Below are positions 1 through 64,000 of a stretch of 64,000 bases of DNA, one piece after another; position 1 is the first letter of the stretch, and every line of letters starts with the position of its first letter. The translations under genes and the position numbers were made by a program. The notes beneath the pieces were generated by a model. That model was not told the DNA's origin. It worked only from the letters and a program-made list of their open reading frames with translations, and did no database searches. The DNA is from Tatumella sp. JGM118 (GTDB lineage Bacteria > Pseudomonadota > Gammaproteobacteria > Enterobacterales > Enterobacteriaceae), in the NCBI RefSeq assembly GCF_018257515.1, contig NZ_JAERJR010000001.1, forward strand, positions 372,001-436,000, in the 5' to 3' direction.

Positions 1-894
1 GCCGATATCGCCCGCTTTCTGCGCCTGCTCCGGTAACTTCAACCGCTCCGGCGGCGGTTTTTGCTGTGTCACCGGGGGCTTGTGCACCGTCGCGATGGGC
101 TGCAGAACTGCCGGAGTCCGGGGAAGGTGGATTGCGATTAAAGTCTTTTGTGACGTTGTCACCTCCTCCGGGGCCGGTGGCTTAACTACGGCCGCTGGCG
201 GCCCGGGCTGCGGGGGTAGCGGCAACTGACCAAAGCGTCGGGATACGCCATAGACGACCAGCAGCGTCAGCAATACCCCTGAAACCAGCGGTATCGCGTA
301 TCGGCGCCGGGACCGTCTGAACAACGGTGTCCGCCGGGTCATTACCTGTTCAGGGAGAGGGGCTGTAACCGTAAGATCGTGAGCCACCCCGATCACCGGC
401 AGGTCTGGCGGTGATAACTGAATGGCCAGTTGTTGCAGTATCTCCTCCGCTCCGCCATCACTGCTTCGGAAGCCCCAGCCGGTGATCACCGGCTGGTTAC
501 CGGCCAGCCAGAGTGAGTCAGGCCCCGGAAAGCAGGCAATCTTATCGAGCAATTCGGCATAAAACAGCCCTGCCGGATACCCGGAGTTCAGGCACTGCTC
601 ACGGAGTGCCTGCAGGCGGGTAAAGGCTGACTGTAACAAACCAATGGCTTGCTGTTGGCGGGTTTCATTGGCCTCTTTCCAGGGGATCACCGGGCCTTCG
701 AGCGGAGTAAACCACTCAGCGACCGCACTGTGCGGCCCTTTGACCGGGAGGGCGAAACAGGCGGCGATCTCCGGCATTCCCTGCAGTTGTAACAAGGCAT
801 GGAATTGATCGCTGTATTCAGTGACCGGCAGGCCGCGCAGTCCGGACGGGGCGCAGCCCCCGGGGGGGTGACCGGTAAGGAATGTATATGTCAT
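1..894 (-). CDS. SrfA-like membrane-associated protein, N-terminal 298 residues (runs off window)
   Basis: An open minus-strand frame runs from an ATG at 894 to the window edge with no stop, so only the first 298 residues are visible. The N-terminal half contains a segment around EWFTPLEGPVIPW and a later PVITGWGF motif. These resemble conserved parts of SrfA, first protein of the enterobacterial srfABC locus; that match is from memory. A single hydrophobic segment follows near residues 205-225, preceded by an Arg-rich stretch (RRTPLFRRSRRR). A Pro/Lys-rich stretch follows it, suggesting an inner-membrane anchor with a flexible linker. The biochemical role of SrfA-type proteins is unsettled. 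srfB and srfC, if present, would lie beyond position 1. Confidence 0.55.
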   Translation of the reverse strand, partial: MTYTFLTGHPPGGCAPSGLRGLPVTEYSDQFHALLQLQGMPEIAACFALPVKGPHSAVAEWFTPLEGPVIPWKEANETRQQQAIGLLQSAFTRLQALREQCLNSGYPAGLFYAELLDKIACFPGPDSLWLAGNQPVITGWGFRSSDGGAEEILQQLAIQLSPPDLPVIGVAHDLTVTAPLPEQVMTRRTPLFRRSRRRYAIPLVSGVLLTLLVVYGVSRRFGQLPLPPQPGPPAAVVKPPAPEEVTTSQKTLIAIHLPRTPAVLQPIATVHKPPVTQQKPPPERLKLPEQAQKAGDIG

Positions 895-1046
895 TGAATG
901 CCTTTCGCGGTGTAAGAAATTGCCAGCAAAATTACAGGCAGATATTACGCAGCCGGATACTCAGCAAAACGTGACATAAAACGATAAATTGACCGCCTTA
1001 CCGGACCATTACCTGCCGTGCCGGCAAGGGGGGCGCAGGCGGGAGA

Positions 1047-2306
1047 TCATTTTTTTACCCTGTGTCCGGCGCGGTTGCGACGGAACGGTTTTTGCCAGCG
1101 GTAACCGGAGGGCCGGGACGGACGATGTATAGTCACCACCCGCCGGCTAAGCAGAATATGGCACAGGCTGCCGCCAATCATCCCCCAGAAGGCAGGGCCG
1201 ACACCGGCGAGAGAAACACCGGACGCAGTGATCAGGAAAGTCACTATCGCTGTATCCCGCTGTTCCGGGCGCTCCAGGCAACGGTGCAGGCTGCCGGCCA
1301 GCGGGGTCAGTAAGGCCAGGCCGGCCACGGTATGGATAAAGACCGGAGGAAGTGTGCTGAACAGCACGGCAATCGCTGAGCCAAACACCCCGGTGACCAG
1401 ATAGAACAGGCCGGCTATCGCCGCCGCCACCCAGCGCTGGTTACGCTGCGGGTGCACGTCTTCGCCCATACAGATGGCGGCAGTAATAGCGGCAATACAC
1501 ACCGAAAAACCGCCAAACGGAGAGAGTAACAGGGCAACCGCGCCGGTGAGGGTGGTGACCTGTGAGACCGGCACCGGATAGCCGTGAGCATTGAGGGTGG
1601 CGATGCCGGGGGCATTCTGAGAAGCCATACTGACCAGAAAATAGGGCAAACCGACACCCAGTAACAGCGGAATATTGATCGACGGGCTGATAAAAACCGG
1701 TGCCGACAGATGCCAGCTGACCCCTGACAGAGAGGTTTGTCCCTGAACGATGATCACCAATGCGCCGGTCAGCAGGGTGAAAAACACCGCATAACGGGGG
1801 GACCAGCGGCGTGCCAGCAGAAAACTCAGACACATCGCCAGACAGAGCGGTAAATTTTGCTGCAGTCCGCTGAAGGTCTGTAACCCGAAGTGCAACAGGA
1901 TCCCCGCCAGCATCCCGGACGCGATAGAAGCGGGAATATAACGCATCAGTTTTGAAAACAGTCCGCTGACGCCACAGATAACGATCAGCAGATTAGTGAA
2001 GACAAACAGCCCGATAGTATCAGAGAGGCTGACGCCATTCAGGCTGGTCGCCAGCATAGCGGCGCCCGGGGTAGACCATGCGGTAAGGATTGGCATCCGG
2101 TAACGCAGAGAGAGGCCGAAAGAGGTGATCCCCATCCCGACGCCCAGCATACCCAGCCAGCTACCGGTTAATGCGGTATCTGCGCCGGCGGCGCGGGCAG
2201 CCTGGAAGATAATGGCGGCCGAACTGGCATAACCGATAAGTACGGCAACAGCGCCGGATATCACCATCGGTAAGGTAATGGCCGGTAAACGGGAATGCAG
2301 GGACAT
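1047..2306 (-). CDS. BenE/YdcO-family inner-membrane transporter
   Basis: The 419-residue protein is almost entirely hydrophobic, with about 11-12 membrane segments. Conserved stretches such as AWSTPGAA and a Gly-rich GMLGVGMGI region are typical of BenE-family (benzoate:H+ symporter-like) permeases. Members are proposed to import benzoate or other aromatic acids, but substrates of the enterobacterial YdcO group are not established. The C-terminus is a basic cytoplasmic tail rich in Arg. GGAG lies 8 nt before the ATG at 2306. No benzoate catabolic genes are nearby, so import of benzoate as a carbon source cannot be inferred from context. Confidence 0.85.
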   Translation of the reverse strand: MSLHSRLPAITLPMVISGAVAVLIGYASSAAIIFQAARAAGADTALTGSWLGMLGVGMGITSFGLSLRYRMPILTAWSTPGAAMLATSLNGVSLSDTIGLFVFTNLLIVICGVSGLFSKLMRYIPASIASGMLAGILLHFGLQTFSGLQQNLPLCLAMCLSFLLARRWSPRYAVFFTLLTGALVIIVQGQTSLSGVSWHLSAPVFISPSINIPLLLGVGLPYFLVSMASQNAPGIATLNAHGYPVPVSQVTTLTGAVALLLSPFGGFSVCIAAITAAICMGEDVHPQRNQRWVAAAIAGLFYLVTGVFGSAIAVLFSTLPPVFIHTVAGLALLTPLAGSLHRCLERPEQRDTAIVTFLITASGVSLAGVGPAFWGMIGGSLCHILLSRRVVTIHRPSRPSGYRWQKPFRRNRAGHRVKK

Positions 2307-3257
<951 letters not shown>

Positions 3258-3731
3258 TTGAAAATTATTGTTATGGATCTCGATGGAGTTATTTGCGATA
3301 GCAGTCATCGGGCACATCTGGTGCCGCCGGAAGACCAGCGCCATTGCAACGAAGCATGGCATCCGTTTGTGGCGGAATGCGTCAACGATGCACCAATTAA
3401 TGCGGGTCTCACCATGCTGAACGCGTTACTCTGCACCTTCCCCGTTTTTATTATCACCAGCAGACAGGAAAACTTCAGTCAGCAGACCGGTCAGTGGCTG
3501 GAGGGCAGAATCTGCGGACGCCAGGCTCCTGAGATTATTTATCGCAGTAATGACGATCATCGTCCTCCGGCAGAGTTTAAACGTCACGCCTTACGGGATC
3601 TGAGGGCCCGGGGATACGAGATCCTGTTTGCGATTGATGATGATCCACAGATCGTTGAAATGTATCATCATGAAAAAATTGCTACTTTTCAGCCGGTTAC
3701 CCGTTGTGCTTCGGTGGTACTGACTCCGTAG
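3258..3731 (+). CDS. HAD phosphatase resembling the 3'-phosphatase domain of T4 polynucleotide kinase
   Basis: 157 residues. The HAD signature DLDG lies at residues 7-10 (nucleophile Asp7, general acid Asp9). Motif II is IITSR, and the Mg-binding IDDDPQ motif comes near the C-terminus. The pattern of an aromatic/WHPF segment, a NDAPI segment and a YRSNDDHRP segment fits the Pnkp phosphatase family, which removes 3' phosphates from nucleic acid ends. There is no kinase domain. The start is TTG, chosen because AGGAG at 3248-3252 is well placed and no ATG fits. It sits at the edge of the phage-like island, and such enzymes are common phage accessory genes. The actual substrate is unknown. Confidence 0.7.
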   Translation: MKIIVMDLDGVICDSSHRAHLVPPEDQRHCNEAWHPFVAECVNDAPINAGLTMLNALLCTFPVFIITSRQENFSQQTGQWLEGRICGRQAPEIIYRSNDDHRPPAEFKRHALRDLRARGYEILFAIDDDPQIVEMYHHEKIATFQPVTRCASVVLTP

Positions 3732-3893
3732 TCACGGAGAGATGACGCTGGCTCGCCGGAACGGATGTGTTCTCCCGGAGGTGACATCGGGACTGTCATG
3801 ACCCGGCGGCAGGTCACCGCTACCGCTGGCGCTTTCCCTGTAATGTAAGGGTGCCGGAGTCTGCGGAAAGAAGCGGTTAACTTCTTAGTCATC

Positions 3894-4220
3894 CTATGCA
3901 GAGTCCGGCACTTTCCGTCGTTTTTCCCGTGCCTGACAGGTGATCACGGCGGAGGCTGGCGGTGACTGTCTTACCGGGCGGGTCCGGGGCGCGAAGGTCA
4001 TGGCATAGGTCAGCATTTTCTGCCGGTACAATTGTAACTGTTCCGAACCGGCCGGCGTTATCGCACGTTCGGTATTCGGCCGTGTTTTGCGGCTCAGTGA
4101 CAGGGAAGGGGAAGGGCGATGCAAAAGCTCTGTACTGTTACTGGCATCGCTTTGCAGCGCAGCACGGCGCTGGCGACGCCTGCCTGCGGCAGAGCCGTTA
4201 AAAGGGGTTTTGCGTGTCAC
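3894..4220 (-). CDS. Small basic protein, unknown function, probably under the S24 repressor
   Basis: I do not recognise this 108-residue protein. It is very rich in Arg, Lys, Ser and Pro, with the cluster GRRRQRR near residue 12 and a C-terminal RVREKRRK-like basic tail, and has no membrane segment. A longer upstream frame exists, but a GTG at 4220 preceded at 5 nt by a perfect AGGAGG (4226-4231) is a far better start. Upstream at 4356-4373 are copies of the same ACTTAAGAT operator found at the repressor's own promoter, so it may be induced when that repressor is cleaved. A nucleic-acid-binding role would fit the charge but is only a guess. Confidence 0.5.
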   Translation of the reverse strand: MTRKTPFNGSAAGRRRQRRAALQSDASNSTELLHRPSPSLSLSRKTRPNTERAITPAGSEQLQLYRQKMLTYAMTFAPRTRPVRQSPPASAVITCQAREKRRKVPDSA

Positions 4221-4355
4221 TGTGACCTCCTGAAAATCAGATTTGCGAATTTTTGCCGGATAGCGCTGAAGATACCGGACCACCGTCTGCAGTCAGACCG
4301 TGCCATGGGGTGTATCCGATCAGTTCAGCCGCGACGAAAACCTGTTACAGGAATA

Positions 4356-4373
4356 ACTTAAGTAATCTTAAGT
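4356..4373. promoter_or_regulatory. Predicted repressor operators before the small basic-protein gene
   Basis: ATCTTAAGT at 4365-4373 is a perfect inverted copy of the 9-mer ACTTAAGAT; a partial copy ACTTAAGT lies at 4356-4363. On the minus strand a TTGCAC lies just upstream as a possible -35, so bound repressor would cover the promoter of the gene starting at 4220. Confidence 0.5.
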
Positions 4374-4445
4374 TATGGTGCAACTATTATTTTAAGTAAA
4401 GAATTATTCAAAGTTCCGGTTAATTTAAGAAACCGTAAAATCAGC

Positions 4446-4471
4446 GCAAAAAAAAACCCGCCAGTGGCGGG
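4446..4471 (-). terminator. Rho-independent terminator of the S24 repressor gene
   Basis: On the minus strand the hairpin CCCGCCactGGCGGG is followed by a run of nine T, directly downstream of the repressor stop at 4493. Confidence 0.85.
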
Positions 4472-4492
4472 TCGATCCGGACTCGGGACAGA

Positions 4493-5143
4493 TTATCTCC
4501 GTCGCCGGTATTTACGATGCTCCATCATGGTGCCGACAATGCGGATTTCCGAAGAATCGGATCGGAGTACCGGATAATCATCATTCAACGGAACCAGTTC
4601 AAAAACTTCATTGCCAGCGATGATCCCGCGGGGGCGATATTTTTTGAATAACGCTTCGTCTTCACCGTTTTTTGCAACAACAAAATCCCCGGGCAGCGGG
4701 AAAACATTGGGATCAATCACCACCGCATCCCCTTCGCTGAATTCAGGCTCCATAGAGCAGCCTTTTATAATCAGGGTGAATGCGGATGACGATAAGTCCA
4801 GATTCGTCTGCAAGTACTCTATGTTACCCTCCAGGCTCCTTATCGACGACTCAGGGGTCCATTCTCCCGCCTGAACGTAGCTGATCACAGGAATATGTCT
4901 GATATCAGCATGCGCAGGCTCGACGTTAGAGGCGGAATTCTCTCCATAGAGCAGAAATTCAGGTACACACCCCATTGCCTGTGATAGCGCAATCAGATTC
5001 TCCCCTTTGGGACTGGTTTTATCATCTTCCCATTGTGAGATAGCACCGCCTTTCACCCCGATTTTACTCCCGAGGGCGGCCTGAGTGAGCCTGAGCTCTT
5101 TTCTGCGCTTACGGATACGCATGCCGATGGTTTCATTTTTCAT
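4493..5143 (-). CDS. CI/LexA-type self-cleaving phage repressor (HTH-XRE + S24 peptidase)
   Basis: 216 residues. A helix-turn-helix of XRE type spans about residues 6-65 (RLTQAALGSKIGVKGGAISQ). The C-terminal half is an S24 peptidase: the cleavage site Ala92-Gly93 lies in QAGEW, the nucleophile is Ser130 in KGCSMEP, and the general base is Lys167/168 in LFKKY. Such repressors hold lytic genes off until RecA-stimulated autocleavage after DNA damage. The upstream region has three copies of ACTTAAGAT or a one-mismatch variant and a divergent strong promoter, as in an immunity switch. No structural phage genes remain, so this is an orphaned or domesticated switch. Confidence 0.9.
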   Translation of the reverse strand: MKNETIGMRIRKRRKELRLTQAALGSKIGVKGGAISQWEDDKTSPKGENLIALSQAMGCVPEFLLYGENSASNVEPAHADIRHIPVISYVQAGEWTPESSIRSLEGNIEYLQTNLDLSSSAFTLIIKGCSMEPEFSEGDAVVIDPNVFPLPGDFVVAKNGEDEALFKKYRPRGIIAGNEVFELVPLNDDYPVLRSDSSEIRIVGTMMEHRKYRRRR

Positions 5144-5151
5144 ATTAAGTT

Positions 5152-5210
5152 ATCTTAAATTATCTTGACTTAAGATTCCTTCATCTTTACATTTAAAGAA
5201 AACTTAAGAT
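5152..5210. promoter_or_regulatory. Immunity-type operator region with rightward promoter
   Basis: Operator 9-mers ACTTAAGAT occur at 5168-5176 and 5202-5210, plus an inverted one-mismatch copy ATCTTAAAT at 5152-5160. A plus-strand promoter TTGACT (5165-5170), 17-bp spacer, TACATT (5188-5193) overlaps the central operator. The layout implies the repressor shuts off the rightward transcript that leads through the non-coding region towards ogr, and autoregulates itself. Confidence 0.65.
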
Positions 5211-5332
5211 GAGGTGGCCTGATACAATTACGCAGCCTCATCACAGGAGGACCCGGTCAGCAGACTCTGTTTGCACGGCATCTGGTGATCCTGCCCGGAG
5301 GAAAGATAAAAAGATAACCTACAGGATTTATC

Positions 5333-5374
5333 TGCTCTTTAACAACGGCTTCCGCCTGCGTCGCTGAAAAGCGA
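5333..5374 (+). promoter_or_regulatory. boxA/boxB-like (nut-like) antitermination site
   Basis: TGCTCTTTAACA at 5333-5344 equals the rRNA-leader boxA core bound by NusB/S10. It is followed 16 nt later by TCGCTGAAAAGCGA (5361-5374), a perfect 5-bp stem with a GAAA loop like the boxB hairpins of lambdoid nut sites. It lies about 130 nt into the predicted rightward transcript. No N-like protein gene is visible, so it may rely on host factors. Function is inferred from motif resemblance only. Confidence 0.45.
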
Positions 5375-5542
5375 AATCTATCAACGCCGGGTCCGGGCTT
5401 CTCTGACCCTGCCCGGCGAGTGCCACGGAGAAGGCTTCTTTAGCCTTCACAGACATTATTTAAGCCTGATGATTATCCTGGTGATAAAAATAAGCGGCAT
5501 AATACTTTCATAGCTCTTTGTTTTCAGGGAAAGTATTTTCCG

Positions 5543-5686
5543 ATGCGAATTGTCTTTAAATACAACAAATCAATAAGTTGGCATGTTAATAAGGTTGACC
5601 CGGCCCGCTTTTGGGGGGTAGATATAAGGGTCCGGCGACGACACCCAGAAAATACTGAGTGGGTTGCCGGGGGATGTTCCCCATGA
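5543..5686 (+). CDS. Possible 47-residue peptide overlapping the structured RNA
   Basis: ATG at 5543 opens a 47-codon frame to TGA at 5684-5686, with AGGGAA at 5526-5531 as a somewhat distant ribosome-binding site. The peptide is basic (RVRRRH segment) with no membrane helix, and I know no homologue. It is listed because the segment between its ribosome-binding site and its start codon (5532-5540) is exactly complementary to a loop of the RNA at 5598-5753. It could also be a chance frame inside a structured RNA. Confidence 0.25.
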   Translation: MRIVFKYNKSISWHVNKVDPARFWGVDIRVRRRHPENTEWVAGGCSP

Positions 5687-5753
5687 TTCAGCGAATTACC
5701 GGGTGCATCTGGTTTGCTAATATTATCCACCCCGCTACGGCGGGGTTTTTTTT
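5598..5753 (+). ncRNA. C4/CI-like structured antisense RNA (predicted)
   Basis: Seen: an outer helix ACCCGG (5598-5603) with CCGGGT (5699-5704). It encloses hairpin 1, CCGGCGA (5632-5638)/TTGCCGG (5664-5670), extended by CCCA/TGGG with loop GAAAATACTGAG, and hairpin 2, GGGA-TGT-TCCC near 5671-5681. The segment ends in a strong terminator at 5730-5753. Loop bases 5648-5656 (GAAAATACT) are perfectly complementary to 5532-5540 (AGTATTTTC). Known: the P1/P7 C4 RNA and satellite P4 CI RNA are short structured immunity RNAs acting by pairing with nearby sequence of the same transcript, and P4 also encodes an Ogr-like Delta. Inferred: this is a member or functional analogue. Confidence 0.5.
5730..5753 (+). 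terminator. Rho-independent terminator ending the structured RNA
   Basis: CCCCGC-TACG-GCGGGG followed by eight T. Confidence 0.9.
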
Positions 5754-6168
5754 CGTCTGTCCTCTCCGGGCCTGAATTACGCACTTCCTGTCGAAAATGC
5801 TTTTTCTGCCTGTCTGTGTTTTCTTACTTTTTATCTGCGCACGCCATAGTGCTGAATAAAGTACTCCCTGTGAACCAGCCCGGGTCTGAGCCGGGTGTAA
5901 ATCCATGCCTGTGTCGGCCTGACAGCGGGGAGTTCTGTCCGTCCATCACCCTGACGGTGAAGTTATCCCATCACTGAGCTGATTTTCCCCGCCGGGAGTC
6001 TTTTTTTAACAACGACCGGCATAGGCCAACTGCCCGTATGAGGTATGCCGGCCACACCCACCGTGGGTATCACCCCGTAAAGGAATCTGATAAATGGCCG
6101 GTCACACGATAGCGGGCCGGTTACCGGAGGTTGCTGTTACTGACCGACCGCCGGAAGTCTGAATCTTC
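5754..6168 (+). other. Structured non-coding leader upstream of ogr
   Basis: No convincing coding frame. Several inverted repeats suggest folding, including CCGGCATA...TATGCCGG around 6016-6052, and GGGAGTC followed by seven T near 5995-6007 could be a weak terminator. The region separates the antisense-like RNA from the ogr gene and is probably part of the same phage-derived transcription unit. Confidence 0.4.
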
Positions 6169-6186
6169 CCCCGCCAGCGGGGTTTT
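6169..6186 (+). terminator. Terminator/attenuator immediately before ogr
   Basis: CCCCGC-CA-GCGGGG followed by TTTT ends 14 nt before the ogr ribosome-binding site at about 6201. Little room is left for a promoter between this hairpin and the gene, so ogr mRNA probably arises by read-through. Confidence 0.7.
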
Positions 6187-6207
6187 AATTGAATAAAGAA
6201 GGAGAGA

Positions 6208-6414
6208 ATGATGATGCGCTGCCCTGTCTGCCGGCAAAATTCGCATACGCGAACCAGCCGTTACCTGACCGAAACGACCAAAGAAACGTACTACCAGTGC
6301 CGGAATATAGATTGCTCATGCACATTCAAGACCATCGAAAGTCTGGATAAAATGATCACGGCTCCGGCAATCCCGGCTTCAGCGACGGGTACCCGGCCCG
6401 CAGGCTATGACTGA
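6208..6414 (+). CDS. ogr: Ogr/Delta-type zinc-finger transcription activator of P2/P4 phages
   Basis: 68 residues. Cysteines 5, 8, 31 and 36 give the spacing C-X2-C-X22-C-X4-C, which is the Ogr/Delta zinc-binding pattern. These proteins bind upstream of P2-type late promoters and contact the RNA polymerase alpha subunit to turn on late genes. Here there is a single domain, as in P2 Ogr (P4 Delta is a tandem duplication). AAGGAGAG precedes the ATG at 6208. No late P2 genes are in the window, so it may be a remnant or act on a helper phage elsewhere. The 3' end overlaps the convergent gene ending at 6405 by 10 bp. Confidence 0.9.
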   Translation: MMMRCPVCRQNSHTRTSRYLTETTKETYYQCRNIDCSCTFKTIESLDKMITAPAIPASATGTRPAGYD

Positions 6415-6698
6415 GGCTTAAAGAGCGGATAAATGCTTTCAACGTCTGCAGAGGGCAGGCCAGGGGAAGCATACATGTCCGCCTTATCTTTCATGGCTGC
6501 AATGAAGAAATAGTCGCTATCGTTTAGCGCAAATGTAAACAGCAGAATATATTCACCGGCTGACTTCGTTCGGATAACGCAGTCCCTGCCTGTGAGTCCC
6601 GGGGTAAGCGGGCAGGTGAACGGTGCCGGACAGGGATAACCGATATCTGCAGCAGTTATCGGCCTGATAACGTGTGTTTCATAAGGCGTCTGTTCCAT
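6405..6698 (-). CDS. Hypothetical protein, unrecognised
   Basis: An open minus-strand frame of about 97 residues starts at ATG 6698 (reading MEQTPYETH); the frame extends upstream to an ATG at 6848. I recognise no family. The C-terminal half mixes a hydrophobic strand (EYILLFTFAL) with charged residues and looks like a folded small domain, not random translation. No strong ribosome-binding site is visible before either start. It is convergent with and slightly overlaps ogr. It could be a phage accessory gene or a chance frame. Confidence 0.35.
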   Translation of the reverse strand: MEQTPYETHVIRPITAADIGYPCPAPFTCPLTPGLTGRDCVIRTKSAGEYILLFTFALNDSDYFFIAAMKDKADMYASPGLPSADVESIYPLFKPQS

Positions 6699-7090
6699 AC
6701 CCAAACGGAGTGTGGTTCCGCAGTACAATGTATCGGTTGAACTGCGCGGTATGCTATCTGGCAAAAGAGCAGGGAGAGACGAGAGCAAGTGTATATTTAA
6801 CCCGGATGCTATTTCCGGATCACGACGGATATCCGGGCCAGAGAACAATATTTCGTCGAAATCCTGATCGCAGAATTAAATACAGAATATGAGACGAATT
6901 TTAACGGGATGAAATGAATTTTGCCACGAGGTTATAATAATTAACCAGTTTCTGATGCTTTTTTAGTTTACTTTCCTGTCTAAAGTATTTGTGAGTGGTT
7001 TTTGGGGAATTAATCTTTGCTAAATCTGTTTTTTTCCTTATTATCCACACCGCAATCAGAATGATTTTTGGTATTTTTTTTGGGGAAAAA

Positions 7091-7273
7091 ATGTTAAAGC
7101 TCGAAGATGTTCATGGTAAACCACTGATAATAAATAAATTAAAAGTTGTGAAGGTCGAGGGGTTTGGTAATAAAACCCGAATTTTCATCGAAGGTCAGCC
7201 CCTTCCGGTGATAACGAATTATAATTTTAACGAGATTTCAGAAATGATGTTCGGGAGCGGAAACGTTAACTGA
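7091..7273 (+). CDS. Small hypothetical protein in AT-rich DNA
   Basis: 60 residues from ATG 7091, preceded by GGGG four to nine bases upstream; an in-frame upstream extension with a hydrophobic segment (from about 6995) is possible but less likely. The protein is beta-rich by eye, with alternating hydrophobic residues (KLKVVKVEGF, TRIFIEG). I cannot assign a family. Local base composition (6900-7273) is clearly more AT-rich than the surroundings, which suggests acquisition with the phage island. Confidence 0.45.
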   Translation: MLKLEDVHGKPLIINKLKVVKVEGFGNKTRIFIEGQPLPVITNYNFNEISEMMFGSGNVN

Positions 7274-7706
7274 ATACACCTTAAGTTAACTGCTGACATC
7301 GGAGTACATCTAGCGCGATTAGCGAGATGACTGACGGAATAAAAATAACGGAAGGGATTCCCCTGAAATATATATTTGAATCAGCGTGTTCATCCGACGG
7401 TTACTGCCTTAAAGTCTGCAGACAGCGACGGACAACTCCGGGAATAACCCGCGTTTAAATTCTTCTGCCTGCTTTTTGTGGAACAATAGAGCACTCATCT
7501 TTCTGTCGGAAAAAATTCAGCAGTAGTCTGTGTCTGTTTTCATTACTCAAATCGATACATTACCGGTCGCCTTCAGTGCCGGAATGCTTTTATTATTCTG
7601 ACGTTGCCGGCGGGGTAAGTCACTGCGGTGGACTTCGGGAAAATACTCCTGCCGTGAAGACTCACGACAGGAGGCGGGGGATGCTGCCATTCCCCGGGGC
7701 GGAGGA
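7274..7706. other. Intergenic spacer with proX terminator
   Basis: No gene seen. The hairpin CTCCTGcCGTGA-agac-TCACGaCAGGAG at about 7647-7674 lies just downstream of proX on its strand and probably ends that transcript. Confidence 0.5.
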
Positions 7707-8702
7707 TTACTGTTTTGCGGCTTTTTCTGCTGCTGCAATCCAGGAATTAAATTCGGCCTGGTGTGCTTTGATCCATCCGTCAACCTGTGCTGAGACATCC
7801 GCGCTGGTATTTTCACCATTATGCATGCTCATGTTTTGCTGGCTGATATCCTGTAATGGGATCTTCATGACGCTAAAGAGTTTTTTGGCGGCCGGGTTTT
7901 TATCAGCCCAGGCTTTATTTACCAAAATATTTTCGACGTTGACATTGAACCCGTAATTTTTACCATTCGGTAAACGTGTATCTGTATTTGGCTGACCTGC
8001 AGGGGCCGCAGAAAACGGTACTGTCAGCCAGACGACATCTTTACCTGGCTTCAGGATATAACTCACCCAGTAAGGCGTCCAGGTATAATACAGGATAGGT
8101 TTTCCTGCTTTATAGCGGGATATCACGTTGGCAATCATCGCTGAATAGCTGCCCTGATCCTGTTCCACGGTTTGACTCAGGCCGTAGGCTTTAATCTGGG
8201 CGTCGATGACTTTACCGCAAGACCAGCCAGCCTCACATCCGGTCAGCGAGGCTTTACCGTCACCGGTATCATCAAACAGACGGGCAATTTTAGGATCTTT
8301 TAATTGCGAGATGTCGGTGATGTGATATTTCTCAGCCGTCTTTTTATCAATCAGATAACCCTGGGCTGCACCGGTAATATAAGGGCCGGCACGAAAGAAG
8401 GCTTTACTCCCCCCGGCGGAATTATACATATCGCTTTGTAACGGCTCCCAGTCGACGGTCAGGAATGTGGCATCCCCTCTGGCCACCGAAGCATAAGCTA
8501 CGCTGTAGTCGACTTCCTGAGTTGGCTTAACATCATAGCCTAATTTAGCTAACGCACGGTTCGCTAATTCAGTCTGGAACGATTCCTCCGCCAGCGGACT
8601 TTTTACCGCCTGTACAGAAATTCCTTTACCCGGAAGATCCTGTGCTGCTGCAGTTCCGCAAAGAGAGAATATTAATGCAGGGAGAATTATTTTTTTATTC
8701 AC
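7707..8702 (-). CDS. proX: Periplasmic glycine betaine/proline-betaine-binding protein ProX
   Basis: 331 residues, close to the 330 of E. coli ProX. Residues 1-20 form a signal peptide ending in TAAA. The mature part is an OpuAC-type substrate-binding fold with aromatic residues ([14 protein letters not shown]) of the kind that form the betaine cage, and a cysteine pair (CEAGWSC). ProX delivers betaine to the ProV-ProW ABC importer under osmotic stress. Unlike E. coli, no proV or proW is adjacent: downstream is the phage island and upstream is 630 bp of spacer. It must either work with a transporter encoded elsewhere or be a second, orphan receptor. Confidence 0.9.
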
Positions 8703-9334
8703 ATGTGGCTCCTGTTGTTCAGATCTTATTTACGCTAACAATCCCTGGCGCGGAAATCAAATTTAATTACCTTAACCCCGCGATGCAGATAAATATTCTA
8801 TTTTTCCCGAGGAATACATGATATCCGCAAACAGGAAGGGCTTTTTAAACAGCCAGCGGGGCGGTGAATAATACCCTAAAATATTCCTCAGCTTATTATC
8901 ACCAGCGGAAGTAGTTTCGGCAGTAATATCGGCCAAATATCATACGCTATACCAACTAATAGTTAACCTTCAGGAAAAGGCGTTTCTCCCGGAAAACCGT
9001 TGGCCTTGGGGGCAACGCTTGAAATTAATATCATGACAGAATATCGTTTTTTTCTGCATTATTTCATGAAATGAAATTGAATGCGCCGTACAGAAGATAA
9101 TCCGTATCTCTGCAGGGAGGGCCAATATCAGAAGCGGATTTGATCATTTAACGCTGCAGAATAATCTCCGGCATTTTTCCGGCAGATTTATCTGGTAAAA
9201 AAGGGGGGTGACCAGGGTATTATTCTGCAATAAGAGCAACGCTGCAGAACCTGTGGGGGATATGTGCAGACTGGCAGGCGATGTATGTTGCCTGACAGAT
9301 AACCGAATCGTGGCAGCAGGGGGCAGGCCCGGGG
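8703..9334. other. Intergenic spacer upstream of proX
   Basis: No gene seen. The first 150 bp before proX are AT-rich and likely hold its promoter. An inverted repeat ATTTCATGAAAT lies at about 9060-9071. Confidence 0.4.
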
Positions 9335-9439
9335 TTATCCCCAAATCATCGCAGCCCAGCGCAACATCAGCAGACCCAGACAGATAAATACCAGAACCAG
9401 TACCATTTTCCCGTATTTTTTACTTCGGTGATTTGCCAT
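9335..9439 (-). CDS. yniD: YniD-like small membrane protein
   Basis: A 34-residue frame from ATG 9439 to TAA at 9335-9337. It has a basic N-terminus (HRSKKYGK), one hydrophobic segment (VLVLVFICLGLLML) and the C-terminal RWAAMIWG, which matches the end of E. coli YniD as I remember it. YniD is one of the short single-pass inner-membrane proteins of enterics; its role is not known to me. Confidence 0.8.
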   Translation of the reverse strand: MANHRSKKYGKMVLVLVFICLGLLMLRWAAMIWG

Positions 9440-9569
9440 TCAGCGAGTTCCCGGCGGTCAGTTTCAGACTTAGGTTTACAGTATCAGAAGCGATCATAAC
9501 AGACAATCAACAGAACACAGGGGATAGCTTTCCCCTGTGTTTTCATACTGCTTATCTGGCAGCTATCGG

Positions 9570-9893
9570 TCAGAGTTCATTTTTAATCAGAAACTCTTCC
9601 CAGGTCATACCCAGCGCCTCGGCATGACTTTTCAGATAATTCTCAATGGCTGTGGCTGCCACTTCTTTATCCGGCTCCGCCAGCTGGATAGAAAAGATCA
9701 TCCCATCCAGTTTTTTCTGACGCAGAAACGCGGCATAAATACGTTCGGCCTGAAGCGCACGATAGGTTTCAAGGTCCATACCCGCTTGTTTTGCTTCTTC
9801 TTCTGAGATTTCGTTCAGGGCATGAGTAAAGTCAGGATGGGCCGCGAAAAACATGTCACGGGCAATTTCATAATATTGTTCGGGCGTTTTCAT
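9570..9893 (-). CDS. Small acidic conserved protein, possibly DUF6388 family
   Basis: 107 residues from ATG 9893 (MKTPEQYYE); an in-frame ATG 24 nt upstream (9917) would add eight residues. The protein is all-helical by eye and acidic, with no signal peptide or membrane segment (…PDFTHALNEISEEEAKQAG…). It resembles small conserved enterobacterial proteins I associate with DUF6388, but I am not certain of the family number. Function is unknown. It stands alone between spacers. Confidence 0.6.
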   Translation of the reverse strand: MKTPEQYYEIARDMFFAAHPDFTHALNEISEEEAKQAGMDLETYRALQAERIYAAFLRQKKLDGMIFSIQLAEPDKEVAATAIENYLKSHAEALGMTWEEFLIKNEL

Positions 9894-10076
9894 AGTATTC
9901 TTTATTGGATCAAACATCCGGCAATTGTATCCGCTCTGCGGACGAATGTCAGGGTAAACACAGGCAATACCGCGGAATTCACTGCGTGATAGGGGCTGTT
10001 CAGGGGCTGCAATAGCACGAGGACGCTATATAATGATCGGAAACAGGTACCGGTATCGGGTCAACAGAGAAAGTAT

Positions 10077-10550
10077 ATGAAAAGATGGATGTTATTACCT
10101 TTGCTGGCATTAGCTGGCTGTGCGCAGATCGATAATTACCCGCAGGCCGTCAAGGTGCCTGCACCGGCAGGAATGGCAGGCGTCTGGCAAAGCGATGGTC
10201 CGCAATCAGCCCTTGTCAGCCCTCAGGCGATGGCCTCTCTGCTGATCAGTCCGCAGGGAGATACTCTGGATTGTCGCCAGTGGCAACGGGTGATTGCTAA
10301 ACCCGGAAAGTTGTCTCAGATTGATGATGAACTGGTCAATATTAACCGCCAGTTACGGGTGATGCCGATCACGCTAACAAACGGGGTGATGCACTACGAC
10401 GGGCTGAGCCTGAAAAAAGTCACACAGCCGACCAGCGAGTGCCGTAAAGCGTTGGCCGAATCCAAAGATCATCCTAAACAACAGGTTATCCAGGATATCC
10501 AGCCGACCCTGATGCAGAACCACTTTGCGGATGGCAGCACTGCCGGTTAA
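10077..10550 (+). CDS. yedD: Lipoprotein YedD
   Basis: 157 residues. The signal peptide ends in the lipobox LALAGC, giving an acylated Cys15. The body contains LVSPQAM, GDTLDCRQWQRVIA and PGKL, which match E. coli YedD closely, and its location next to fliT mirrors E. coli. It is somewhat longer than E. coli YedD because of a C-terminal extension. Its role is not established; by type it is an outer-membrane lipoprotein facing the periplasm. Confidence 0.85.
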   Translation: MKRWMLLPLLALAGCAQIDNYPQAVKVPAPAGMAGVWQSDGPQSALVSPQAMASLLISPQGDTLDCRQWQRVIAKPGKLSQIDDELVNINRQLRVMPITLTNGVMHYDGLSLKKVTQPTSECRKALAESKDHPKQQVIQDIQPTLMQNHFADGSTAG

Positions 10551-10586
10551 GTGACCTGGCCTGCCTGTTGTCTGACGGCAGGTCAG

Positions 10587-10886
10587 TTACACCGAAAAAT
10601 AGGCTTTAGCCACCCGTTGCTGCTGCCATGTTTCCCGAACGTTCAGGCCGGTTGTGTGCCTGGCGTCTGCGATAAGGCGGGTGAGTGCTTCATGGGCCTG
10701 CAGCAATACCTGCTGTTCACCCGGACTTATCGTGTCACCGTTATTGTCCGTCACCGGACAATGCATGGCCAGTTGCTGGTATTCCCTGACCAGTGTTTCC
10801 ATCTCCGGCCAGCGTTGTTCTGAAGCCAGTTGCTGTAACTGCTGGTTCAGAGAACTGACCCTGACCAGCCAGCGCCGGGGGCTCAC
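10587..10886 (-). CDS. fliT: Flagellar export chaperone / FlhDC inhibitor FliT
   Basis: 99 residues from GTG 10886. The start is chosen because GTG overlaps the fliS stop (GTGA) and AGGAGG precedes it; an upstream in-frame ATG inside fliS is less likely. FliT binds the cap protein FliD for export and, when free, inhibits FlhD4C2. The protein is helical, with conserved WPEMETLVREYQQL and C-terminal NVRETWQQQ. It is third in the fliD-fliS-fliT operon and translationally coupled to fliS. Confidence 0.85.
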   Translation of the reverse strand: MSPRRWLVRVSSLNQQLQQLASEQRWPEMETLVREYQQLAMHCPVTDNNGDTISPGEQQVLLQAHEALTRLIADARHTTGLNVRETWQQQRVAKAYFSV

Positions 10887-11293
10887 AGGGAACCCTCCTG
10901 ACCACTCGGTAATTGCAGACTCTGTTTCCACCCGCTGGTGATATCCTTCAGCAAGCGTTCTGCTTCACTGACTGCTGCGGCATCGTTGTGCAGACTGGCC
11001 TGCAGTAACCGGAATACCATATAGTCATACAGCGATATCAGTTGCGCTGCCAGCGGATCTTCACGCCATTCCAGCAATGGCCCTTTCAGGCCATTTTCGA
11101 TGATATTCATCGCCCGGGACAGGGCCGGGCCTTTACCTTTGATGTTGCCATCATCGATATACAGGCGCGCCTGAGCCAGTGCATTGAGTGCTCCCTCAAA
11201 TAACAGGGTGGTCAGTTGTGACTGACTGGCACTGAGCACCGCACTTTCCACACTTATCGTTGCGTAAGCATTGGCACCGGTCATGCTTTTCAT
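10883..11293 (-). CDS. fliS: Flagellin export chaperone FliS
   Basis: 136 residues from ATG 11293, with AAGGA upstream; the protein begins MKSMTGANAYATI. It is an all-helical FliS fold (residues about 20-120) that wraps the C-terminal disordered end of flagellin and prevents premature polymerisation before export. It lies 10 nt after fliD. Confidence 0.9.
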   Translation of the reverse strand: MKSMTGANAYATISVESAVLSASQSQLTTLLFEGALNALAQARLYIDDGNIKGKGPALSRAMNIIENGLKGPLLEWREDPLAAQLISLYDYMVFRLLQASLHNDAAAVSEAERLLKDITSGWKQSLQLPSGQEGSL

Positions 11294-11303
11294 GCGGAGT
11301 TCC

Positions 11304-12734
11304 TTATTTATCCGATGAAGCATCAAACTGAGATGCCAGGTACTGGCGGGTCTGATCCATCTGCGACATCAGTTTATTCAGTTGAGTAAATTGCGTCTGA
11401 TACCGTGCCATAGTGGCATCGATAGAGGACTGCATGGCGTCATAGCGCTTACTTAAGCCATCATAATTACTGTTGAGTGAGTCGATGGCATTGGCCAGCA
11501 TTCCTTTTTTACCGTTAGCATCGCTCAGCATGTCGTTAAGAGTATTGTTCATTTGAGTGGCAAAACCGGAGGTTTTACCATCGCCGGTGAAAAATGCAGC
11601 CACGGCCTGAGGGTTATCCTTGAGGGCATTTTCAAGCTGAGTATCATCCACCATCAGCGCACCGGACGAACCGTCAGATTGTTTCGTCGGGTCGATAGTG
11701 ATCCCTAATTGGGCGAGGATAGAAAAGGCTCCCCCCTGTGATTCTGACAGCATCGATTGCAGACGGGACTGAATGTTTCTGACCGTATTATCCCCCATCA
11801 GCGGTCCGTTGCTGCTGGTGTCGTTCGTGGCTGCCCCGGTGCCAGCGAAACTGGTCAGGCTGCTGATCAGTGATTGCAGTTTGTTATAGGCGGCAACCCA
11901 GTCTTTAATCGCTTTTACGCTGTCATCACTGTTGGTACTGATTTCCAGCGTCTCAGCCTGAGCTGATACCGCTTTCAGGTTCAGGGTGACGCCATCAGGC
12001 GCGTTGGTCACTGTATTACTTTTACTTTCGACTTCGATACCATTTACCGTCAGTTTCGCATTCTGCCCGGCATCGGTCAGTTTCATCCCTGAAGTGTCGT
12101 CCCCTGCAGAATAGCCAATGACACCTTGCAGCGTATCATCACCACTGACGCTGACCGAAATAGTATTGTCAGCGCCGGTATCTTTGGCGGTCAGCGACAG
12201 ATAATACTCGCCATCGCTGGCCCGGATACTGGTGGCGGTTACCCCGGCATCACTTTTATTGATAGCGTTGACGATGCCATCCAGCGACGTTTCATCGTCT
12301 GATAACGTAATTTCAACGGGTTCGCCGTCACCGGTCTTCAGGGTCAGTGTACGGGTGCCTCCGTCGGTATTACCGAGAGGTTCTGAGTGACTGCTTATTT
12401 TACCGGAGAGCAACGATTGTGCCGTGGCGAGTTGTTCCACATTGATCTGATAATTGCCGGGCACGGCGTTGCTGCCAGTGGTGGCGGTAAATGCCGTATT
12501 GGTACTGTTGACTGCCGTGGAATTAAAAGATGAGGACTTTGTCAGGGCTTCCATCGCACTCTGTAAACTTTGCAGGCAACTTTTAAGCTGGCCAAATGCA
12601 GAAATTTTGTTCTTACAGGCGGTCGCCTCACTGGTAATGGGCGCCAGTTTAGCCATTTCTGCGTTCTGCAAATTATTGTACAGCTCTGACAAGTCTAATC
12701 CTGAACCGATATCCAGATTACTGATTGCATTCAT
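11304..12734 (-). CDS. fliD: Flagellar filament cap protein FliD (HAP2)
   Basis: 476 residues, close to the 468 of E. coli FliD. The N-terminal domain has the conserved DIGSGLDLSELYNNLQ start and the C-terminal domain the coiled-coil KRYDAMQSSIDATMARYQTQF. The middle region (about 60-300) is the variable Ser/Thr-rich domain. FliD caps the growing filament and guides flagellin insertion. It begins a fliD-fliS-fliT operon preceded by a visible sigma-28 promoter at 12768-12794. Confidence 0.95.
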   Translation of the reverse strand: MNAISNLDIGSGLDLSELYNNLQNAEMAKLAPITSEATACKNKISAFGQLKSCLQSLQSAMEALTKSSSFNSTAVNSTNTAFTATTGSNAVPGNYQINVEQLATAQSLLSGKISSHSEPLGNTDGGTRTLTLKTGDGEPVEITLSDDETSLDGIVNAINKSDAGVTATSIRASDGEYYLSLTAKDTGADNTISVSVSGDDTLQGVIGYSAGDDTSGMKLTDAGQNAKLTVNGIEVESKSNTVTNAPDGVTLNLKAVSAQAETLEISTNSDDSVKAIKDWVAAYNKLQSLISSLTSFAGTGAATNDTSSNGPLMGDNTVRNIQSRLQSMLSESQGGAFSILAQLGITIDPTKQSDGSSGALMVDDTQLENALKDNPQAVAAFFTGDGKTSGFATQMNNTLNDMLSDANGKKGMLANAIDSLNSNYDGLSKRYDAMQSSIDATMARYQTQFTQLNKLMSQMDQTRQYLASQFDASSDK

Positions 12735-12767
12735 GCTTATATTTCCTGTCGTGGGGAGATATCCGGA

Positions 12768-12794
12768 GTATCGGCAAGAGGAAAAAAATATTTA
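12768..12794 (-). promoter_or_regulatory. Sigma-28 (FliA) promoter of fliDST
   Basis: On the minus strand TAAATATT-N11-GCCGATAC, a near-consensus FliA promoter (TAAAGTTT-N11-GCCGATAA), lies 34 bp upstream of fliD. Confidence 0.85.
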
Positions 12795-12867
12795 TTTTTC
12801 GTCCCGGGAAAGAGAGCAGGGGCGGAGACTTACCGGGAGTACCTGATGCTTTTTTTAGCCTGATGTC

Positions 12868-12894
12868 TAAAGTTCGCCCCGGCATTTCCGATAT
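12868..12894 (+). promoter_or_regulatory. Sigma-28 (FliA) promoter of fliC
   Basis: TAAAGTTC-N11-TCCGATAT on the plus strand, 72 bp upstream of fliC, divergent from the fliD promoter. Confidence 0.85.
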
Positions 12895-12966
12895 CAGTCA
12901 TGAACGCAAAATGATTCAACCGTTTTGCTTATCCGATGAATATTTTTTTATTGAAGGGTATAAATT

Positions 12967-13785
12967 ATGGCTGTTATTAACACGAATATTATGTCGTTAA
13001 CGACCCAGAACAACCTGAACAAAGCGCAGTCAGCGCTGGGTACCGCCATTGAGCGCTTATCGTCCGGTTTACGTATTAACAGTTCGAAGGATGATGCCGC
13101 AGGTGAAGCTATTGCCAACCGTATGACATCCAGTCTCCGTGGGCTGACTCAGGCCGCCCGCAATGCTAACGATGGTATCTCCCTGGCGCAAACCGCTGAA
13201 GGTGCGCTGAACGAAATCAACTCCAACTTACAGCGTATTCGTGAGCTGACGGTGCAGGCGAAAAACGGGACCAACAGTGACGATGATATCAGTTCTATCC
13301 AGGCTGAAGTCGATGCCCGTCTGGCGGAAATCAAACGTATCGGAAGTGCCACTACCTTTAACAACATTGAGTTGTTTGATAGTAAGGGGACAGCGATCAA
13401 CATTCAGGTCGGAGCGGGTGACGACGCTGCCGCGAATGTCATCTCGATTTCTCTGTCGGATGATGGCTTTAAAGCCAGCACGCTGGGCAGCGATTTCAGC
13501 GTGAGCGGTGATACCGGTCTGGCCGACATCGATGCCCGGATCTCTTCTGTCGATGCTGCCCGTAGTGGATTGGGTGCAATTCAGAACCGCTTTGAATCTA
13601 CTATCAATAACCTGAATGCGACGATCAACAACCTGTCAGCCTCTCAGTCGCGTATCCAGGATGCGGACTATGCGACCGAAGTGTCCAGTATGTCGCGGGC
13701 ACAAATTCTGCAACAGGCAGGTACCTCAGTACTCTCTAAAGCCAACCAGGTCCCGCAGACTGTGCTTTCTTTACTGCAAAACTAA
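12967..13785 (+). CDS. fliC: Flagellin (short form)
   Basis: 272 residues, versus about 500 in E. coli. The conserved N-terminal D0/D1 part (MAVINTNIMSLTTQNNLNKA, residues 1-140) and C-terminal D1/D0 part (about 190-272, ending QVPQTVLSLLQN) are intact. The surface-exposed D2/D3 region is reduced to about 45 residues (GDDAAANVISISL...). This is a minimal filament subunit that should still polymerise. A FliA promoter lies upstream and a terminator directly downstream, so it is transcribed alone. The two following glycosyltransferases suggest that the exposed loop is sugar-modified. Confidence 0.95.
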   Translation: MAVINTNIMSLTTQNNLNKAQSALGTAIERLSSGLRINSSKDDAAGEAIANRMTSSLRGLTQAARNANDGISLAQTAEGALNEINSNLQRIRELTVQAKNGTNSDDDISSIQAEVDARLAEIKRIGSATTFNNIELFDSKGTAINIQVGAGDDAAANVISISLSDDGFKASTLGSDFSVSGDTGLADIDARISSVDAARSGLGAIQNRFESTINNLNATINNLSASQSRIQDADYATEVSSMSRAQILQQAGTSVLSKANQVPQTVLSLLQN

Positions 13786-13808
13786 TCAACGCTGTCAGAT
13801 TTTCCCGG

Positions 13809-13829
13809 AACCCCGCAGTGCGGGGTTTT
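13809..13829 (+). terminator. Rho-independent terminator of fliC
   Basis: CCCCGC-AGT-GCGGGG flanked by AA/TTTT, 24 bp after the fliC stop. Confidence 0.9.
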
Positions 13830-13862
13830 GTCTTTGGTTCGCGCAGAGTGTCAGGGGTAGGC

Positions 13863-16800
13863 ATGCAGAAAATACTTTTTTCAATCGACAGGTTGCAGAG
13901 GGCCACGGCGGCCGAAGCGACCGTTTTCGGGCTGGCGGGCTGGTTTATCCGCCAGGGATGGACGGTGGATGTCTGCGCCAGAGTCATCAGTCGTCAGTAT
14001 CAGCAGCGTCTGTCAGCGCTTTCCGACCACGGGAAGGTCCGTTGTTTTACTGATGCGCCGGAACAGGGCGTGACACCCTTCAGCGATAGCGGTGAAATAA
14101 CCTATGACCTGGTCTGGGTTTGTAACGGTTATCTCGCCAGCGGGATCCTGCACAGTCTGCAACAACGCTGTCTGCGCGGACAATTTCTGTTCCAGCATAT
14201 CTCCTGGCCCCTGAAGCCACAGTACCATCAGTGTGCCACCGAAAAAGCGCTATCATGGCGTACCCTGACGGACTCTGCCTTCCACTATGCATCACTGGCC
14301 CTGGGGGGGATCACGCCCCCGGCGCTGACATTATTGCCACTGGCTTATAATGACACCGACCCCGTATCGGATGACGAACCGCAGGAGCCGGCGGGGGATC
14401 TGCAGCGGGTGCTCTGGGCCGGAGAACTTACGGCTACACAGAAGGACACCCTTGGCCGGGACTTTACGCGACGAGGGATCCGCGTGGACTTTATTTGCGG
14501 TCAGGAAAGCGCGGGGGAACTGACGAATCAGCAACTCACTCGCTATCAGGTGGTCGCCGGTGAACATCAGCTGATAGCCAGAGCTCTCTGTCTGGGGATC
14601 CCTGCCTGCATTACCGGAAAAGCCGGCTGGCAGGGGTATCCTGCACACGATGATTTACTGGCGGCCGCGGATAACTTTTTCGTCGCGGCTGACTGCCCGC
14701 CAATGGAATGCGGGCAGTGGGCAGAGGCGCTGATCAGCGGATATCAGGCCGCCCTGCAGCGAGCGGCAGACTTCCGGGAAGAGGCGTGTGAAAGCTGGTC
14801 TTATTCTGCGCTATTACCTCCGTTGCTGGCCAGGCTGCCCGCCCCGGAATTACGGGTGCCGGATACCGCCGCTGCCGAAGAATGGCGGTTGGCCCAGGGT
14901 GTCCTGGCCAGTCTGGCCGTTAAGCGTCAGCCTCTGGAACGCTGGCTGAAACACCGCTGTTTGTCGGAAACACGGCGGGCGGTTCTTTCTGCCATGGTGG
15001 CCGCCCATCCGGGCACCGGACGGATCGGGGTGATGATCACCGGCCCGCAGTTGCAGAGTGGCGCGACAGAGCGGACGTTACTCTCCCTGCAGCAACAGAG
15101 CCTGCCGCCGGAGAGTGTTGTGTTGGTGACCGATGAGGTTTCTGCGGGGTTTAGTCATCTTACCGACCGCCTGCTTCCGGCTTCAGCCGGACGCCGTGAA
15201 CTGCTGGAGGTCATCGGACAATCAACGGCGAATAGCTGGCTGATGCTGCAGCCGGGGACCAGGTGTTTGCCGGATACGCTGCTACTGTTTGCCGTTTACC
15301 TGCTGGAACATCCGCACACCTCACTCTGTTACAGTGATACGCTGGAAGGGGAAGAGATGGCTGATGCCCGTCTGAGCCTGAAGCCGGATTGTAATATTGA
15401 TCTGTTACGGGCCTGTCACTATCCCGGAGAGGAATTACTGGTTACCGGTACCTGTCTTAGCCGTTTTCTGCCAGAGTCTGCCGGTTCTTCTCCTCTGCCG
15501 ATGGCTGAGCTGATGTGGCGCGCTATCGAAACGTACGGGCCGGGCACCCTGGGTCATCTGACGGAGGCATTGCTACTGATCCCGGACCGATCTCCGCCGG
15601 CGGATAACGGTGAGGCACGCCGTGACGAGGTTCGCCGGCATCTGGCGCGCTGTGGCATTGACGGGGTGGTGACGGCCGGTCCGGACAACGCGCCGGATCG
15701 TGTCCGCTACCTGCAGTCTGCCAGGCCGCAGGTCAGCATCATTATCCCCACCAAAGATCATCAGAGTCTGTTAAAGCGCTGTCTTGACTCTGTCACCGGG
15801 CTGACACCGGAAGGGGGTATTGAAATCCTGATCGTTGATAACGGCTCCTCGCAGCCCGGAGCCTGTGAGTATCTGGGGCAGTTACAGGCACTTAAGCTGA
15901 GTAATCTCCGTATCCTGCACTGGTCAGCTCCGTTTAACTTCGCTGCCCTCTGTAATTTTGCGGCGGCACAAGCGCAGGGCGAATATCTTTTATTTCTGAA
16001 TAATGACTGTGAGGTGACGGAATCCGGCTGGCTGACCGCACTGACCGAACTGGCACAACGACCGGAAGTCGGGATCACAGGGGCCAGAATGTGTTATCCG
16101 GATGGGCGGCTCCAGCATGCAGGGTTTATTGCCGGCCCTGAGGATTCAGTGACCGCGATCTACGAGGGTGAGAGTACGACGGCGGAAGGCTATTTTCACT
16201 GTCTGCAGGCCACCCATGAGGTGTCAGCGGTCAGTGCTGCCTGCATGATGGTCCGGCGAACATTATTCGAAACACTGGGCGGCTTCGATGCGGAAAATTT
16301 CGATTATGATCTGGCGGATGTCGATTTATGTTTCAGGGTGCGGCAGGCCGGCTACCTGGTGTTGTGGACCCCTGAGGCGACCGTCAGTCATATGGGTGGG
16401 GCAACCCGTTTATCTGCGGCACTCTCCACACCGGATCCGCAGGCGGCAGAGCGGTGTCGTGCCGCCCTACGGACGCGCTGGAAAACCGGATTATGTCAGG
16501 ACATCCGGTATCAGCGACATCTTAGCCGGAGCGGCTCGCTGTTCAGCCTCTCACGGGTGACCGACAGACTGCAGTCACCCTTACCCGGACGCCCGCTACC
16601 GGTGATCGTGGCCGGTCATATCAATGAGACCGGCTGCGGCCATTATCGCGTAATTCAGCCTTACCGGTTGCTGGAGCAGCAACTGCGCGCCGAAGGCGGG
16701 TTAATCCATGGTCTGCCGGCAGCGATAGATGCGGCGGGTGTTTCTCCGGATATTGTGTTGCTGCAGATGCCCTTTGACCCGCAGATAGAACAGCGGATCA

Positions 16801-17585
16801 CGCATCTGAAACAATATTGTTCTCCGAAGATCATCATGGAATATGACGACTATTTCATTAATCTGCCGTTAAAAAACCACCATCGCGGAAAACTTCCCAA
16901 AAATATTGTCAGCCAGTTGCGCCGTACAGTGAGCCTTGCAGACCGGCTGGTGGTGTCAACCCCGGCGCTGGCGGAGGCCTATGCCGGATTTCATCCGGAT
17001 ATCCGCGTAGCGCTGAACCGCCTGGACCCGGAATTATGGGGCGGGTTACCCGCAACGCGACGGCGTGGGAAAAAACCCCGCGTCGGCTGGGCCGGCGGAA
17101 ACAGTCACACCGGCGATCTTGAGATCCTTCAGCCGCTGATCTGTGAACTGGCGGATGAGGTGGACTGGGTATTTATGGGCATGAAACCGCAGAGTGCGAG
17201 GTGTGAATTCCATCCCGGGGTCCCATTTGAATGGTACCCGCAAAAGCTGGCCAGCCTGCAACTGGATCTGGCATTAGTGCCGCTGGAAATCAATCTTTTC
17301 AATGAATGTAAGAGTAATCTCCGACTGCTGGAATTGGGAGCCTGCGGCATTCCGGTGATCTGCAGTGATATTGAACCTTACCGGGGGGCATTACCGGTCA
17401 CGCGGGTCAAAAATCACTTCCGCCACTGGTTACGTGCAATACGGGAGCATCTGGCCGATAAAGAGGCCCTCGACCGGCAGGGCATCCTGCTTCAGCAGGC
17501 GGTACGTCGCCACTGGTTAATGACACCGTCAGCAGTGGATGAGTGGCAGTATGCGTGGCTGGAACATCAGGAGCAAAAATCATGA
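13863..17585 (+). CDS. Large multidomain glycosyltransferase (probable flagellin glycosylation)
   Basis: 1240 residues from ATG 13863, preceded by AGGGGTAGG; an in-frame upstream ATG at 13818 lies inside the fliC terminator and is unlikely. About 1-340: a GT4/GT-B-like N-terminal region. About 385-545: a degenerate GT2-like segment. About 623-870: a full GT2 (GT-A) domain with SIIIPTKDH, IVDNGSS, LNNDCEV and an EDxD-like ADVDLCFR motif. About 913-1240: a GT-B-like domain (VGWAGGNSHTGD, LRLLELGACGIPVICSD). It sits between fliC and fliA and is coupled to the next GT gene. Transfer of sugars to flagellin Ser/Thr is inferred from position; O-antigen synthesis is an alternative. Confidence 0.8.
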   Translation: MQKILFSIDRLQRATAAEATVFGLAGWFIRQGWTVDVCARVISRQYQQRLSALSDHGKVRCFTDAPEQGVTPFSDSGEITYDLVWVCNGYLASGILHSLQQRCLRGQFLFQHISWPLKPQYHQCATEKALSWRTLTDSAFHYASLALGGITPPALTLLPLAYNDTDPVSDDEPQEPAGDLQRVLWAGELTATQKDTLGRDFTRRGIRVDFICGQESAGELTNQQLTRYQVVAGEHQLIARALCLGIPACITGKAGWQGYPAHDDLLAAADNFFVAADCPPMECGQWAEALISGYQAALQRAADFREEACESWSYSALLPPLLARLPAPELRVPDTAAAEEWRLAQGVLASLAVKRQPLERWLKHRCLSETRRAVLSAMVAAHPGTGRIGVMITGPQLQSGATERTLLSLQQQSLPPESVVLVTDEVSAGFSHLTDRLLPASAGRRELLEVIGQSTANSWLMLQPGTRCLPDTLLLFAVYLLEHPHTSLCYSDTLEGEEMADARLSLKPDCNIDLLRACHYPGEELLVTGTCLSRFLPESAGSSPLPMAELMWRAIETYGPGTLGHLTEALLLIPDRSPPADNGEARRDEVRRHLARCGIDGVVTAGPDNAPDRVRYLQSARPQVSIIIPTKDHQSLLKRCLDSVTGLTPEGGIEILIVDNGSSQPGACEYLGQLQALKLSNLRILHWSAPFNFAALCNFAAAQAQGEYLLFLNNDCEVTESGWLTALTELAQRPEVGITGARMCYPDGRLQHAGFIAGPEDSVTAIYEGESTTAEGYFHCLQATHEVSAVSAACMMVRRTLFETLGGFDAENFDYDLADVDLCFRVRQAGYLVLWTPEATVSHMGGATRLSAALSTPDPQAAERCRAALRTRWKTGLCQDIRYQRHLSRSGSLFSLSRVTDRLQSPLPGRPLPVIVAGHINETGCGHYRVIQPYRLLEQQLRAEGGLIHGLPAAIDAAGVSPDIVLLQMPFDPQIEQRITHLKQYCSPKIIMEYDDYFINLPLKNHHRGKLPKNIVSQLRRTVSLADRLVVSTPALAEAYAGFHPDIRVALNRLDPELWGGLPATRRRGKKPRVGWAGGNSHTGDLEILQPLICELADEVDWVFMGMKPQSARCEFHPGVPFEWYPQKLASLQLDLALVPLEINLFNECKSNLRLLELGACGIPVICSDIEPYRGALPVTRVKNHFRHWLRAIREHLADKEALDRQGILLQQAVRRHWLMTPSAVDEWQYAWLEHQEQKS

Positions 17586-18391
17586 AAACACCTCTCGGTC
17601 GTATTGGTGTCGGCATCGTTACCTGTAATCGTCGGGAGGGATTACTGAAGCTGTGCCACTCCTTACCACGACACCTGCTGGAGGCTGTGATTGTGGTCAA
17701 TGATGGCCAGCCGGAAAAAGATTATCATGATCTGGAGGTTAAACTGGTGCAAAACCCCGAAAATCAGGGGGTGGGGCGCAGTAAAAATACGGCATTGCGC
17801 TATCTGCAGCAGCAGAATATTGACCATTATTTTCTGATAGAGGATGACATTTATCTGAAAGATGAGCGGGTCTTCGAACGGTATATCAACGCTGCGGCTG
17901 AAACAGGGATACAGCATTTTAATTTCGCGTTGCACGGACAATACAATGTGAATAAAGAAGGCCATCCCCGCCCACGCTATCAGGTGAATTACCCGTCATT
18001 ACGCTTACCTCTGTATCCGAGTTGTGTGGGGGCGTTTTCCTACTACAGCCGGCAGTGTCTGGAACATGTCGGTCTGATGGATGAGGATTTTTACAATGCG
18101 CTGGAGCATGTGGAACATAGCTGGCGCATCATCCGCGCCGGTATGCATCCTCCTTATTCCTACTTCGCTGATATTGAAGCATCCGGAGATTATCTCGGCG
18201 ATGAGGGCTGGAGTATGAATCAGTCCACTATCTGCCGGCAAGCGAGCTTCCGTGCGATTTGCCTGGCCGCAGCGATGCAATTCCGCGAAAAGCACGGACA
18301 TCAGCTTAAAGATGAACCGATTGTCGGTGAAGAGGAGGTGCTGAAGTCCCTGCGCAGTATCCGCCAGCGTTTTGCTATGACCGGCCGGTGA
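17582..18391 (+). CDS. Family 2 glycosyltransferase
   Basis: 269 residues from ATG 17582, which overlaps the stop of the preceding glycosyltransferase (ATGA), so the two are translationally coupled. GT-A signatures: GVGIVTCNR at the N-terminus, NPENQGVGRSKNTAL, and the metal/nucleotide-sugar motif LIEDDIY (DD). No membrane segment, so it is cytosolic. It probably adds or extends a sugar on the same acceptor as its large partner, most likely flagellin given the position between fliC and fliA. Confidence 0.8.
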   Translation: MKTPLGRIGVGIVTCNRREGLLKLCHSLPRHLLEAVIVVNDGQPEKDYHDLEVKLVQNPENQGVGRSKNTALRYLQQQNIDHYFLIEDDIYLKDERVFERYINAAAETGIQHFNFALHGQYNVNKEGHPRPRYQVNYPSLRLPLYPSCVGAFSYYSRQCLEHVGLMDEDFYNALEHVEHSWRIIRAGMHPPYSYFADIEASGDYLGDEGWSMNQSTICRQASFRAICLAAAMQFREKHGHQLKDEPIVGEEEVLKSLRSIRQRFAMTGR

Positions 18392-18505
18392 GACCCGGGT
18401 CTCAGCCGGTTAATAACCTGAATTTTAAGTCGTTATTTGATCGATGGCTGCGGTGTCTTGCGATTGATAATTTCTTCACGGTCTCACAGATTCAGGACGG
18501 TAACC

Positions 18506-19225
18506 GTGGAGAACTTATATACCGCAGAAGGTGAAGCGGATAAGCCAACCCTCTGGCGGCAATATATTCCCCTGGTAAGACATGAAGCTCTGCGTTTACA
18601 GGTCAGGCTTCCCGCGTGTGTTGACCTGGATGATCTTATCCAGGCCGGAGGCATCGGGCTACTGAATGCCCTCGACCGCTACGATGCCGGTCAGGGCACC
18701 GCCTTTACCACTTACGCGGTACAGCGTATTCGCGGGGCGATGCTGGACGAGCTAAGGAGCCGTGACTGGGTTCCCCGCCGCGTTCGCCGGCAAGCCCGTG
18801 AGGTTGCATCGGCGATTGCCGCGCTGGAACAGATTTCTGCTCAGCCGGTGAGAGAGCAGGATATTGCCGACCGGATGAAGATAAGCCTGGCCGATTACCG
18901 GCAGATCCTTCTGGAAACTAACACCAGTCAGTTGTTTTCGCTGGAAACGCTGTGTGATGAGAGCGGGGACAGTGCAGAACGGATCATGCCGCACTCTGAG
19001 GAAGCGGACCCTTTCCGTCAGCTACAGGACGGGCAGTTACGTGAACAGGTACTGAAGGCGATTGACGGGCTGCCAGATCGGGAGAAGCAGGTGCTGAGTC
19101 TTTATTATCAGGATGAACTGAATCTGAAAGAAATTGGCGCGGTTCTGAATGTCGGGGAGTCACGCGTCAGCCAGTTGCATAGCCAGGCGATAAAGCGGTT
19201 ACGCGCTCGTCTGAAGGACGATTAA
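18506..19225 (+). CDS. fliA: Flagellar sigma factor FliA (sigma-28)
   Basis: 239 residues from GTG 18506, the same length as E. coli FliA; AGGACGG precedes it, and the longer upstream frame (18437) is rejected because it adds non-homologous residues. Region 2 carries DLIQAGGIGLLNALDRYD and FTTYAVQRIRGAMLDELR; region 4 carries LNLKEIGAVLNVGESRVSQLHSQA. FliA directs RNA polymerase to late flagellar genes and is held by FlgM until hook completion. It is followed closely by fliZ. Confidence 0.95.
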   Translation: MENLYTAEGEADKPTLWRQYIPLVRHEALRLQVRLPACVDLDDLIQAGGIGLLNALDRYDAGQGTAFTTYAVQRIRGAMLDELRSRDWVPRRVRRQAREVASAIAALEQISAQPVREQDIADRMKISLADYRQILLETNTSQLFSLETLCDESGDSAERIMPHSEEADPFRQLQDGQLREQVLKAIDGLPDREKQVLSLYYQDELNLKEIGAVLNVGESRVSQLHSQAIKRLRARLKDD

Positions 19226-19257
19226 CGGAATATTCTACGCCGGAGCACGTAATAACT

Positions 19258-19782
19258 ATGAAAATGACTTATCAGCGTCTGAGCCGTTATATACGGGATT
19301 ATAAATATGCGCAACATAAGTGCAGCAGCTGCGGTAATGAACTGAGCCGGGTGCGCTTATTATGTTCCGGAAAACTGATCACGCACAAAGATATTATGGC
19401 GATGGATCATCCGGTAAGTCCGGAAGAGTGGCAGGAATTTATGGCGCAATTAGAACCCGTCTGCCGTTTCTGCTCGACGATTTGCACAGGCAGGAAAGCG
19501 ACATTGTTTGATATTGAAGGGTTCAAAGCGCATCTGGTCAGTGATAATACCTTGTGTCTCGCCACGGTCAGGGAATATGTGATGCGGATGCGACGACTTG
19601 ACCAGATACTGACCGGAAAGGGGCTGACAGTTGCACGGCTGCCTGATTTTGGTTCCCCGTCACAATGGGAAAGACTGCTGCCTGATAAAAGCCGGATTAA
19701 CTACCGCATTGCACTGACCAAATATGCCTGTTACGCGGAGAAACTGAGCGACACCGCCCATGAAGCAGAGGGCTCTGTCTGA
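19258..19782 (+). CDS. fliZ: Flagellar regulator FliZ
   Basis: 174 residues, close to E. coli FliZ (183). It has a phage-integrase-like SAM core-binding fold, with conserved cysteines in HKCSSCGNEL and CRFCSTIC that look like a zinc ribbon. FliZ acts as an antagonist of sigma-S-dependent promoters and supports flagellar expression. It lies 32 bp after fliA in the same operon. The tcyJ gene that follows in E. coli is absent here. Confidence 0.9.
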   Translation: MKMTYQRLSRYIRDYKYAQHKCSSCGNELSRVRLLCSGKLITHKDIMAMDHPVSPEEWQEFMAQLEPVCRFCSTICTGRKATLFDIEGFKAHLVSDNTLCLATVREYVMRMRRLDQILTGKGLTVARLPDFGSPSQWERLLPDKSRINYRIALTKYACYAEKLSDTAHEAEGSV

Positions 19783-20131
19783 AGCCGTAAAGGTATGTGA
19801 CCCTTCTGAAGACCGCGGCCCGGCTTAACCCGGGCCGCAGGCATTTCAGGGCGCATGACGCGCCCATTCCTGTCGTCTGATAATGACTCTGCCTCCGGAG
19901 CGATGCACACCGAAGGTATCGGAAGGGGGCTGACTTTACCGCAAAACGCCGTCACCCTGTCGGAATACGTTACCGGCTCTGGCTGGCATCGCAGCTATTA
20001 CCGGGGCAGCAGAAGCAATGCCGGGCGGATTCAGCCGATGCCTGGCAGACAGGCGGGAAAGGCAGTGGCTCAGGCGGGAGGCGGAGGAGGAACCATGACT
20101 GTGGCCCGGTGACCGGGCCACAGATCAGCGA
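19783..20131. other. Convergent spacer between fliZ and putA
   Basis: No gene seen. GC-rich hairpins GCGGCCCGG..CCCGGGCCGC (about 19815-19839) and TGTGGCCCGG..CCGGGCCACA (about 20100-20121) probably end the fliAZ and putA transcripts; neither has a strong U-run. Confidence 0.5.
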
Positions 20132-23100
20132 TCAGCCGATGGTCATCAGACTGGCATTACCTCCGGCCGCCGCCGTATTGACGCTTACTGAGCGCTCGAT
20201 CAAGAGTCGCTCACTTAACAGAGACGTTTCTCCCCGCGCAAATCCCTGCACCGAGACGATAGGGCCGTTACGTAGCGCCACCTGACGACACAGCTGGCTC
20301 AATTGATCCGCGTCCCCATGGAAAATCACCGCATCATAGGCGTCTTCGATCGCCGATGCACTGAGATCGACCTCTCCGCTTACCCCGGCCGGTAAGGCGC
20401 TCAGCCACTGACGGTGGAGTTCATCATCAGGCCACAGCACCCGGCATCCGGTACAGAGGGTGAGTGCCAGTTGGCACAGTGCATCTTCCGAAGTATCCGC
20501 CAGGCATAAGACGCGCTCACGGGGAAGCAGGGTATAGCTGTTACGTTCCCCCGTCGGGCCGGTTAAGATTTTGACGCGCTGGCTCTGATTTACCTCCGCA
20601 AAACGTTGGCATTGCTCTGTCAGGCGTGGGTTTTCGTGGCTCCGGGCATAGGAGGCCAGGGCGACAAACGGTGCCGGTAAGGTAATCTCTGACTCAGGCA
20701 GGAGCGAAGGCAACTGTGACAGGGTCACTTTTATCGCATCGTCAGGCCGTGAGGATAATAACCGGTACAGATACAGAGGGCCGCCGGCTTTCGGCCCGGT
20801 ACCCGAGAGGCCTTCCCCCCCGAACGGTTGCACGCCAACGACAGCACCCACCATATTCCGGTTGACGTACAGGTTACCGGCATGGATCCCCGAAGTGACC
20901 TGGTGGATCGTCTCATCGATACGGGTGTGTACCCCAAAGGTCAGCCCGTAACCCGAACTGTTAATGCTTTCCAGTACCTTCGCCAGACCATGACGGGGAT
21001 AGCGCACAACGTGCAATACCGGACCGAAGATCTCCTGCTTAAGGTCGGCAGGCGAATCGATTTCGATTAAGGCCGGGATAACAAAGTGTCCCTGGCTGAG
21101 ACGGGCCGCTTTCTCCGATGCGGGATGAGTAATACGCGACACGGTAAAACCTTTTTCCGCCATCGCTGAAATGTGCTCTTCAATCATCCGGCGGGCATCA
21201 TCGTCGATCACCGGACCGATATCGGTGGACAGGTATTCCGGATTCCCGGTGCGATACTCTGCCATCGCGCCACGCAGCATCGTCAGGGTATGGTCAGCCA
21301 CATCTTCCTGCAGACAGAGCAGTCGCAGGGCAGAACACCGCTGACCGGCACTGTCGAAGGCAGAAGCCACCACATCCAGTACGACCTGTTCAGTCAATGC
21401 CGAAGAGTCGACGACCATTGCATTCATGCCGCCGGTTTCGGCAATCAGGGGGACCGGCTGGCCTGATGGATCCAGACGTCCGGCAAGATTACGTTGCAGC
21501 AAGGCGGCCACCGCCGTAGAACCGGTGAAAATCACCCCGCGGATGGCCTTATCTGCGACCAGTTGGGCACCGACACGCTCCCCGGCGCCAGGTAACAACT
21601 GCAATACACCGCGCGGAACGCCGGCTTCGTGCAGGATCCGTACGGCCTCCATGGCAATTAATGGCGTCTGTTCGGCCGGTTTTGCCAGTACGGCGTTACC
21701 GGCGGCTAATGCCGCCGCAATCTGTCCGGTAAAAATGGCCAGCGGGAAGTTCCATGGGCTGATACAGACGACCGGTCCCAGTGGACGATGAGTTTCATTG
21801 TCAAAACTTTCATGGACAGCGGCAGCGTAATAGCGAAGAAAATCTACCGCCTCGCGGATTTCGGCAATAGCGTTCGGATAAGACTTTCCGGCTTCACGGA
21901 TAAGCAGCCCCATCAGCACCTGCATCTGTCCTTCCATACGGACGGCAGCATTCTGCAGTATAGCGGCCCTTTCCTGCGGGGGGGTTGCAAACCAGATAGA
22001 GCAGGCATGGGTGCTGGCAGCAATCGCTGCCGTTACTTCCTGTGAGGTCGCTTCACGTACGCTGCCCACCACATCCCGGCGTGCGGCCGGATTTACTACC
22101 GGCAGCACAGGGTGCTGTCCGGGTTCCGATGGCGCATCGATCAGTGGCTCAGCCAGCCAGTGGCGGGAGGCACTATTGAGTAAGGCACTGGATAAGGAGG
22201 CCAGACGGTGTTCGTTTGCCAGGTCCAGTCCTTCAGAGTTCTTGCGGGTGTCACCGTATAACTCACGGGGTAGCGGAATTTTCGGATGTGGCAGGCCAGC
22301 GGTACCTTCTTCGGCAGCGAGCGTGTCGGTAGCCATTACCGGGTCGATAATTAACTCATCCAGCGACAGGTTCTTATCGGCAATACGGTTAACAAATGAG
22401 GTATTCGCTCCGTTTTCCAGTAACCGGCGAACCAGATACGCCAGCAGGGTTTCATGTGTGCCTACCGGCGCATAAATGCGGCAGGGGCGATTCAGCTTAC
22501 CTTCAGACAACGGACCAACGACCTGCTCATAGAGCGGTTCACCCATCCCATGCAGGCACTGAAATTCATACTGGCCGGGGTAATAGTTATTGCCGGCTAA
22601 CTGATAGATGGCGGCCAGGCTCTGTGCATTGTGGGTCGCGAATTGCGGGTAAATCAGATTTGGGACCGACAGTAATTTACGGGCGCACGCCAGGTAAGAG
22701 ACATCGGTATACACTTTGCGGGTATAAACCGGATAACCTTCGAGCCCTTCGGTCTGCGCCCGTTTAATTTCACTGTCCCAGTATGCCCCTTTAACCAGGC
22801 GGATCATCAGCCGACGATGGCTGCGACGGGCCAGATCAATCAGTGAATCCACGACAAAAGGACAGCGTTTCTGATACGCCTGGATAACAAAGCCGATACC
22901 GTTCCAGCCTTCCAGTGCCGGTTCAAAACAGAGTTTTTCCAGCAGATCGAGTGACAGCTCCAGCCGGTCGGCTTCTTCAGCATCAATATTAATGCCGATA
23001 TCGTATTCCCGGGCCAGCAGGGTCAGCGACTTCAGTACCGGATAAAGCTCTTCCATAACGCGGTCATATTGCGCCCGCTGATAACGCGGGTGCAGGGCCG

Positions 23101-24085
23101 AGAGCTTGATGGAAATGCCGGGGCCTTCATAGATCCCGCGGCCATTTGAGGCTTTACCAATGGCATGGATCGCCTGCTGATACGAGAGGAGATACGCTTC
23201 GGCATCTTTACGGGTCAGAGCCGCTTCACCCAGCATGTCATAGGAGTAGCGGAACCCTTTATCCTCAAGGCGACGGGCATTGGCCAGTGCTTCGGAAATG
23301 GTTTCGCCGGTGACGAACTGTTCGCCCATCAGGCGCATTGCCATATCCACCCCTTTGCGGATCACCGGTTCACCGCTTTTACTGATGATTCGGTTAAGCG
23401 ATCGGGACAGGCTGGCTTCGTTGTGGGTTGCGACCAGTTTGCCGGTGACCAGTAAGCCCCAGGTGGCGGCATTGACAAACAACGAGGCACTGCGCCCGAG
23501 ATGTGACTGCCAGTTTCCGTGGCTGATTTTATCGCGGATCAGTGCATCCCGTGTCGGTTTATCGGGGATCCTTAATAACGCCTCAGCAAGGCACATCAGT
23601 GCGACACCTTCCTGAGATGACAGGGAGAACTCCTGTAACAGCCCCTGAACCATCCCGGCCCGGCCTCCGGTCGTTTTTTGCTGGCGCAGTTTTTCGGCCA
23701 GCTGATGAGCCAGCTGGTGGGTCTTTTCAGATAATGCGGGTGTCAGGCGAGCCTGCTCCAGGATCATTGGCACCGCATCGGTTTCCGGGCGGCGCCAGGC
23801 CGCCGTGATGGCGGCACGGATCACTGACTGAGGGAGTACCTGTTCGGCAAAATCCAGGAAAGGTTGCACCGGTTCCTCTTCCTCTATCGCTTTTTCCGGT
23901 TCATTACCGGGAGCAGAGAGTTCAGAAAAAAACGGGGGATGACCGGACTCTATCGCTTCAAGCAGGTTAAATACGGCCTGGCGGATCAGCCAGTGCGGGG
24001 TCCGGTCTATCTTCTGAGCGGCCTTTTTCAGGCGCTCCCGCGTCTCTTCATCCAGTTTGACACCCATCGTGGTGGTCGTTGCCAT
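20132..24085 (-). CDS. putA: Trifunctional PutA: proline dehydrogenase, P5C dehydrogenase and repressor
   Basis: 1317 residues, matching enteric PutA (about 1320). About 1-47: ribbon-helix-helix DNA-binding domain (MGVKLDEETRERLKK). About 230-570: FAD proline dehydrogenase barrel (GISIKLSALHPRY, LVKGAYWD). About 640-1120: aldehyde dehydrogenase with SPWNFPLAIFTG, ETGGMN and the catalytic Cys in GQRCSALR. PutA oxidises proline to glutamate at the membrane and, when proline is low, represses putA and putP. Three GTTGCA boxes, its known target, lie just upstream. Confidence 0.97.
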   Translation of the reverse strand: MATTTTMGVKLDEETRERLKKAAQKIDRTPHWLIRQAVFNLLEAIESGHPPFFSELSAPGNEPEKAIEEEEPVQPFLDFAEQVLPQSVIRAAITAAWRRPETDAVPMILEQARLTPALSEKTHQLAHQLAEKLRQQKTTGGRAGMVQGLLQEFSLSSQEGVALMCLAEALLRIPDKPTRDALIRDKISHGNWQSHLGRSASLFVNAATWGLLVTGKLVATHNEASLSRSLNRIISKSGEPVIRKGVDMAMRLMGEQFVTGETISEALANARRLEDKGFRYSYDMLGEAALTRKDAEAYLLSYQQAIHAIGKASNGRGIYEGPGISIKLSALHPRYQRAQYDRVMEELYPVLKSLTLLAREYDIGINIDAEEADRLELSLDLLEKLCFEPALEGWNGIGFVIQAYQKRCPFVVDSLIDLARRSHRRLMIRLVKGAYWDSEIKRAQTEGLEGYPVYTRKVYTDVSYLACARKLLSVPNLIYPQFATHNAQSLAAIYQLAGNNYYPGQYEFQCLHGMGEPLYEQVVGPLSEGKLNRPCRIYAPVGTHETLLAYLVRRLLENGANTSFVNRIADKNLSLDELIIDPVMATDTLAAEEGTAGLPHPKIPLPRELYGDTRKNSEGLDLANEHRLASLSSALLNSASRHWLAEPLIDAPSEPGQHPVLPVVNPAARRDVVGSVREATSQEVTAAIAASTHACSIWFATPPQERAAILQNAAVRMEGQMQVLMGLLIREAGKSYPNAIAEIREAVDFLRYYAAAVHESFDNETHRPLGPVVCISPWNFPLAIFTGQIAAALAAGNAVLAKPAEQTPLIAMEAVRILHEAGVPRGVLQLLPGAGERVGAQLVADKAIRGVIFTGSTAVAALLQRNLAGRLDPSGQPVPLIAETGGMNAMVVDSSALTEQVVLDVVASAFDSAGQRCSALRLLCLQEDVADHTLTMLRGAMAEYRTGNPEYLSTDIGPVIDDDARRMIEEHISAMAEKGFTVSRITHPASEKAARLSQGHFVIPALIEIDSPADLKQEIFGPVLHVVRYPRHGLAKVLESINSSGYGLTFGVHTRIDETIHQVTSGIHAGNLYVNRNMVGAVVGVQPFGGEGLSGTGPKAGGPLYLYRLLSSRPDDAIKVTLSQLPSLLPESEITLPAPFVALASYARSHENPRLTEQCQRFAEVNQSQRVKILTGPTGERNSYTLLPRERVLCLADTSEDALCQLALTLCTGCRVLWPDDELHRQWLSALPAGVSGEVDLSASAIEDAYDAVIFHGDADQLSQLCRQVALRNGPIVSVQGFARGETSLLSERLLIERSVSVNTAAAGGNASLMTIG

Positions 24086-24493
24086 ACGGTTCTCCGTCAG
24101 TTGTTGTCAGGAAAGGTTGCACCTCAATATCCATCATGTTGCAACCTGTTGCAACTATGAAAAACTTATGAAACCGAAAAGTGTTACCCGACGCAACGCT
24201 GGCACAAATTTGGTGTGCAGTGATGAGGGGCTTAACCGGGGCTGTTTGCCATAATTATTCACTTCCGTAGGTCAGAGGTGCATAAATTCCGGCAGAAAAA
24301 ACATGATCGGTCGCAGGTTGTTGGAAAAAACCGGGTGCACCTGTGGGCTTAAAATGTTACTTCGTTGTTAAAATCAGGGTGGGTGAATATCAGACGCAAT
24401 GATCAGTTTCCCGTCAGACAACGGGGTTGTCCACGATTATTGCGTGCTATTTGCGGGGATTTAGCCTGATAATAACAGGAAATGGAGATAACT
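24086..24493. promoter_or_regulatory. putA-putP divergent control region with PutA operators
   Basis: GTTGCA occurs at 24116-24121, 24138-24143 and 24148-24153. GTTGCA is the core reported for PutA ribbon-helix-helix binding, so all three lie on the putA side as expected for autorepression. The remaining 300 bp towards putP has no gene. Confidence 0.75.
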
Positions 24494-25978
24494 ATGACCG
24501 TCAGTACCCCTTTATTAGTAACCTTTGTAATTTATATCTTTGGCATGCTTCTGATAGGCTTTTTTGCCTGGCGTTCCACCAAAAATTTTGATGACTATAT
24601 CCTCGGTGGCCGGAGTTTAGGCAGCCTGGTCACAGCGCTTTCTGCCGGAGCTTCGGATATGAGCGGATGGCTGCTGATGGGGCTGCCGGGTGCGATTTTT
24701 CTTTCCGGCATATCGGAGAGCTGGATTGCCATCGGGCTGATTATCGGTGCCTGGCTGAACTGGAAAATCATTGCCGGCCGGCTTCGGGTTCATACGGAGC
24801 ATCATAATAACGCGTTAACCCTGCCGGACTATTTTACCAGTCGGTTTGAAGACCGCAGTAAATTGTTAAGGATTATCTCTGCGGTGATCATTCTGGTGTT
24901 TTTCACGATTTATTGTGCTTCCGGGATTGTGGCAGGGGCAAGGCTTTTCGAGAGTACCTTTGGGATGAGCTATGAAGCGGCGTTGTGGGCCGGTGCTGCT
25001 GCGACCATCGTCTATACGTTTCTGGGTGGGTTTCTGGCGGTCAGCTGGACTGATACTGTGCAGGCCAGCCTGATGATTTTCGCGCTCCTGCTGACCCCGT
25101 TGATGGTTATTTTTGCCGTCGGCGGTATTCCGCAAGCGATGATAGTTATCGAACATCATGGCCCCGGCTTTACCGATATCTTTAACAAAATGGATGTGAT
25201 TGCCATCGTTTCTTTACTGGGCTGGGGGCTGGGGTATTTCGGACAACCGCATATTCTGGCACGATTTATGGCTGCAGATTCACACCGTTCGATGAAAGCG
25301 GCGCGGCGTATCGGAATGACCTGGATGATCCTGTGCCTTGCCGGTGCCGTATCCGTCGGTTTCTTCGGTATTGCTTATTTTGATAACAATCCTGCGCTGG
25401 CAGGGGCGGTGAACAGTAATGGCGAGCGGATTTTTATCGAGCTGGCCAAAATTCTGTTTAACCCGTGGATTGCCGGGGTTTTACTGTCGGCCATTCTGGC
25501 CGCGGTGATGTCGACCCTGAGTTGTCAGTTACTGGTGTGTTCAAGTGCGCTGACCGAAGATTTCTATCGGGCATTCTTCCGTAAAAATGCCGGGCAACAG
25601 GAACGCGTCTGGGTTGGCCGGTTGATGGTCCTGGTGGTGGCGGTTATTGCCATCCTGCTGGCCCGGGATCCGGACAATAAAGTCCTGGGGCTGGTCAGCT
25701 ATGCCTGGGCAGGTTTCGGTGCAGCCTTTGGCCCGGTGGTGCTGTTAAGTCTTTGCTGGAAGCGTATGACCCGCAATGGTGCTCTGGCGGGGATGATTGC
25801 CGGAGCGGCAACGGTGATTATCTGGAAACAGTATGCTCTATTCGGGCTTTACGAAATCATACCGGGTTTTATCGCCGGCTTACTGGCCATCGTGATTTTC
25901 AGCTTTGTGGGTGAACGACCTTCCGCGGCGGCGACGCAGCGTTTTGAGAATGCGCGGCAGGAATTTCTCAGCGACTGA
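24494..25978 (+). CDS. putP: Sodium/proline symporter PutP
   Basis: 494 residues from ATG 24494, chosen over an in-frame ATG four codons earlier because GGAG at about 24483-24486 is well spaced and the protein then starts like E. coli PutP. It is an SSS-family transporter with about 13 membrane helices. The conserved N-terminal FDDYILGGRSLG and the SAGASDMSGWLLMGLPG Na+/substrate motif are present. PutP imports proline with Na+ to feed PutA. It is divergent from putA and under the same operators. Confidence 0.97.
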   Translation: MTVSTPLLVTFVIYIFGMLLIGFFAWRSTKNFDDYILGGRSLGSLVTALSAGASDMSGWLLMGLPGAIFLSGISESWIAIGLIIGAWLNWKIIAGRLRVHTEHHNNALTLPDYFTSRFEDRSKLLRIISAVIILVFFTIYCASGIVAGARLFESTFGMSYEAALWAGAAATIVYTFLGGFLAVSWTDTVQASLMIFALLLTPLMVIFAVGGIPQAMIVIEHHGPGFTDIFNKMDVIAIVSLLGWGLGYFGQPHILARFMAADSHRSMKAARRIGMTWMILCLAGAVSVGFFGIAYFDNNPALAGAVNSNGERIFIELAKILFNPWIAGVLLSAILAAVMSTLSCQLLVCSSALTEDFYRAFFRKNAGQQERVWVGRLMVLVVAVIAILLARDPDNKVLGLVSYAWAGFGAAFGPVVLLSLCWKRMTRNGALAGMIAGAATVIIWKQYALFGLYEIIPGFIAGLLAIVIFSFVGERPSAAATQRFENARQEFLSD

Positions 25979-26005
25979 GGTTGCTGTGGCATAAGTGTTG
26001 TCCGT

Positions 26006-26041
26006 GAACCCTGTGAGATAACCTCACAGGGTTTTCTTTTT
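26006..26041 (+). terminator. Rho-independent terminator of putP
   Basis: AACCCTGTGAG-N5-CTCACAGGGTT followed by TTCTTTTT, 28 bp after the putP stop. Confidence 0.9.
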
Positions 26042-27146
26042 CCTGGCTCTGCACCGGTCCGGAGTGGGGCTGGCGGACCGGTGCAGCCGCCTCCATTGGC
26101 CCTGTGCACCCCGGTAAACTTTATCCCTGTTCCCGGCCAGGTCCGGAGTAAGGGTTCACAGGTCTTCTTATCTGCGGACCCCAGCGGACCTGCGGTAGTG
26201 GATGAAACCGCCGTCCGGATGATCTCTGCGCAGGTCACACCGTGGGTAAATATTCTCTTCTGTCGGGGCTGCCACTTTCTCAGCTCACCACGTCAGCCTC
26301 TGACGTCGTTTAATAGTTAGGGACAGTCCGGAGCCTGGCAGGGCCCGGTAATATCTCAGCGTATATCAACGGAATTATGCGGACGGATAGCGGGGAAGGT
26401 CATTTAATAGTACGACACCCTGATGGGTATTTTATGGATACCCTAACCGCTAAGCAGGAAATGAAATACGACCATGAGGTTATCTGTGGTATCGCAAACG
26501 TCAGCCGGAGTATTTATCCCTGCCTCCCTGCATCAGATATATTTTTCTTTCGGCTGGCAGATATTCTTTTTTGTGTTACCTGAGGAGAGTGAGTAAATCC
26601 TGCCGGCTGGCGGGGATGAAAAATACCGCCTCTTTTTGCTAGGCCGGGAAAACCGGAGGAGAGTTCTGTTTTTTTCGCACTATTTGTGAGTGGGTAAAAA
26701 ATAACCACAAATAATCCATCTCACTGTTATAAATGGATAATTGTTTTTTCTTTCATTAGTGTCAGGCAGAGAGATGACTATTTTTATGCCAGATAAGTAA
26801 AAATATTGTTGCATTCCCCGGGGCGCTGGTACAAGTTATTCCCTGAGAGTTTCAGTATTACGAAGTTTCTCCGGAGAGTGTACATGAATTGTGACTGTCG
26901 GTATGACATCAGAAACATTTCACTTACGTCGCCAGACGTGGGAATACGGTATACTCAAAATTCACTTTTCTTATTCTGCTTAAATTCATTACTTCATGTC
27001 TCTTTAACCGGTACCCGTTTTTTCAGCGGTGTACTGTTCTCAATGGCTGTTCGTGGCTCAGAAGGAAGCCTGTAAACCTCTAAAGCGTTCACGTATACGC
27101 GCCTGTTATTCAGGCCGGAAAATGAAACCAACTGTAAGGTGCCAAC
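26042..27146. other. Long spacer between putP and phoH
   Basis: About 1.1 kb without a supported gene. Short frames exist (for example 26377-26583 and 26884-27075), but they lack ribosome-binding sites and recognisable motifs. In E. coli the efeUOB iron-uptake genes lie between putP and phoH; here they are missing. The promoter of phoH should be in the AT-rich stretch after about 26690. Confidence 0.5.
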
Positions 27147-27935
27147 ATGGGAAGACAGAAAGCAGTGATTAAAGCGCGCCGTGAAGCGCGCCGGGTGATC
27201 CGTAATGATTCCCGTAGTCATCGTCAGCGTGAAGAAGAATCGGTGACCTCGCTGGTACAAATGGGCGGTATGGATTCGATTGGTATGGCCCGCGATAGTC
27301 GTGACCGTTCTGTGATTGCAGCACGTAACGACGCACAGGCGAATTATCTTTCAGCCATCGAACACAAGCAGCTTATATTTGCCACCGGTGAAGCCGGCTG
27401 CGGTAAGACCTGGATCAGTGCAGCGAAAGCTGCAGAGGCGTTATCCAATAAAGACGTTGAAAGGATTATCGTCACACGACCGGTGCTGCAGGCAGACGAG
27501 GACCTGGGCTTCCTGCCCGGTGATATTTCTGAAAAATTCGCACCGTATTTCCGGCCGGTTTATGATGTGCTGGTTAAACGTCTGGGGGCCTCTTTTATGC
27601 AATATTGTCTGCGCCCGGAAATCGGTAAAGTTGAAATTGCTCCCTTTGCTTATATGCGTGGGCGGACGTTCGAGAATGCGTTTGTGATTCTGGATGAAGC
27701 CCAGAACGTTACTGCGGCTCAGATGAAAATGTTTCTTACCCGTCTGGGCGAGAATGTGACGGTGATTGTTAACGGTGATATTACTCAGTGTGATTTACCC
27801 CGGGGGGTAACCTCCGGCCTGGCCGATGCTTTACAGCGCTTTGAAGAAGATGACCTGGTAGGTTTAATCCGCTTCGATAAACAGGATTGTGTCCGTTCTG
27901 AGTTGTGCCAGCGTACGTTAGAGGCTTACAGCTAA
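27147..27935 (+). CDS. phoH: PhoH family ATPase
   Basis: 262 residues with Walker A GEAGCGKTW (about residue 80) and Walker B FVILDEAQN, followed by a GDITQCDLPRG sensor motif. This is the PhoH/superfamily-1-like ATPase fold; the basic N-terminus (RREARRVIRNDSRSHRQRE) could bind nucleic acid. E. coli PhoH is phosphate-starvation inducible, but its cellular role is not settled. GTAAGGTG precedes the ATG. It is followed by a terminator, so it is monocistronic. Confidence 0.93.
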   Translation: MGRQKAVIKARREARRVIRNDSRSHRQREEESVTSLVQMGGMDSIGMARDSRDRSVIAARNDAQANYLSAIEHKQLIFATGEAGCGKTWISAAKAAEALSNKDVERIIVTRPVLQADEDLGFLPGDISEKFAPYFRPVYDVLVKRLGASFMQYCLRPEIGKVEIAPFAYMRGRTFENAFVILDEAQNVTAAQMKMFLTRLGENVTVIVNGDITQCDLPRGVTSGLADALQRFEEDDLVGLIRFDKQDCVRSELCQRTLEAYS

Positions 27936-27990
27936 GCCATTCCGGCAATGTCACCGGGGGTAATGACCACCGGCAGAAAGAGTTGATTTC

Positions 27991-28029
27991 AGAGAGGTCT
28001 CAGCGGAAACGCGGCGACCTCTTTTTTTA
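27991..28029 (+). terminator. Rho-independent terminator of phoH
   Basis: AGAGGTC (27993-27999) pairs with GACCTCT (28016-28022), with an inner CGCG-type stem, followed by seven T. Confidence 0.85.
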
Positions 28030-28053
28030 CCGTGCAATGTCACCGGAGAACCT

Positions 28054-28521
28054 ATGGAATTATGTCATCCGCTACCGCCTTTTACGGCCGGGACGGCGGC
28101 AGAAAAGGTCAGAATGGCGGAAAACGCCTGGAACAGTCGTGACCCGTTGCGGGTAAGTCTGGTTTACAGCCCGCAGACATACTGGCGCAACCGTAACGAA
28201 GAAGTCCGAGGTCGCGAGGAAGTGGTTCAGTTCTTAACGCGAAAGTGGCGTAAAGAAATGGATTACCGGCTGATTAAACAACTGTGGGCCTGGACGGACA
28301 ATAAGATAGCCGTGCGTTTTGCCTATGAATGGCATGATGAGGCGGGGAACTGGTTTCGTAGCTATGGCAACGAGAACTGGGAATTTAATGAACAGGGATT
28401 AATGGTTAAGCGTTTCGCCTGTATCAATGATTTACCTATCAGTACCGGAGAACGCCTTTTCTTTTGGTCCGGCACTCAGCGGCCTGCTGACCATCCTGAA
28501 CTGGACAGCCTTGGGCTCTGA
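28054..28521 (+). CDS. NTF2-like protein, DUF1348 family
   Basis: 155 residues with the DUF1348/SnoaL-like pattern: [10 protein letters not shown] near residue 25, [37 protein letters not shown], then [23 protein letters not shown]. The family has the NTF2 cone fold; members are small cytosolic proteins of unknown biochemical role. GGAGAA precedes the ATG. It lies alone after the phoH terminator. Confidence 0.85.
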
Positions 28522-28985
28522 CCCCACGCAGGAATTACTCTCCGGCCTGGGTTGGGTGGAACGGTTCCCCCGACTGTAGGTGCTTATCTCCCGGTCACTG
28601 CCTGTCACCAGGGCCGGGATTCTCTTTACCACGACCGCATAGCTGTGACTCCCGTCATTTCTGATACCGCCGGACAGTCTGGAACGGATGTTTTTGGTGC
28701 TTTCCGATCTTTCTGCACAGGCTAACTATCGCCCGCAACCCACAACCCACAACCCACAACCCACAACCCACTGAGAACGGAATAGCTGGCACGACACGGC
28801 TCTTTTCCACCTCCTCTCCGCCCGTCTCCGGGCCTTTTCTGCGCTTTTCTGACGCTATGTATAGAATTTTGTTGGCTGTTACAGGGCACAACTTCCGCCG
28901 CTGGTGGCCTGTTGGCTGGAGATTTACTGTCAGGGCTCACCTTATTTTTGACCCCTCAGGGTCGCGATGAAGCAGGAGTCTTTTG
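28522..28985. other. Spacer upstream of the lysis cassette, with heptamer array
   Basis: No holin-like membrane ORF is visible here. A 37-codon frame at about 28856-28969 is not convincing. The CAACCCA array (28736-28770) lies in the middle. Confidence 0.5.
28736..28770. repeat. Heptamer tandem array (CAACCCA)5
   Basis: Five perfect CAACCCA copies. It is one of several short 7-8 bp arrays in intergenic spacers of this window. Confidence 0.9.
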
Positions 28986-29606
28986 ATGATGCAATCAGAA
29001 CAATTTGCCGCTGCCGCCGGTATCAGCGCGGAACTGGCATCACGCTGGCTTGAGCCGGTAACAGAAGCGATGGAACGTTTTTCCATTATTCATCCCATGG
29101 ATCAGGCCATGTTTATTGCTCAGACCGCTCATGAGTCAGAAGGGTTTACCACCCTGACAGAAAGTTTTAACTATACCCCGCAGGCGTTAGAGCAACTCTT
29201 TCCGGCTTATTTTACCCCGCAGCAGGCTACGGCGCTGGGACGGACCGCAGAGCAGCCTGCACAGCAACCGCAAATTGCAGAACGACTCTATGGGCAGCGG
29301 CTGGGTAACCTGTCACCGATGGAAGGCTGGATTTATCGTGGAAGGGGGCTGATTCAGGTCACCGGCCGGGATAATTATTGTCGTTGTGCCTCTGGCATTG
29401 ACCTGCCACTGCTCAGCCACCCGGATCTTCTGGCAAGCGATACGGCCGCAGCACTTTCCGCGGCATGGTACTTCGCCTCACAGGGATGCCTGGCGTGTTC
29501 CGGAGATCTTGTGAAAGTGACGGAAATTATCAACGGTGGCAGTAACGGTCTCGCTGACAGGGCTGTGCGTTTGCAGACCGCACTGACTGCATTGCAGCAG
29601 GTGTAA
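28986..29606 (+). CDS. GH19 endolysin (phage-type lysozyme/chitinase family)
   Basis: 206 residues from ATG 28986; AGGAG lies 8 nt upstream. Glycoside hydrolase family 19 motifs: FIAQTAHESEGF (catalytic Glu), LTESFNYTPQALEQLFP, and YRGRGLIQVTGRDNY. There is no signal peptide, so export would need a holin or an inner-membrane lesion. Spanin genes follow directly, so this is a lysis module for cutting peptidoglycan. GH19 chitinase activity on chitin is an alternative but less likely given the length and context. No phage structural genes flank it. Confidence 0.9.
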   Translation: MMQSEQFAAAAGISAELASRWLEPVTEAMERFSIIHPMDQAMFIAQTAHESEGFTTLTESFNYTPQALEQLFPAYFTPQQATALGRTAEQPAQQPQIAERLYGQRLGNLSPMEGWIYRGRGLIQVTGRDNYCRCASGIDLPLLSHPDLLASDTAAALSAAWYFASQGCLACSGDLVKVTEIINGGSNGLADRAVRLQTALTALQQV

Positions 29607-29609
29607 ATA

Positions 29610-30152
29610 ATGAAACTGAAATCAATTCTGGCCATCCTGATCGGCATCTTCTGGTTACTGACGGTGGTGATGAGTGCCGTGGTGGCTTACCGCTATAAAA
29701 GTGCTGTTGCTGCACAACATCAGGCAGAGCAAGAACAGCAGTATCAGGCGCAGATTATAAGAATGCAGAATGGGCAGTGGCAGCAACTGAACGCACTTTC
29801 TGAAAAAGCTCTGCAAACGAATTTACGCGCCAGTGCGCAAAATGAGGAAAATATTAATGAATTCCGGACTCTTCTCCGCCGTCAGAAAACCTGTGATCTC
29901 CCTGTGCCTGATGCTATTGCTCAGCGGTTGTACCGCTACACACAAGATTTACGTGCCGGCACAATGCCAGCCCCTGCCGGCGGCGCTGTTGCAACCCGTG
30001 CCGGTACCGTTACCGCCGGACATCTGAGCTATTGTCAGGCTGTGCTGTGGATCTACCCGCTACTGAATGCGATTGATACTGCGAACCATCAGTTACAGGC
30101 CATTTCACAGGCAGATAAACTCCGGGACCGCGAGACCTCCGGTCAGCAATAA
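29610..30152 (+). CDS. Inner-membrane spanin, Rz-like
   Basis: 180 residues. A single N-terminal membrane anchor (about residues 5-28) is followed by a long Gln/Glu-rich helical stretch (about 30-95), typical of Rz i-spanins, which bridge to the outer-membrane partner and fuse the two membranes at the end of lysis. It begins 3 nt after the endolysin stop. A second frame encoding an Rz1-type lipoprotein is embedded within it, the classical nested Rz/Rz1 arrangement. Confidence 0.85.
   Translation: MKLKSILAILIGIFWLLTVVMSAVVAYRYKSAVAAQHQAEQEQQYQAQIIRMQNGQWQQLNALSEKALQTNLRASAQNEENINEFRTLLRRQKTCDLPVPDAIAQRLYRYTQDLRAGTMPAPAGGAVATRAGTVTAGHLSYCQAVLWIYPLLNAIDTANHQLQAISQADKLRDRETSGQQ
29857..30027 (+). 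CDS. Outer-membrane spanin lipoprotein, Rz1-like (nested in Rz)
   Basis: 56 residues in the +1 frame relative to Rz, from ATG 29857 with GAGGAAAA upstream. The signal peptide has the lipobox LLLSGC, and the mature part is Pro-rich (CQPLPAALLQPVPVPLPPD), both hallmarks of Rz1 o-spanins. The complete nesting within rz is strong evidence that the pair is real and not decayed, since both frames are intact. Confidence 0.88.
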   Translation: MNSGLFSAVRKPVISLCLMLLLSGCTATHKIYVPAQCQPLPAALLQPVPVPLPPDI

Positions 30153-30250
30153 TGGCTCAGAGCGTGCGGGCAAAAGGCGTTATCTCTGCCGGAAAACAAG
30201 GATGTTCTATACTGAACTGTAAGCAACACGATTCAGCAGAGGAAAACGTT

Positions 30251-31105
30251 ATGCCACAGAAGACTGTACTTATTACCGGTGCCGGTAGCGGATTCGGCAA
30301 AGAAAGTGCGCTGCTGCTTGCTAAGGCCGGCTATCAGGTCATTGCCGCGACGGAAACCGTTGCTCAAATCCAGCCGCTGAAAGAGACAGCCCGGCAGCAG
30401 GGACTGGAGTTACGGGTGGAAAAGCTGGACATCACTGATGAGAATGACCGCCTGCTGGCCGCCACCTGGCCGGTCGATATTCTGCTGAATAATGCCGGGA
30501 TATCCGAAGGCGGGGCGGTGGTAGATCTCCCCGAAGAAAAACTACGTCGCCAGTTTGAGGTGAATGTTTTCGGCAGCATACTTTTGACCCAGTTGTTTGC
30601 CCGACAGTTTATCGACAGGAAAGAGGGCAAAATTGTGTTTGTTTCTTCTGTCGCGGGGATCACCACGGATCCTTTTGCCGGTGCTTATTCGGCCAGTAAA
30701 CATGCGCTGGAGGCCTTTGCCGAAGCGTTACACAAAGAATTGCGCGAGTTTGGTGTTCAGGTGGCAACGGTAAACCCGGGGCCGATTCTGACCGGATTTA
30801 ATGACCGTATGTTTGAAGCGTGGCAACACTGGTGGCCGGAAGACAAAGAAGATACGGTCTTCGACTATTCAGAAATTGCTTTCCCGCATGAACAATATCA
30901 GCCACATCAGGTCTCTGAACTGATTGTAAAAGTCGTGACCGGTGAAGAAACACATTACCGGAATGTTGTTCCGCAAGAGATTACCGACGATACGCGCCGC
31001 CAGATGGATGAAATATGGGAGCGAAAAGTGACGGGTCGCGCAGAGCGGGATCCGCTGGTACAAAAAGCGTATGAACTTCGCCCGGAAACCCCGAACGGGA
31101 AATAA
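30251..31105 (+). CDS. Short-chain dehydrogenase/reductase
   Basis: 284 residues from ATG 30251 (GAGGAAAACGTT upstream). Classical SDR motifs: TGAGSGFGKE (NAD(P) binding, residues 8-17), NNAG, catalytic Ser in VSSVAG, YSASK (Tyr/Lys), and NPGPILTGF. The likely reaction is NAD(P)-dependent oxidoreduction of a small alcohol or carbonyl; the substrate cannot be read from sequence. Transcribed alone, with a terminator-like inverted repeat at about 31128-31166. Confidence 0.9.
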   Translation: MPQKTVLITGAGSGFGKESALLLAKAGYQVIAATETVAQIQPLKETARQQGLELRVEKLDITDENDRLLAATWPVDILLNNAGISEGGAVVDLPEEKLRRQFEVNVFGSILLTQLFARQFIDRKEGKIVFVSSVAGITTDPFAGAYSASKHALEAFAEALHKELREFGVQVATVNPGPILTGFNDRMFEAWQHWWPEDKEDTVFDYSEIAFPHEQYQPHQVSELIVKVVTGEETHYRNVVPQEITDDTRRQMDEIWERKVTGRAERDPLVQKAYELRPETPNGK

Positions 31106-31127
31106 CCGATCCTGTGAGCCAACAGAA

Positions 31128-31166
31128 AAGGCCGTATCCACTTAAGATTGCAGAATACGGCCTCTG
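31128..31166. terminator. Probable bidirectional terminator between SDR and the small ORF
   Basis: AGGCCGTATcc...gAATACGGCCT is an inverted repeat positioned between two convergent genes. Confidence 0.5.
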
Positions 31167-31185
31167 AATTCATGTTATTACCGAA

Positions 31186-31308
31186 CTAACGACGTTTATT
31201 GCCCCGGGAGAACGTGGTTTTACTTTTATCCCGCAGATAGGAGATCAGAAGTACGCCGGCCACGATCACCAGAAGTATGGCTATTACCAGAAGCAGATAG
31301 TCCATCAT
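31186..31308 (-). CDS. Possible 40-residue single-pass membrane protein
   Basis: ATG 31308 (a second ATG follows) opens a 40-codon frame ending at TAG 31186-31188. The N-terminal half is a perfect hydrophobic helix (LLLVIAILLVIVAGVLLI) and the tail is strongly basic (RDKSKTTFSRGNKRR), giving N-out/C-in topology by the positive-inside rule. The composition is typical of real small inner-membrane proteins, but the ribosome-binding site is weak and I know no homologue. Confidence 0.5.
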   Translation of the reverse strand: MMDYLLLVIAILLVIVAGVLLISYLRDKSKTTFSRGNKRR

Positions 31309-31729
31309 ATGAATGTGCCTTAGTGTTGGAAAGTGAAATTTCAGCTTTTAAATCAGAGGTCTTAGACATAACTCGCTGACAAAACAATATTTTCTTTACT
31401 TCCGGATGTCTGTGAGGGGTTGTCTTAATTTCACATTCTGCCGGAGGGTGCACACAGTGATCTTTACCTGATCATGCCGCGGGTTCGGGTCTGCGCCCGA
31501 TGCAGCAAAGGGGAGGAGGACTTTGTAATCTGTGAAATTCAGCGTATTCCGGGTATTTTTGCGAGCATTGCGGTTACCGGAGGCTGAAGAACCGTGATGG
31601 CTGAATACAGTATAGAATATCGCCTGCAAACCTACCCGGCGTACCGGATCGTGCTGTAATAAAGCGATGTCATGACTGTAATAGCGCGGTATATTGCAGA
31701 ACTGACACTCGAACTGGACAAATCCCGCT
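31309..31729. other. Intergenic spacer
   Basis: No gene or clear element seen between the small membrane-protein frame and the alpha/beta hydrolase. Confidence 0.4.
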
Positions 31730-32662
31730 ATGCATCGTCGTTCTTTTCTGGCGTATGTTATCGCCGCTGTGATCACCGGGCGAGAGAGCCTGAGTTCCGC
31801 CAGTGAGGCAGACGCCGTGCCACTGTCGCCTGCAGAAGTGATACCACTCTGGAACGGAACCCCCCCGGGAGGCGGAGGCCCCGATGGCAGGTTGATAAGC
31901 TCCGCGGGTGGCGCACTGAGCCATATTGCCCACCCTACATTGAGTGTTTATTCGCCGGCCCGCTCAAATGGTTATGCGGTCCTGATTGCTGCCGGTGGTG
32001 GCTACAAACGAATAGAGATGCGTAAAGAAGCATTACCCGCCGCGGCCTGGCTGACAGCTCGTGGCTTTACTGCCTATGTTCTCACCTATCGGTTACCTGA
32101 CGAAGGCTGGGGTGAGGGATCGCTGGTTGCGCTGCAGGATGCGCAACGGGCATTACGTGTTATCAGGCAACGGGAAAAGCATCTGAGTGTATTAGGTTTT
32201 TCTGCCGGGGGACATTTACTGGGGCTGGCAGCTGTGCGCAGTGATTTTGTCAGTTACCCTCCGACAGATGCTATCGATACACTTCCCGCAAAAGCTGACC
32301 GGGCCGCATTAATCTATCCGGTGATCACGCTCGAACCACCCTATACACATACCTCTACCCATCGTATTCTCGCCGGGACCGGGGCTTCTCTGCGGCAGGA
32401 TGCTCAGTGGTCAGTACAGAATTTTGTAACGCCGCAGTCTCCTCCGTTTTTTCTGGTACAGGCAAAAGATGATCCGGTGTCAGATCCCGAAAATACGTTG
32501 ATCATGCAGGCTGCCTGTCAGCGTGAACATGTCCCGGTGGAGTTGTTTCGTTATTCCCGGGGCGGGCATGGATTTGGTATGGGAAAACCCGGCACACCGA
32601 CGGTGGAGTGGCCTGCACATTATGCGCAGTGGCTGGCGGCCTGGCGGCGTGCTGAAAATTAA
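31730..32662 (+). CDS. Alpha/beta hydrolase with Tat/Sec-like N-terminus
   Basis: 310 residues. The N-terminus MHRRSFLAYVIAAVIT looks like a twin-arginine/Sec signal (RRSFL), suggesting a periplasmic enzyme. It has an oxyanion-hole region (AAGGGY), nucleophile GFSAGG, acidic residue region KDDPVSDPEN and catalytic His in RGGHGFG. This is the BD-FAE/acetylxylan-esterase-like branch, so an esterase acting on carbohydrate acetyl esters is plausible. The substrate is unknown and no polysaccharide genes are adjacent. Confidence 0.85.
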   Translation: MHRRSFLAYVIAAVITGRESLSSASEADAVPLSPAEVIPLWNGTPPGGGGPDGRLISSAGGALSHIAHPTLSVYSPARSNGYAVLIAAGGGYKRIEMRKEALPAAAWLTARGFTAYVLTYRLPDEGWGEGSLVALQDAQRALRVIRQREKHLSVLGFSAGGHLLGLAAVRSDFVSYPPTDAIDTLPAKADRAALIYPVITLEPPYTHTSTHRILAGTGASLRQDAQWSVQNFVTPQSPPFFLVQAKDDPVSDPENTLIMQAACQREHVPVELFRYSRGGHGFGMGKPGTPTVEWPAHYAQWLAAWRRAEN

Positions 32663-33095
32663 GGGGCAGGAGAGATTTTTCTTCTGAGTGAACAGGCAGG
32701 GAACTGAGGTTTTGCAGGATCAGAGGGGTGAATATCCCACTTTTCCGCAGGTTTTTGATACCAGGCTGCTGAGTTTTCTGTTTGTGGTTTATTCGGTTTA
32801 TCCTGGTGAATATTCCGTTCGCTGCATTGTCAGCCATACCGCCTTTGCCCCGATGTGGCCGACCGGGAAAAGGGCGCCTGGCCGTATTCTCTGCACGCTC
32901 CGCTTTGCAATAAGCCAGCCCTTCGCTGCGTGGTACCTTTTCCCACTCAATGGCGTCATGTCGCCCTTAACGCGGTGCTGAAATCAGGTAAGAAGCAAAC
33001 ATTAATATTGTTATGAAAAGCAGGAACAGATGCGGGTTCCGGGAAGTAAGGTTTCTGCATGCTATCTCCTATTCAAAAACACAGAGATGGCCGGA
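32663..33095. other. Intergenic spacer before the tRNA-distal repeats
   Basis: No gene supported. A short open frame around 32688-32981 has no recognisable motif or ribosome-binding site. Confidence 0.4.
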
Positions 33096-33230
33096 TAGCG
33101 ATGAGGGAGGGATGCACTCGCTGCACTGCAGCTAGCCCTTCGGGGGGCCGGAGGCCCTGCAAAACGCGGCAGGTTTTGTCGAACCCTGCGAGGGTTCTCA
33201 CCCTCCCGGGAGAGTGCCTGCTGACAGGCA

Positions 33231-33259
33231 ATAAAAAAGCCTGAACTTTCGTTCAGGCT
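33231..33259 (-). terminator. Terminator in distal repeat unit
   Basis: Minus strand: GCCTGAAC-GAAA-GTTCAGGC then TTTTTT. Second, distal copy. Confidence 0.9.
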
Positions 33260-33408
33260 CTCTTAAAAAATGATGGCGGTGAGGGAGGGATGCACTCGCT
33301 GCGCTGCAGCTCGCCCTTCGGGGGGCCGGAGGCCCTGCAAAACCCGTCAGGTTTTGTCGAACCCTGCGAGGGTTCTCACCCTCCCGGGAGAATACCTGCT
33401 GACAGGCA

Positions 33409-33437
33409 ATAAAAAAGCCTGAACTTTCGTTCAGGCT
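33409..33437 (-). terminator. Terminator directly after tRNA-Ser
   Basis: Minus strand: GCCTGAAC-GAAA-GTTCAGGC then TTTTTT, 14 nt past the CCA end; first copy of the repeated terminator. Confidence 0.92.
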
Positions 33438-33451
33438 CTCTTAAAGAATGA

Positions 33452-33539
33452 TGGCGGTGAGGGAGGGATTCGAACCCTCGATACGTTGCCGTATACACAC
33501 TTTCCAGGCGTGCTCCTTCAGCCACTCGGACACCTCACC
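33452..33539 (-). tRNA. tRNA-Ser (anticodon GGA)
   Basis: 88 nt on the minus strand, from GGTGAGGTG to encoded CCA. Long variable arm typical of class II tRNA-Ser, T-loop GGTTCGAATC, D-arm GAGTGGCTGAAGG, and anticodon loop with GGA (reads UCC/UCU). It corresponds to serW/serX of E. coli. Confidence 0.97.
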
Positions 33540-33709
33540 ACTTTTTGTTGTCAGTCGCTGTAGCGGCTAACGGGGCGCTACTATAGGGAGTCAGTCGCAA
33601 ACGGTCAAGAATTATTTTTCTCTTTTGTTTTACCCGGTTAGCGAATGAACGAATTGCTTTATATGACCGCAATTCGCTGCATTTTCACGCAGGAATTGCG
33701 GTTGCCAAC

Positions 33710-34243
33710 TCAGTCTTTCAGTTGTTCAGAATAACGCTTACGCAGTTTCTGAAGTTTAGGCGGGATCACGGCCAGACAGTAACCGTTGCGCTGACCTTCA
33801 CCATCCCAGTAGTTCTGATGATAATCCTCAGCCGGATACCAGGTCTGTAACGGTTCCACCGTGGTGACTATCGGCGCACTGTGCTCAGAGGCCGCGCGGG
33901 CGATGGCGGCTTTTGCTTCCTGTTCCTGCGCCGGACTGGCCGGGAAAATAGCAGAACGGTACTGTGTACCGATGTCATTCCCCTGGCGGTTTAGCTGGGT
34001 AGGGTCATGGGTCGCAAAACTGATATCCAGCAGATCCCCGTAGCTGACCAGAGCCGGGTCGAAGCCGATACGGATGGCTTCAGCGTGGCCTGTCGTGCCT
34101 TCACAGACCTTCTGGTAGGTAGGATCCACGGTGGTTCCGCCGGTGTAACCGCTTTCGACCGAAACCACACCATTAATGCTTTTAAATACCGCTTCGGTGC
34201 ACCAGAAGCAGCCCCCGGCAATTACTGCATATTCAATAGTCAT
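33710..34243 (-). CDS. msrA: Peptide methionine-S-sulfoxide reductase MsrA
   Basis: 177 residues with the active-site GGCFWCTEAVF (catalytic Cys12), GYTGG, and the QYRSAIFP and ENYHQNYW-type motifs (here AEDYHQNYW). MsrA reduces methionine-S-sulfoxide in oxidised proteins using thioredoxin. It is shorter than E. coli MsrA (212), lacking the N-terminal extension, as in many bacterial MsrAs. No second resolving Cys is obvious beyond the GYC near the C-terminus (RNGYCLAV), which can serve. Monocistronic. Confidence 0.95.
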   Translation of the reverse strand: MTIEYAVIAGGCFWCTEAVFKSINGVVSVESGYTGGTTVDPTYQKVCEGTTGHAEAIRIGFDPALVSYGDLLDISFATHDPTQLNRQGNDIGTQYRSAIFPASPAQEQEAKAAIARAASEHSAPIVTTVEPLQTWYPAEDYHQNYWDGEGQRNGYCLAVIPPKLQKLRKRYSEQLKD

Positions 34244-34725
34244 AATTAATTCTCTCTTGTGTACTGCTTCATTGTGCTTCTGAGTATATCAGATGCGCGC
34301 AATAACCCGTTTTTCAACCCGTTCCGGCATTAAATGCCGTCAGCAGCCCGGACTTCCGGTGTTATCTGAACGATTTTTCATCAGTTTTCCAGCACACTGG
34401 ATCCTGCCTATCCGCGCAGGAAATGTCGCCAGTCAGTCACTGTTCTGTCGCCACGCAGCGGAAAGAACAGACGCCTGTGACAGGATAAATTCCGGAAAGC
34501 AGTCTATTATTAACAATAAAGTAACAAAAGTTAAGCGCAGGTGAACATTTCTGAACGCCGTAGTTTATCGTGGCGTCCTGCAATGTTTAATACTGCCCGT
34601 CGACAGGCCGGCCGGAATGGCCCTCGCGGATATCGTTATCGCGTGGGGCGGAAGAGTGGCTCAGGAAGCCTGAAACCCTGTGAATTTCACTATAACAAAG
34701 CGACGGCTTCCACCAGGAGGAAATT
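34244..34725. other. Divergent spacer msrA/otsB
   Basis: No gene seen. It should hold the msrA promoter and the otsBA promoter, which in enterics is sigma-S dependent. I cannot pick a -10 with confidence. Confidence 0.4.
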
Positions 34726-35490
34726 GTGCAAGAGAGTCAACAGGCTCTGCCAGAGATTAGCAGTGAACATGCAGCATTCTTTTTCGATTTGGACGGAACT
34801 CTTGCCTCCCTGCAACCGGAACCTGATCTGGTCTCGGTTCCCGGACATGTCAGGGATGACCTTTGTCTTCTTCACCGGAACACCTCCGGTGCGTTAGCCA
34901 TTATCTCCGGTCGCCCGCTGGCGCAAATTGATGCCTTGCTTGCTCCTCTACGCTTGCCTGCGGCAGGGATCCATGGCGCGGAGCGTCGTGAAACCGATGG
35001 AAGGCTGACCGGTACCCCGGTCGGCAGTAGCATACTGGCCGCTATTGAACACTCGCTCACCGAAGGCATTATCCCGTTACCGGGGGTCGTACTGGAAAAA
35101 AAACGCGTCGCTTTTGCGTTGCATTACCGGCAGGCCCCCCGGCACAGGGACGCCGTCCGGGCGCTGGCAACACAGGTGGCGGCACATTTTCCGGCACTCG
35201 AAGTTCAGCAGGGGAAATGTGTTATCGAGCTTAAGCCTGAAAGTGTCAATAAAGGCGTCGCTATCAAAAAATTTATGGAAAGTCCGCCTTTTGCGGGCAG
35301 GGTACCGGTATTCCTGGGAGATGACCTGACTGACGAACAGGGGTTCATTCTGGTTAACCAGTTAAAAGGGATCTCGGTGAAAATTGGTGAGGGACCTACA
35401 CACGCACACTACCGTTTGCAGAATAACGATGCTGTTTACACCTGGATAAAGCAGTTGCTTTCACCTGGTGCCGGTAATCCTCACTCATAA
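34726..35490 (+). CDS. otsB: Trehalose-6-phosphate phosphatase OtsB
   Basis: 254 residues from GTG 34726, with a perfect AGGAGG at 34715-34720. HAD phosphatase: FFFDLDGTLA (nucleophile and acid Asp), IISGRPL, and GDDLTDEQGF Mg-binding motif. It dephosphorylates trehalose-6-phosphate to trehalose, an osmoprotectant. It precedes otsA by 12 bp in the same operon. Confidence 0.95.
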   Translation: MQESQQALPEISSEHAAFFFDLDGTLASLQPEPDLVSVPGHVRDDLCLLHRNTSGALAIISGRPLAQIDALLAPLRLPAAGIHGAERRETDGRLTGTPVGSSILAAIEHSLTEGIIPLPGVVLEKKRVAFALHYRQAPRHRDAVRALATQVAAHFPALEVQQGKCVIELKPESVNKGVAIKKFMESPPFAGRVPVFLGDDLTDEQGFILVNQLKGISVKIGEGPTHAHYRLQNNDAVYTWIKQLLSPGAGNPHS

Positions 35491-35502
35491 GGAGTCTTCA
35501 GG

Positions 35503-36882
35503 ATGGGTCAATTAGTCGTAGTGTCTAACCGGATAGCCTTGCCGGTTAACGGAAAAAGTAGTGCAGGCGGGCTGGCCGTGGGCATTCTGGATGCATTAAA
35601 AAAGTACGGTGGATTATGGTTTGGCTGGAATGGTGAAATAGCGGAAATTTCCGGAGAAGAGGAGCCGGTGACACTGATATCACATGAAGGTATCAGTTAT
35701 GCTTCATTCAGCCTTAATCAGAATGATTATGACCTCTATTACAGCCAGTACTCTAATACGGTGATCTGGCCCGCTTTTCACTATCGGTTGGATCTGGTCG
35801 ACTATCAGCGGACAGCCTGGGAAGGCTACTGCCGGGTCAATAAGTTACTGGCCGAACGGCTTACCCCTTTACTCAATGACGATGATATTGTCTGGGCCCA
35901 TGATTATCACTTATTGCCCTTTGCCGCAGAATTACGTAAGGCCGGTAAAAACCCACCCATTGGTTTTTTTCTGCATATTCCTTTCCCGGCCCCGGATGTT
36001 TTTAATGCATTGCCGGATCATAAAATTATCCTTGAAATGCTCTGCAGCTATGATCTGCTGGGCTTTCAAACGGAAAATGATAAGCACGCGTTTTTGAGCA
36101 GCCTGTCAAAGGTCACCGAACTGAGTACGACGGAGGAGGGCCGCTATCAGGCCTTTGGCCGGACTTTCAGCGTTGCGTGTTACCCTATCGGGATCGAGCC
36201 TGACAGTATTCAGCGCATCGCCTCAGGGCCTTTACCGCCGAAAATGGTGGCAATCCGGGAAGAACTGGGGGATGCGAAAAATATTATCGCCTGCGAACGA
36301 CTGGATTATTCCAAGGGCTTACCGGAGCGGTTTCTGGCCTATGAAGCCCTGCTGGAGCATTATCCCCATCACCGTGGTCATATCCGCTATACCCAGATAG
36401 CACCGACTTCCAGAGGGGAAGTCCAGGCGTATCAGAAAATCCGTCATAAACTGGAAACCGAAGCCGGAAGGATTAATGGTAAATACGGAACCCTAAGCTG
36501 GACACCTCTGTATTATCTTAATCAGCACTTCGACAGACGTCTGCTGATGAAAATATTCCGCCTGACTGATATTGCACTGATCACTCCGCTCCGGGATGGG
36601 ATGAACCTGGTAGCTAAAGAGTATGTTGCCGCACAGGATCCTGAAAACCCGGGTGTGTTAATCTTGTCGCGCTTTGCCGGGGCGGCCTGTGAACTGACCT
36701 CAGCGCTGATAGTGAATCCATACGATCGCGGGGAAGTGGCTGCTGCCATCGACCAGGCGATGACGATGCCCCTCAGTGAACGTATCGAACGTTATCAGCA
36801 GATGATGGCGGTACTGACGCATCAGACGATAGATCGCTGGCGGGATGTTTTCCTGCAGGATCTCCGCTCGCTGGCTGTCTGA
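35503..36882 (+). CDS. otsA: Trehalose-6-phosphate synthase OtsA
   Basis: 459 residues, slightly shorter than E. coli OtsA (474) at the C-terminus. GT20 features: LVVVSNRI, SSAGGLAVG (glucose-6-phosphate/UDP loop), WAHDYHLLPFA, ERLDYSKGLPERF and RDGMNLVAKEYVA. It joins UDP-glucose and glucose-6-phosphate. AGGAGTCTTCAGG precedes the ATG. The otsBA-flhDC order is as in related enterics. Confidence 0.96.
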   Translation: MGQLVVVSNRIALPVNGKSSAGGLAVGILDALKKYGGLWFGWNGEIAEISGEEEPVTLISHEGISYASFSLNQNDYDLYYSQYSNTVIWPAFHYRLDLVDYQRTAWEGYCRVNKLLAERLTPLLNDDDIVWAHDYHLLPFAAELRKAGKNPPIGFFLHIPFPAPDVFNALPDHKIILEMLCSYDLLGFQTENDKHAFLSSLSKVTELSTTEEGRYQAFGRTFSVACYPIGIEPDSIQRIASGPLPPKMVAIREELGDAKNIIACERLDYSKGLPERFLAYEALLEHYPHHRGHIRYTQIAPTSRGEVQAYQKIRHKLETEAGRINGKYGTLSWTPLYYLNQHFDRRLLMKIFRLTDIALITPLRDGMNLVAKEYVAAQDPENPGVLILSRFAGAACELTSALIVNPYDRGEVAAAIDQAMTMPLSERIERYQQMMAVLTHQTIDRWRDVFLQDLRSLAV

Positions 36883-37680
36883 CTGAGTCATCAATCACAG
36901 CCAGGCTCCGGCTGAACGGGGCCTGGCTGTCTAAAGAAACGACCACATCTTCCAAAGTTTCACAAGCCTCTTTGATGATTTACTGGCTCACGTGTCTTCC
37001 GGCAGAATCTGTTACCCCACCGGTCAATCTAACGATTTTATTTCATTAATGACCTGCTTGCCCTGCGTTAACGTTTTCCAACGTTACTCAATTAAAATGC
37101 CCATGCGATTTTAGTTAAAACCTTTTCTTTTCATAATCTATTCTTATTCCCGGAGAATAAATAAAACCATTCTGTTTCTTTGAATAAGTATGAATGATTA
37201 TTCAATGCGGTCGTTAGCCAGTTTTGTTTATTATAAATATCAAGAGGTAGAATATTTTAATGTTACTTTGTACGGATAAAAAACCTGATATTTTGTGTGG
37301 TTATTTTCTTTAAGAGGTCAGCAGGTTTTGATAAAAAAATATAAATAGATAAATGACTCTTTAAAAGTAATTATCCCGCTGTTGTTGATGATCTGTATCA
37401 ATTCCCACAACGAATGAATGAAAAAAATCATTGTATGACGGCTATTAAGCGGTTAAATTCAAATAAGATAAATCCCAACGATTTGTAAAAAGAGAAGACT
37501 TGAATCATCAGGCTAACAATAAGTGAGGATATATTGAGTGTTCTGTGAGGGTTTTTATTACCTGCTCTTCCTTATCCCGGTAACCAGAGGTAAATTTCTG
37601 GCATATTTTACAGAGAGATAGTCGATACATGTCGTTGCTCTATTTCCCGGAATATAATTTCAAACGCAGAGGAAACTATA
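36883..37680 (+). promoter_or_regulatory. Long AT-rich control region and leader upstream of flhDC
   Basis: About 800 bp without a gene. From about 37040 on, the sequence is markedly AT-rich, as in the flhDC control regions of other enterics, where many regulators (CRP, H-NS, RcsAB, LrhA) and a long mRNA leader act. I see no full CRP palindrome, so no individual site is called. Confidence 0.6.
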
Positions 37681-37998
37681 ATGAATTCGGCCAACCTGGT
37701 TAAAAATATTTATGATATAAATCTTTCATATTTATTACTTGCGCAACAATTGATCCGTCTGGATAAGTCCTCTGCAATGTTTCGTCTGGGCATTGATGAG
37801 TTAATGGCAGATAAGTTGTCAGAACTCACACTTCAGGGACTGGTTAAACTTGCAGAGACTAACCAGTTGATATGTAAAATCCGGTTCAATGATTATCTGG
37901 ATATTGAACGTCTGACGCAGGATTCGCGAGTCGATGATCTTCAGCAAATTCATACCGGTATTATGCTGGCCAGCAATCTCTTACAGTCGGTTTCTTAG
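37681..37998 (+). CDS. flhD: Flagellar master regulator subunit FlhD
   Basis: 105 residues versus 116 in E. coli, missing about 10 residues of the disordered C-terminus. Conserved [35 protein letters not shown] and [18 protein letters not shown]. It pairs with FlhC as FlhD4C2 to activate class II flagellar promoters. GCAGAGGAAAC is the ribosome-binding site. It lies 29 bp upstream of flhC in the same operon. Confidence 0.95.
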
Positions 37999-38027
37999 AT
38001 ATTCCGAAGCAATGACGGGAGAACAGT

Positions 38028-38591
38028 ATGAAAACACACAGTGTGATACAGGAAGGTCATGATATTCAGCTGGCGACTGAACTTATTCATCTGGGTGCCA
38101 GACTACAATTACTTGAAAATGAAACAATATTGAGTCGCGGGCGTCTGATTAAATTATATAAAGAAATTAAAGGCTGTCCGCCGCCTAAAGGCATGCTTCC
38201 TTTTTCCACCGACTGGTTTATGACCTGGGAGCATAACATTCATGCAACGGTATTTTTCCATGCCTGGCTATTTATGCAAAAAACTCATCTTACCCGGGGT
38301 GTGGATGCGCTGATAGCGGCTTACCGTCTGTATCTTGAGCAGTGTCCGCCCGGGGAAAACGGACCATTACTGGCTCTGACCCGGGCATGGACGTTGATCC
38401 GGTTTACGGAAAGCGGAATGCTTGAACTGGTGGCATGTCGCTGTTGTCACGGCCAGTTTATCAATCATGCACACCAGCCAAAAGGGAGTTTTATCTGTAG
38501 CTTATGCCAGCCACCTTCCAGGGCGGTGAAAAGGCGTAAACTTCCCGAAGACGGTGCCGATAACCTGGATAAGTTACCTGCTGATAAATAA
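38028..38591 (+). CDS. flhC: Flagellar master regulator subunit FlhC
   Basis: 187 residues. The zinc site is formed by CRCCHG and CSLC near residues 138-164, as in E. coli FlhC, and a SREIQLAT-like N-terminal helix precedes a conserved [14 protein letters not shown] core. It binds DNA and FlhD in the FlhD4C2 complex. The Cys spacing is intact. Confidence 0.95.
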
Positions 38592-38711
38592 CTCGCGGTA
38601 ATAAAAGATTGTTTTAATCGTCAGTTATCCGTATGGAACCGGGGAGTGTAATCCATTCCTGCCAGCATAGGGATATTTTGCATAACAGAACGAGGGTGTA
38701 AGGGAGTCTCC

Positions 38712-39596
38712 GTGTTAATTATTCTGGGATATATTGTAGTTATCGGTTCCGTATTGGGAGGTTACACGCTGGTAGGTGGCGAAATGGGCGCATTATTTCA
38801 GCCTACAGAATTGCTCATCATTGGTGGCGCGGGAGTAGGGGCTTTCCTTGTCGGTAATTGTGGAAAATCGATCAATAAAACACTGAAGGCGATTCCGTTA
38901 TTATTTCGCGGCTCAAAGTATACCAAAAAACATTATCTTGATCTGATGACATTACAGTTCCGGTTGTTATCTAAAGCCCGGCAGCAGGGGGTGCTGGCGC
39001 TGGAGAAAGATATTGAAAGCCCGGCGGACAGCGAGATATTTAAATCCTACCCGGCCTTACTGGGGGATGAGATGATCGTTAATTTTATTACGGACTATCT
39101 TCGTCTGATTATTAGCGGAAATATGAATGCTTTCGAAATCGAATCATTGATGGATGGGGAAATAGAAACCTACGAATATGAAAGTGACGGTCCGGCGAAA
39201 AGTCTGTCTGCAGCCGGTGATGGGCTGCCGGCGTTTGGTATTGTTGCGGCGGTGATGGGAGTCGTGCATGCACTGGCCTCCGCAGACCGGCCTGCAGCCG
39301 AACTGGGAGAATTAATTGCTCGTGCGATGGTCGGGACGTTTTTAGGTATTTTATTATCCTATGGTTTTGTCTCTCCTCTGGCGGCGGTATTACGGCAGAA
39401 ATACGCTGAAAATACCAAGATGATGCAGTGTATAAAAGTGACCTTATTATCCAGCATGCATGGGTATCCGCCGCAAATTGCGGTGGAATTTGGCCGTAAA
39501 GTCTTATATTCCAGCGAGCGTCCTTCCTTCAGTGAGTTGGAAGAATATGTGCGGGATAATAAATCGGTTAAAACTTCAGCGGAACAGGATGCATGA
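38712..39596 (+). CDS. motA: Flagellar motor stator protein MotA
   Basis: 294 residues from GTG 38712, with GGGAGT upstream. Four membrane helices, a cytoplasmic loop with conserved charged residues ([12 protein letters not shown]) and the [20 protein letters not shown] segment that lines the proton path. MotA and MotB form the stator that converts proton flow to torque. The stop overlaps the motB start (ATGA). Confidence 0.95.
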
Positions 39597-40972
39597 AGCA
39601 GAATGAATCCAGGATCGTGGTTGTCAGGAAAAAACGATCCTCAGCTCACCAGGAAGAACATGGTTCCTGGAAGATTGCCTATGCGGATTTCATGACAGCG
39701 ATGATGGCTTTCTTTCTGGTGATGTGGCTGATTTCTATCTCCACGCCGAAAGAATTAGAGAAGATCGCGGAATATTTCCGCATGCCCCTCCGCGTCGCTT
39801 TATCGGGCGGTCAGCGCAGCAGCGACAGTGAAAGTCCGGTGCCCGGGGGCGGGCAGGATGTTACGCGTAAGAAAGGCGAGGTCGATAAAACAGACGCAGC
39901 GAGAAGCCGCGTACGCCGTGCTGAGGATCGACCGTTAAAGAAACTGAAACAGCGGCTGGAAACTTTATTGCTCTCTGACCCGCGACTCAAAGAGTTACGA
40001 CCGCATTTACTGATCACCATGGCCAGCCAGGGGCTACGGGTACAGATTATCGATAGCCAGCAACGGCCTATGTTTCGTCGTGGCAGTGCCGAAGTTGAGC
40101 CTTATATGCGCACCATTCTCCGGGCGATAGCGCCCATACTGAACGATGTACCGAACAAAATCAGTATTGCCGGGCATACAGATGATTATCAGTATCAGGG
40201 CGGTGATAAAGGCTTCAGTAACTGGGAACTCTCAGCCGACAGAGCGAATGCTTCACGTCGTGAACTGGTCCGGGGTGGGCTTAACAGCGGTAAAGTGCTC
40301 AGAGTGCTGGGGATGGCGGACACCATGAAACTGAGTCACCGGCAGGGTGACGAGGCCCAGAACCGGCGAATTAGTCTTCTGGTTTTAAACCTGCAGGCTG
40401 AACATGCAATTGAAGCAGAAAACAGAGAGGGGCAGGGAATCACACTTTCTGACCCTGCTGAACTTCATTTATCTTCGAAAACTGAGAGTGCTACCGCACC
40501 GGCGACCGGTGGGCTGCCGGGATCGGTAACCTCCCCGTCAGTCGTGAGCCCGGGTGCATCGCCGGGATCCGTATCGACCCCGTCAGTCCCGGCCGCGGTT
40601 GCATCGCCGGGATCGGTATCGACCCCGTCAGTCCCGGCCCCGGGTGCACCACCGGGACCGGTATCGACCCCGCCGGTTCCGGCCCCCGTTGCATCGCCGG
40701 GATCCGTAGCGCACCCGTCAGTCGTGGCCACGGATGCGTCACCCGGGTCAGTAGCGACCCCGCCACTTTCCGCGTCAGGAGAACGGGCTGACCCGGCGGC
40801 GGCACAAGCGGTATCTGCAGCCTCCCCGAACGGTTCGCCAGTGTCGGTTACGGCGGAGATGCCCCCCGCCGGAGGGGAGAAGCGCCCTCCGGCGAGCGCT
40901 CTTCCGGCTGAGAATCAACGGCAGAGTCCGGCGTCGTCCCCTGCCACCCTCCCTATTGCGCCACAGAGGTAG
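39593..40972 (+). CDS. motB: Flagellar motor stator protein MotB with extended repeat tail
   Basis: 459 residues, about 150 more than E. coli MotB (308). Single membrane helix about 28-50 ([19 protein letters not shown]) with the proton-accepting Asp; plug region; OmpA-like peptidoglycan-binding domain about 150-265 ([32 protein letters not shown]). After residue about 290 comes an Ala/Pro/Ser/Gly/Val-rich tail with a 15-residue repeat encoded by a 45-bp minisatellite (40511-40765). The core appears intact and functional; the tail is expected in the periplasm. Confidence 0.93.
40511..40765 (+). repeat. 45-bp coding minisatellite in motB
   Basis: Units start at 40511, 40556, 40601, 40646, 40691 and 40736 (last partial). 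Each encodes about 15 residues of the form [15 protein letters not shown]. Copies are diverged by several bases but keep phase, so copy-number changes would not shift the frame. Confidence 0.9.
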
Positions 40973-40983
40973 TCAATCGGACT

Positions 40984-42942
40984 ATGGATATCAGTGATTT
41001 TTACCAGACTTTTTTTGATGAAGCCGACGAATTACTGGCGGATATGGAACAACATCTTCTGGACCTCGACCCCGGGGCGCCGGATGCGGAACAACTGAAT
41101 GCTATTTTTCGGGCAGCACATTCCATCAAGGGCGGGGCAGCCACGTTCGGATTCAGTGTGTTACAGGAAACGACCCATATTCTGGAAAATATTCTGGACA
41201 CCGCTCGTCGCGGTGAACAGATCCTGAACAGTAATATTATTAATCTGTTTCTGGAAACAAAAGACATCATGCAAGAACAGCTGAATGCCTACAAAAACTC
41301 ACAGCAACCCGACGAAGAGAGTTTTCGCTATATCTGCGATATGTTGCGTCAGATAGCCCTGACAACGTCTGACCCTCATGAAGACTCCCCGATGTTACTC
41401 TGTTCAGAAGATAACGCCCCCGGGGCGACGATGCCGGCGAAAACGTCCTGCGGACTTCGGGTATGTCTGAGTGATCTGAAAGACGGAGAACCGGGTCGGT
41501 TGCTGGAAGAGATGCGTAACCTCGGTCAGGTCAGTGATATCTGTCAGCAGGAAAACCGGCTGGAAGCCACCATGACCGGGGTAGGCGCGGATGACCTGAT
41601 GGCGGTGCTCTGTTTTATCGTGGATGAAGAGCAGGTCACGTTTCCGCCGTTGCCGGTCGCACGCGCGGAGGATCCTGCGGATGAAACGACCACAGCCGGG
41701 GGAAGCCCTTCCGCGAGAACGGCCAGACAACCCTCCGTGGCAGTCAAAGCCAGCGAGTCAGCCAGTATTCGTGTGGCCGTTGAGAAGGTCGATCAACTGA
41801 TCAATCTGGTGGGGGAGCTGGTGATCACCCAGTCGATGTTACAACAGCACGCGAATACGCTGGAAGCCGGAATTCATGGTGACCTGCTGACCAGTATGAG
41901 CCAGCTGGAGCGGAATGCCCGCGACCTGCAGGAATCCGTGATGTCTATCCGGATGATGCCGATGGAATATGTCTTCAGTCGCTTTCCCCGACTGGTGCGT
42001 GACCTGGCGGCCAGGCTGGAAAAGAAAATCGAGCTGACCCTGGAGGGGAGTTCGACCGAACTGGACAAGAGTCTGATAGAGCGAATTGTTGACCCGCTGA
42101 CACATCTGGTCCGCAACAGCCTTGATCACGGAATTGAGTTACCGGAACAACGGTTGAAAGCCGGTAAAGCAGCCGCCGGTAATCTGGTCCTGTCTGCTGA
42201 GCATCGCGGCGGTAATATCTGCATTGAAGTGACGGATGATGGTGCCGGGCTGAATCGTGAAAAAATCCTTAGCAAAGCCAAAGCCTCCGGTATTCCTGTG
42301 CATGACCATATGACCGATGAAGAGGTGGGGCTGCTGATTTTTGCACCTGGTTTTTCCACGGCCGAGCAGGTAACCGACGTTTCCGGGCGTGGTGTGGGCA
42401 TGGATGTCGTGAAACGGAATATCCAGCAAATGGGCGGCCATGTGGAGATTAATTCCCGGGAAGGTGCCGGGACAACCATCCGCATCCTGTTACCGCTGAC
42501 ACTCGCTATCCTCGACGGAATGTCAGTCCGGGTCGGCAAGGAGGTCTTTATTCTGCCGCTGAATGCGGTGATGGAGTCTCTTCAGCCGCAAAGTCAGGAT
42601 CTTAAAGCATTGGCGGGAGGGGAGCGTGTTTTAGAGGTCAGAGGCGAATATCTGCCGCTGGTGTCCCTGTCCGGAGTGTTCGAGGTCAGTAATGCACATC
42701 AGGATCCGACCCGGGGGATAGCCATCATCTTACAAACCGCGGGTAAACGTTATGCCTTACTGGTTGATCAGTTGATGGGGCAGCATCAGGTTGTGGTAAA
42801 AAATCTGGAAAGTAATTACCGCAAAGTCGCAGGTATCTCTGCGGCAACGATTATGGGGGATGGCAGCGTGGCATTAATTGTTGATATTGCCGTACTTCAG
42901 TCTTTCAATCGCGATAAGTGCCTGGCGGCGAATGCCGGTTAA
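40984..42942 (+). CDS. cheA: Chemotaxis histidine kinase CheA
   Basis: 652 residues, matching E. coli (654). P1 Hpt domain with His46 in [10 protein letters not shown]2 CheY/CheB-binding region about 155-225; P3 dimerisation; P4 ATPase with N-box [11 protein letters not shown] and G-boxes [16 protein letters not shown]5 CheW-like domain from about 510. Phosphorylates CheY and CheB in response to receptors. It lies 11 bp after motB in the motA-motB-cheA-cheW operon. Confidence 0.97.
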
Positions 42943-42970
42943 TCGTTACCGATCCGTTTGCGGAGTGAAT

Positions 42971-43450
42971 GTGGAAAATAAAGCCGAAGAAATTGCAGCG
43001 CAGGAATTCCTTGTTTTTACACTGGGAGAAGAAGAATACGGAATTGATATTCTTAAAGTTCAGGAAATACGGGGTTATGATCATGTGACCCGGATTGCGA
43101 ATACCCCGGCGTTTATTAAAGGGGTAACGAATTTACGGGGCGTTATTGTGCCTATTCTCGATATGCGGATTAAATTTCTGCAAAATAATGTCTCTTATAA
43201 TGAAAATACGGTCGTCATTGTACTTAATCTTAAAAATCGTGTCGTGGGGATTGTCGTTGACGGCGTGTCTGATGTATTAGCACTCAGTAAAGATGATATA
43301 CGAGCGGCCCCGGAATTTACCGTGACGTTGTCGACAGAATATCTGACCGGGCTGGGTGCCCGTGGAGAGAGGATGCTTATCCTGGTCGATATTGAAAAGC
43401 TGCTGAACAGCGATGAAATGGCGCTGGTGGATAATCTGAATCAAGACTGA
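42971..43450 (+). CDS. cheW: Chemotaxis coupling protein CheW
   Basis: 159 residues from GTG 42971, with GGAG at 42962-42965; the in-frame region upstream overlaps cheA and is not homologous. [25 protein letters not shown] is typical. CheW links receptors to CheA in arrays. Confidence 0.95.
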
Positions 43451-43525
43451 TGGTGGTGATGCTCAATGAGACAACCTATGTGTGCCTTTCCCCGGCACCG
43501 CATTCGCATATTTTTCTCCGGATCA

Positions 43526-43552
43526 TAAAGATTTTCAGCAATAGGCCGATAT
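43526..43552 (+). promoter_or_regulatory. Sigma-28 (FliA) promoter of the chemoreceptor operon
   Basis: TAAAGATT-N11-GCCGATAT, near-consensus, 31 bp before the receptor start. Confidence 0.9.
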
Positions 43553-43583
43553 ATGCATCGTCATGCTTATCACAGAGGTCGTT

Positions 43584-45251
43584 ATGTTCAGTCGGATAAA
43601 AATTGTCACCAGTTTATTGTGCGTCATTTGCCTGATGGCAATATTTCAGTTTGCCAGCAGTGGAATATTTTTTCATATGCTGAGTAACAGTAATGAAAAA
43701 TCGGCATTTAGTCAGGCATTAAGAGATCAGCAGCAATATATTACCGGCGTCAATAATGCGCTGCTTCAAAGCAGGAATAATGTCAGTCTGGCCGTCATCA
43801 GTATTTTGCAAAGCGGTGATGAAGAGACACCTGAGCAGATAAAAGGGATGCTGAAAGATGCCGAAAAGGAACTCAAAAAAGCTGATACAGGTTTTGATGC
43901 CTACAGAAATGCGCTGACAGAAAGCGGAGTTCGTGACCCTCGTCAGCAGGAACTTAGTAAGGCTTACAAGGACTACCGCAGCGGGCTGACAGAGTTGTTA
44001 TCGATGGCAGAGAGCGGAAATATCAGCGGTCTTTTATCCTTACCGGTCGTGGATAAACAAACGACGTTCGAAAATGCCCTTGCTGTCTGGGTAAAGGCTA
44101 ATGACGCATTGACAGATAAAGGCATCTCTCAGGGGCAGAACGATTATAAGCATGCGTTATGGATGATCATCGGTGTGCTGATAATCACCCTGATTGTGGT
44201 GATCATGGTCTGGATAGGGTTACACCGTATCCTGATCAGGCCACTGCGGGAAAGTATTGAGCATATCCGTCAGGTGGCGAACGGCGATTTAACGCATCCC
44301 ATTGATGTCATGACAAAAAATGAAATGGGTGAGTTACTGAATAGCGTCAGGTATATGCAACAGGAACTCCGGCATACGGTCGGTCTGGTACGTGACAGTT
44401 CCGAGTCAATTTTTTCAGGCGCCAGCGAAATTGCTAACGGAAATACTGATCTGTCAGCACGGACCGAGCAGCAGGCGGCCTCTCTGGAGGAAACGGCTTC
44501 CAGTATGGAGCAACTGACCGCGACCGTGAAACAGAATGCCGAAAACGCCCGTCAGGCGTCTCAGTTAGCTCTGAATGCCTCGGAAACTGCGCGTCACGGC
44601 GGTTCGGTCGTTGATAATGTGGTACTGACAATGAAAGACATTGCCGGCAGTTCGAAAAAGATTGCCGACATAACCAGTGTGATAGACGGCATTGCTTTTC
44701 AGACTAATATTCTGGCCCTTAACGCGGCCGTTGAGGCGGCACGTGCCGGTGAGCAGGGACGGGGGTTTGCCGTTGTCGCCGGCGAAGTGCGTAATCTGGC
44801 ACAACGCAGTGCCCAGGCCGCAAAAGAGATCAAAACGCTGATCGAAGATTCAGTCAATCGTATCGATTCGGGATCTCAGTTGGTCGAAAACGCAGGAATA
44901 ACCATGGGTGAGATCGTCAATGCGGTGACGCGGGTGACGGATATCATGGGCGAAATTGCGTCAGCCTCCGAAGAGCAGAGCAGGGGAATCGACCTTGTCA
45001 GTACCGCAGTGACCGAAATGGACCGGGTTACCCAACAAAACGCAACCCTGGTCGAGGAATCCGCGTCAGCAGCGGCGAAGCTCGAAGAGCAGGCCGGATT
45101 ACTGAAACAAGCCGTTGCCGTCTTCCGTATCGGGCAGACACAGCGGGGGGAGGATGAAGTGAAATTACTGGCTAACAGTGAAAGTCAGAAAGCACCGGTA
45201 CGTCCGGAACAGGCAGCGCTGCCTTCTGCAGATAACTGGGAAACGTTCTGA
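43584..45251 (+). CDS. Methyl-accepting chemotaxis protein (Tar/Tsr-type)
   Basis: 555 residues from ATG 43584. First membrane helix about 7-30, periplasmic four-helix ligand domain about 35-190, second helix about 193-215, HAMP, then the signalling hairpin with IDGIAFQTNILALNAAVEAARAGEQGRGFAVVAGEVRNLAQRSA. The C-terminus ends in NWETF, the pentapeptide that tethers CheR and CheB. In the ligand helix the first Arg of the aspartate/serine pocket is present (LLQSRNNV), but the positions of the Tar Arg69 and Arg73 hold Leu and Ser, so it is not simply Tar. Only receptor gene in this cluster. Confidence 0.93.
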   Translation: MFSRIKIVTSLLCVICLMAIFQFASSGIFFHMLSNSNEKSAFSQALRDQQQYITGVNNALLQSRNNVSLAVISILQSGDEETPEQIKGMLKDAEKELKKADTGFDAYRNALTESGVRDPRQQELSKAYKDYRSGLTELLSMAESGNISGLLSLPVVDKQTTFENALAVWVKANDALTDKGISQGQNDYKHALWMIIGVLIITLIVVIMVWIGLHRILIRPLRESIEHIRQVANGDLTHPIDVMTKNEMGELLNSVRYMQQELRHTVGLVRDSSESIFSGASEIANGNTDLSARTEQQAASLEETASSMEQLTATVKQNAENARQASQLALNASETARHGGSVVDNVVLTMKDIAGSSKKIADITSVIDGIAFQTNILALNAAVEAARAGEQGRGFAVVAGEVRNLAQRSAQAAKEIKTLIEDSVNRIDSGSQLVENAGITMGEIVNAVTRVTDIMGEIASASEEQSRGIDLVSTAVTEMDRVTQQNATLVEESASAAAKLEEQAGLLKQAVAVFRIGQTQRGEDEVKLLANSESQKAPVRPEQAALPSADNWETF

Positions 45252-45353
45252 CCCCGTTGTGGTAGTTATCCGCCGGGCCGGTCCGTTGCATCACTTCGGA
45301 CCGGCCGGTGGGTATGACGGCGTCTGCCGCTCCGGGCGAGTGGACGTTTGTGT

Positions 45354-46250
45354 GTGACAGAAAAAGGTAGCCCTGCACCGATGGCCAAATTACCGGATAA
45401 CTCCCCGCAGCCGAAGAGAACCACCGGCAGTAACGCCCCAAAGCTGGTGTTATCTGAAGCGAACTTTCAGCGTATTTGTCAGCTTATTTACCAGCGTGCA
45501 GGTATTGTCCTGGCGCCCCATAAACGGGAGATGGTGTATAACCGCCTGATGCGCCGGTTACGTTTACTGGGGATGCATGATTTTAGTCACTATCTGGCTT
45601 TGCTGCAAAGTCAGCCGGCCAGCGGTGAATGGCAGGAATTTATTAATGCACTGACCACCAATCTGACCTCGTTCTTTCGCGAAGCCCACCACTTTCCGAT
45701 TCTGGCTGAACATGCCGCCGCCAGGCAAGGCAGTTATAGTGCCTGGAGTTGTGCCGCATCGACCGGGGAAGAACCTTATTCTATTGCGCTGACGCTGGCT
45801 GAGACCCTGGGGATGGCTCCGGGTAAGTTTCATGTCTATGCCACAGATATCGATACGCAGGTGCTCGGTAAAGCGCAGCAAGGCATTTACCGGCAGGAGG
45901 CGCTGGATATGCTGTCACCGGAGAAATTACAGCGCTATTTCCTGAAAGGAAAGAGCACCCGGCAGGGTCAGGTATGTATTCGTCCGGAACTTGCGGGGAT
46001 GGTCCGGTTTGAACAACTGAATCTGCTAAGTCCTGACTGGAAGTTACCGGAGAAATTCGATGCCATCTTCTGCCGTAATATCATGATTTATTTTGATAAA
46101 GAAACACAGGCAAGGATCCTTCGTCAGATGGAGCTCGCGCTGAAACCCGGTGGCCTGTTATTCGCCGGGCATTCTGAAAACTTCAGTCAGATAACCCGGG
46201 CATTCTGGTTGCGGGGTAAAACGGTCTACAGTCTGGCAAAGGAAAAGTGA
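45354..46250 (+). CDS. cheR: Chemotaxis protein methyltransferase CheR
   Basis: 298 residues from GTG 45354; TTG 45348 and ATG 45381 are alternative starts and the choice is uncertain. Conserved [13 protein letters not shown]-like N-terminal domain ([22 protein letters not shown]), SAM-binding [12 protein letters not shown], and [14 protein letters not shown]. It methylates receptor glutamates and binds the NWETF tail. Its stop overlaps the cheB start (TGATG). Confidence 0.93.
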
Positions 46251-47299
46251 TGAGTAAAATTACTGTACTGAGTGTGGATGATTCAGCACTGATGCGACAG
46301 CTGATGACTGAAATCGTGAACAGCCAGCCGGATATGGAGATGATTGCCACGGCACCGGATCCACTGGTAGCCAGAGAGCTGATTAAGCAGTTCAATCCGA
46401 TGGTGCTGACGCTGGATGTGGAAATGCCGCGGATGGATGGTCTGGAGTTTCTTGAAAAACTGATGCGTTTGCGGCCCATGCCGGTGATCATGGTCTCTTC
46501 GCTGACCGGTAACGGGTCAGAGGTGACCCTGAAAGCGCTGGAACTGGGGGCGGTGGATTTTGTGACTAAGCCGCAGCTGGGCCTGCGGGACGGGATGCTG
46601 GCCTATTGCCAGACCATTGCGGAAAAAATTCGCGTTGCGGCCCGTGCACGGCTACAGAAACCAGCCCGGACCAGGCCTGCCGGCGTACTGGCGGCTACCC
46701 CTATTCTCAGCAGTGAGAAACTGATCGCTATCGGTGCCTCGACAGGAGGCACTGAAGCGATCCGTCGGGTGCTGGAACGTTTGCCGGCGGTCTCTCCGGC
46801 GATACTGATCACTCAACATATGCCCCCCGGATTTACTCACTCCTTTGCCGAACGCCTGAACCGTCTCTGTCAGATCACCGTGAAAGAGGCGGAGGATGGC
46901 GAACGCGTATTACCCGGCTTTGCGTATATCGCGCCCGGATCCTTACATATGGAACTGTGCCGTAGCGGGGCAAACTATCAGATCCATCTCCATGAACGCG
47001 ACCTCGTTAACCGCCATCGGCCATCTGTCGATGTCCTGTTCAATTCCGTGGCCAGATATGCCGGAAGAAATGCCGTGGGGGTCATCCTGACAGGGATGGG
47101 CAGTGACGGGGCCGCCGGTTTACTGAAAATGCGTCAGGCCAATGCCTGGACGATAGCACAGAGTGAAGCGACCTGTGTGGTTTTCGGGATGCCGCGGGAA
47201 GCCATATTGCTCGATGCGGCTTGCGATGTGGTCGACCTTGAAAATATCAGTCAGCAGATGCTGGCCCATATCAGTCACGGACAAGCGCTCCGTATCTAG
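46250..47299 (+). CDS. cheB: Chemotaxis methylesterase/deamidase CheB
   Basis: 349 residues from ATG 46250, as in E. coli. Receiver domain with Asp56 ([11 protein letters not shown]) and C-terminal methylesterase with GASTGGTEA (Ser), QHMPPGF (His) and GMGSDGAAG (Asp) of the catalytic triad. Confidence 0.96.
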
Positions 47300-47327
47300 T
47301 CTTTAAAGGAAGTCTAAGGTATCTATT

Positions 47328-47717
47328 ATGGCAGACAGTAACTTACATTTTTTAGTGGTAGATGATTTTAATACCATGCGGCGTATTGTCCGTAATCTTC
47401 TGAAAGAACTCGGTTTTACCAACGTTGAAGAGGCCGAAGATGGTGCCGATGCGCTCAATAAACTACGGACGACGACCTGCGACTTTGTCATAACAGACTG
47501 GAATATGCCCAATATGGACGGGCTGGAGTTACTGAAAAATATTCGTGCCGACGAACAGTTAAAAGCGATGCCGGTATTAATGGTTACAGCCGAAGCAAAA
47601 AAAGAGAACATTATTGCGGCGGCACAGGCCGGCGCCAGTGGCTATGTGGTTAAACCGTTTACCGCCGCCATTCTGGAAGAGAAGCTCAACAAGATCTTCG
47701 AAAAACTCGGAATGTAG
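47328..47717 (+). CDS. cheY: Chemotaxis response regulator CheY
   Basis: 129 residues: [11 protein letters not shown] acidic pocket, phosphoacceptor Asp57 in [11 protein letters not shown], Thr87 region [10 protein letters not shown], Lys109 in YVVKPFT. Phospho-CheY binds FliM and switches the motor. It lies 28 bp after cheB, with AAGGAAG as ribosome-binding site. Confidence 0.97.
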
Positions 47718-47726
47718 GGGGGGATC

Positions 47727-48368
47727 ATGAACCGTATACCACTCCCTGAGGGTGAAAGAGCCGTGCAGGAAATCATCAGTAAGGTCGGCTCGCTGACCCG
47801 TATGTTAAGGCATAATCTGCGTGAAATGGGTCTGGAGCAGGCGATAGCGGATGCTGCTGAAGCTATTCCCGATGCCCGCGACAGGCTGGATTACGTCGTA
47901 CAGATGACAGCCCAGGCCGCAGACAGGGTACTGAGTTGCGTCGAAGCCGCCCAGCCTCATCAGGACAGTATGCAACAGCAGGCAACGGCTCTCAGTTCAC
48001 GCTGGGATAACTGGTTTGAGGCGCCGTTCGAAGAGGCTGAAGCAAAGCAACTGGTAACCGACACCCGCAGTTTTCTTACAGAGACGAGAGAACATACGAC
48101 CTTCACCAGTCAGCAACTGTTATCCATAATGATGGCGCAGGATTTTCAGGATCTGACAGGGCAGGTCATCAAACGGATGATGGAAGTGATTCAGGAAATA
48201 GAGCATCAGTTGCTGATGGTGCTGCTGGATAATATTCCGGAGTCTGCGCTGTCATCGAAAACCGAAAAAGACGCCTTACTGAACGGACCACAAATCAATA
48301 GCAATGTCAGCGGCGTCATCGCTAATCAGGACCAGGTCGATGATTTACTCGACAGTCTGGGGTTCTGA
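47727..48368 (+). CDS. cheZ: CheY phosphatase CheZ
   Basis: 213 residues (E. coli 214). The long helical hairpin contains [13 protein letters not shown], with the catalytic Gln near residue 146, and the C-terminus ends in [11 protein letters not shown], the CheY-binding helix. Last gene of the receptor-cheRBYZ unit. Confidence 0.96.
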
Positions 48369-48929
48369 AACACCCCCATCGGTGTCGCACGACTGACAAT
48401 CTTTGCCTCACTCTGATCCGGTGCGGACAGTGTTGTTTGCACCGGTTTATTCCCGGTCAGTGGCCGGGGAGGATTCCGGCGTTCCAGGGCGCTTACTTTA
48501 TTCCGCTGCTGAAAAGGGTACGGCTGAAGTTTTGTCACGTGCGCGTGGGCTTTACAGGGCAGAGGCCAGGGGAGGATCCCGGCGTTCTAAGGCGCTTAAA
48601 TTATTTCGTTGCAGAAAAGGGTACGGCTGAAGTTTTGTCACGTGCGCGGTTGTGCTTCCGGGCCAGAGCCCGGAGGGTTTCCACACGACGATCCCGCCGC
48701 AACCTGCCGGGGTTCCTCTGATGGATCCCCGCCGCGGCATTACCCGCGCCATTCACAGAATGGCGCGGGTAACCGGAAAGCTTTTACAGGGTGTGGCTAT
48801 TCAGTGTTCTTCGCTTGTGCGCCGTACGGGCTTATCCCGGAAATAACCCCAGGCTTTGCTGACTGAAGGACCGATAACCGGGCCTGTTCTCTGGCATGCT
48901 GGTCTTTTAGTGACGGAACCGATAATACC
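48369..48929. other. Spacer cheZ-flhB with diverged tandem repeat
   Basis: No gene. The first half is occupied by the about 103-bp repeat (48458-48660). The rest (to 48929) contains nothing I recognise beyond the expected flhB promoter region. Confidence 0.6.
48458..48660. repeat. About 103-bp tandem repeat, two copies plus partial ends
   Basis: Copy A starts at 48458 (CAGTGGCCGGGGAGGAT), copy B at 48560 (CAGAGGCCAGGGGAGGAT). They share a perfectly identical 35-bp core beginning GAAAAGGGTACGGCTGAAG (48511 and 48614). A diverged fragment continues after 48660 (CAGAGCCCGGAGGG). The start of each copy is palindromic (GCCGG...CCGGC). Confidence 0.85.
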
Positions 48930-50069
48930 GTGGCCGACGAAAACCAGGAAGATAAGACAGAAGCGCCCAGCGCCCACAGGATAGAAAAAGCCCGTGAAGA
49001 AGGGGATATCCCGCGATCAAGGGAGCTGACATCATTACTGATGCTACTGGCCGGTTTTTTGCTGCTGAGCAGTAATATCAGCGCACTGGCGGATGCCTTA
49101 ACCCGGGCCATGCGCGGGTTTCTGGGGGCAGGGTTAGCTGCGGGTGAACCCGGGCAACTGAATGTTGTACTGATATGGCAGGTGGTGTTTGCCGTACTTC
49201 CGGTACTGCTGGGGACAATGCTGGTGGCGCTTTGTACCCCGATGCTCATTGGCGGATTTTCGCTGAGTGCCTCGTCTCTGACTTTAAAGCCGGGCCGCAT
49301 GAACCCCGTCAGTGGGATTAAGCGGCTCTTCAGCGGGCAAATTTTTGCTGAGTTAAGTAAAGCCTTACTGAAAGTGATTATCGCGATGGTGATCACGGGG
49401 GAATATCTGTATCAGCACCTGCAGGATTATCTGCTGCTAATCCGTTTGCCGCTGAGTAGTGCCATCCCGCGGGGGTTACAGTTGCTGTTGCCCTGTGCAC
49501 TGTGGGTCGTGCTGGGGATGATCCCGATGGTGGTGTTTGATGTTTTCTGGCAATTCTATAGTTATTTTAAAAAGCTCCGTATGTCACGTCAGGATATTCG
49601 TGATGAGTATAAGCAGCAGGAAGGTAATCCCCAGGTCAAGGGCCGTATCCGGCAACAGATGCGTGCGGCTGCCAGGCAACGAATGATGGCTGCTGTGCCC
49701 TTAGCCGATGTTGTCGTGACCAACCCGACCCGGTTTGCTGTCGCATTACAATACCAGGAAGGCAAAATGCAGGCCCCGAAGGTGGTTGCCAAAGGTGCGG
49801 ATAAGGTTGCCGCGCGGATCCGCGATATCGCCAGTGAGCACCGGATCCCCACCCTTGAAGCCCCGCCACTGGCCCGGGCCCTTTACCGTCATACGGAACC
49901 CGGGGAATTTATTCCTGGCGCGCTGTATGGTGCGGTGGCTGAAGTGCTCGCCTGGGTCTGGCAAGTCCGTCGCTGGAAAACCGATGGCGGAGAAAAGCCG
50001 GCTACCCCGCATCATGTTCCGGTCCCCGAAGAGATGGATATAAAAGGAGTCACAGAACCCCATGGATAA
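48930..50069 (+). CDS. flhB: Flagellar export switch protein FlhB (NPTR variant)
   Basis: 379 residues from GTG 48930. Four membrane helices in residues about 30-210, then a cytoplasmic domain. In the autocleavage loop the sequence is TNPTRF: Asn265 and Pro266, which cleave, are present, but the usual His of NPTH is Arg268 (codon CGG at 49731-49733). APPLARALYRH and AEVLAWVWQ follow as normal. FlhB switches the export apparatus from hook to filament substrates. It overlaps flhA by 8 bp. Confidence 0.95.
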   Translation: MADENQEDKTEAPSAHRIEKAREEGDIPRSRELTSLLMLLAGFLLLSSNISALADALTRAMRGFLGAGLAAGEPGQLNVVLIWQVVFAVLPVLLGTMLVALCTPMLIGGFSLSASSLTLKPGRMNPVSGIKRLFSGQIFAELSKALLKVIIAMVITGEYLYQHLQDYLLLIRLPLSSAIPRGLQLLLPCALWVVLGMIPMVVFDVFWQFYSYFKKLRMSRQDIRDEYKQQEGNPQVKGRIRQQMRAAARQRMMAAVPLADVVVTNPTRFAVALQYQEGKMQAPKVVAKGADKVAARIRDIASEHRIPTLEAPPLARALYRHTEPGEFIPGALYGAVAEVLAWVWQVRRWKTDGGEKPATPHHVPVPEEMDIKGVTEPHG

Positions 50070-52140
50070 TCTGGCTAAAAAGCTGCGCCTTCCTGCTCAC
50101 TGGAAAGAGGTTGAGTGGCAGATTCTGGCAGGCCCGGTGCTGATCCTGATGATTTTAGCCATGATGGTGCTGCCGTTACCCCCGTTTCTGCTGGATATGC
50201 TGTTTACCTTTAATATTGCGCTGTCGATTATGGTGTTACTGGTGGCGATGTTTACCCGTAAAACCCTCGAATTTGCGGCTTTTCCTACCGTACTGCTGTT
50301 TGCGACCCTGCTTCGGCTGGCCCTGAATATCGCCTCCACCCGTATTATTCTGCTGCAGGGACATACAGGGGCGGCCGCGGCCGGCCGGGTCGTCGAGGCA
50401 TTTGGCCATTTCCTGGTCGGCGGTAACTTTGCTATCGGTATCGTGGTGTTCGTGATCCTGGTGGTGATTAACTTTATGGTGATCACCAAGGGAGCCGGAC
50501 GTATCGCGGAAGTCGGAGCGCGTTTTGTCCTGGATGGGATGCCCGGCAAGCAGATGGCGATCGATGCCGATCTCAATGCCGGACTGATCGGCGAAGATGA
50601 AGCTAAAACCCGCCGCAGCGAGGTAACTCAGGAAGCTGATTTTTATGGCTCGATGGACGGAGCCAGTAAGTTTGTGCGGGGAGATGCGATTGCCGGCATA
50701 CTGATTATGGTCATTAACATCATTGGCGGTTTGTTGGTTGGCGTCGTCCAGCACGGGCTGGATATCGGCCAGGCAGCGACCAGTTACACACTGCTGACCA
50801 TCGGAGACGGTCTGGTCGCCCAGATACCGGCGCTGGTTATCTCGACGGCGGCAGGGGTGATCGTGACCCGGGTCAGCACCGACAGCAATGTCGGCGAGCA
50901 GATGGTGACTCAGCTATTTACCCATCCGCGGGTGATGCTGCTGAGTGCCGCAGTGCTGGGCCTGCTGGGGATCGTGCCTGGTATGCCCAACCTGGTATTT
51001 TTACTTTTTACAGGGATATTGCTGTTCCTTGCCTGGTGGCTGAAAGGAAAAGAAGCCGGCCTCAGTACCCCGGGTTCGTCAGGGCAGACAGAGGCTGCCC
51101 TGCCGCCGGCACCGGAGGTCACCTGGCAGGATGTCATTCCGGAAGACCCACTGGCCATGGAGGTCGGTTACCGGCTGATCCCGCTGGTGGATGAGCTTCA
51201 GCAGGGGGATTTGCCTGGCCGTATCCGCGGCATTCGTAAAAAATTTGCCGCCTCGACAGGGTTTCTGCCGCCGGCGGTGCATATCCGCGACAATATGACC
51301 CTGGCAGCCCCGGCTTACCGTATTCTGATGAAAGGTGTGGAGATCGGCCGCGGCGATGTCTGGCCGGGACGCTGGCTGGCAATTAATCCTGGCGGTGCGA
51401 CCGGAGAACTGCCGGGAGAGCTCACCCGGGATCCGGCGTTCGGTCTGGAAGCCCGATGGATAGACGGGACATTACGCGAACAGGCGCAGACCCTGGGCTA
51501 TACCGTCGTCGAAGCCAGTACGGTGGTGGCGACCCATCTGAATCATCTGATTGGTCAGTATGCCAGCGAACTGCTGGGACGTCAGGAAACCCAGCAACTG
51601 CTGGACAGAGTCAGCCGTGAAATGCCATTACTGACCGAGGGCCTGGTACCCGGGGTGTTCCCGCTGACTCTGCTGCACAAGGTATTGCAGAATCTGCTGC
51701 AGGAGCAGGTCTCAATACGCGATATGCGTACCATTCTGGAAACCCTGGCAGAACATGCCCCATTGACCACCGATGCTGAACAACTGACGGCCGTGGTGCG
51801 TATTGCCCTGGGACGGGCGATAACCCAGCACTGGTTTCCGGGCCAGGATGAAATGCAGATCATCGGGCTGGGCCCGAACATGGAAACTTTACTGCTGCAA
51901 ATCGAACAGAATGGCGGGATTCTGGAGCCGGGGCTGGCCGGACAACTTGACAGCCGCGCGGCGATAGCGATCGAACACCAGGAAACGCTGGGGGTGACTC
52001 CGGTACTGGTGGTTCAGCATCCGCTACGGGCGATGTTATCCCGCTATCTGCGCCGGAGCTATCCGCAACTGGTCGTGCTGTCGGTCGCGGAACTGAACGC
52101 CCGGCGACCTATCCGTCAGACCGCATCACTGGGGGACTAA
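50062..52140 (+). CDS. flhA: Flagellar export gate protein FlhA
   Basis: 692 residues, as in E. coli. Eight N-terminal membrane helices with the FHIPEP-type conserved segment ITKGAGRIAEVGARFVLDGMPGKQMAIDADLNAG (about 150-183), then a large cytoplasmic domain that docks export chaperones. It forms the nonameric ring of the proton-driven export gate. Confidence 0.97.
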   Translation: MDNLAKKLRLPAHWKEVEWQILAGPVLILMILAMMVLPLPPFLLDMLFTFNIALSIMVLLVAMFTRKTLEFAAFPTVLLFATLLRLALNIASTRIILLQGHTGAAAAGRVVEAFGHFLVGGNFAIGIVVFVILVVINFMVITKGAGRIAEVGARFVLDGMPGKQMAIDADLNAGLIGEDEAKTRRSEVTQEADFYGSMDGASKFVRGDAIAGILIMVINIIGGLLVGVVQHGLDIGQAATSYTLLTIGDGLVAQIPALVISTAAGVIVTRVSTDSNVGEQMVTQLFTHPRVMLLSAAVLGLLGIVPGMPNLVFLLFTGILLFLAWWLKGKEAGLSTPGSSGQTEAALPPAPEVTWQDVIPEDPLAMEVGYRLIPLVDELQQGDLPGRIRGIRKKFAASTGFLPPAVHIRDNMTLAAPAYRILMKGVEIGRGDVWPGRWLAINPGGATGELPGELTRDPAFGLEARWIDGTLREQAQTLGYTVVEASTVVATHLNHLIGQYASELLGRQETQQLLDRVSREMPLLTEGLVPGVFPLTLLHKVLQNLLQEQVSIRDMRTILETLAEHAPLTTDAEQLTAVVRIALGRAITQHWFPGQDEMQIIGLGPNMETLLLQIEQNGGILEPGLAGQLDSRAAIAIEHQETLGVTPVLVVQHPLRAMLSRYLRRSYPQLVVLSVAELNARRPIRQTASLGD

Positions 52141-52143
52141 CGG

Positions 52144-52623
52144 ATGAGCCGGCTCAGCAGGTGGCTGTCGGCGGGGTTACTGGCCGTTGCGCCAGCGCTG
52201 GCGGCCGATATCACACTCAGCAAGACACTGGCCGGGCCGGCATTAAGTGTGCGCGGACAATGGGCCACGTCACAGCCGCTGGTTTTCAGGGGCCCACCGG
52301 AGGGCCGAATACAACAGACCCGCTGGTTTTACCGGTTAAATGGCCCGATCCCCGCGGGGTTTCAGGCGCAGTTATGCAGGGGGACGGTATGTATCGCACT
52401 GGACAGTGGACGGGGAAATACGGGGTATTTTACCGATGCTCCGGTATCGGGAACCTTCCGGTTCAGCTTTCGGGTCCTCAGTGGTGAGGCTATCCGTCCG
52501 CAATTGCGGGTGATCAGTGCGGGGGTGACGATCAGTTACCGGCAGCTATCGGCTGCCGGTCAGCAGTCAGCCCCGGTAAAGGCCGGGGCGACGACGGCAG
52601 TTACATCCGGTCAACCGTTCTGA
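52144..52623 (+). CDS. flhE: Flagellar protein FlhE
   Basis: 159 residues with a Sec signal peptide (about 1-21, ending APALAA). Body with [18 protein letters not shown] and a paired Cys (CRGTVC). FlhE is a periplasmic accessory protein linked to proton leakage through the export gate. It is longer than E. coli FlhE (130) by a C-terminal Ala/Ser-rich tail, which overlaps the convergent argS end by 23 bp. Confidence 0.85.
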
Positions 52624-54331
52624 TGCCCAGAGTCTCCAGACCGCACTTCAGGGTCTTCGCGGTCAGGCTTGCCAGTTTCAGGCGGCTCTGACGGGTTTTC
52701 TCGTCGGCGGCGGCCAGGATCGGACAATGCTCATAGAACCCGGAGAACAGGCCAGCCAGGTCATACAGGTAAGAACACATCACATGCGGAGTCCCTTCAC
52801 GGGCAACCTGCAACAGAGTTTCTTCGAACTGCAACAGGCGGGTCGCCAGCGCAGCTTCGCGGGTTTCGGTCAGGAGAATATCACCTTCCACGGTCTGCAC
52901 ATCGGCACCGGCTTTACGGAACACGGACAGCACCCGGGTATAGGCATACAGCAGGTAAGGGGCCGTATTGCCTTCAAAGGCCAGCATATTATCCCAGTCG
53001 AAAATGTAATCCGTGGTACGGTTTTTCGACAGGTCAGCATATTTTACCGCACCGATCCCGATGACTTCCGCCAGATTCTGCAGTTCATCTTCGCCCATTT
53101 CCGGGTTTTTGCTTCTGACCAGCGTCAGTGCGCGATCGTGCGCTTCATCCAGCAGGTCAGCCAGTTTAATGGTACCGCCGGCACGTGTTTTAAACGGACG
53201 CCCGTCTTTGCCCAGCATCATCCCGAACATATGGTGTTCAAGCGGGATATTTTCCGGTACATACCCGGCTTTGCGGACAATGGTCCATGCCTGCATAAGG
53301 TGCTGATGCTGACGGGAGTCGATATAGTAAAGCACGCGGTCCGCTTTCAGCGTTTCATAACGGTATTTGGCACAGGCAATATCCGTGGTGGTGTACAGGT
53401 AGCCGCCATCCTTTTTACGGATGATCACTCCCATCGGTTCGCCTTCCTTATTTTTATACTCATCAAGGAAAACAACCACGGCACCTTCACTTTCCACGGC
53501 CAGACCTTTTGCTTCCAGGTCAGCAACAATTCCCGGCAGCATCGGGTTATACAGGCTTTCACCCATCACATTGTCACGGGTCAGGCTGACGTTAAGACGG
53601 TCATAGTTGTGCTGGTTCTGAGCCATGGTGATATCCACCAGCTTTTTCCACATCTGCGCACAGTATTCGTCGCCACCCTGCAGTTTAACGACATAACCGC
53701 GGGCACGTTCGGCAAAGGCCTCATCCTGGTCGTAAAGCTGCTTGGCTTCACGATAAAATGCTTCCAGGTCGGCGAGGGCGATTTCTGTGTCCTGTTCCTG
53801 TTGTTTCTTTTCCAGGAAGGCGATCAGCATACCGAACTGAGTTCCCCAGTCACCGATATGGTTGGCACGGACCACGTCATGGCCGAGAAACTCCAGCGTC
53901 CGTACGGAAGCATCGCCGATAATGGTGGAACGTAAATGACCGACATGCATCTCTTTGGCGACATTCGGCGCAGAATAGTCGACAACGATACGTTGTGTGG
54001 CTACCGGAGAAATATTCAGTTTATCGTGGCTGAGTGCCAGCTCAGCCTGTTCTGCCAGGAAGGCAGGCTCCAGGAAAATATTAATAAAGCCCGGACCGGC
54101 GATTTCAGTTTTTCCGGCGATACCTTTCAGATCCAGATGGCTGAGAACCTGCTCTGCGAATTGTCGCGGTGCCTGACCCAGTTTTTTAGCAATAGCCATA
54201 ATACCGTTGGCCTGATAATCACCGAACTGTGGTTTGGCAGACTGACGTACCTGCGGTTCACAGTCAGCAGGAGCTCCTGCTGCGATCATTGCCTGACTGA
54301 CTTTTTCTGAAAGAAGAGCCTGAATATTCAC
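52601..54331 (-). CDS. argS: Arginyl-tRNA synthetase
   Basis: 576 residues from GTG 54331 (E. coli ArgS 577), with GAAGG upstream; the longer frame to 54409 is not homologous. Class I synthetase with the HIGH-type motif HVGHLRS in [22 protein letters not shown] and a FKTRAGG loop near the KMSK position, followed by the DALR anticodon-binding domain. The 3' end overlaps flhE convergently. Confidence 0.97.
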
Positions 54332-54601
54332 CGAATTACCTTCATAAGCTGTTAAACCCCTGACCCGACAGCAAAAGACTGGCAGGCGCACGCATGCAAA
54401 AAAGCGCAAAGGGTGTTAATCGAAATTTAGTGCGGCAGTATACGTGAAACCGCGGGTGACGTCAGTAGTCTGATGGTGTCTTCCTGCCGCGCCGCGTTGT
54501 ACCGGCCTGTCGCCGGGACGACACGATTTTTATCCGGTGGCTTTACATACGGCGGGTAAGCCGCAAAAATAGCGCCCCGGATCCTATTCTGATAAACGAC
54601 G

Positions 54602-55171
54602 ATGACTGACAAGCCAACTTTTTCCCAATGCCTGCCGGACCTGGCAGCCGATTTAACCCGTTTTTCCAGTGACCTGACCACGCTTGCGGAGCGACTGGGA
54701 TTATCCCTGGCAATATTAAAGCCAGATCATATTTCTGTGCGTTGCCATCAGAACACGACCGCAGAACGCTGGGCTGCGGGATTCTCACAACTGGGGGAGA
54801 TGTTTTCACAGGCTGAAATTAATCAGCGGCCGATTTGTCTGTTCCGCCTGCACCAACCGATCAGTTTACTGGGCTGGCAGATTCGGGTGGTGGAATTACC
54901 CTGGCCCGGCAATAAACGTTACCCGCATGAAGGGTGGGAACATATTGAGGTGGTCCTGCCGGGCGATCCTGAGACTCTGGGGCAACGGGCGATGGCTCTG
55001 ATTGCCGATCACGGGCTGACCGCCCCGGGGATTTCGTTTAAAACCAGTCGCCCGGCAGGGGATCAGGATGTGCTGCCTAATCCCACCCTGGCGGTGACGG
55101 ATGGTAAAACCACCCTCAAATTCCATCCGCATACGCTGGAAGCCATCGTCGCCAGCGAGCAGGCGAACTAA
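54602..55171 (+). CDS. yecM: YecM, VOC-fold protein
   Basis: 189 residues with the YecM pattern: LAILKPDHISVRCHQ, RPICLFRLHQPI, VVELPWPGNKRYPHEGWEHIEVVLPG and TLKFHPHTLE. This is a vicinal-oxygen-chelate fold with conserved His/Glu (DHISVR, EHIEVV), so a metal enzyme is likely, but its reaction is not known. Its place between argS and cutC is as in E. coli. Confidence 0.92.
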   Translation: MTDKPTFSQCLPDLAADLTRFSSDLTTLAERLGLSLAILKPDHISVRCHQNTTAERWAAGFSQLGEMFSQAEINQRPICLFRLHQPISLLGWQIRVVELPWPGNKRYPHEGWEHIEVVLPGDPETLGQRAMALIADHGLTAPGISFKTSRPAGDQDVLPNPTLAVTDGKTTLKFHPHTLEAIVASEQAN

Positions 55172-55172
55172 T

Positions 55173-56321
55173 TCAGCCGATTGCCGCCTGTGCCGCGAGG
55201 GCAAGCCGCCCGATAGCCTGTGCCAGGGTTTGCGGGTGGCAGGCATAGTTCATCCGAACGCATTGCGGGTCACCGAAGGGGCCACCGGCGCTAAACCCCA
55301 ACCCGTGCTGTTCGAACCAGAGTGCCGGAGAGTCCACCGCCAGACCACGCGCATCAATCCAGGCCAGGCTGGTGGCCTGCGGGGTGATCATGTTAATGCC
55401 AGGGATTTTCCCGACCGCATCGGCCAGCTGGTCACGGTTAATACGCAGAAACTCCTGCTGAGCCTGTAACCAGTCATCGCCGTGCTCCCAGGCGGCTTCG
55501 GCGGCAATCATTCCCGTGATTGCCGGCGGCGCTAACAGGCCCTCTGTAGCCTGTAAAAAGCGGCCACGTAAATGCGGGTCAGCGATGATGGCGACCGAGA
55601 GCCCCAGCCCGGCAATATTAAAGGTTTTTGCCGGCGAGAACAGGGTAATGGTCCGTTGTGCGGCATCTTCATTCAGCGCAGCAAACGGCTGATGTTTTTT
55701 ACCCGCGGTCAGTACCAGGTCAGCATGAACTTCATCGCTGCACACCAGCAGATCATGGCGGCGGGCAAACGCTTGCAGCTGCAGTAATTCTTCCCGCTCA
55801 TACACATAGCCGCCGGGATTGTGCGGATTACAGAGGAACAGCCATTTTTCGTCACCCCGCATCTCTGTTTCCGGAACAGAGACCGGCATCTGCCAGTGCT
55901 GACCCGATTGCCTGACCGGCATCAGAGATTGCCGTCGCTGAAGGCGGTGTGCGAACTGACTAAAAGGCGGGTAGTGCAGGGAGGTTGTGATTGACGCCTG
56001 ATCGGGACGACTCAGATAGCGCAAAATTATCTCAATCGCGCATTGTGTCCCCGGCAGCACGACCAGCCATTCCCGCGGCACCTGCCACTGGTGATGCCGG
56101 GCAAGCCAGGCCATACAGGCCTCAGCCACTTTTTCCGGCGCGACCGGGTAGCCGAAAATACCGTGCTCGACCCGTTGTTGTAAGGCTTCAATGACGCAGG
56201 GAGCGGTCCGGTAATCACTGTCGGCGATCCACAGGGGGAGAATATCTTTTCCGGCATATTTCGCCCATTTAACGCTATCACTGTGAACCCGGTCGATCCT
56301 TTCCCTGAAATTGAATGTCAT
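55173..56321 (-). CDS. MalY/PatB-type PLP aminotransferase / cystathionine beta-lyase
   Basis: 382 residues, fold-type I PLP enzyme. Conserved [23 protein letters not shown] and the PLP Lys in [11 protein letters not shown] are those of PatB/MalY C-S lyases, which cleave cystathionine or cysteine conjugates. MalY in E. coli also inhibits MalT, but no mal genes are here. The 5' end is divergent from cutC, with 94 bp between the start codons. Confidence 0.88.
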
Positions 56322-56415
56322 TATTACTCCTCCCGTTTACAGGACGGCTAAACGTTATTCCTCGCATCAATATCACACTGTAACAATCAGCCCGAACTTT
56401 TATAAGGAGAATGTC

Positions 56416-57156
56416 ATGGCTACGCTGGAAATCTGTTGCTACGGTGCGGAGTGTGCCCTGAATGCTGAGCAGGCTGGCGCTGATCGTATCGAGTTATGTG
56501 CAGCCCCGCCGGAGGGGGGCCTCACGCCCTCCTATGGCCTTCTGCAGACGGTCATTTCTCAGGTGACCCTCCCGGTACACCCTATCATCCGCCCGCGGGG
56601 GGGCGATTTTTGTTACAGCGAAACGGAGTTCCGCGTGATGAAAGCAGATATCGCACTGGTGCGTGAAATGGGGTTCCCGGGGTTGGTGATCGGTCTGCTC
56701 GATGCCGGCGCGCATATCGACCTGCAACGGATGGAAGAGGTAATGACTCTTTGCGACGGGATTTCGGTCACGTTCCACCGGGCTTTTGACCTCTGTCATA
56801 ACCCTTACCGCGCACTGGAAGAGTTGTCCGGGCTGGGTGTGGACCGGATACTGACCTCCGGGCAGCAGGAGTGTGCCGAAAACGGGCTGGTGCTGTTAAC
56901 CGCGCTGAACCAGCGGAGTCAGGCCATGGGCGGACCGGTGATTATGGCCGGTGCCGGCGTCAGGCTCAGTAACCTGCAACGGTTTGTGGATGCCGGACTG
57001 ACCGAAGTTCACAGTTCAGCCGGGAAACCGGTCAGTTCACCGATGCATTATCGTAAAGCGGGGGTCAGCATGAGTGCCCTCGGGCCGGCCGATGAATTTA
57101 CCCGCTATGTCGTTGATGAAGAGATGGTGTCGGCGATGAAGAGTATGCTGCAGTAA
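56416..57156 (+). CDS. cutC: CutC family protein
   Basis: 246 residues from ATG 56416, with AAGGAG upstream (56405-56410). TIM barrel with [45 protein letters not shown] and FHRAFDLC. CutC is named for copper tolerance in E. coli, but a direct copper role is disputed. Normal length. Confidence 0.95.
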
Positions 57157-57461
57157 AGCTGTCTCCGGCCATCGAGCGGCGGGTTGCCGGCGATGGCGGT
57201 TTACCTGAATGTAATCCTTCACTGATCTGCTGGCGACAGGCTATCAGCAAAGACAGTCTGACCGTTCTGCCGACGGTGGTAAAAGCGCGGGCAGGCGGAA
57301 TATTCCTCAGTATTATTAGTGACAGCGTCACTTATCATCATACAGAACCAACGGATTGGCCGCACAGGTGCAACGGGTCTGTGTAAAGCACTCACGGTAT
57401 GGCTGGCTGTTGTCCGGGGGCGTTTTTCGGTTGACCGACTGCAGCAGAGCCGGTTCACTGC

Positions 57462-57589
57462 CTGACATTCTGACATTCTGACATTCTGACATTCTGACAT
57501 TCTGACATTCTGACATTCTGACATTCTGACATTCTGACACTCCGACACTCCGACACTCCGGCACTCTGGCACTCTGGCACTCTGGCACT
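57462..57589. repeat. Octamer array A: 16 units with graded variants
   Basis: Nine CTGACATT (57462-57533), one CTGACACT, two CCGACACT, one CCGGCACT and three CTGGCACT, all in 8-bp phase. The variant order is a stepwise gradient, suggesting growth by local slippage or unequal exchange. Confidence 0.95.
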
Positions 57590-57672
57590 CACGCAGAGAT
57601 GCCGTGCAAAGTATTCACGGTAGTGATTAAGGGGCGTCCGGAGGTGTTCGCCGTTGACAGTGTACAGCAGTG

Positions 57673-57744
57673 CTGACTCCCTGACTCCCTGATTCCCTGA
57701 TTCCCTGATTCCCTGATTCCCTGATTCCCTGACTCCCTGACTCT
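57673..57744. repeat. Octamer array B: 9 units of CTGA(T/C)TCC
   Basis: Two CTGACTCC, five CTGATTCC, one CTGACTCC and a last CTGACTCT, in 8-bp phase. Confidence 0.95.
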
Positions 57745-57844
57745 CTTCCGGGGCAGACGCGGGTATGCCATGCGGGCCATTGACGTGCGTGGTTGATTTT
57801 CGTCCGGAAATATTTACCGTTGACAGGGTTCTGGCAGAGCAGAT

Positions 57845-57948
57845 TTGCTGTCTTACAGTCTTACAGTCTTACAGTCTTACAGTCTTACAGTCTTACAGTC
57901 TTACAGTCTTACAGTCTTACGGTCTTGCTGTCTTGCTGTCTTATCGTC
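57845..57948. repeat. Octamer array C: 13 units, core TTACAGTC
   Basis: TTGCTGTC, eight TTACAGTC, TTACGGTC, two TTGCTGTC and TTATCGTC, all in 8-bp phase. Confidence 0.95.
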
Positions 57949-58300
57949 TCACGCTCTGCTGTGGTGTATCCCGCGGGTGATAGCATTAAAGGGGATGGCT
58001 GTCATCCGGCAGGCCTCTCCCCGCAGTATGGGCGGAATAACGCTGCAAGGCGGATATTGTGACGACAGAGTGAGAAGAGGTCGGGGTGGTAGTGACGTTG
58101 TCACTTTATTGGCCGGTGTCACGCACAAAGAATGGAGGCACCGTGATTGCCGAGAGACGGGAGGGTGAGCGCGGGCCACGAAAGTTCGACCGGGGTTTGT
58201 ACCGATACGTCCGGAAACTGCCCGGGTAACAGCCTGACGAACGACGGGTCACCTCACCGGCAACCCGTCCGGAGCCGCCAGACGGGCTCCGTTAACAGTA

Positions 58301-60069
<1,769 letters not shown>

Positions 60070-60144
60070 TCACGCATCTCAGCGTCAATTCAGGCTGCAG
60101 CGTATAAAAACAGCGCTTTTATCACGGGCTGTAGCGGGCACGTC

Positions 60145-60966
60145 TCAGAACAGGGTCGCCTGGTCCGGCCATTCGGGCAGGGGCGGTAACCCGTCGCTGT
60201 ATGGCTGGATCTGCGGCCATAAACGGTGCAGTAGCGGAAAAACGTCACCCATCTCCGGGGTATGGATAAACAGCAGCGGCGAGTGGGCTGCCTGCCACTC
60301 CTGTAACCGCGCGGACCAGTCAGAAAACAGAGCGGCGGAATCATTGACATCATCACTGCCGATAAAGCGGATCATCGGGGCGTCGGCGGTCCGTACGGCA
60401 TGAACCGGGACTTTCGGCTTTTTGGCTTTGGCATCCCGTGCGGCTGCGGTTTGCGAGGGTGACGCATGTACCGCCCGGCTGTCGAGGATCACCCGATTGA
60501 CACCGCGATCGGCCAGTCCCCGGTTCAGCACCCGTTCGGCCTCTCCCCGGGCAAAGAACTCCGGATGACGGACTTCCACCCCGTAGCTGAACGCCCCGGG
60601 CAGGGCAGACAGAAACTGCCATAAATCCGGTAACTGAGCAGGAGCGAAGCTCGCCGGTAACTGTAACCAGTATTGAGCAATACGCTCGCTGAGCGGATCC
60701 ATGCGACGTAAAAACTCACTGAGCAAATCGTCACAGTGACGTAATTGTGCGTGGTGACTGACGGAGGCCGGAAACTTAAAGCAAAAGCGGAAGTCCTCTC
60801 CCGTCATGGCTTTCCAGCGCAGGACGGTTTCTGCCTCCGGCAGAGCATAAAGCGTGGTATTCCCTTCCACACAGTTAAAATGCCGGGCATACTCTTCCAA
60901 AGTATGCAGGCCCGCCCGTTTCCAGTTCGGGTGTTGCCATTGAGGTAATCCGATGCGCAGACTCAC
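60145..60966 (-). CDS. yecE: YecE, DUF72 family
   Basis: 273 residues from GTG 60966, with AAGGA upstream; a longer ATG frame to 61068 is disfavoured. DUF72 TIM-barrel features: IGLPQWQHPNW, FCFKFPASVSH, LQLPASFAP, VEVRHPEFF. Function unknown. Adjacent to cmoA and aspS as in related enterics. Confidence 0.92.
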   Translation of the reverse strand: MSLRIGLPQWQHPNWKRAGLHTLEEYARHFNCVEGNTTLYALPEAETVLRWKAMTGEDFRFCFKFPASVSHHAQLRHCDDLLSEFLRRMDPLSERIAQYWLQLPASFAPAQLPDLWQFLSALPGAFSYGVEVRHPEFFARGEAERVLNRGLADRGVNRVILDSRAVHASPSQTAAARDAKAKKPKVPVHAVRTADAPMIRFIGSDDVNDSAALFSDWSARLQEWQAAHSPLLFIHTPEMGDVFPLLHRLWPQIQPYSDGLPPLPEWPDQATLF

Positions 60967-61205
60967 GGGGCATCCTTCTTCGGTGACTGACCAGATAAAA
61001 TATCGCGCAAGAATAGCCCGGATCCTGCCGGCAGCGAAACGGGCTGCGACCGAATGGCGAGGAATCAACCGCTTTCACGCGCCTCTACTTATCCTCGGGC
61101 AGATTTTCCAGTATAATACGCCCCATTTTGTAGCCGGCTGATTTGCCGGCACACACTCCGGACACATTTTCAGACCGCTGCGGCAAGGTCAAAAAGGATA
61201 GCGTA

Positions 61206-62995
<1,790 letters not shown>

Positions 62996-62996
<1 letters not shown>

Positions 62997-63442
62997 TGAC
63001 AAATTATAAGCACCCGGTCTCGGTATTGGTCGTCATTTATGCGCAGGATACCGGCAGGGTGCTGATGTTACAGCGCCGGGATGACGCCGGCTTCTGGCAG
63101 TCGGTCACCGGCAGCCTGGAGCCAGGGGAGAGCCCTGCGCAGGCGGCCCGCCGTGAAGTACGGGAAGAGACAGGCCTCGATATCGATGCCGAAGGGTTTC
63201 CGCTGGTGGATTGCCGGCAGGAGATTACTTTTGAGATCTTCCCCCACTACCGGCACCGTTATGCCCCCGGGGTGACTCATAATCAGGAGCATTGGTTTTT
63301 GTTACCGTTACCTACCGGCTTACCGGTGACATTGACCGAACATTTATCCTGTCAGTGGTTACCTGCGGAACAGGCGGCGGTGCTGACAAAATCCTGGAGT
63401 AACCGTGAGGCTATCGAAAGATTCCTGATGGATCCGCCATGA
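62996..63442 (+). CDS. nudB: Dihydroneopterin triphosphate pyrophosphatase NudB
   Basis: 148 residues with the Nudix box GSLEPGESPAQAARREVREETGL (Gx5Ex7REUxEExGU). NudB removes pyrophosphate from dihydroneopterin triphosphate in folate synthesis. Coupled to aspS as in E. coli. Confidence 0.94.
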
Positions 63443-63520
63443 TGCCGGGATAAAGTCCCTGTGGTTCTGCAGAGCGCGCTGTACCCGATTATCTAATAAC
63501 GAGATAGTGAGAGAATTAAT

Positions 63521-64000
63521 ATGGCTGGACATAGTAAATGGGCTAACACCAAACACCGTAAAGCGGCTCAGGATGCTAAACGGGGTAAAATTTTCACCAA
63601 AATTATCCGTGAGCTGGTGACTGCAGCCAAACTGGGGGGCGCGGATGCTTCCTCCAACCCGCGTCTGCGTGCGGCGATGGATAAAGCATTATCTAATAAC
63701 ATGACCCGTGACACTATGGATCGTGCGATTGCCAGGGGTGCCGGTGGCGAAGACAATGCCAACATGGAAACCATCGTTTATGAAGGCTATGGTCCGGGCG
63801 GCAGTGCGATCATGGTGGAATGTCTGAGTGATAACCGCAACCGTACGGTATCTGAAGTGCGTCATGCCTTCACTAAAACCGGCGGTAACCTGGGAACCGA
63901 CGGCTCTGTTGCTTATCTGTTCAGCCGGAAAGGGGTGATCTCTTATGCGCCGGGCCAGGATGAAGATACCGTAATGGAAGCGGCACTCGAAGCCGGTGCC
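63521..64000 (+). CDS. yebC: YebC family protein, N-terminal 160 residues (runs off window)
   Basis: From ATG 63521 the frame is open to the window end. [37 protein letters not shown] and [11 protein letters not shown] are typical of the YebC/TACO1 family (about 246 residues in full). Members bind DNA or help ribosomes through poly-proline stretches, depending on the study. Confidence 0.96.

Follow-up and report, generated by a model that had tools for sequence, protein, structure and literature searches.

According to PMC8144298, tRNA-linked repeats (TLRs; RtT in Rfam) have been known since 1978; 22 copies at ten loci in Escherichia coli K-12 are credited to Rudd (1999), and a function is known for none but the rRNA-linked ones. 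The same source records that the authors who had described an effect of rtT on the stringent response, in recovery after amino-acid starvation, later withdrew it, and that CsrA binding in E. coli is predicted only for the RrA, RrB, and RrF RNAs, not for the 19 TLRs of tRNA operons (PMC8144298). The 3′ end of RrB RNA was mapped to a site 3 nt beyond the 5S tail copy, with RNase E recognition of the repeat proposed, and at rrnB T1-rrB a terminator stands ahead of the repeat body and read-through was reported (PMC8144298). The Tatumella locus described here, within a 64-kb window (the whole stretch of DNA that was analyzed), is a well-formed example of this known family: a tRNA-Ser(GGA) gene is followed by two units of 178 bp, and both are tRNA-linked repeats.

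Organization of the tRNA-Ser(GGA) Locus

33608-33580, minus strand: predicted sigma-70-type promoter, TTGACC-17 nt-TATAGT (promoter scan, pattern match only)
33539-33452, minus strand: tRNA-Ser(GGA) with encoded CCA at its end (ARAGORN; RF00005, 54.1 bits)
33451-33274, minus strand: TLR/RtT unit 1, 178 bp (RF00391 match over 33399-33274)
33443-33410, minus strand: predicted intrinsic terminator of unit 1, 15-bp hairpin and T run, between the tRNA and the RtT body (fold; inverted repeat)
33385-33367, minus strand: inverted copy of the host tRNA T-arm and 3′ strand in unit 1, GGGAGGGTGAGAACCCTCG (model alignment, fold, host comparison)
33365-33357, minus strand: partial direct copy of the 5′ half of the tRNA T-arm in unit 1, AGGGTTCGA (sequence; unit alignment)
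33291-33274, minus strand: tail copy of unit 1, 18/18 nt of the tRNA 3′ end including CCA (direct match)
33273-33096, minus strand: TLR/RtT unit 2, 178 bp (full-length RF00391 match)
33265-33232, minus strand: predicted intrinsic terminator hairpin of unit 2, same sequence as in unit 1 (inverted repeat)
33207-33189, minus strand: inverted T-arm copy of unit 2 (alignment of units 1 and 2)
33113-33096, minus strand: tail copy of unit 2, 16/18 nt, both mismatches in the acceptor/CCA part (direct match)

The predicted promoter lies immediately 5′ of the tRNA gene and is followed by a GC-rich stretch; both units sit directly 3′ of the tRNA, the placement that characterizes TLRs (one to five units with a tRNA or rRNA gene just upstream). 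The original prediction of a tRNA-Ser with two distal 178-bp repeats that carry the tRNA 3′ end was borne out: the units are 94.9% identical in transcript register (33451-33274 vs. 33273-33096), the direct repeat as detected spans 33094-33271 and 33272-33449 (2 × 178 nt, 95% identical), and the 18-nt copies differ from the tRNA end at none and at two positions, respectively. The window contains ATCCCTCCCTCACCGCCA, the terminal 18 nt of the tRNA, at three places (in the tRNA itself, at 33291-33274, and at 33113-33096), against 0.05 matches expected by chance. The perfect tail copy had been placed at the start of the unit; the copy itself stands, but in the direction of transcription it forms the unit’s end. 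Read 5′ to 3′, each unit has its elements in the order 15-bp hairpin and T run, inverted T-arm/3′-strand copy, partial direct T-arm copy, structured core, and tail copy; folded alone, unit 1 reaches -81.2 kcal/mol (z-score -4.8). Both units also carry their own terminator and a GGTTCGA motif, as had been noticed from the sequence; the two terminator hairpins are absent from the listing of a generic terminator scan, and pairing between the T run and the A-rich 5′ side is the probable reason.

ARAGORN calls a tRNA-Asp(GTC) at 33315-33391 on the plus strand, inside unit 1 and antisense to the RtT RNA, which was judged to be a false call; a similar antisense tRNA-Asp call in T. ptyseos (L214, 237-319) is likely a false positive as well, and could enter annotations. 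Between phoH (27147-27935) and the array, genes for a GH19-type endolysin (phrog_181) and an Rz-like spanin (phrog_214) occupy 28983-30152 on the plus strand; the region resembles an insertion or the remains of a prophage, because in Ca. Pantoea haifensis phoH adjoins the array directly. Finally, the Rfam family Ysr251, a Yersinia antisense sRNA, matches at 27737-27930 on the minus strand (109.6 bits), opposite the 3′ end of phoH.

Family Assignment, Hosts, and Distribution

The suggested link to rtT is supported by covariance-model search: with RF00391 (Rfam RtT), unit 1 scored 49.4 bits and passed the gathering score of 45, and unit 2 fell short of it at 39.2 bits, yet matched over its full length. 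The match of 18-19 nt between the 3′ ends of a TLR unit and its upstream tRNA is likewise present, complete in unit 1 and at 16 of 18 positions in unit 2. Unit 2 may be inert, given a score under the gathering threshold and the decay of its tail copy in the acceptor/CCA part. The same Tatumella genome contains six RtT matches: the two described here and four at tRNA-Pro(TGG) genes, three of them behind a gene on one contig and the fourth behind a gene on another. RefSeq has an RtT annotation at a serine tRNA of E. coli as well, beside clpA and infA. One RefSeq note is flagged by this analysis: in E. coli PS10-3 (L212, 1413-1548), an RtT behind a serine tRNA is described as “processed from tyrT transcript,” a wording that was carried over and misfits the locus.

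In the GTDB family sample, 235 of 391 genomes contained an RtT match (E up to 0.001); in the class-level sample, matches were found in 52 of 276 genomes and exceeded the gathering score in 19. Eleven class-level loci were inspected, and ten had a tail copy behind a tRNA, with Gln(CTG), Gln(TTG), Tyr, Ser(GGA), and Ser(CGA) as hosts; three loci outside enterobacteria (L226, L233, L235) have RtT units behind tRNA-Gln, and their inverted copies match tRNA-Gln (20/21 nt in L235). The 297 distinct units of the enterobacterial sample are distributed over Lys(TTT) (110), Tyr(GTA) (104), Ser(GGA) (39), Pro (30), and Arg(ACG) (14). Behind Tyr, Lys, Ser, Pro, Arg, and Gln tRNAs, the tail copy of a unit equals the tail of its own host; the original prediction of a general tRNA-tail repeat family therefore stands in substance, but the family is not new, being the TLRs (PMC8144298). 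The 178-bp period, which had been taken as a sign of common design with tyrT, is a coincidence; unit lengths range from about 92 to 247 bp, ruling out 178 bp as a conserved family length. The gene order msrA - tRNA-Ser(GGA) - RtT units is common to four Tatumella species (this one and three others) and Ca. Pantoea haifensis.

Host-Matched Inverted Copy and Helix P1

When reverse-complemented, the 5′ arm of the RtT body comes close to the host tRNA in its T-arm and 3′ strand (here GGGAGGG-TGAGAACCCTCG vs. GGGAGGGATTCGAACCCTCG); it covers the T-stem, the loop, and part of the acceptor strand, and the GGGAGGG of unit 1 is predicted to pair with the tail copy in helix P1. For 155 of 175 units, and for nine of ten units from other gammaproteobacterial families, the best fit of the inverted copy is to the unit’s own host; the pairing of this copy with the tail tracks the host tRNA, be it Tyr, Lys, Ser, Pro, or Arg or, outside enterobacteria, Gln. 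At one variable position of the Tyr units, and with kinship ignored in all these counts, a tail C faces an antitail G in 74 units from 31 genera, a tail T faces A in 12 units from 4 genera, and a tail T faces G in 2 units; a standard pair is kept in 88 of 90 scorable units and broken in 2. Pooled over hosts, again with kinship ignored and with MAFFT offsets in some rows depressing the observed value, 76.9% of P1 cells are paired with the unit’s own tail, compared to 69.8% (sd 1.0%) when tails are dealt anew and 39-61% when the partner is slid. A simpler helix score ranked the own tail above the tails of all other hosts in just 162 of 275 units; the host match of the helix is therefore strong behind Tyr and Ser tRNAs but less so behind those for Lys, Pro, and Arg. 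This covariation fits both pairing inside the unit and pairing of the inverted copy to the tRNA itself.

In the Rfam consensus, part of the inverted copy is already paired to the tail copy; the P1 helix as such is therefore known, and what the survey adds is its tracking of the host. This tracking was not found in the accessible literature, which excludes the primary papers of 1991 and 1999, and no priority is claimed; the accessible part of PMC8144298 makes no mention of an inverted, host-matched T-arm copy. In the unit alignment, core hairpins with GNA loops are shared across hosts. The core contains repeated short GNA-loop hairpins followed by GAG, for example CCCGAAGGGCGAG and GAGCGAAGCGAG, which from their sequence may form tandem G-A pairs. 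In unit 2 of the four units of Ca. Pantoea haifensis (L219, 3489-4201), the tail copy is one base and the inverted copy two bases shorter, which looks as though one change had tracked the other.

Inheritance and Homogenization of the Units

On a tree of unit bodies built without tail and antitail, in which few columns leave many forks unresolved, the host tRNA label requires 10 changes, compared to a shuffled mean of 58.7, and the genome label requires 111; all 18 Ser rows fall on one side of a branch with support 76. Since the host label needs so few changes, most units descend with their tRNA instead of having spread between tRNAs. Within arrays, unit identity has a median of 97.1%, vs. 64-75% between genera for the same host, and spacer identity is 95.6% within arrays and 48-71% between genera; sampled arrays contain one to five units. 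The high identity within arrays is as expected from recombination among array copies. The proposed spread between tRNAs by recombination in the copied tail is not supported, as unit cores group by host; homogenization does speak for recombination inside arrays. The best explanation for the Tatumella units includes inheritance at the tRNA-Ser locus, with recombination inside the array keeping them alike.

Proposed Processing of the Read-Through RNA

It is likely that the TLR pair at tRNA-Ser, homogenized within its array, gives rise to a read-through RNA whose P1 helix and CCA end are processed like those of a tRNA and which is released as a stable RNA. Transcripts that pass the hairpin terminator behind tRNA-Ser would carry one or two RtT bodies; the inverted copy and the tail copy would close helix P1 beside the CCA end. 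Since P1 next to CCA resembles a tRNA 3′ end, the enzymes of tRNA 3′ processing would be expected to cut there, and RNase E and the tRNA 3′ exonucleases may trim the RtT end as they do a tRNA. This processing step is drawn for tRNA units by analogy with RrB; as at rrnB T1-rrB (PMC8144298), the terminator precedes the body in the Tatumella units. A short, stable RNA would be released in proportion to transcription of the tRNA, and the upstream tRNA would stay intact.

The host-matched complementarity of 5′ arm and tail, in five enterobacterial tRNA species and in Gln outside this group, suggests selection on the RNA helix; as a constraint on function, it offers a cheap mutational test of the purpose of the tail copy. 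A broader and rather doubtful proposal is that TLRs across Gammaproteobacteria are tRNA-templated RNAs, consisting of an inverted copy, a T-arm copy split by a conserved core, and a tail, that are renewed whenever the host tRNA changes and serve as decoys or sensors of tRNA 3′-end maturation enzymes; if true, such a decoy or sensor would tie the load of RNase E, RNase T/PH, and T-arm modification enzymes to tRNA transcription.

Alternative Explanations

The units could instead result from passive tandem duplication of the tRNA 3′ end and terminator, with unequal crossing-over in the tail copies keeping them alike and the RNA having no role. The near-identity of units and spacers within arrays relative to other genera and the variable copy number of one to five would both follow from such a process; P1 complementarity is kept across genera and across hosts with differing tails, however, while the spacer drops to 48-71% identity, and hairpins with GNA loops recur in the cores behind different hosts. 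Since passive duplication predicts neither the retained P1 nor the shared hairpins, we consider it unlikely. Direct repeats of a tRNA 3′ end are also the classic footprint of integration, and the tail copies could be attL/attR-like scars of an integrated or miniature mobile element targeting tRNA 3′ ends; phage lysis genes 3-4 kb away would fit this origin. Such remnants, named beforehand in the original prediction as an explanation that would count against it, were sought and not found: the neighboring ORFs tested include no integrase, the window contains no further tail copy that could mark a far end, the array of Ca. Pantoea haifensis adjoins phoH with no lysis genes between, and unit cores group by host tRNA instead of genome. 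Matches in phage and plasmid collections comprised tRNA-Ser, one unverified fragment, and records typed as non-mobilizable except one. An origin as att scars is thus extremely improbable.

The inverted copy could, alternatively, act on the tRNA itself, base-pairing with the precursor at its T-arm and 3′ strand so that tRNA maturation is slowed or redirected in an autoregulatory manner. Its extent, over the T-stem and loop and partly into the acceptor strand, would allow this, and the modeled minimum-energy fold of tRNA plus unit indeed pairs the inverted copy with the tRNA. Folding the tRNA together with its first unit put the tRNA’s 5′ acceptor strand opposite the tail copy in the minimum-energy structure of about 95% of 173 arrays; a strand-swap switch on this basis was rejected, as the fraction is the same with dinucleotide-shuffled unit bodies or bodies from other hosts. 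The swap is therefore a product of the energy model and of there simply being a second tail, and is not evidence for autoregulation; moreover, when folded by itself the tRNA always takes its native form, and it would do so before the unit is transcribed. Autoregulation is accordingly very unlikely, and the preferred reading remains a read-through RNA that is processed in the manner of a tRNA.

Comparison With Described Systems

The Tatumella units share with the RtT RNA of E. coli tyrT the covariance model, a tail copy that closes a stem, and the tandem arrangement behind a tRNA; they differ in their host, tRNA-Ser(GGA) instead of Tyr, with a tail and complement of the serine type, and in the intrinsic terminator that precedes the body, whereas most of the Tyr units displayed have no obvious one. 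As in the E. coli K-12 TLRs (Rudd 1999 as cited in PMC8144298), the 3′ end of 18-19 nt equals that of the upstream tRNA and a locus holds one to several units; Tatumella represents another genus. The 3′ETS-leuZ sponge RNA is similar in that it, too, has a function and is cleaved out of the 3′ part of a tRNA transcript; it acts by pairing with RyhB and RybB and is not described as a tail-copy repeat (PMC8144298). The RrA, RrB, and RrF RNAs of the E. coli rRNA operons resemble the Tatumella pair in that a TLR located 3′ of a terminator is reached by read-through and ends in a copy of the 3′ tail of the stable RNA encoded upstream; in their case, this upstream RNA is 5S rRNA (PMC8144298).

Follow-up and report, generated by a model that had tools for sequence, protein, structure and literature searches.

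The spacer between cutC and cmoB in Tatumella sp. JGM118 harbors a nested tandem repeat, in which three octamer arrays of 16, 9, and 13 units are each preceded by a diverged copy of an approximately 85-bp leader. The leaders are homologous, the sister species carries a single array-free copy, four other Tatumella species have none, and short arrays as well as larger tandem duplications occur across the JGM118 genome. We consider it likely that this nested repeat in noncoding DNA arose by local duplication of an ancestral spacer combined with slipped-strand expansion, and that its growth was largely neutral.

Three octamer arrays in the cutC-cmoB spacer

Within the window (the whole stretch of 64,000 nucleotides that was analyzed), positions 57157 to 58300 separate two convergent genes whose 3' ends both face the spacer. 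The left neighbor, cutC (56404 to 57156, plus strand), is an open reading frame (ORF) that reads towards the arrays and matches Pfam CutC (E = 2.8e-72). The right neighbor (58301 to 59269, minus strand) is an ORF matching Pfam Methyltransf_9 (DUF1698; E = 4.5e-161), which we take to be cmoB from the established gene order beside cmoA. A plasmid search with the cutC-cmoB region gave no match.

The preliminary description had reported three arrays with an 8-bp phase, and all three were found, on the plus strand, at 57462 to 57589 (array A), 57673 to 57744 (array B), and 57852 to 57955 (array C). Array A consists of nine copies of CTGACATT followed by CTGACACT, two CCGACACT, CCGGCACT, and three CTGGCACT. 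Array B reads two CTGACTCC, five CTGATTCC, one CTGACTCC, and CTGACTCT, and array C starts with eight CTTACAGT followed by CTTACGGT, two CTTGCTGT, CTTATCGT, and CTCACGCT. The ordered variants described at one end thus hold for array A, and array C is polar as well, but array B differs in that it varies at both ends. The blocks of identical variants in array A would be the trace expected from repeated copying of mutated units. That each array has a different unit was likewise correct for the main units, those of arrays B and C having just 4 of 8 positions in common. The difference is nevertheless not complete: counted in register from the leader, the A and C units are identical at 6 of 8 positions (a level reached in 1.1% of fixed-register comparisons between unrelated array units), and variants of A and B reach up to 7 of 8. 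Since variants and register were picked post hoc, this in-register likeness of the units is only suggestive of a relationship between the arrays.

Two palindromes lie in the same spacer, AGTGACAGCGTCACT (palindrome 1, 57318 to 57332), located 58 bp before leader A, and AGTGACGTTGTCACT (palindrome 2, 58091 to 58105). The palindrome AGTGACRNYGTCACT is present in merely 2 to 4 copies per Tatumella genome, and two of the three JGM118 copies are these two, which flank the locus; it is possibly a regulator binding site.

The leaders derive from a spacer that is single in T. ptyseos

To evaluate the leaders (A, 57375 to 57461; B, 57585 to 57672; C, 57765 to 57849; all plus strand), leave-one-out profiles were built from the other three sequences of a set comprising leaders A, B, and C and the copy from T. 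ptyseos, and were run with nhmmer over approximately 2 Mb. Each left-out leader was recovered at its own position, with E values of 0.0057 for A, 1.8e-11 for B, 1.2e-4 for C, and 9.7e-8 for T. ptyseos, which bears out the relatedness proposed in the preliminary description. In pairwise tests, which carry less weight, shuffled sequences scored as high as the A-B pair in 2 of 1,000 cases and as high as the B-C pair in 1 of 1,000; the A-C pair alone was not significant. The four aligned sequences share 27 invariant columns. A fourth full leader after palindrome 2 was unsupported (441/500 shuffles).

Among named relatives, T. ptyseos ATCC 33301 is the closest by its CutC protein (90%). Its cutC-cmoB spacer measures 253 bp and contains one palindrome and one leader, and the octamer array is absent from it. 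Palindrome and leader align collinearly with their JGM118 counterparts, palindrome 1 and leader A, at an identical spacing of 58 bp (0/500 shuffles), and leader B also aligned with the T. ptyseos sequence better than any shuffle (0/500). Directly after the T. ptyseos leader stands CTCACGGT, a 7/8 match to an array C variant. In four other Tatumella, the spacer is only 24 to 43 bp long. Furthermore, the sequence around palindrome 2 can be aligned, as a partial further copy, to that end of the T. ptyseos spacer where its palindrome lies, which indicates that the spacer was copied several times in the JGM118 lineage. The leader is hence duplicated, as had been suggested: there are three tandem copies of an ancestral, locus-specific spacer that is single in T. 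ptyseos.

Mobility and phase variation are poor explanations of the locus

The same preliminary description had raised a mobile leader that seeds arrays, and this idea was not supported by whole-genome profile searches, which gave no family beyond the locus and one weak core-motif match. Across six whole Tatumella genomes, the profile recovered leaders A, B, and C, their T. ptyseos counterpart, and a single further weak match in JGM118 (E = 0.0055), followed by values near 0.02 to 0.05 in several of the six genomes. That match (C41:168262-168305) agrees with leader C in 28 of 33 columns and is separated by 54 bp from a heptamer array (CCAATAA, 11.6 copies; L178:8106-8308) inside a locally duplicated stretch, of which the T. 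ptyseos orthologue is a single copy without an array. Its position next to an array is suggestive of a small interspersed element that promotes short arrays beside itself, and it is the sole other notable profile match in JGM118. However, the match is weak by models that exclude it (E = 0.0055 genome-wide and 0.002 to 0.5 in leave-one-out searches), the motif has its array on the other flank than in the cutC-cmoB modules, and most JGM118 arrays have no such leader as a neighbor. No third locus was found in the six genomes even by the R2 model, which was trained including the C41 sequence and therefore matches it by construction. Additionally, an all-against-all comparison of the flanks of other JGM118 arrays revealed nothing common beyond background except C41 and the overlapping flanks of neighboring arrays, and a self-comparison of 1.25 Mb of JGM118 sequence contained no dispersed family that includes the leader. 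We therefore regard a mobile leader as improbable.

Even less probable, and in our judgment very much so, is that the arrays are contingency loci whose unit number alters the expression of cutC or cmoB. Changes in octamer number do alter spacing and frame, and known contingency loci are established to use short repeats (PMC4692102). Against this, the arrays sit between two converging 3' ends, downstream of both genes, and no promoter-like or terminator-like site was found in the spacer, so that the phase-variable element envisaged earlier is unlikely; as far as the sequence can tell, the repeats are in neither a coding start nor a promoter. ORFs crossing the arrays matched no protein family in Pfam, the spacer contained no Rfam family (a chance snoRNA match only), and it is missing in four congeners. 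Taken together, the lack of such sites and families and the absence from relatives would argue for a passive spacer.

Short arrays and larger duplications are frequent in JGM118

In 1.23 Mb of JGM118 sequence, arrays of three or more exact copies numbered 5, 9, 24, and 3 for periods 6, 7, 8, and 9, respectively, and there were none of period 5 or 10 to 15. Period 4 showed weakly, and shuffled sequence contained no such arrays with a period of 5 or more. Based on samples of up to 1.25 Mb for JGM118, which do not cover the same orthologous regions as those of T. ptyseos, arrays of period 6 to 9 occur at about 20 to 33 per Mb in JGM118 versus about 7 to 12 per Mb in T. ptyseos (23 versus 6.6 per Mb in one rate set), and none were found in 670 kb of four other Tatumella species. 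Tandem duplications of longer period are likewise enriched roughly six- to eightfold in JGM118 relative to T. ptyseos, with 15 versus 2.6 per Mb for periods of 31 to 99 and 21.5 versus 2.6 per Mb for periods of at least 100; the samples of the four other species are too small for such a rate. In the window itself, tandem duplications with units of 178, 103, and 45/90 bp at 33094 to 33469, 48458 to 48648, and 40516 to 40765, respectively, are part of this raised local duplication.

Nearly all arrays of period 6 to 9 are intergenic. Those of 7 to 9 bp lie outside long ORFs, a few crossing ORFs of 102 to 131 codons that are probably not genes, and two hexamer arrays fall within ORFs that are 718 and 1262 codons long. 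Four JGM118 contigs (C1, C3, C13, and C16) end inside 6- to 9-bp arrays, and an N run lies inside an array near L080:7221-7345; these arrays interrupted the assembly, and their copy numbers in it may thus be too low. At L080:7023-7450, the related octamer arrays TTTAATCC, ATCTTTTT, TTTATCTG, and TCTGTTTG grade into each other and clearly illustrate how units turn over. Comparison of orthologous sites revealed GCATTCCC in 6.4 copies in T. ptyseos versus about 2.4 in JGM118, and CCAATAA in 11.6 copies in JGM118 where T. ptyseos has two copies of GGCCAAC. A two-copy seed in one species and a long array in the other are what slippage acting on short, accidental duplications would be expected to produce.

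Loss of mismatch repair or nuclease function was rejected for MutS, SbcC, and RecJ, all three of which JGM118 encodes in intact form.

Origin of the nested repeat

In our proposed scenario, the spacer of the ancestor shared with T. ptyseos would have grown to a short sequence made of the palindrome, about 58 bp, and the leader. In the lineage of the window, this sequence of approximately 100 bp would then have been tandemly copied, giving three leader copies and a partial one, and the octamer adjoining each leader would have expanded by slipped-strand mispairing. Repeated copying of mutated units may finally have homogenized each array to its own unit, leaving older variants at the array ends. 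That slippage was the mechanism, that the events took this order, that the three octamers share one ancestor, and that the growth was nearly neutral are presumed here.

One difficulty with duplication plus slippage is that an array after all three leaders requires either a proto-array before the triplication or a repeated preference. A variant of this scenario, in which the three arrays arose independently from different local sequence once the leader had been triplicated, would agree with the low similarity of the B and C units and with the ability of the JGM118 genome to form leaderless arrays with a wide variety of units. It nevertheless seems somewhat unlikely to us, given that all three arrays start at the same position relative to their leader, have the same 8-bp period, and contain variants that resemble each other in register. 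Duplication plus slippage also leaves the confinement of the period to 6 to 9 without explanation. Units of 6 to 9 nucleotides exceed the loops that mismatch repair (MutS) corrects efficiently, in keeping with period 5 being absent and period 4 poorly represented among the arrays. A broader proposal is that replication or repair has been heritably altered in JGM118 and, to a lesser extent, in T. ptyseos, such that 6- to 9-bp (mostly 8-bp) intergenic arrays and larger tandem duplications are generated and maintained, with dozens of unrelated loci expanding simultaneously and the cutC-cmoB locus being one product; we put this forward as a tentative idea that is, on balance, unlikely.

Relation to known repeats and significance

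The preliminary description named REP, ERIC, and CRISPR as known elements that lack this form, and for these it was right. REP, ERIC, and MITE elements are scattered in numerous copies that typically contain inverted repeats, and the leader occurs at the cutC-cmoB locus and in one weak match; CRISPRs have longer repeats and unique spacers, and the units here are contiguous octamers without spacers. The arrays do, however, belong to the simple sequence repeats (SSR/VNTR): a unit of 1 to 9 nucleotides is repeated head to tail, exactly or almost so, and their copy number differs between related genomes, in this case between species (0 in T. ptyseos at this locus). We thus classify the locus as a new one of a known kind. 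Bacterial SSRs of 6 to 9 nucleotides are known yet little studied; Xanthomonas and Nostoc show an enrichment of GGGNATC heptamers (PMC4692102), and 8-bp SSR markers are used in Xylella fastidiosa (PMC7331650). The JGM118 arrays resemble these in their short head-to-tail units, mostly intergenic location, variable numbers, and genome-wide spread. Unlike them, the unit differs at every locus, octamers predominate, the repeats are not of the G-quadruplex type, and the cutC-cmoB locus has three arrays nested in a larger tandem repeat. The latter is reminiscent of composite minisatellite-type duplications (a unit of about 100 bp, in tandem, at one locus, with diverged copies), except that every unit here has a microsatellite of its own, which differs in sequence from the others.

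An 8-bp unit, reportedly ATTACAGA, is also found on the Erwinia amylovora plasmid pEA29. As described in a secondary source, this variable short-sequence repeat (Kim and Geider 1999, cited in PMC3409226) is similar in its unit length, its occurrence in a related bacterium, and its copy number varying between strains, and differs in being a single plasmid locus with no nested leader. Judged by title and abstract, none of the literature naming both Tatumella and tandem repeat was about Tatumella repeats.

The cutC-cmoB locus itself represents ordinary repeat growth in spacer DNA, and the clade-wide burst is of more interest. Close relatives with 0, about 7 to 12, and about 20 to 33 arrays per Mb, together with orthologous two-copy seeds, would make the birth of microsatellites with 7- to 9-bp units amenable to study in a bacterium, and would provide strain-typing markers for Tatumella.
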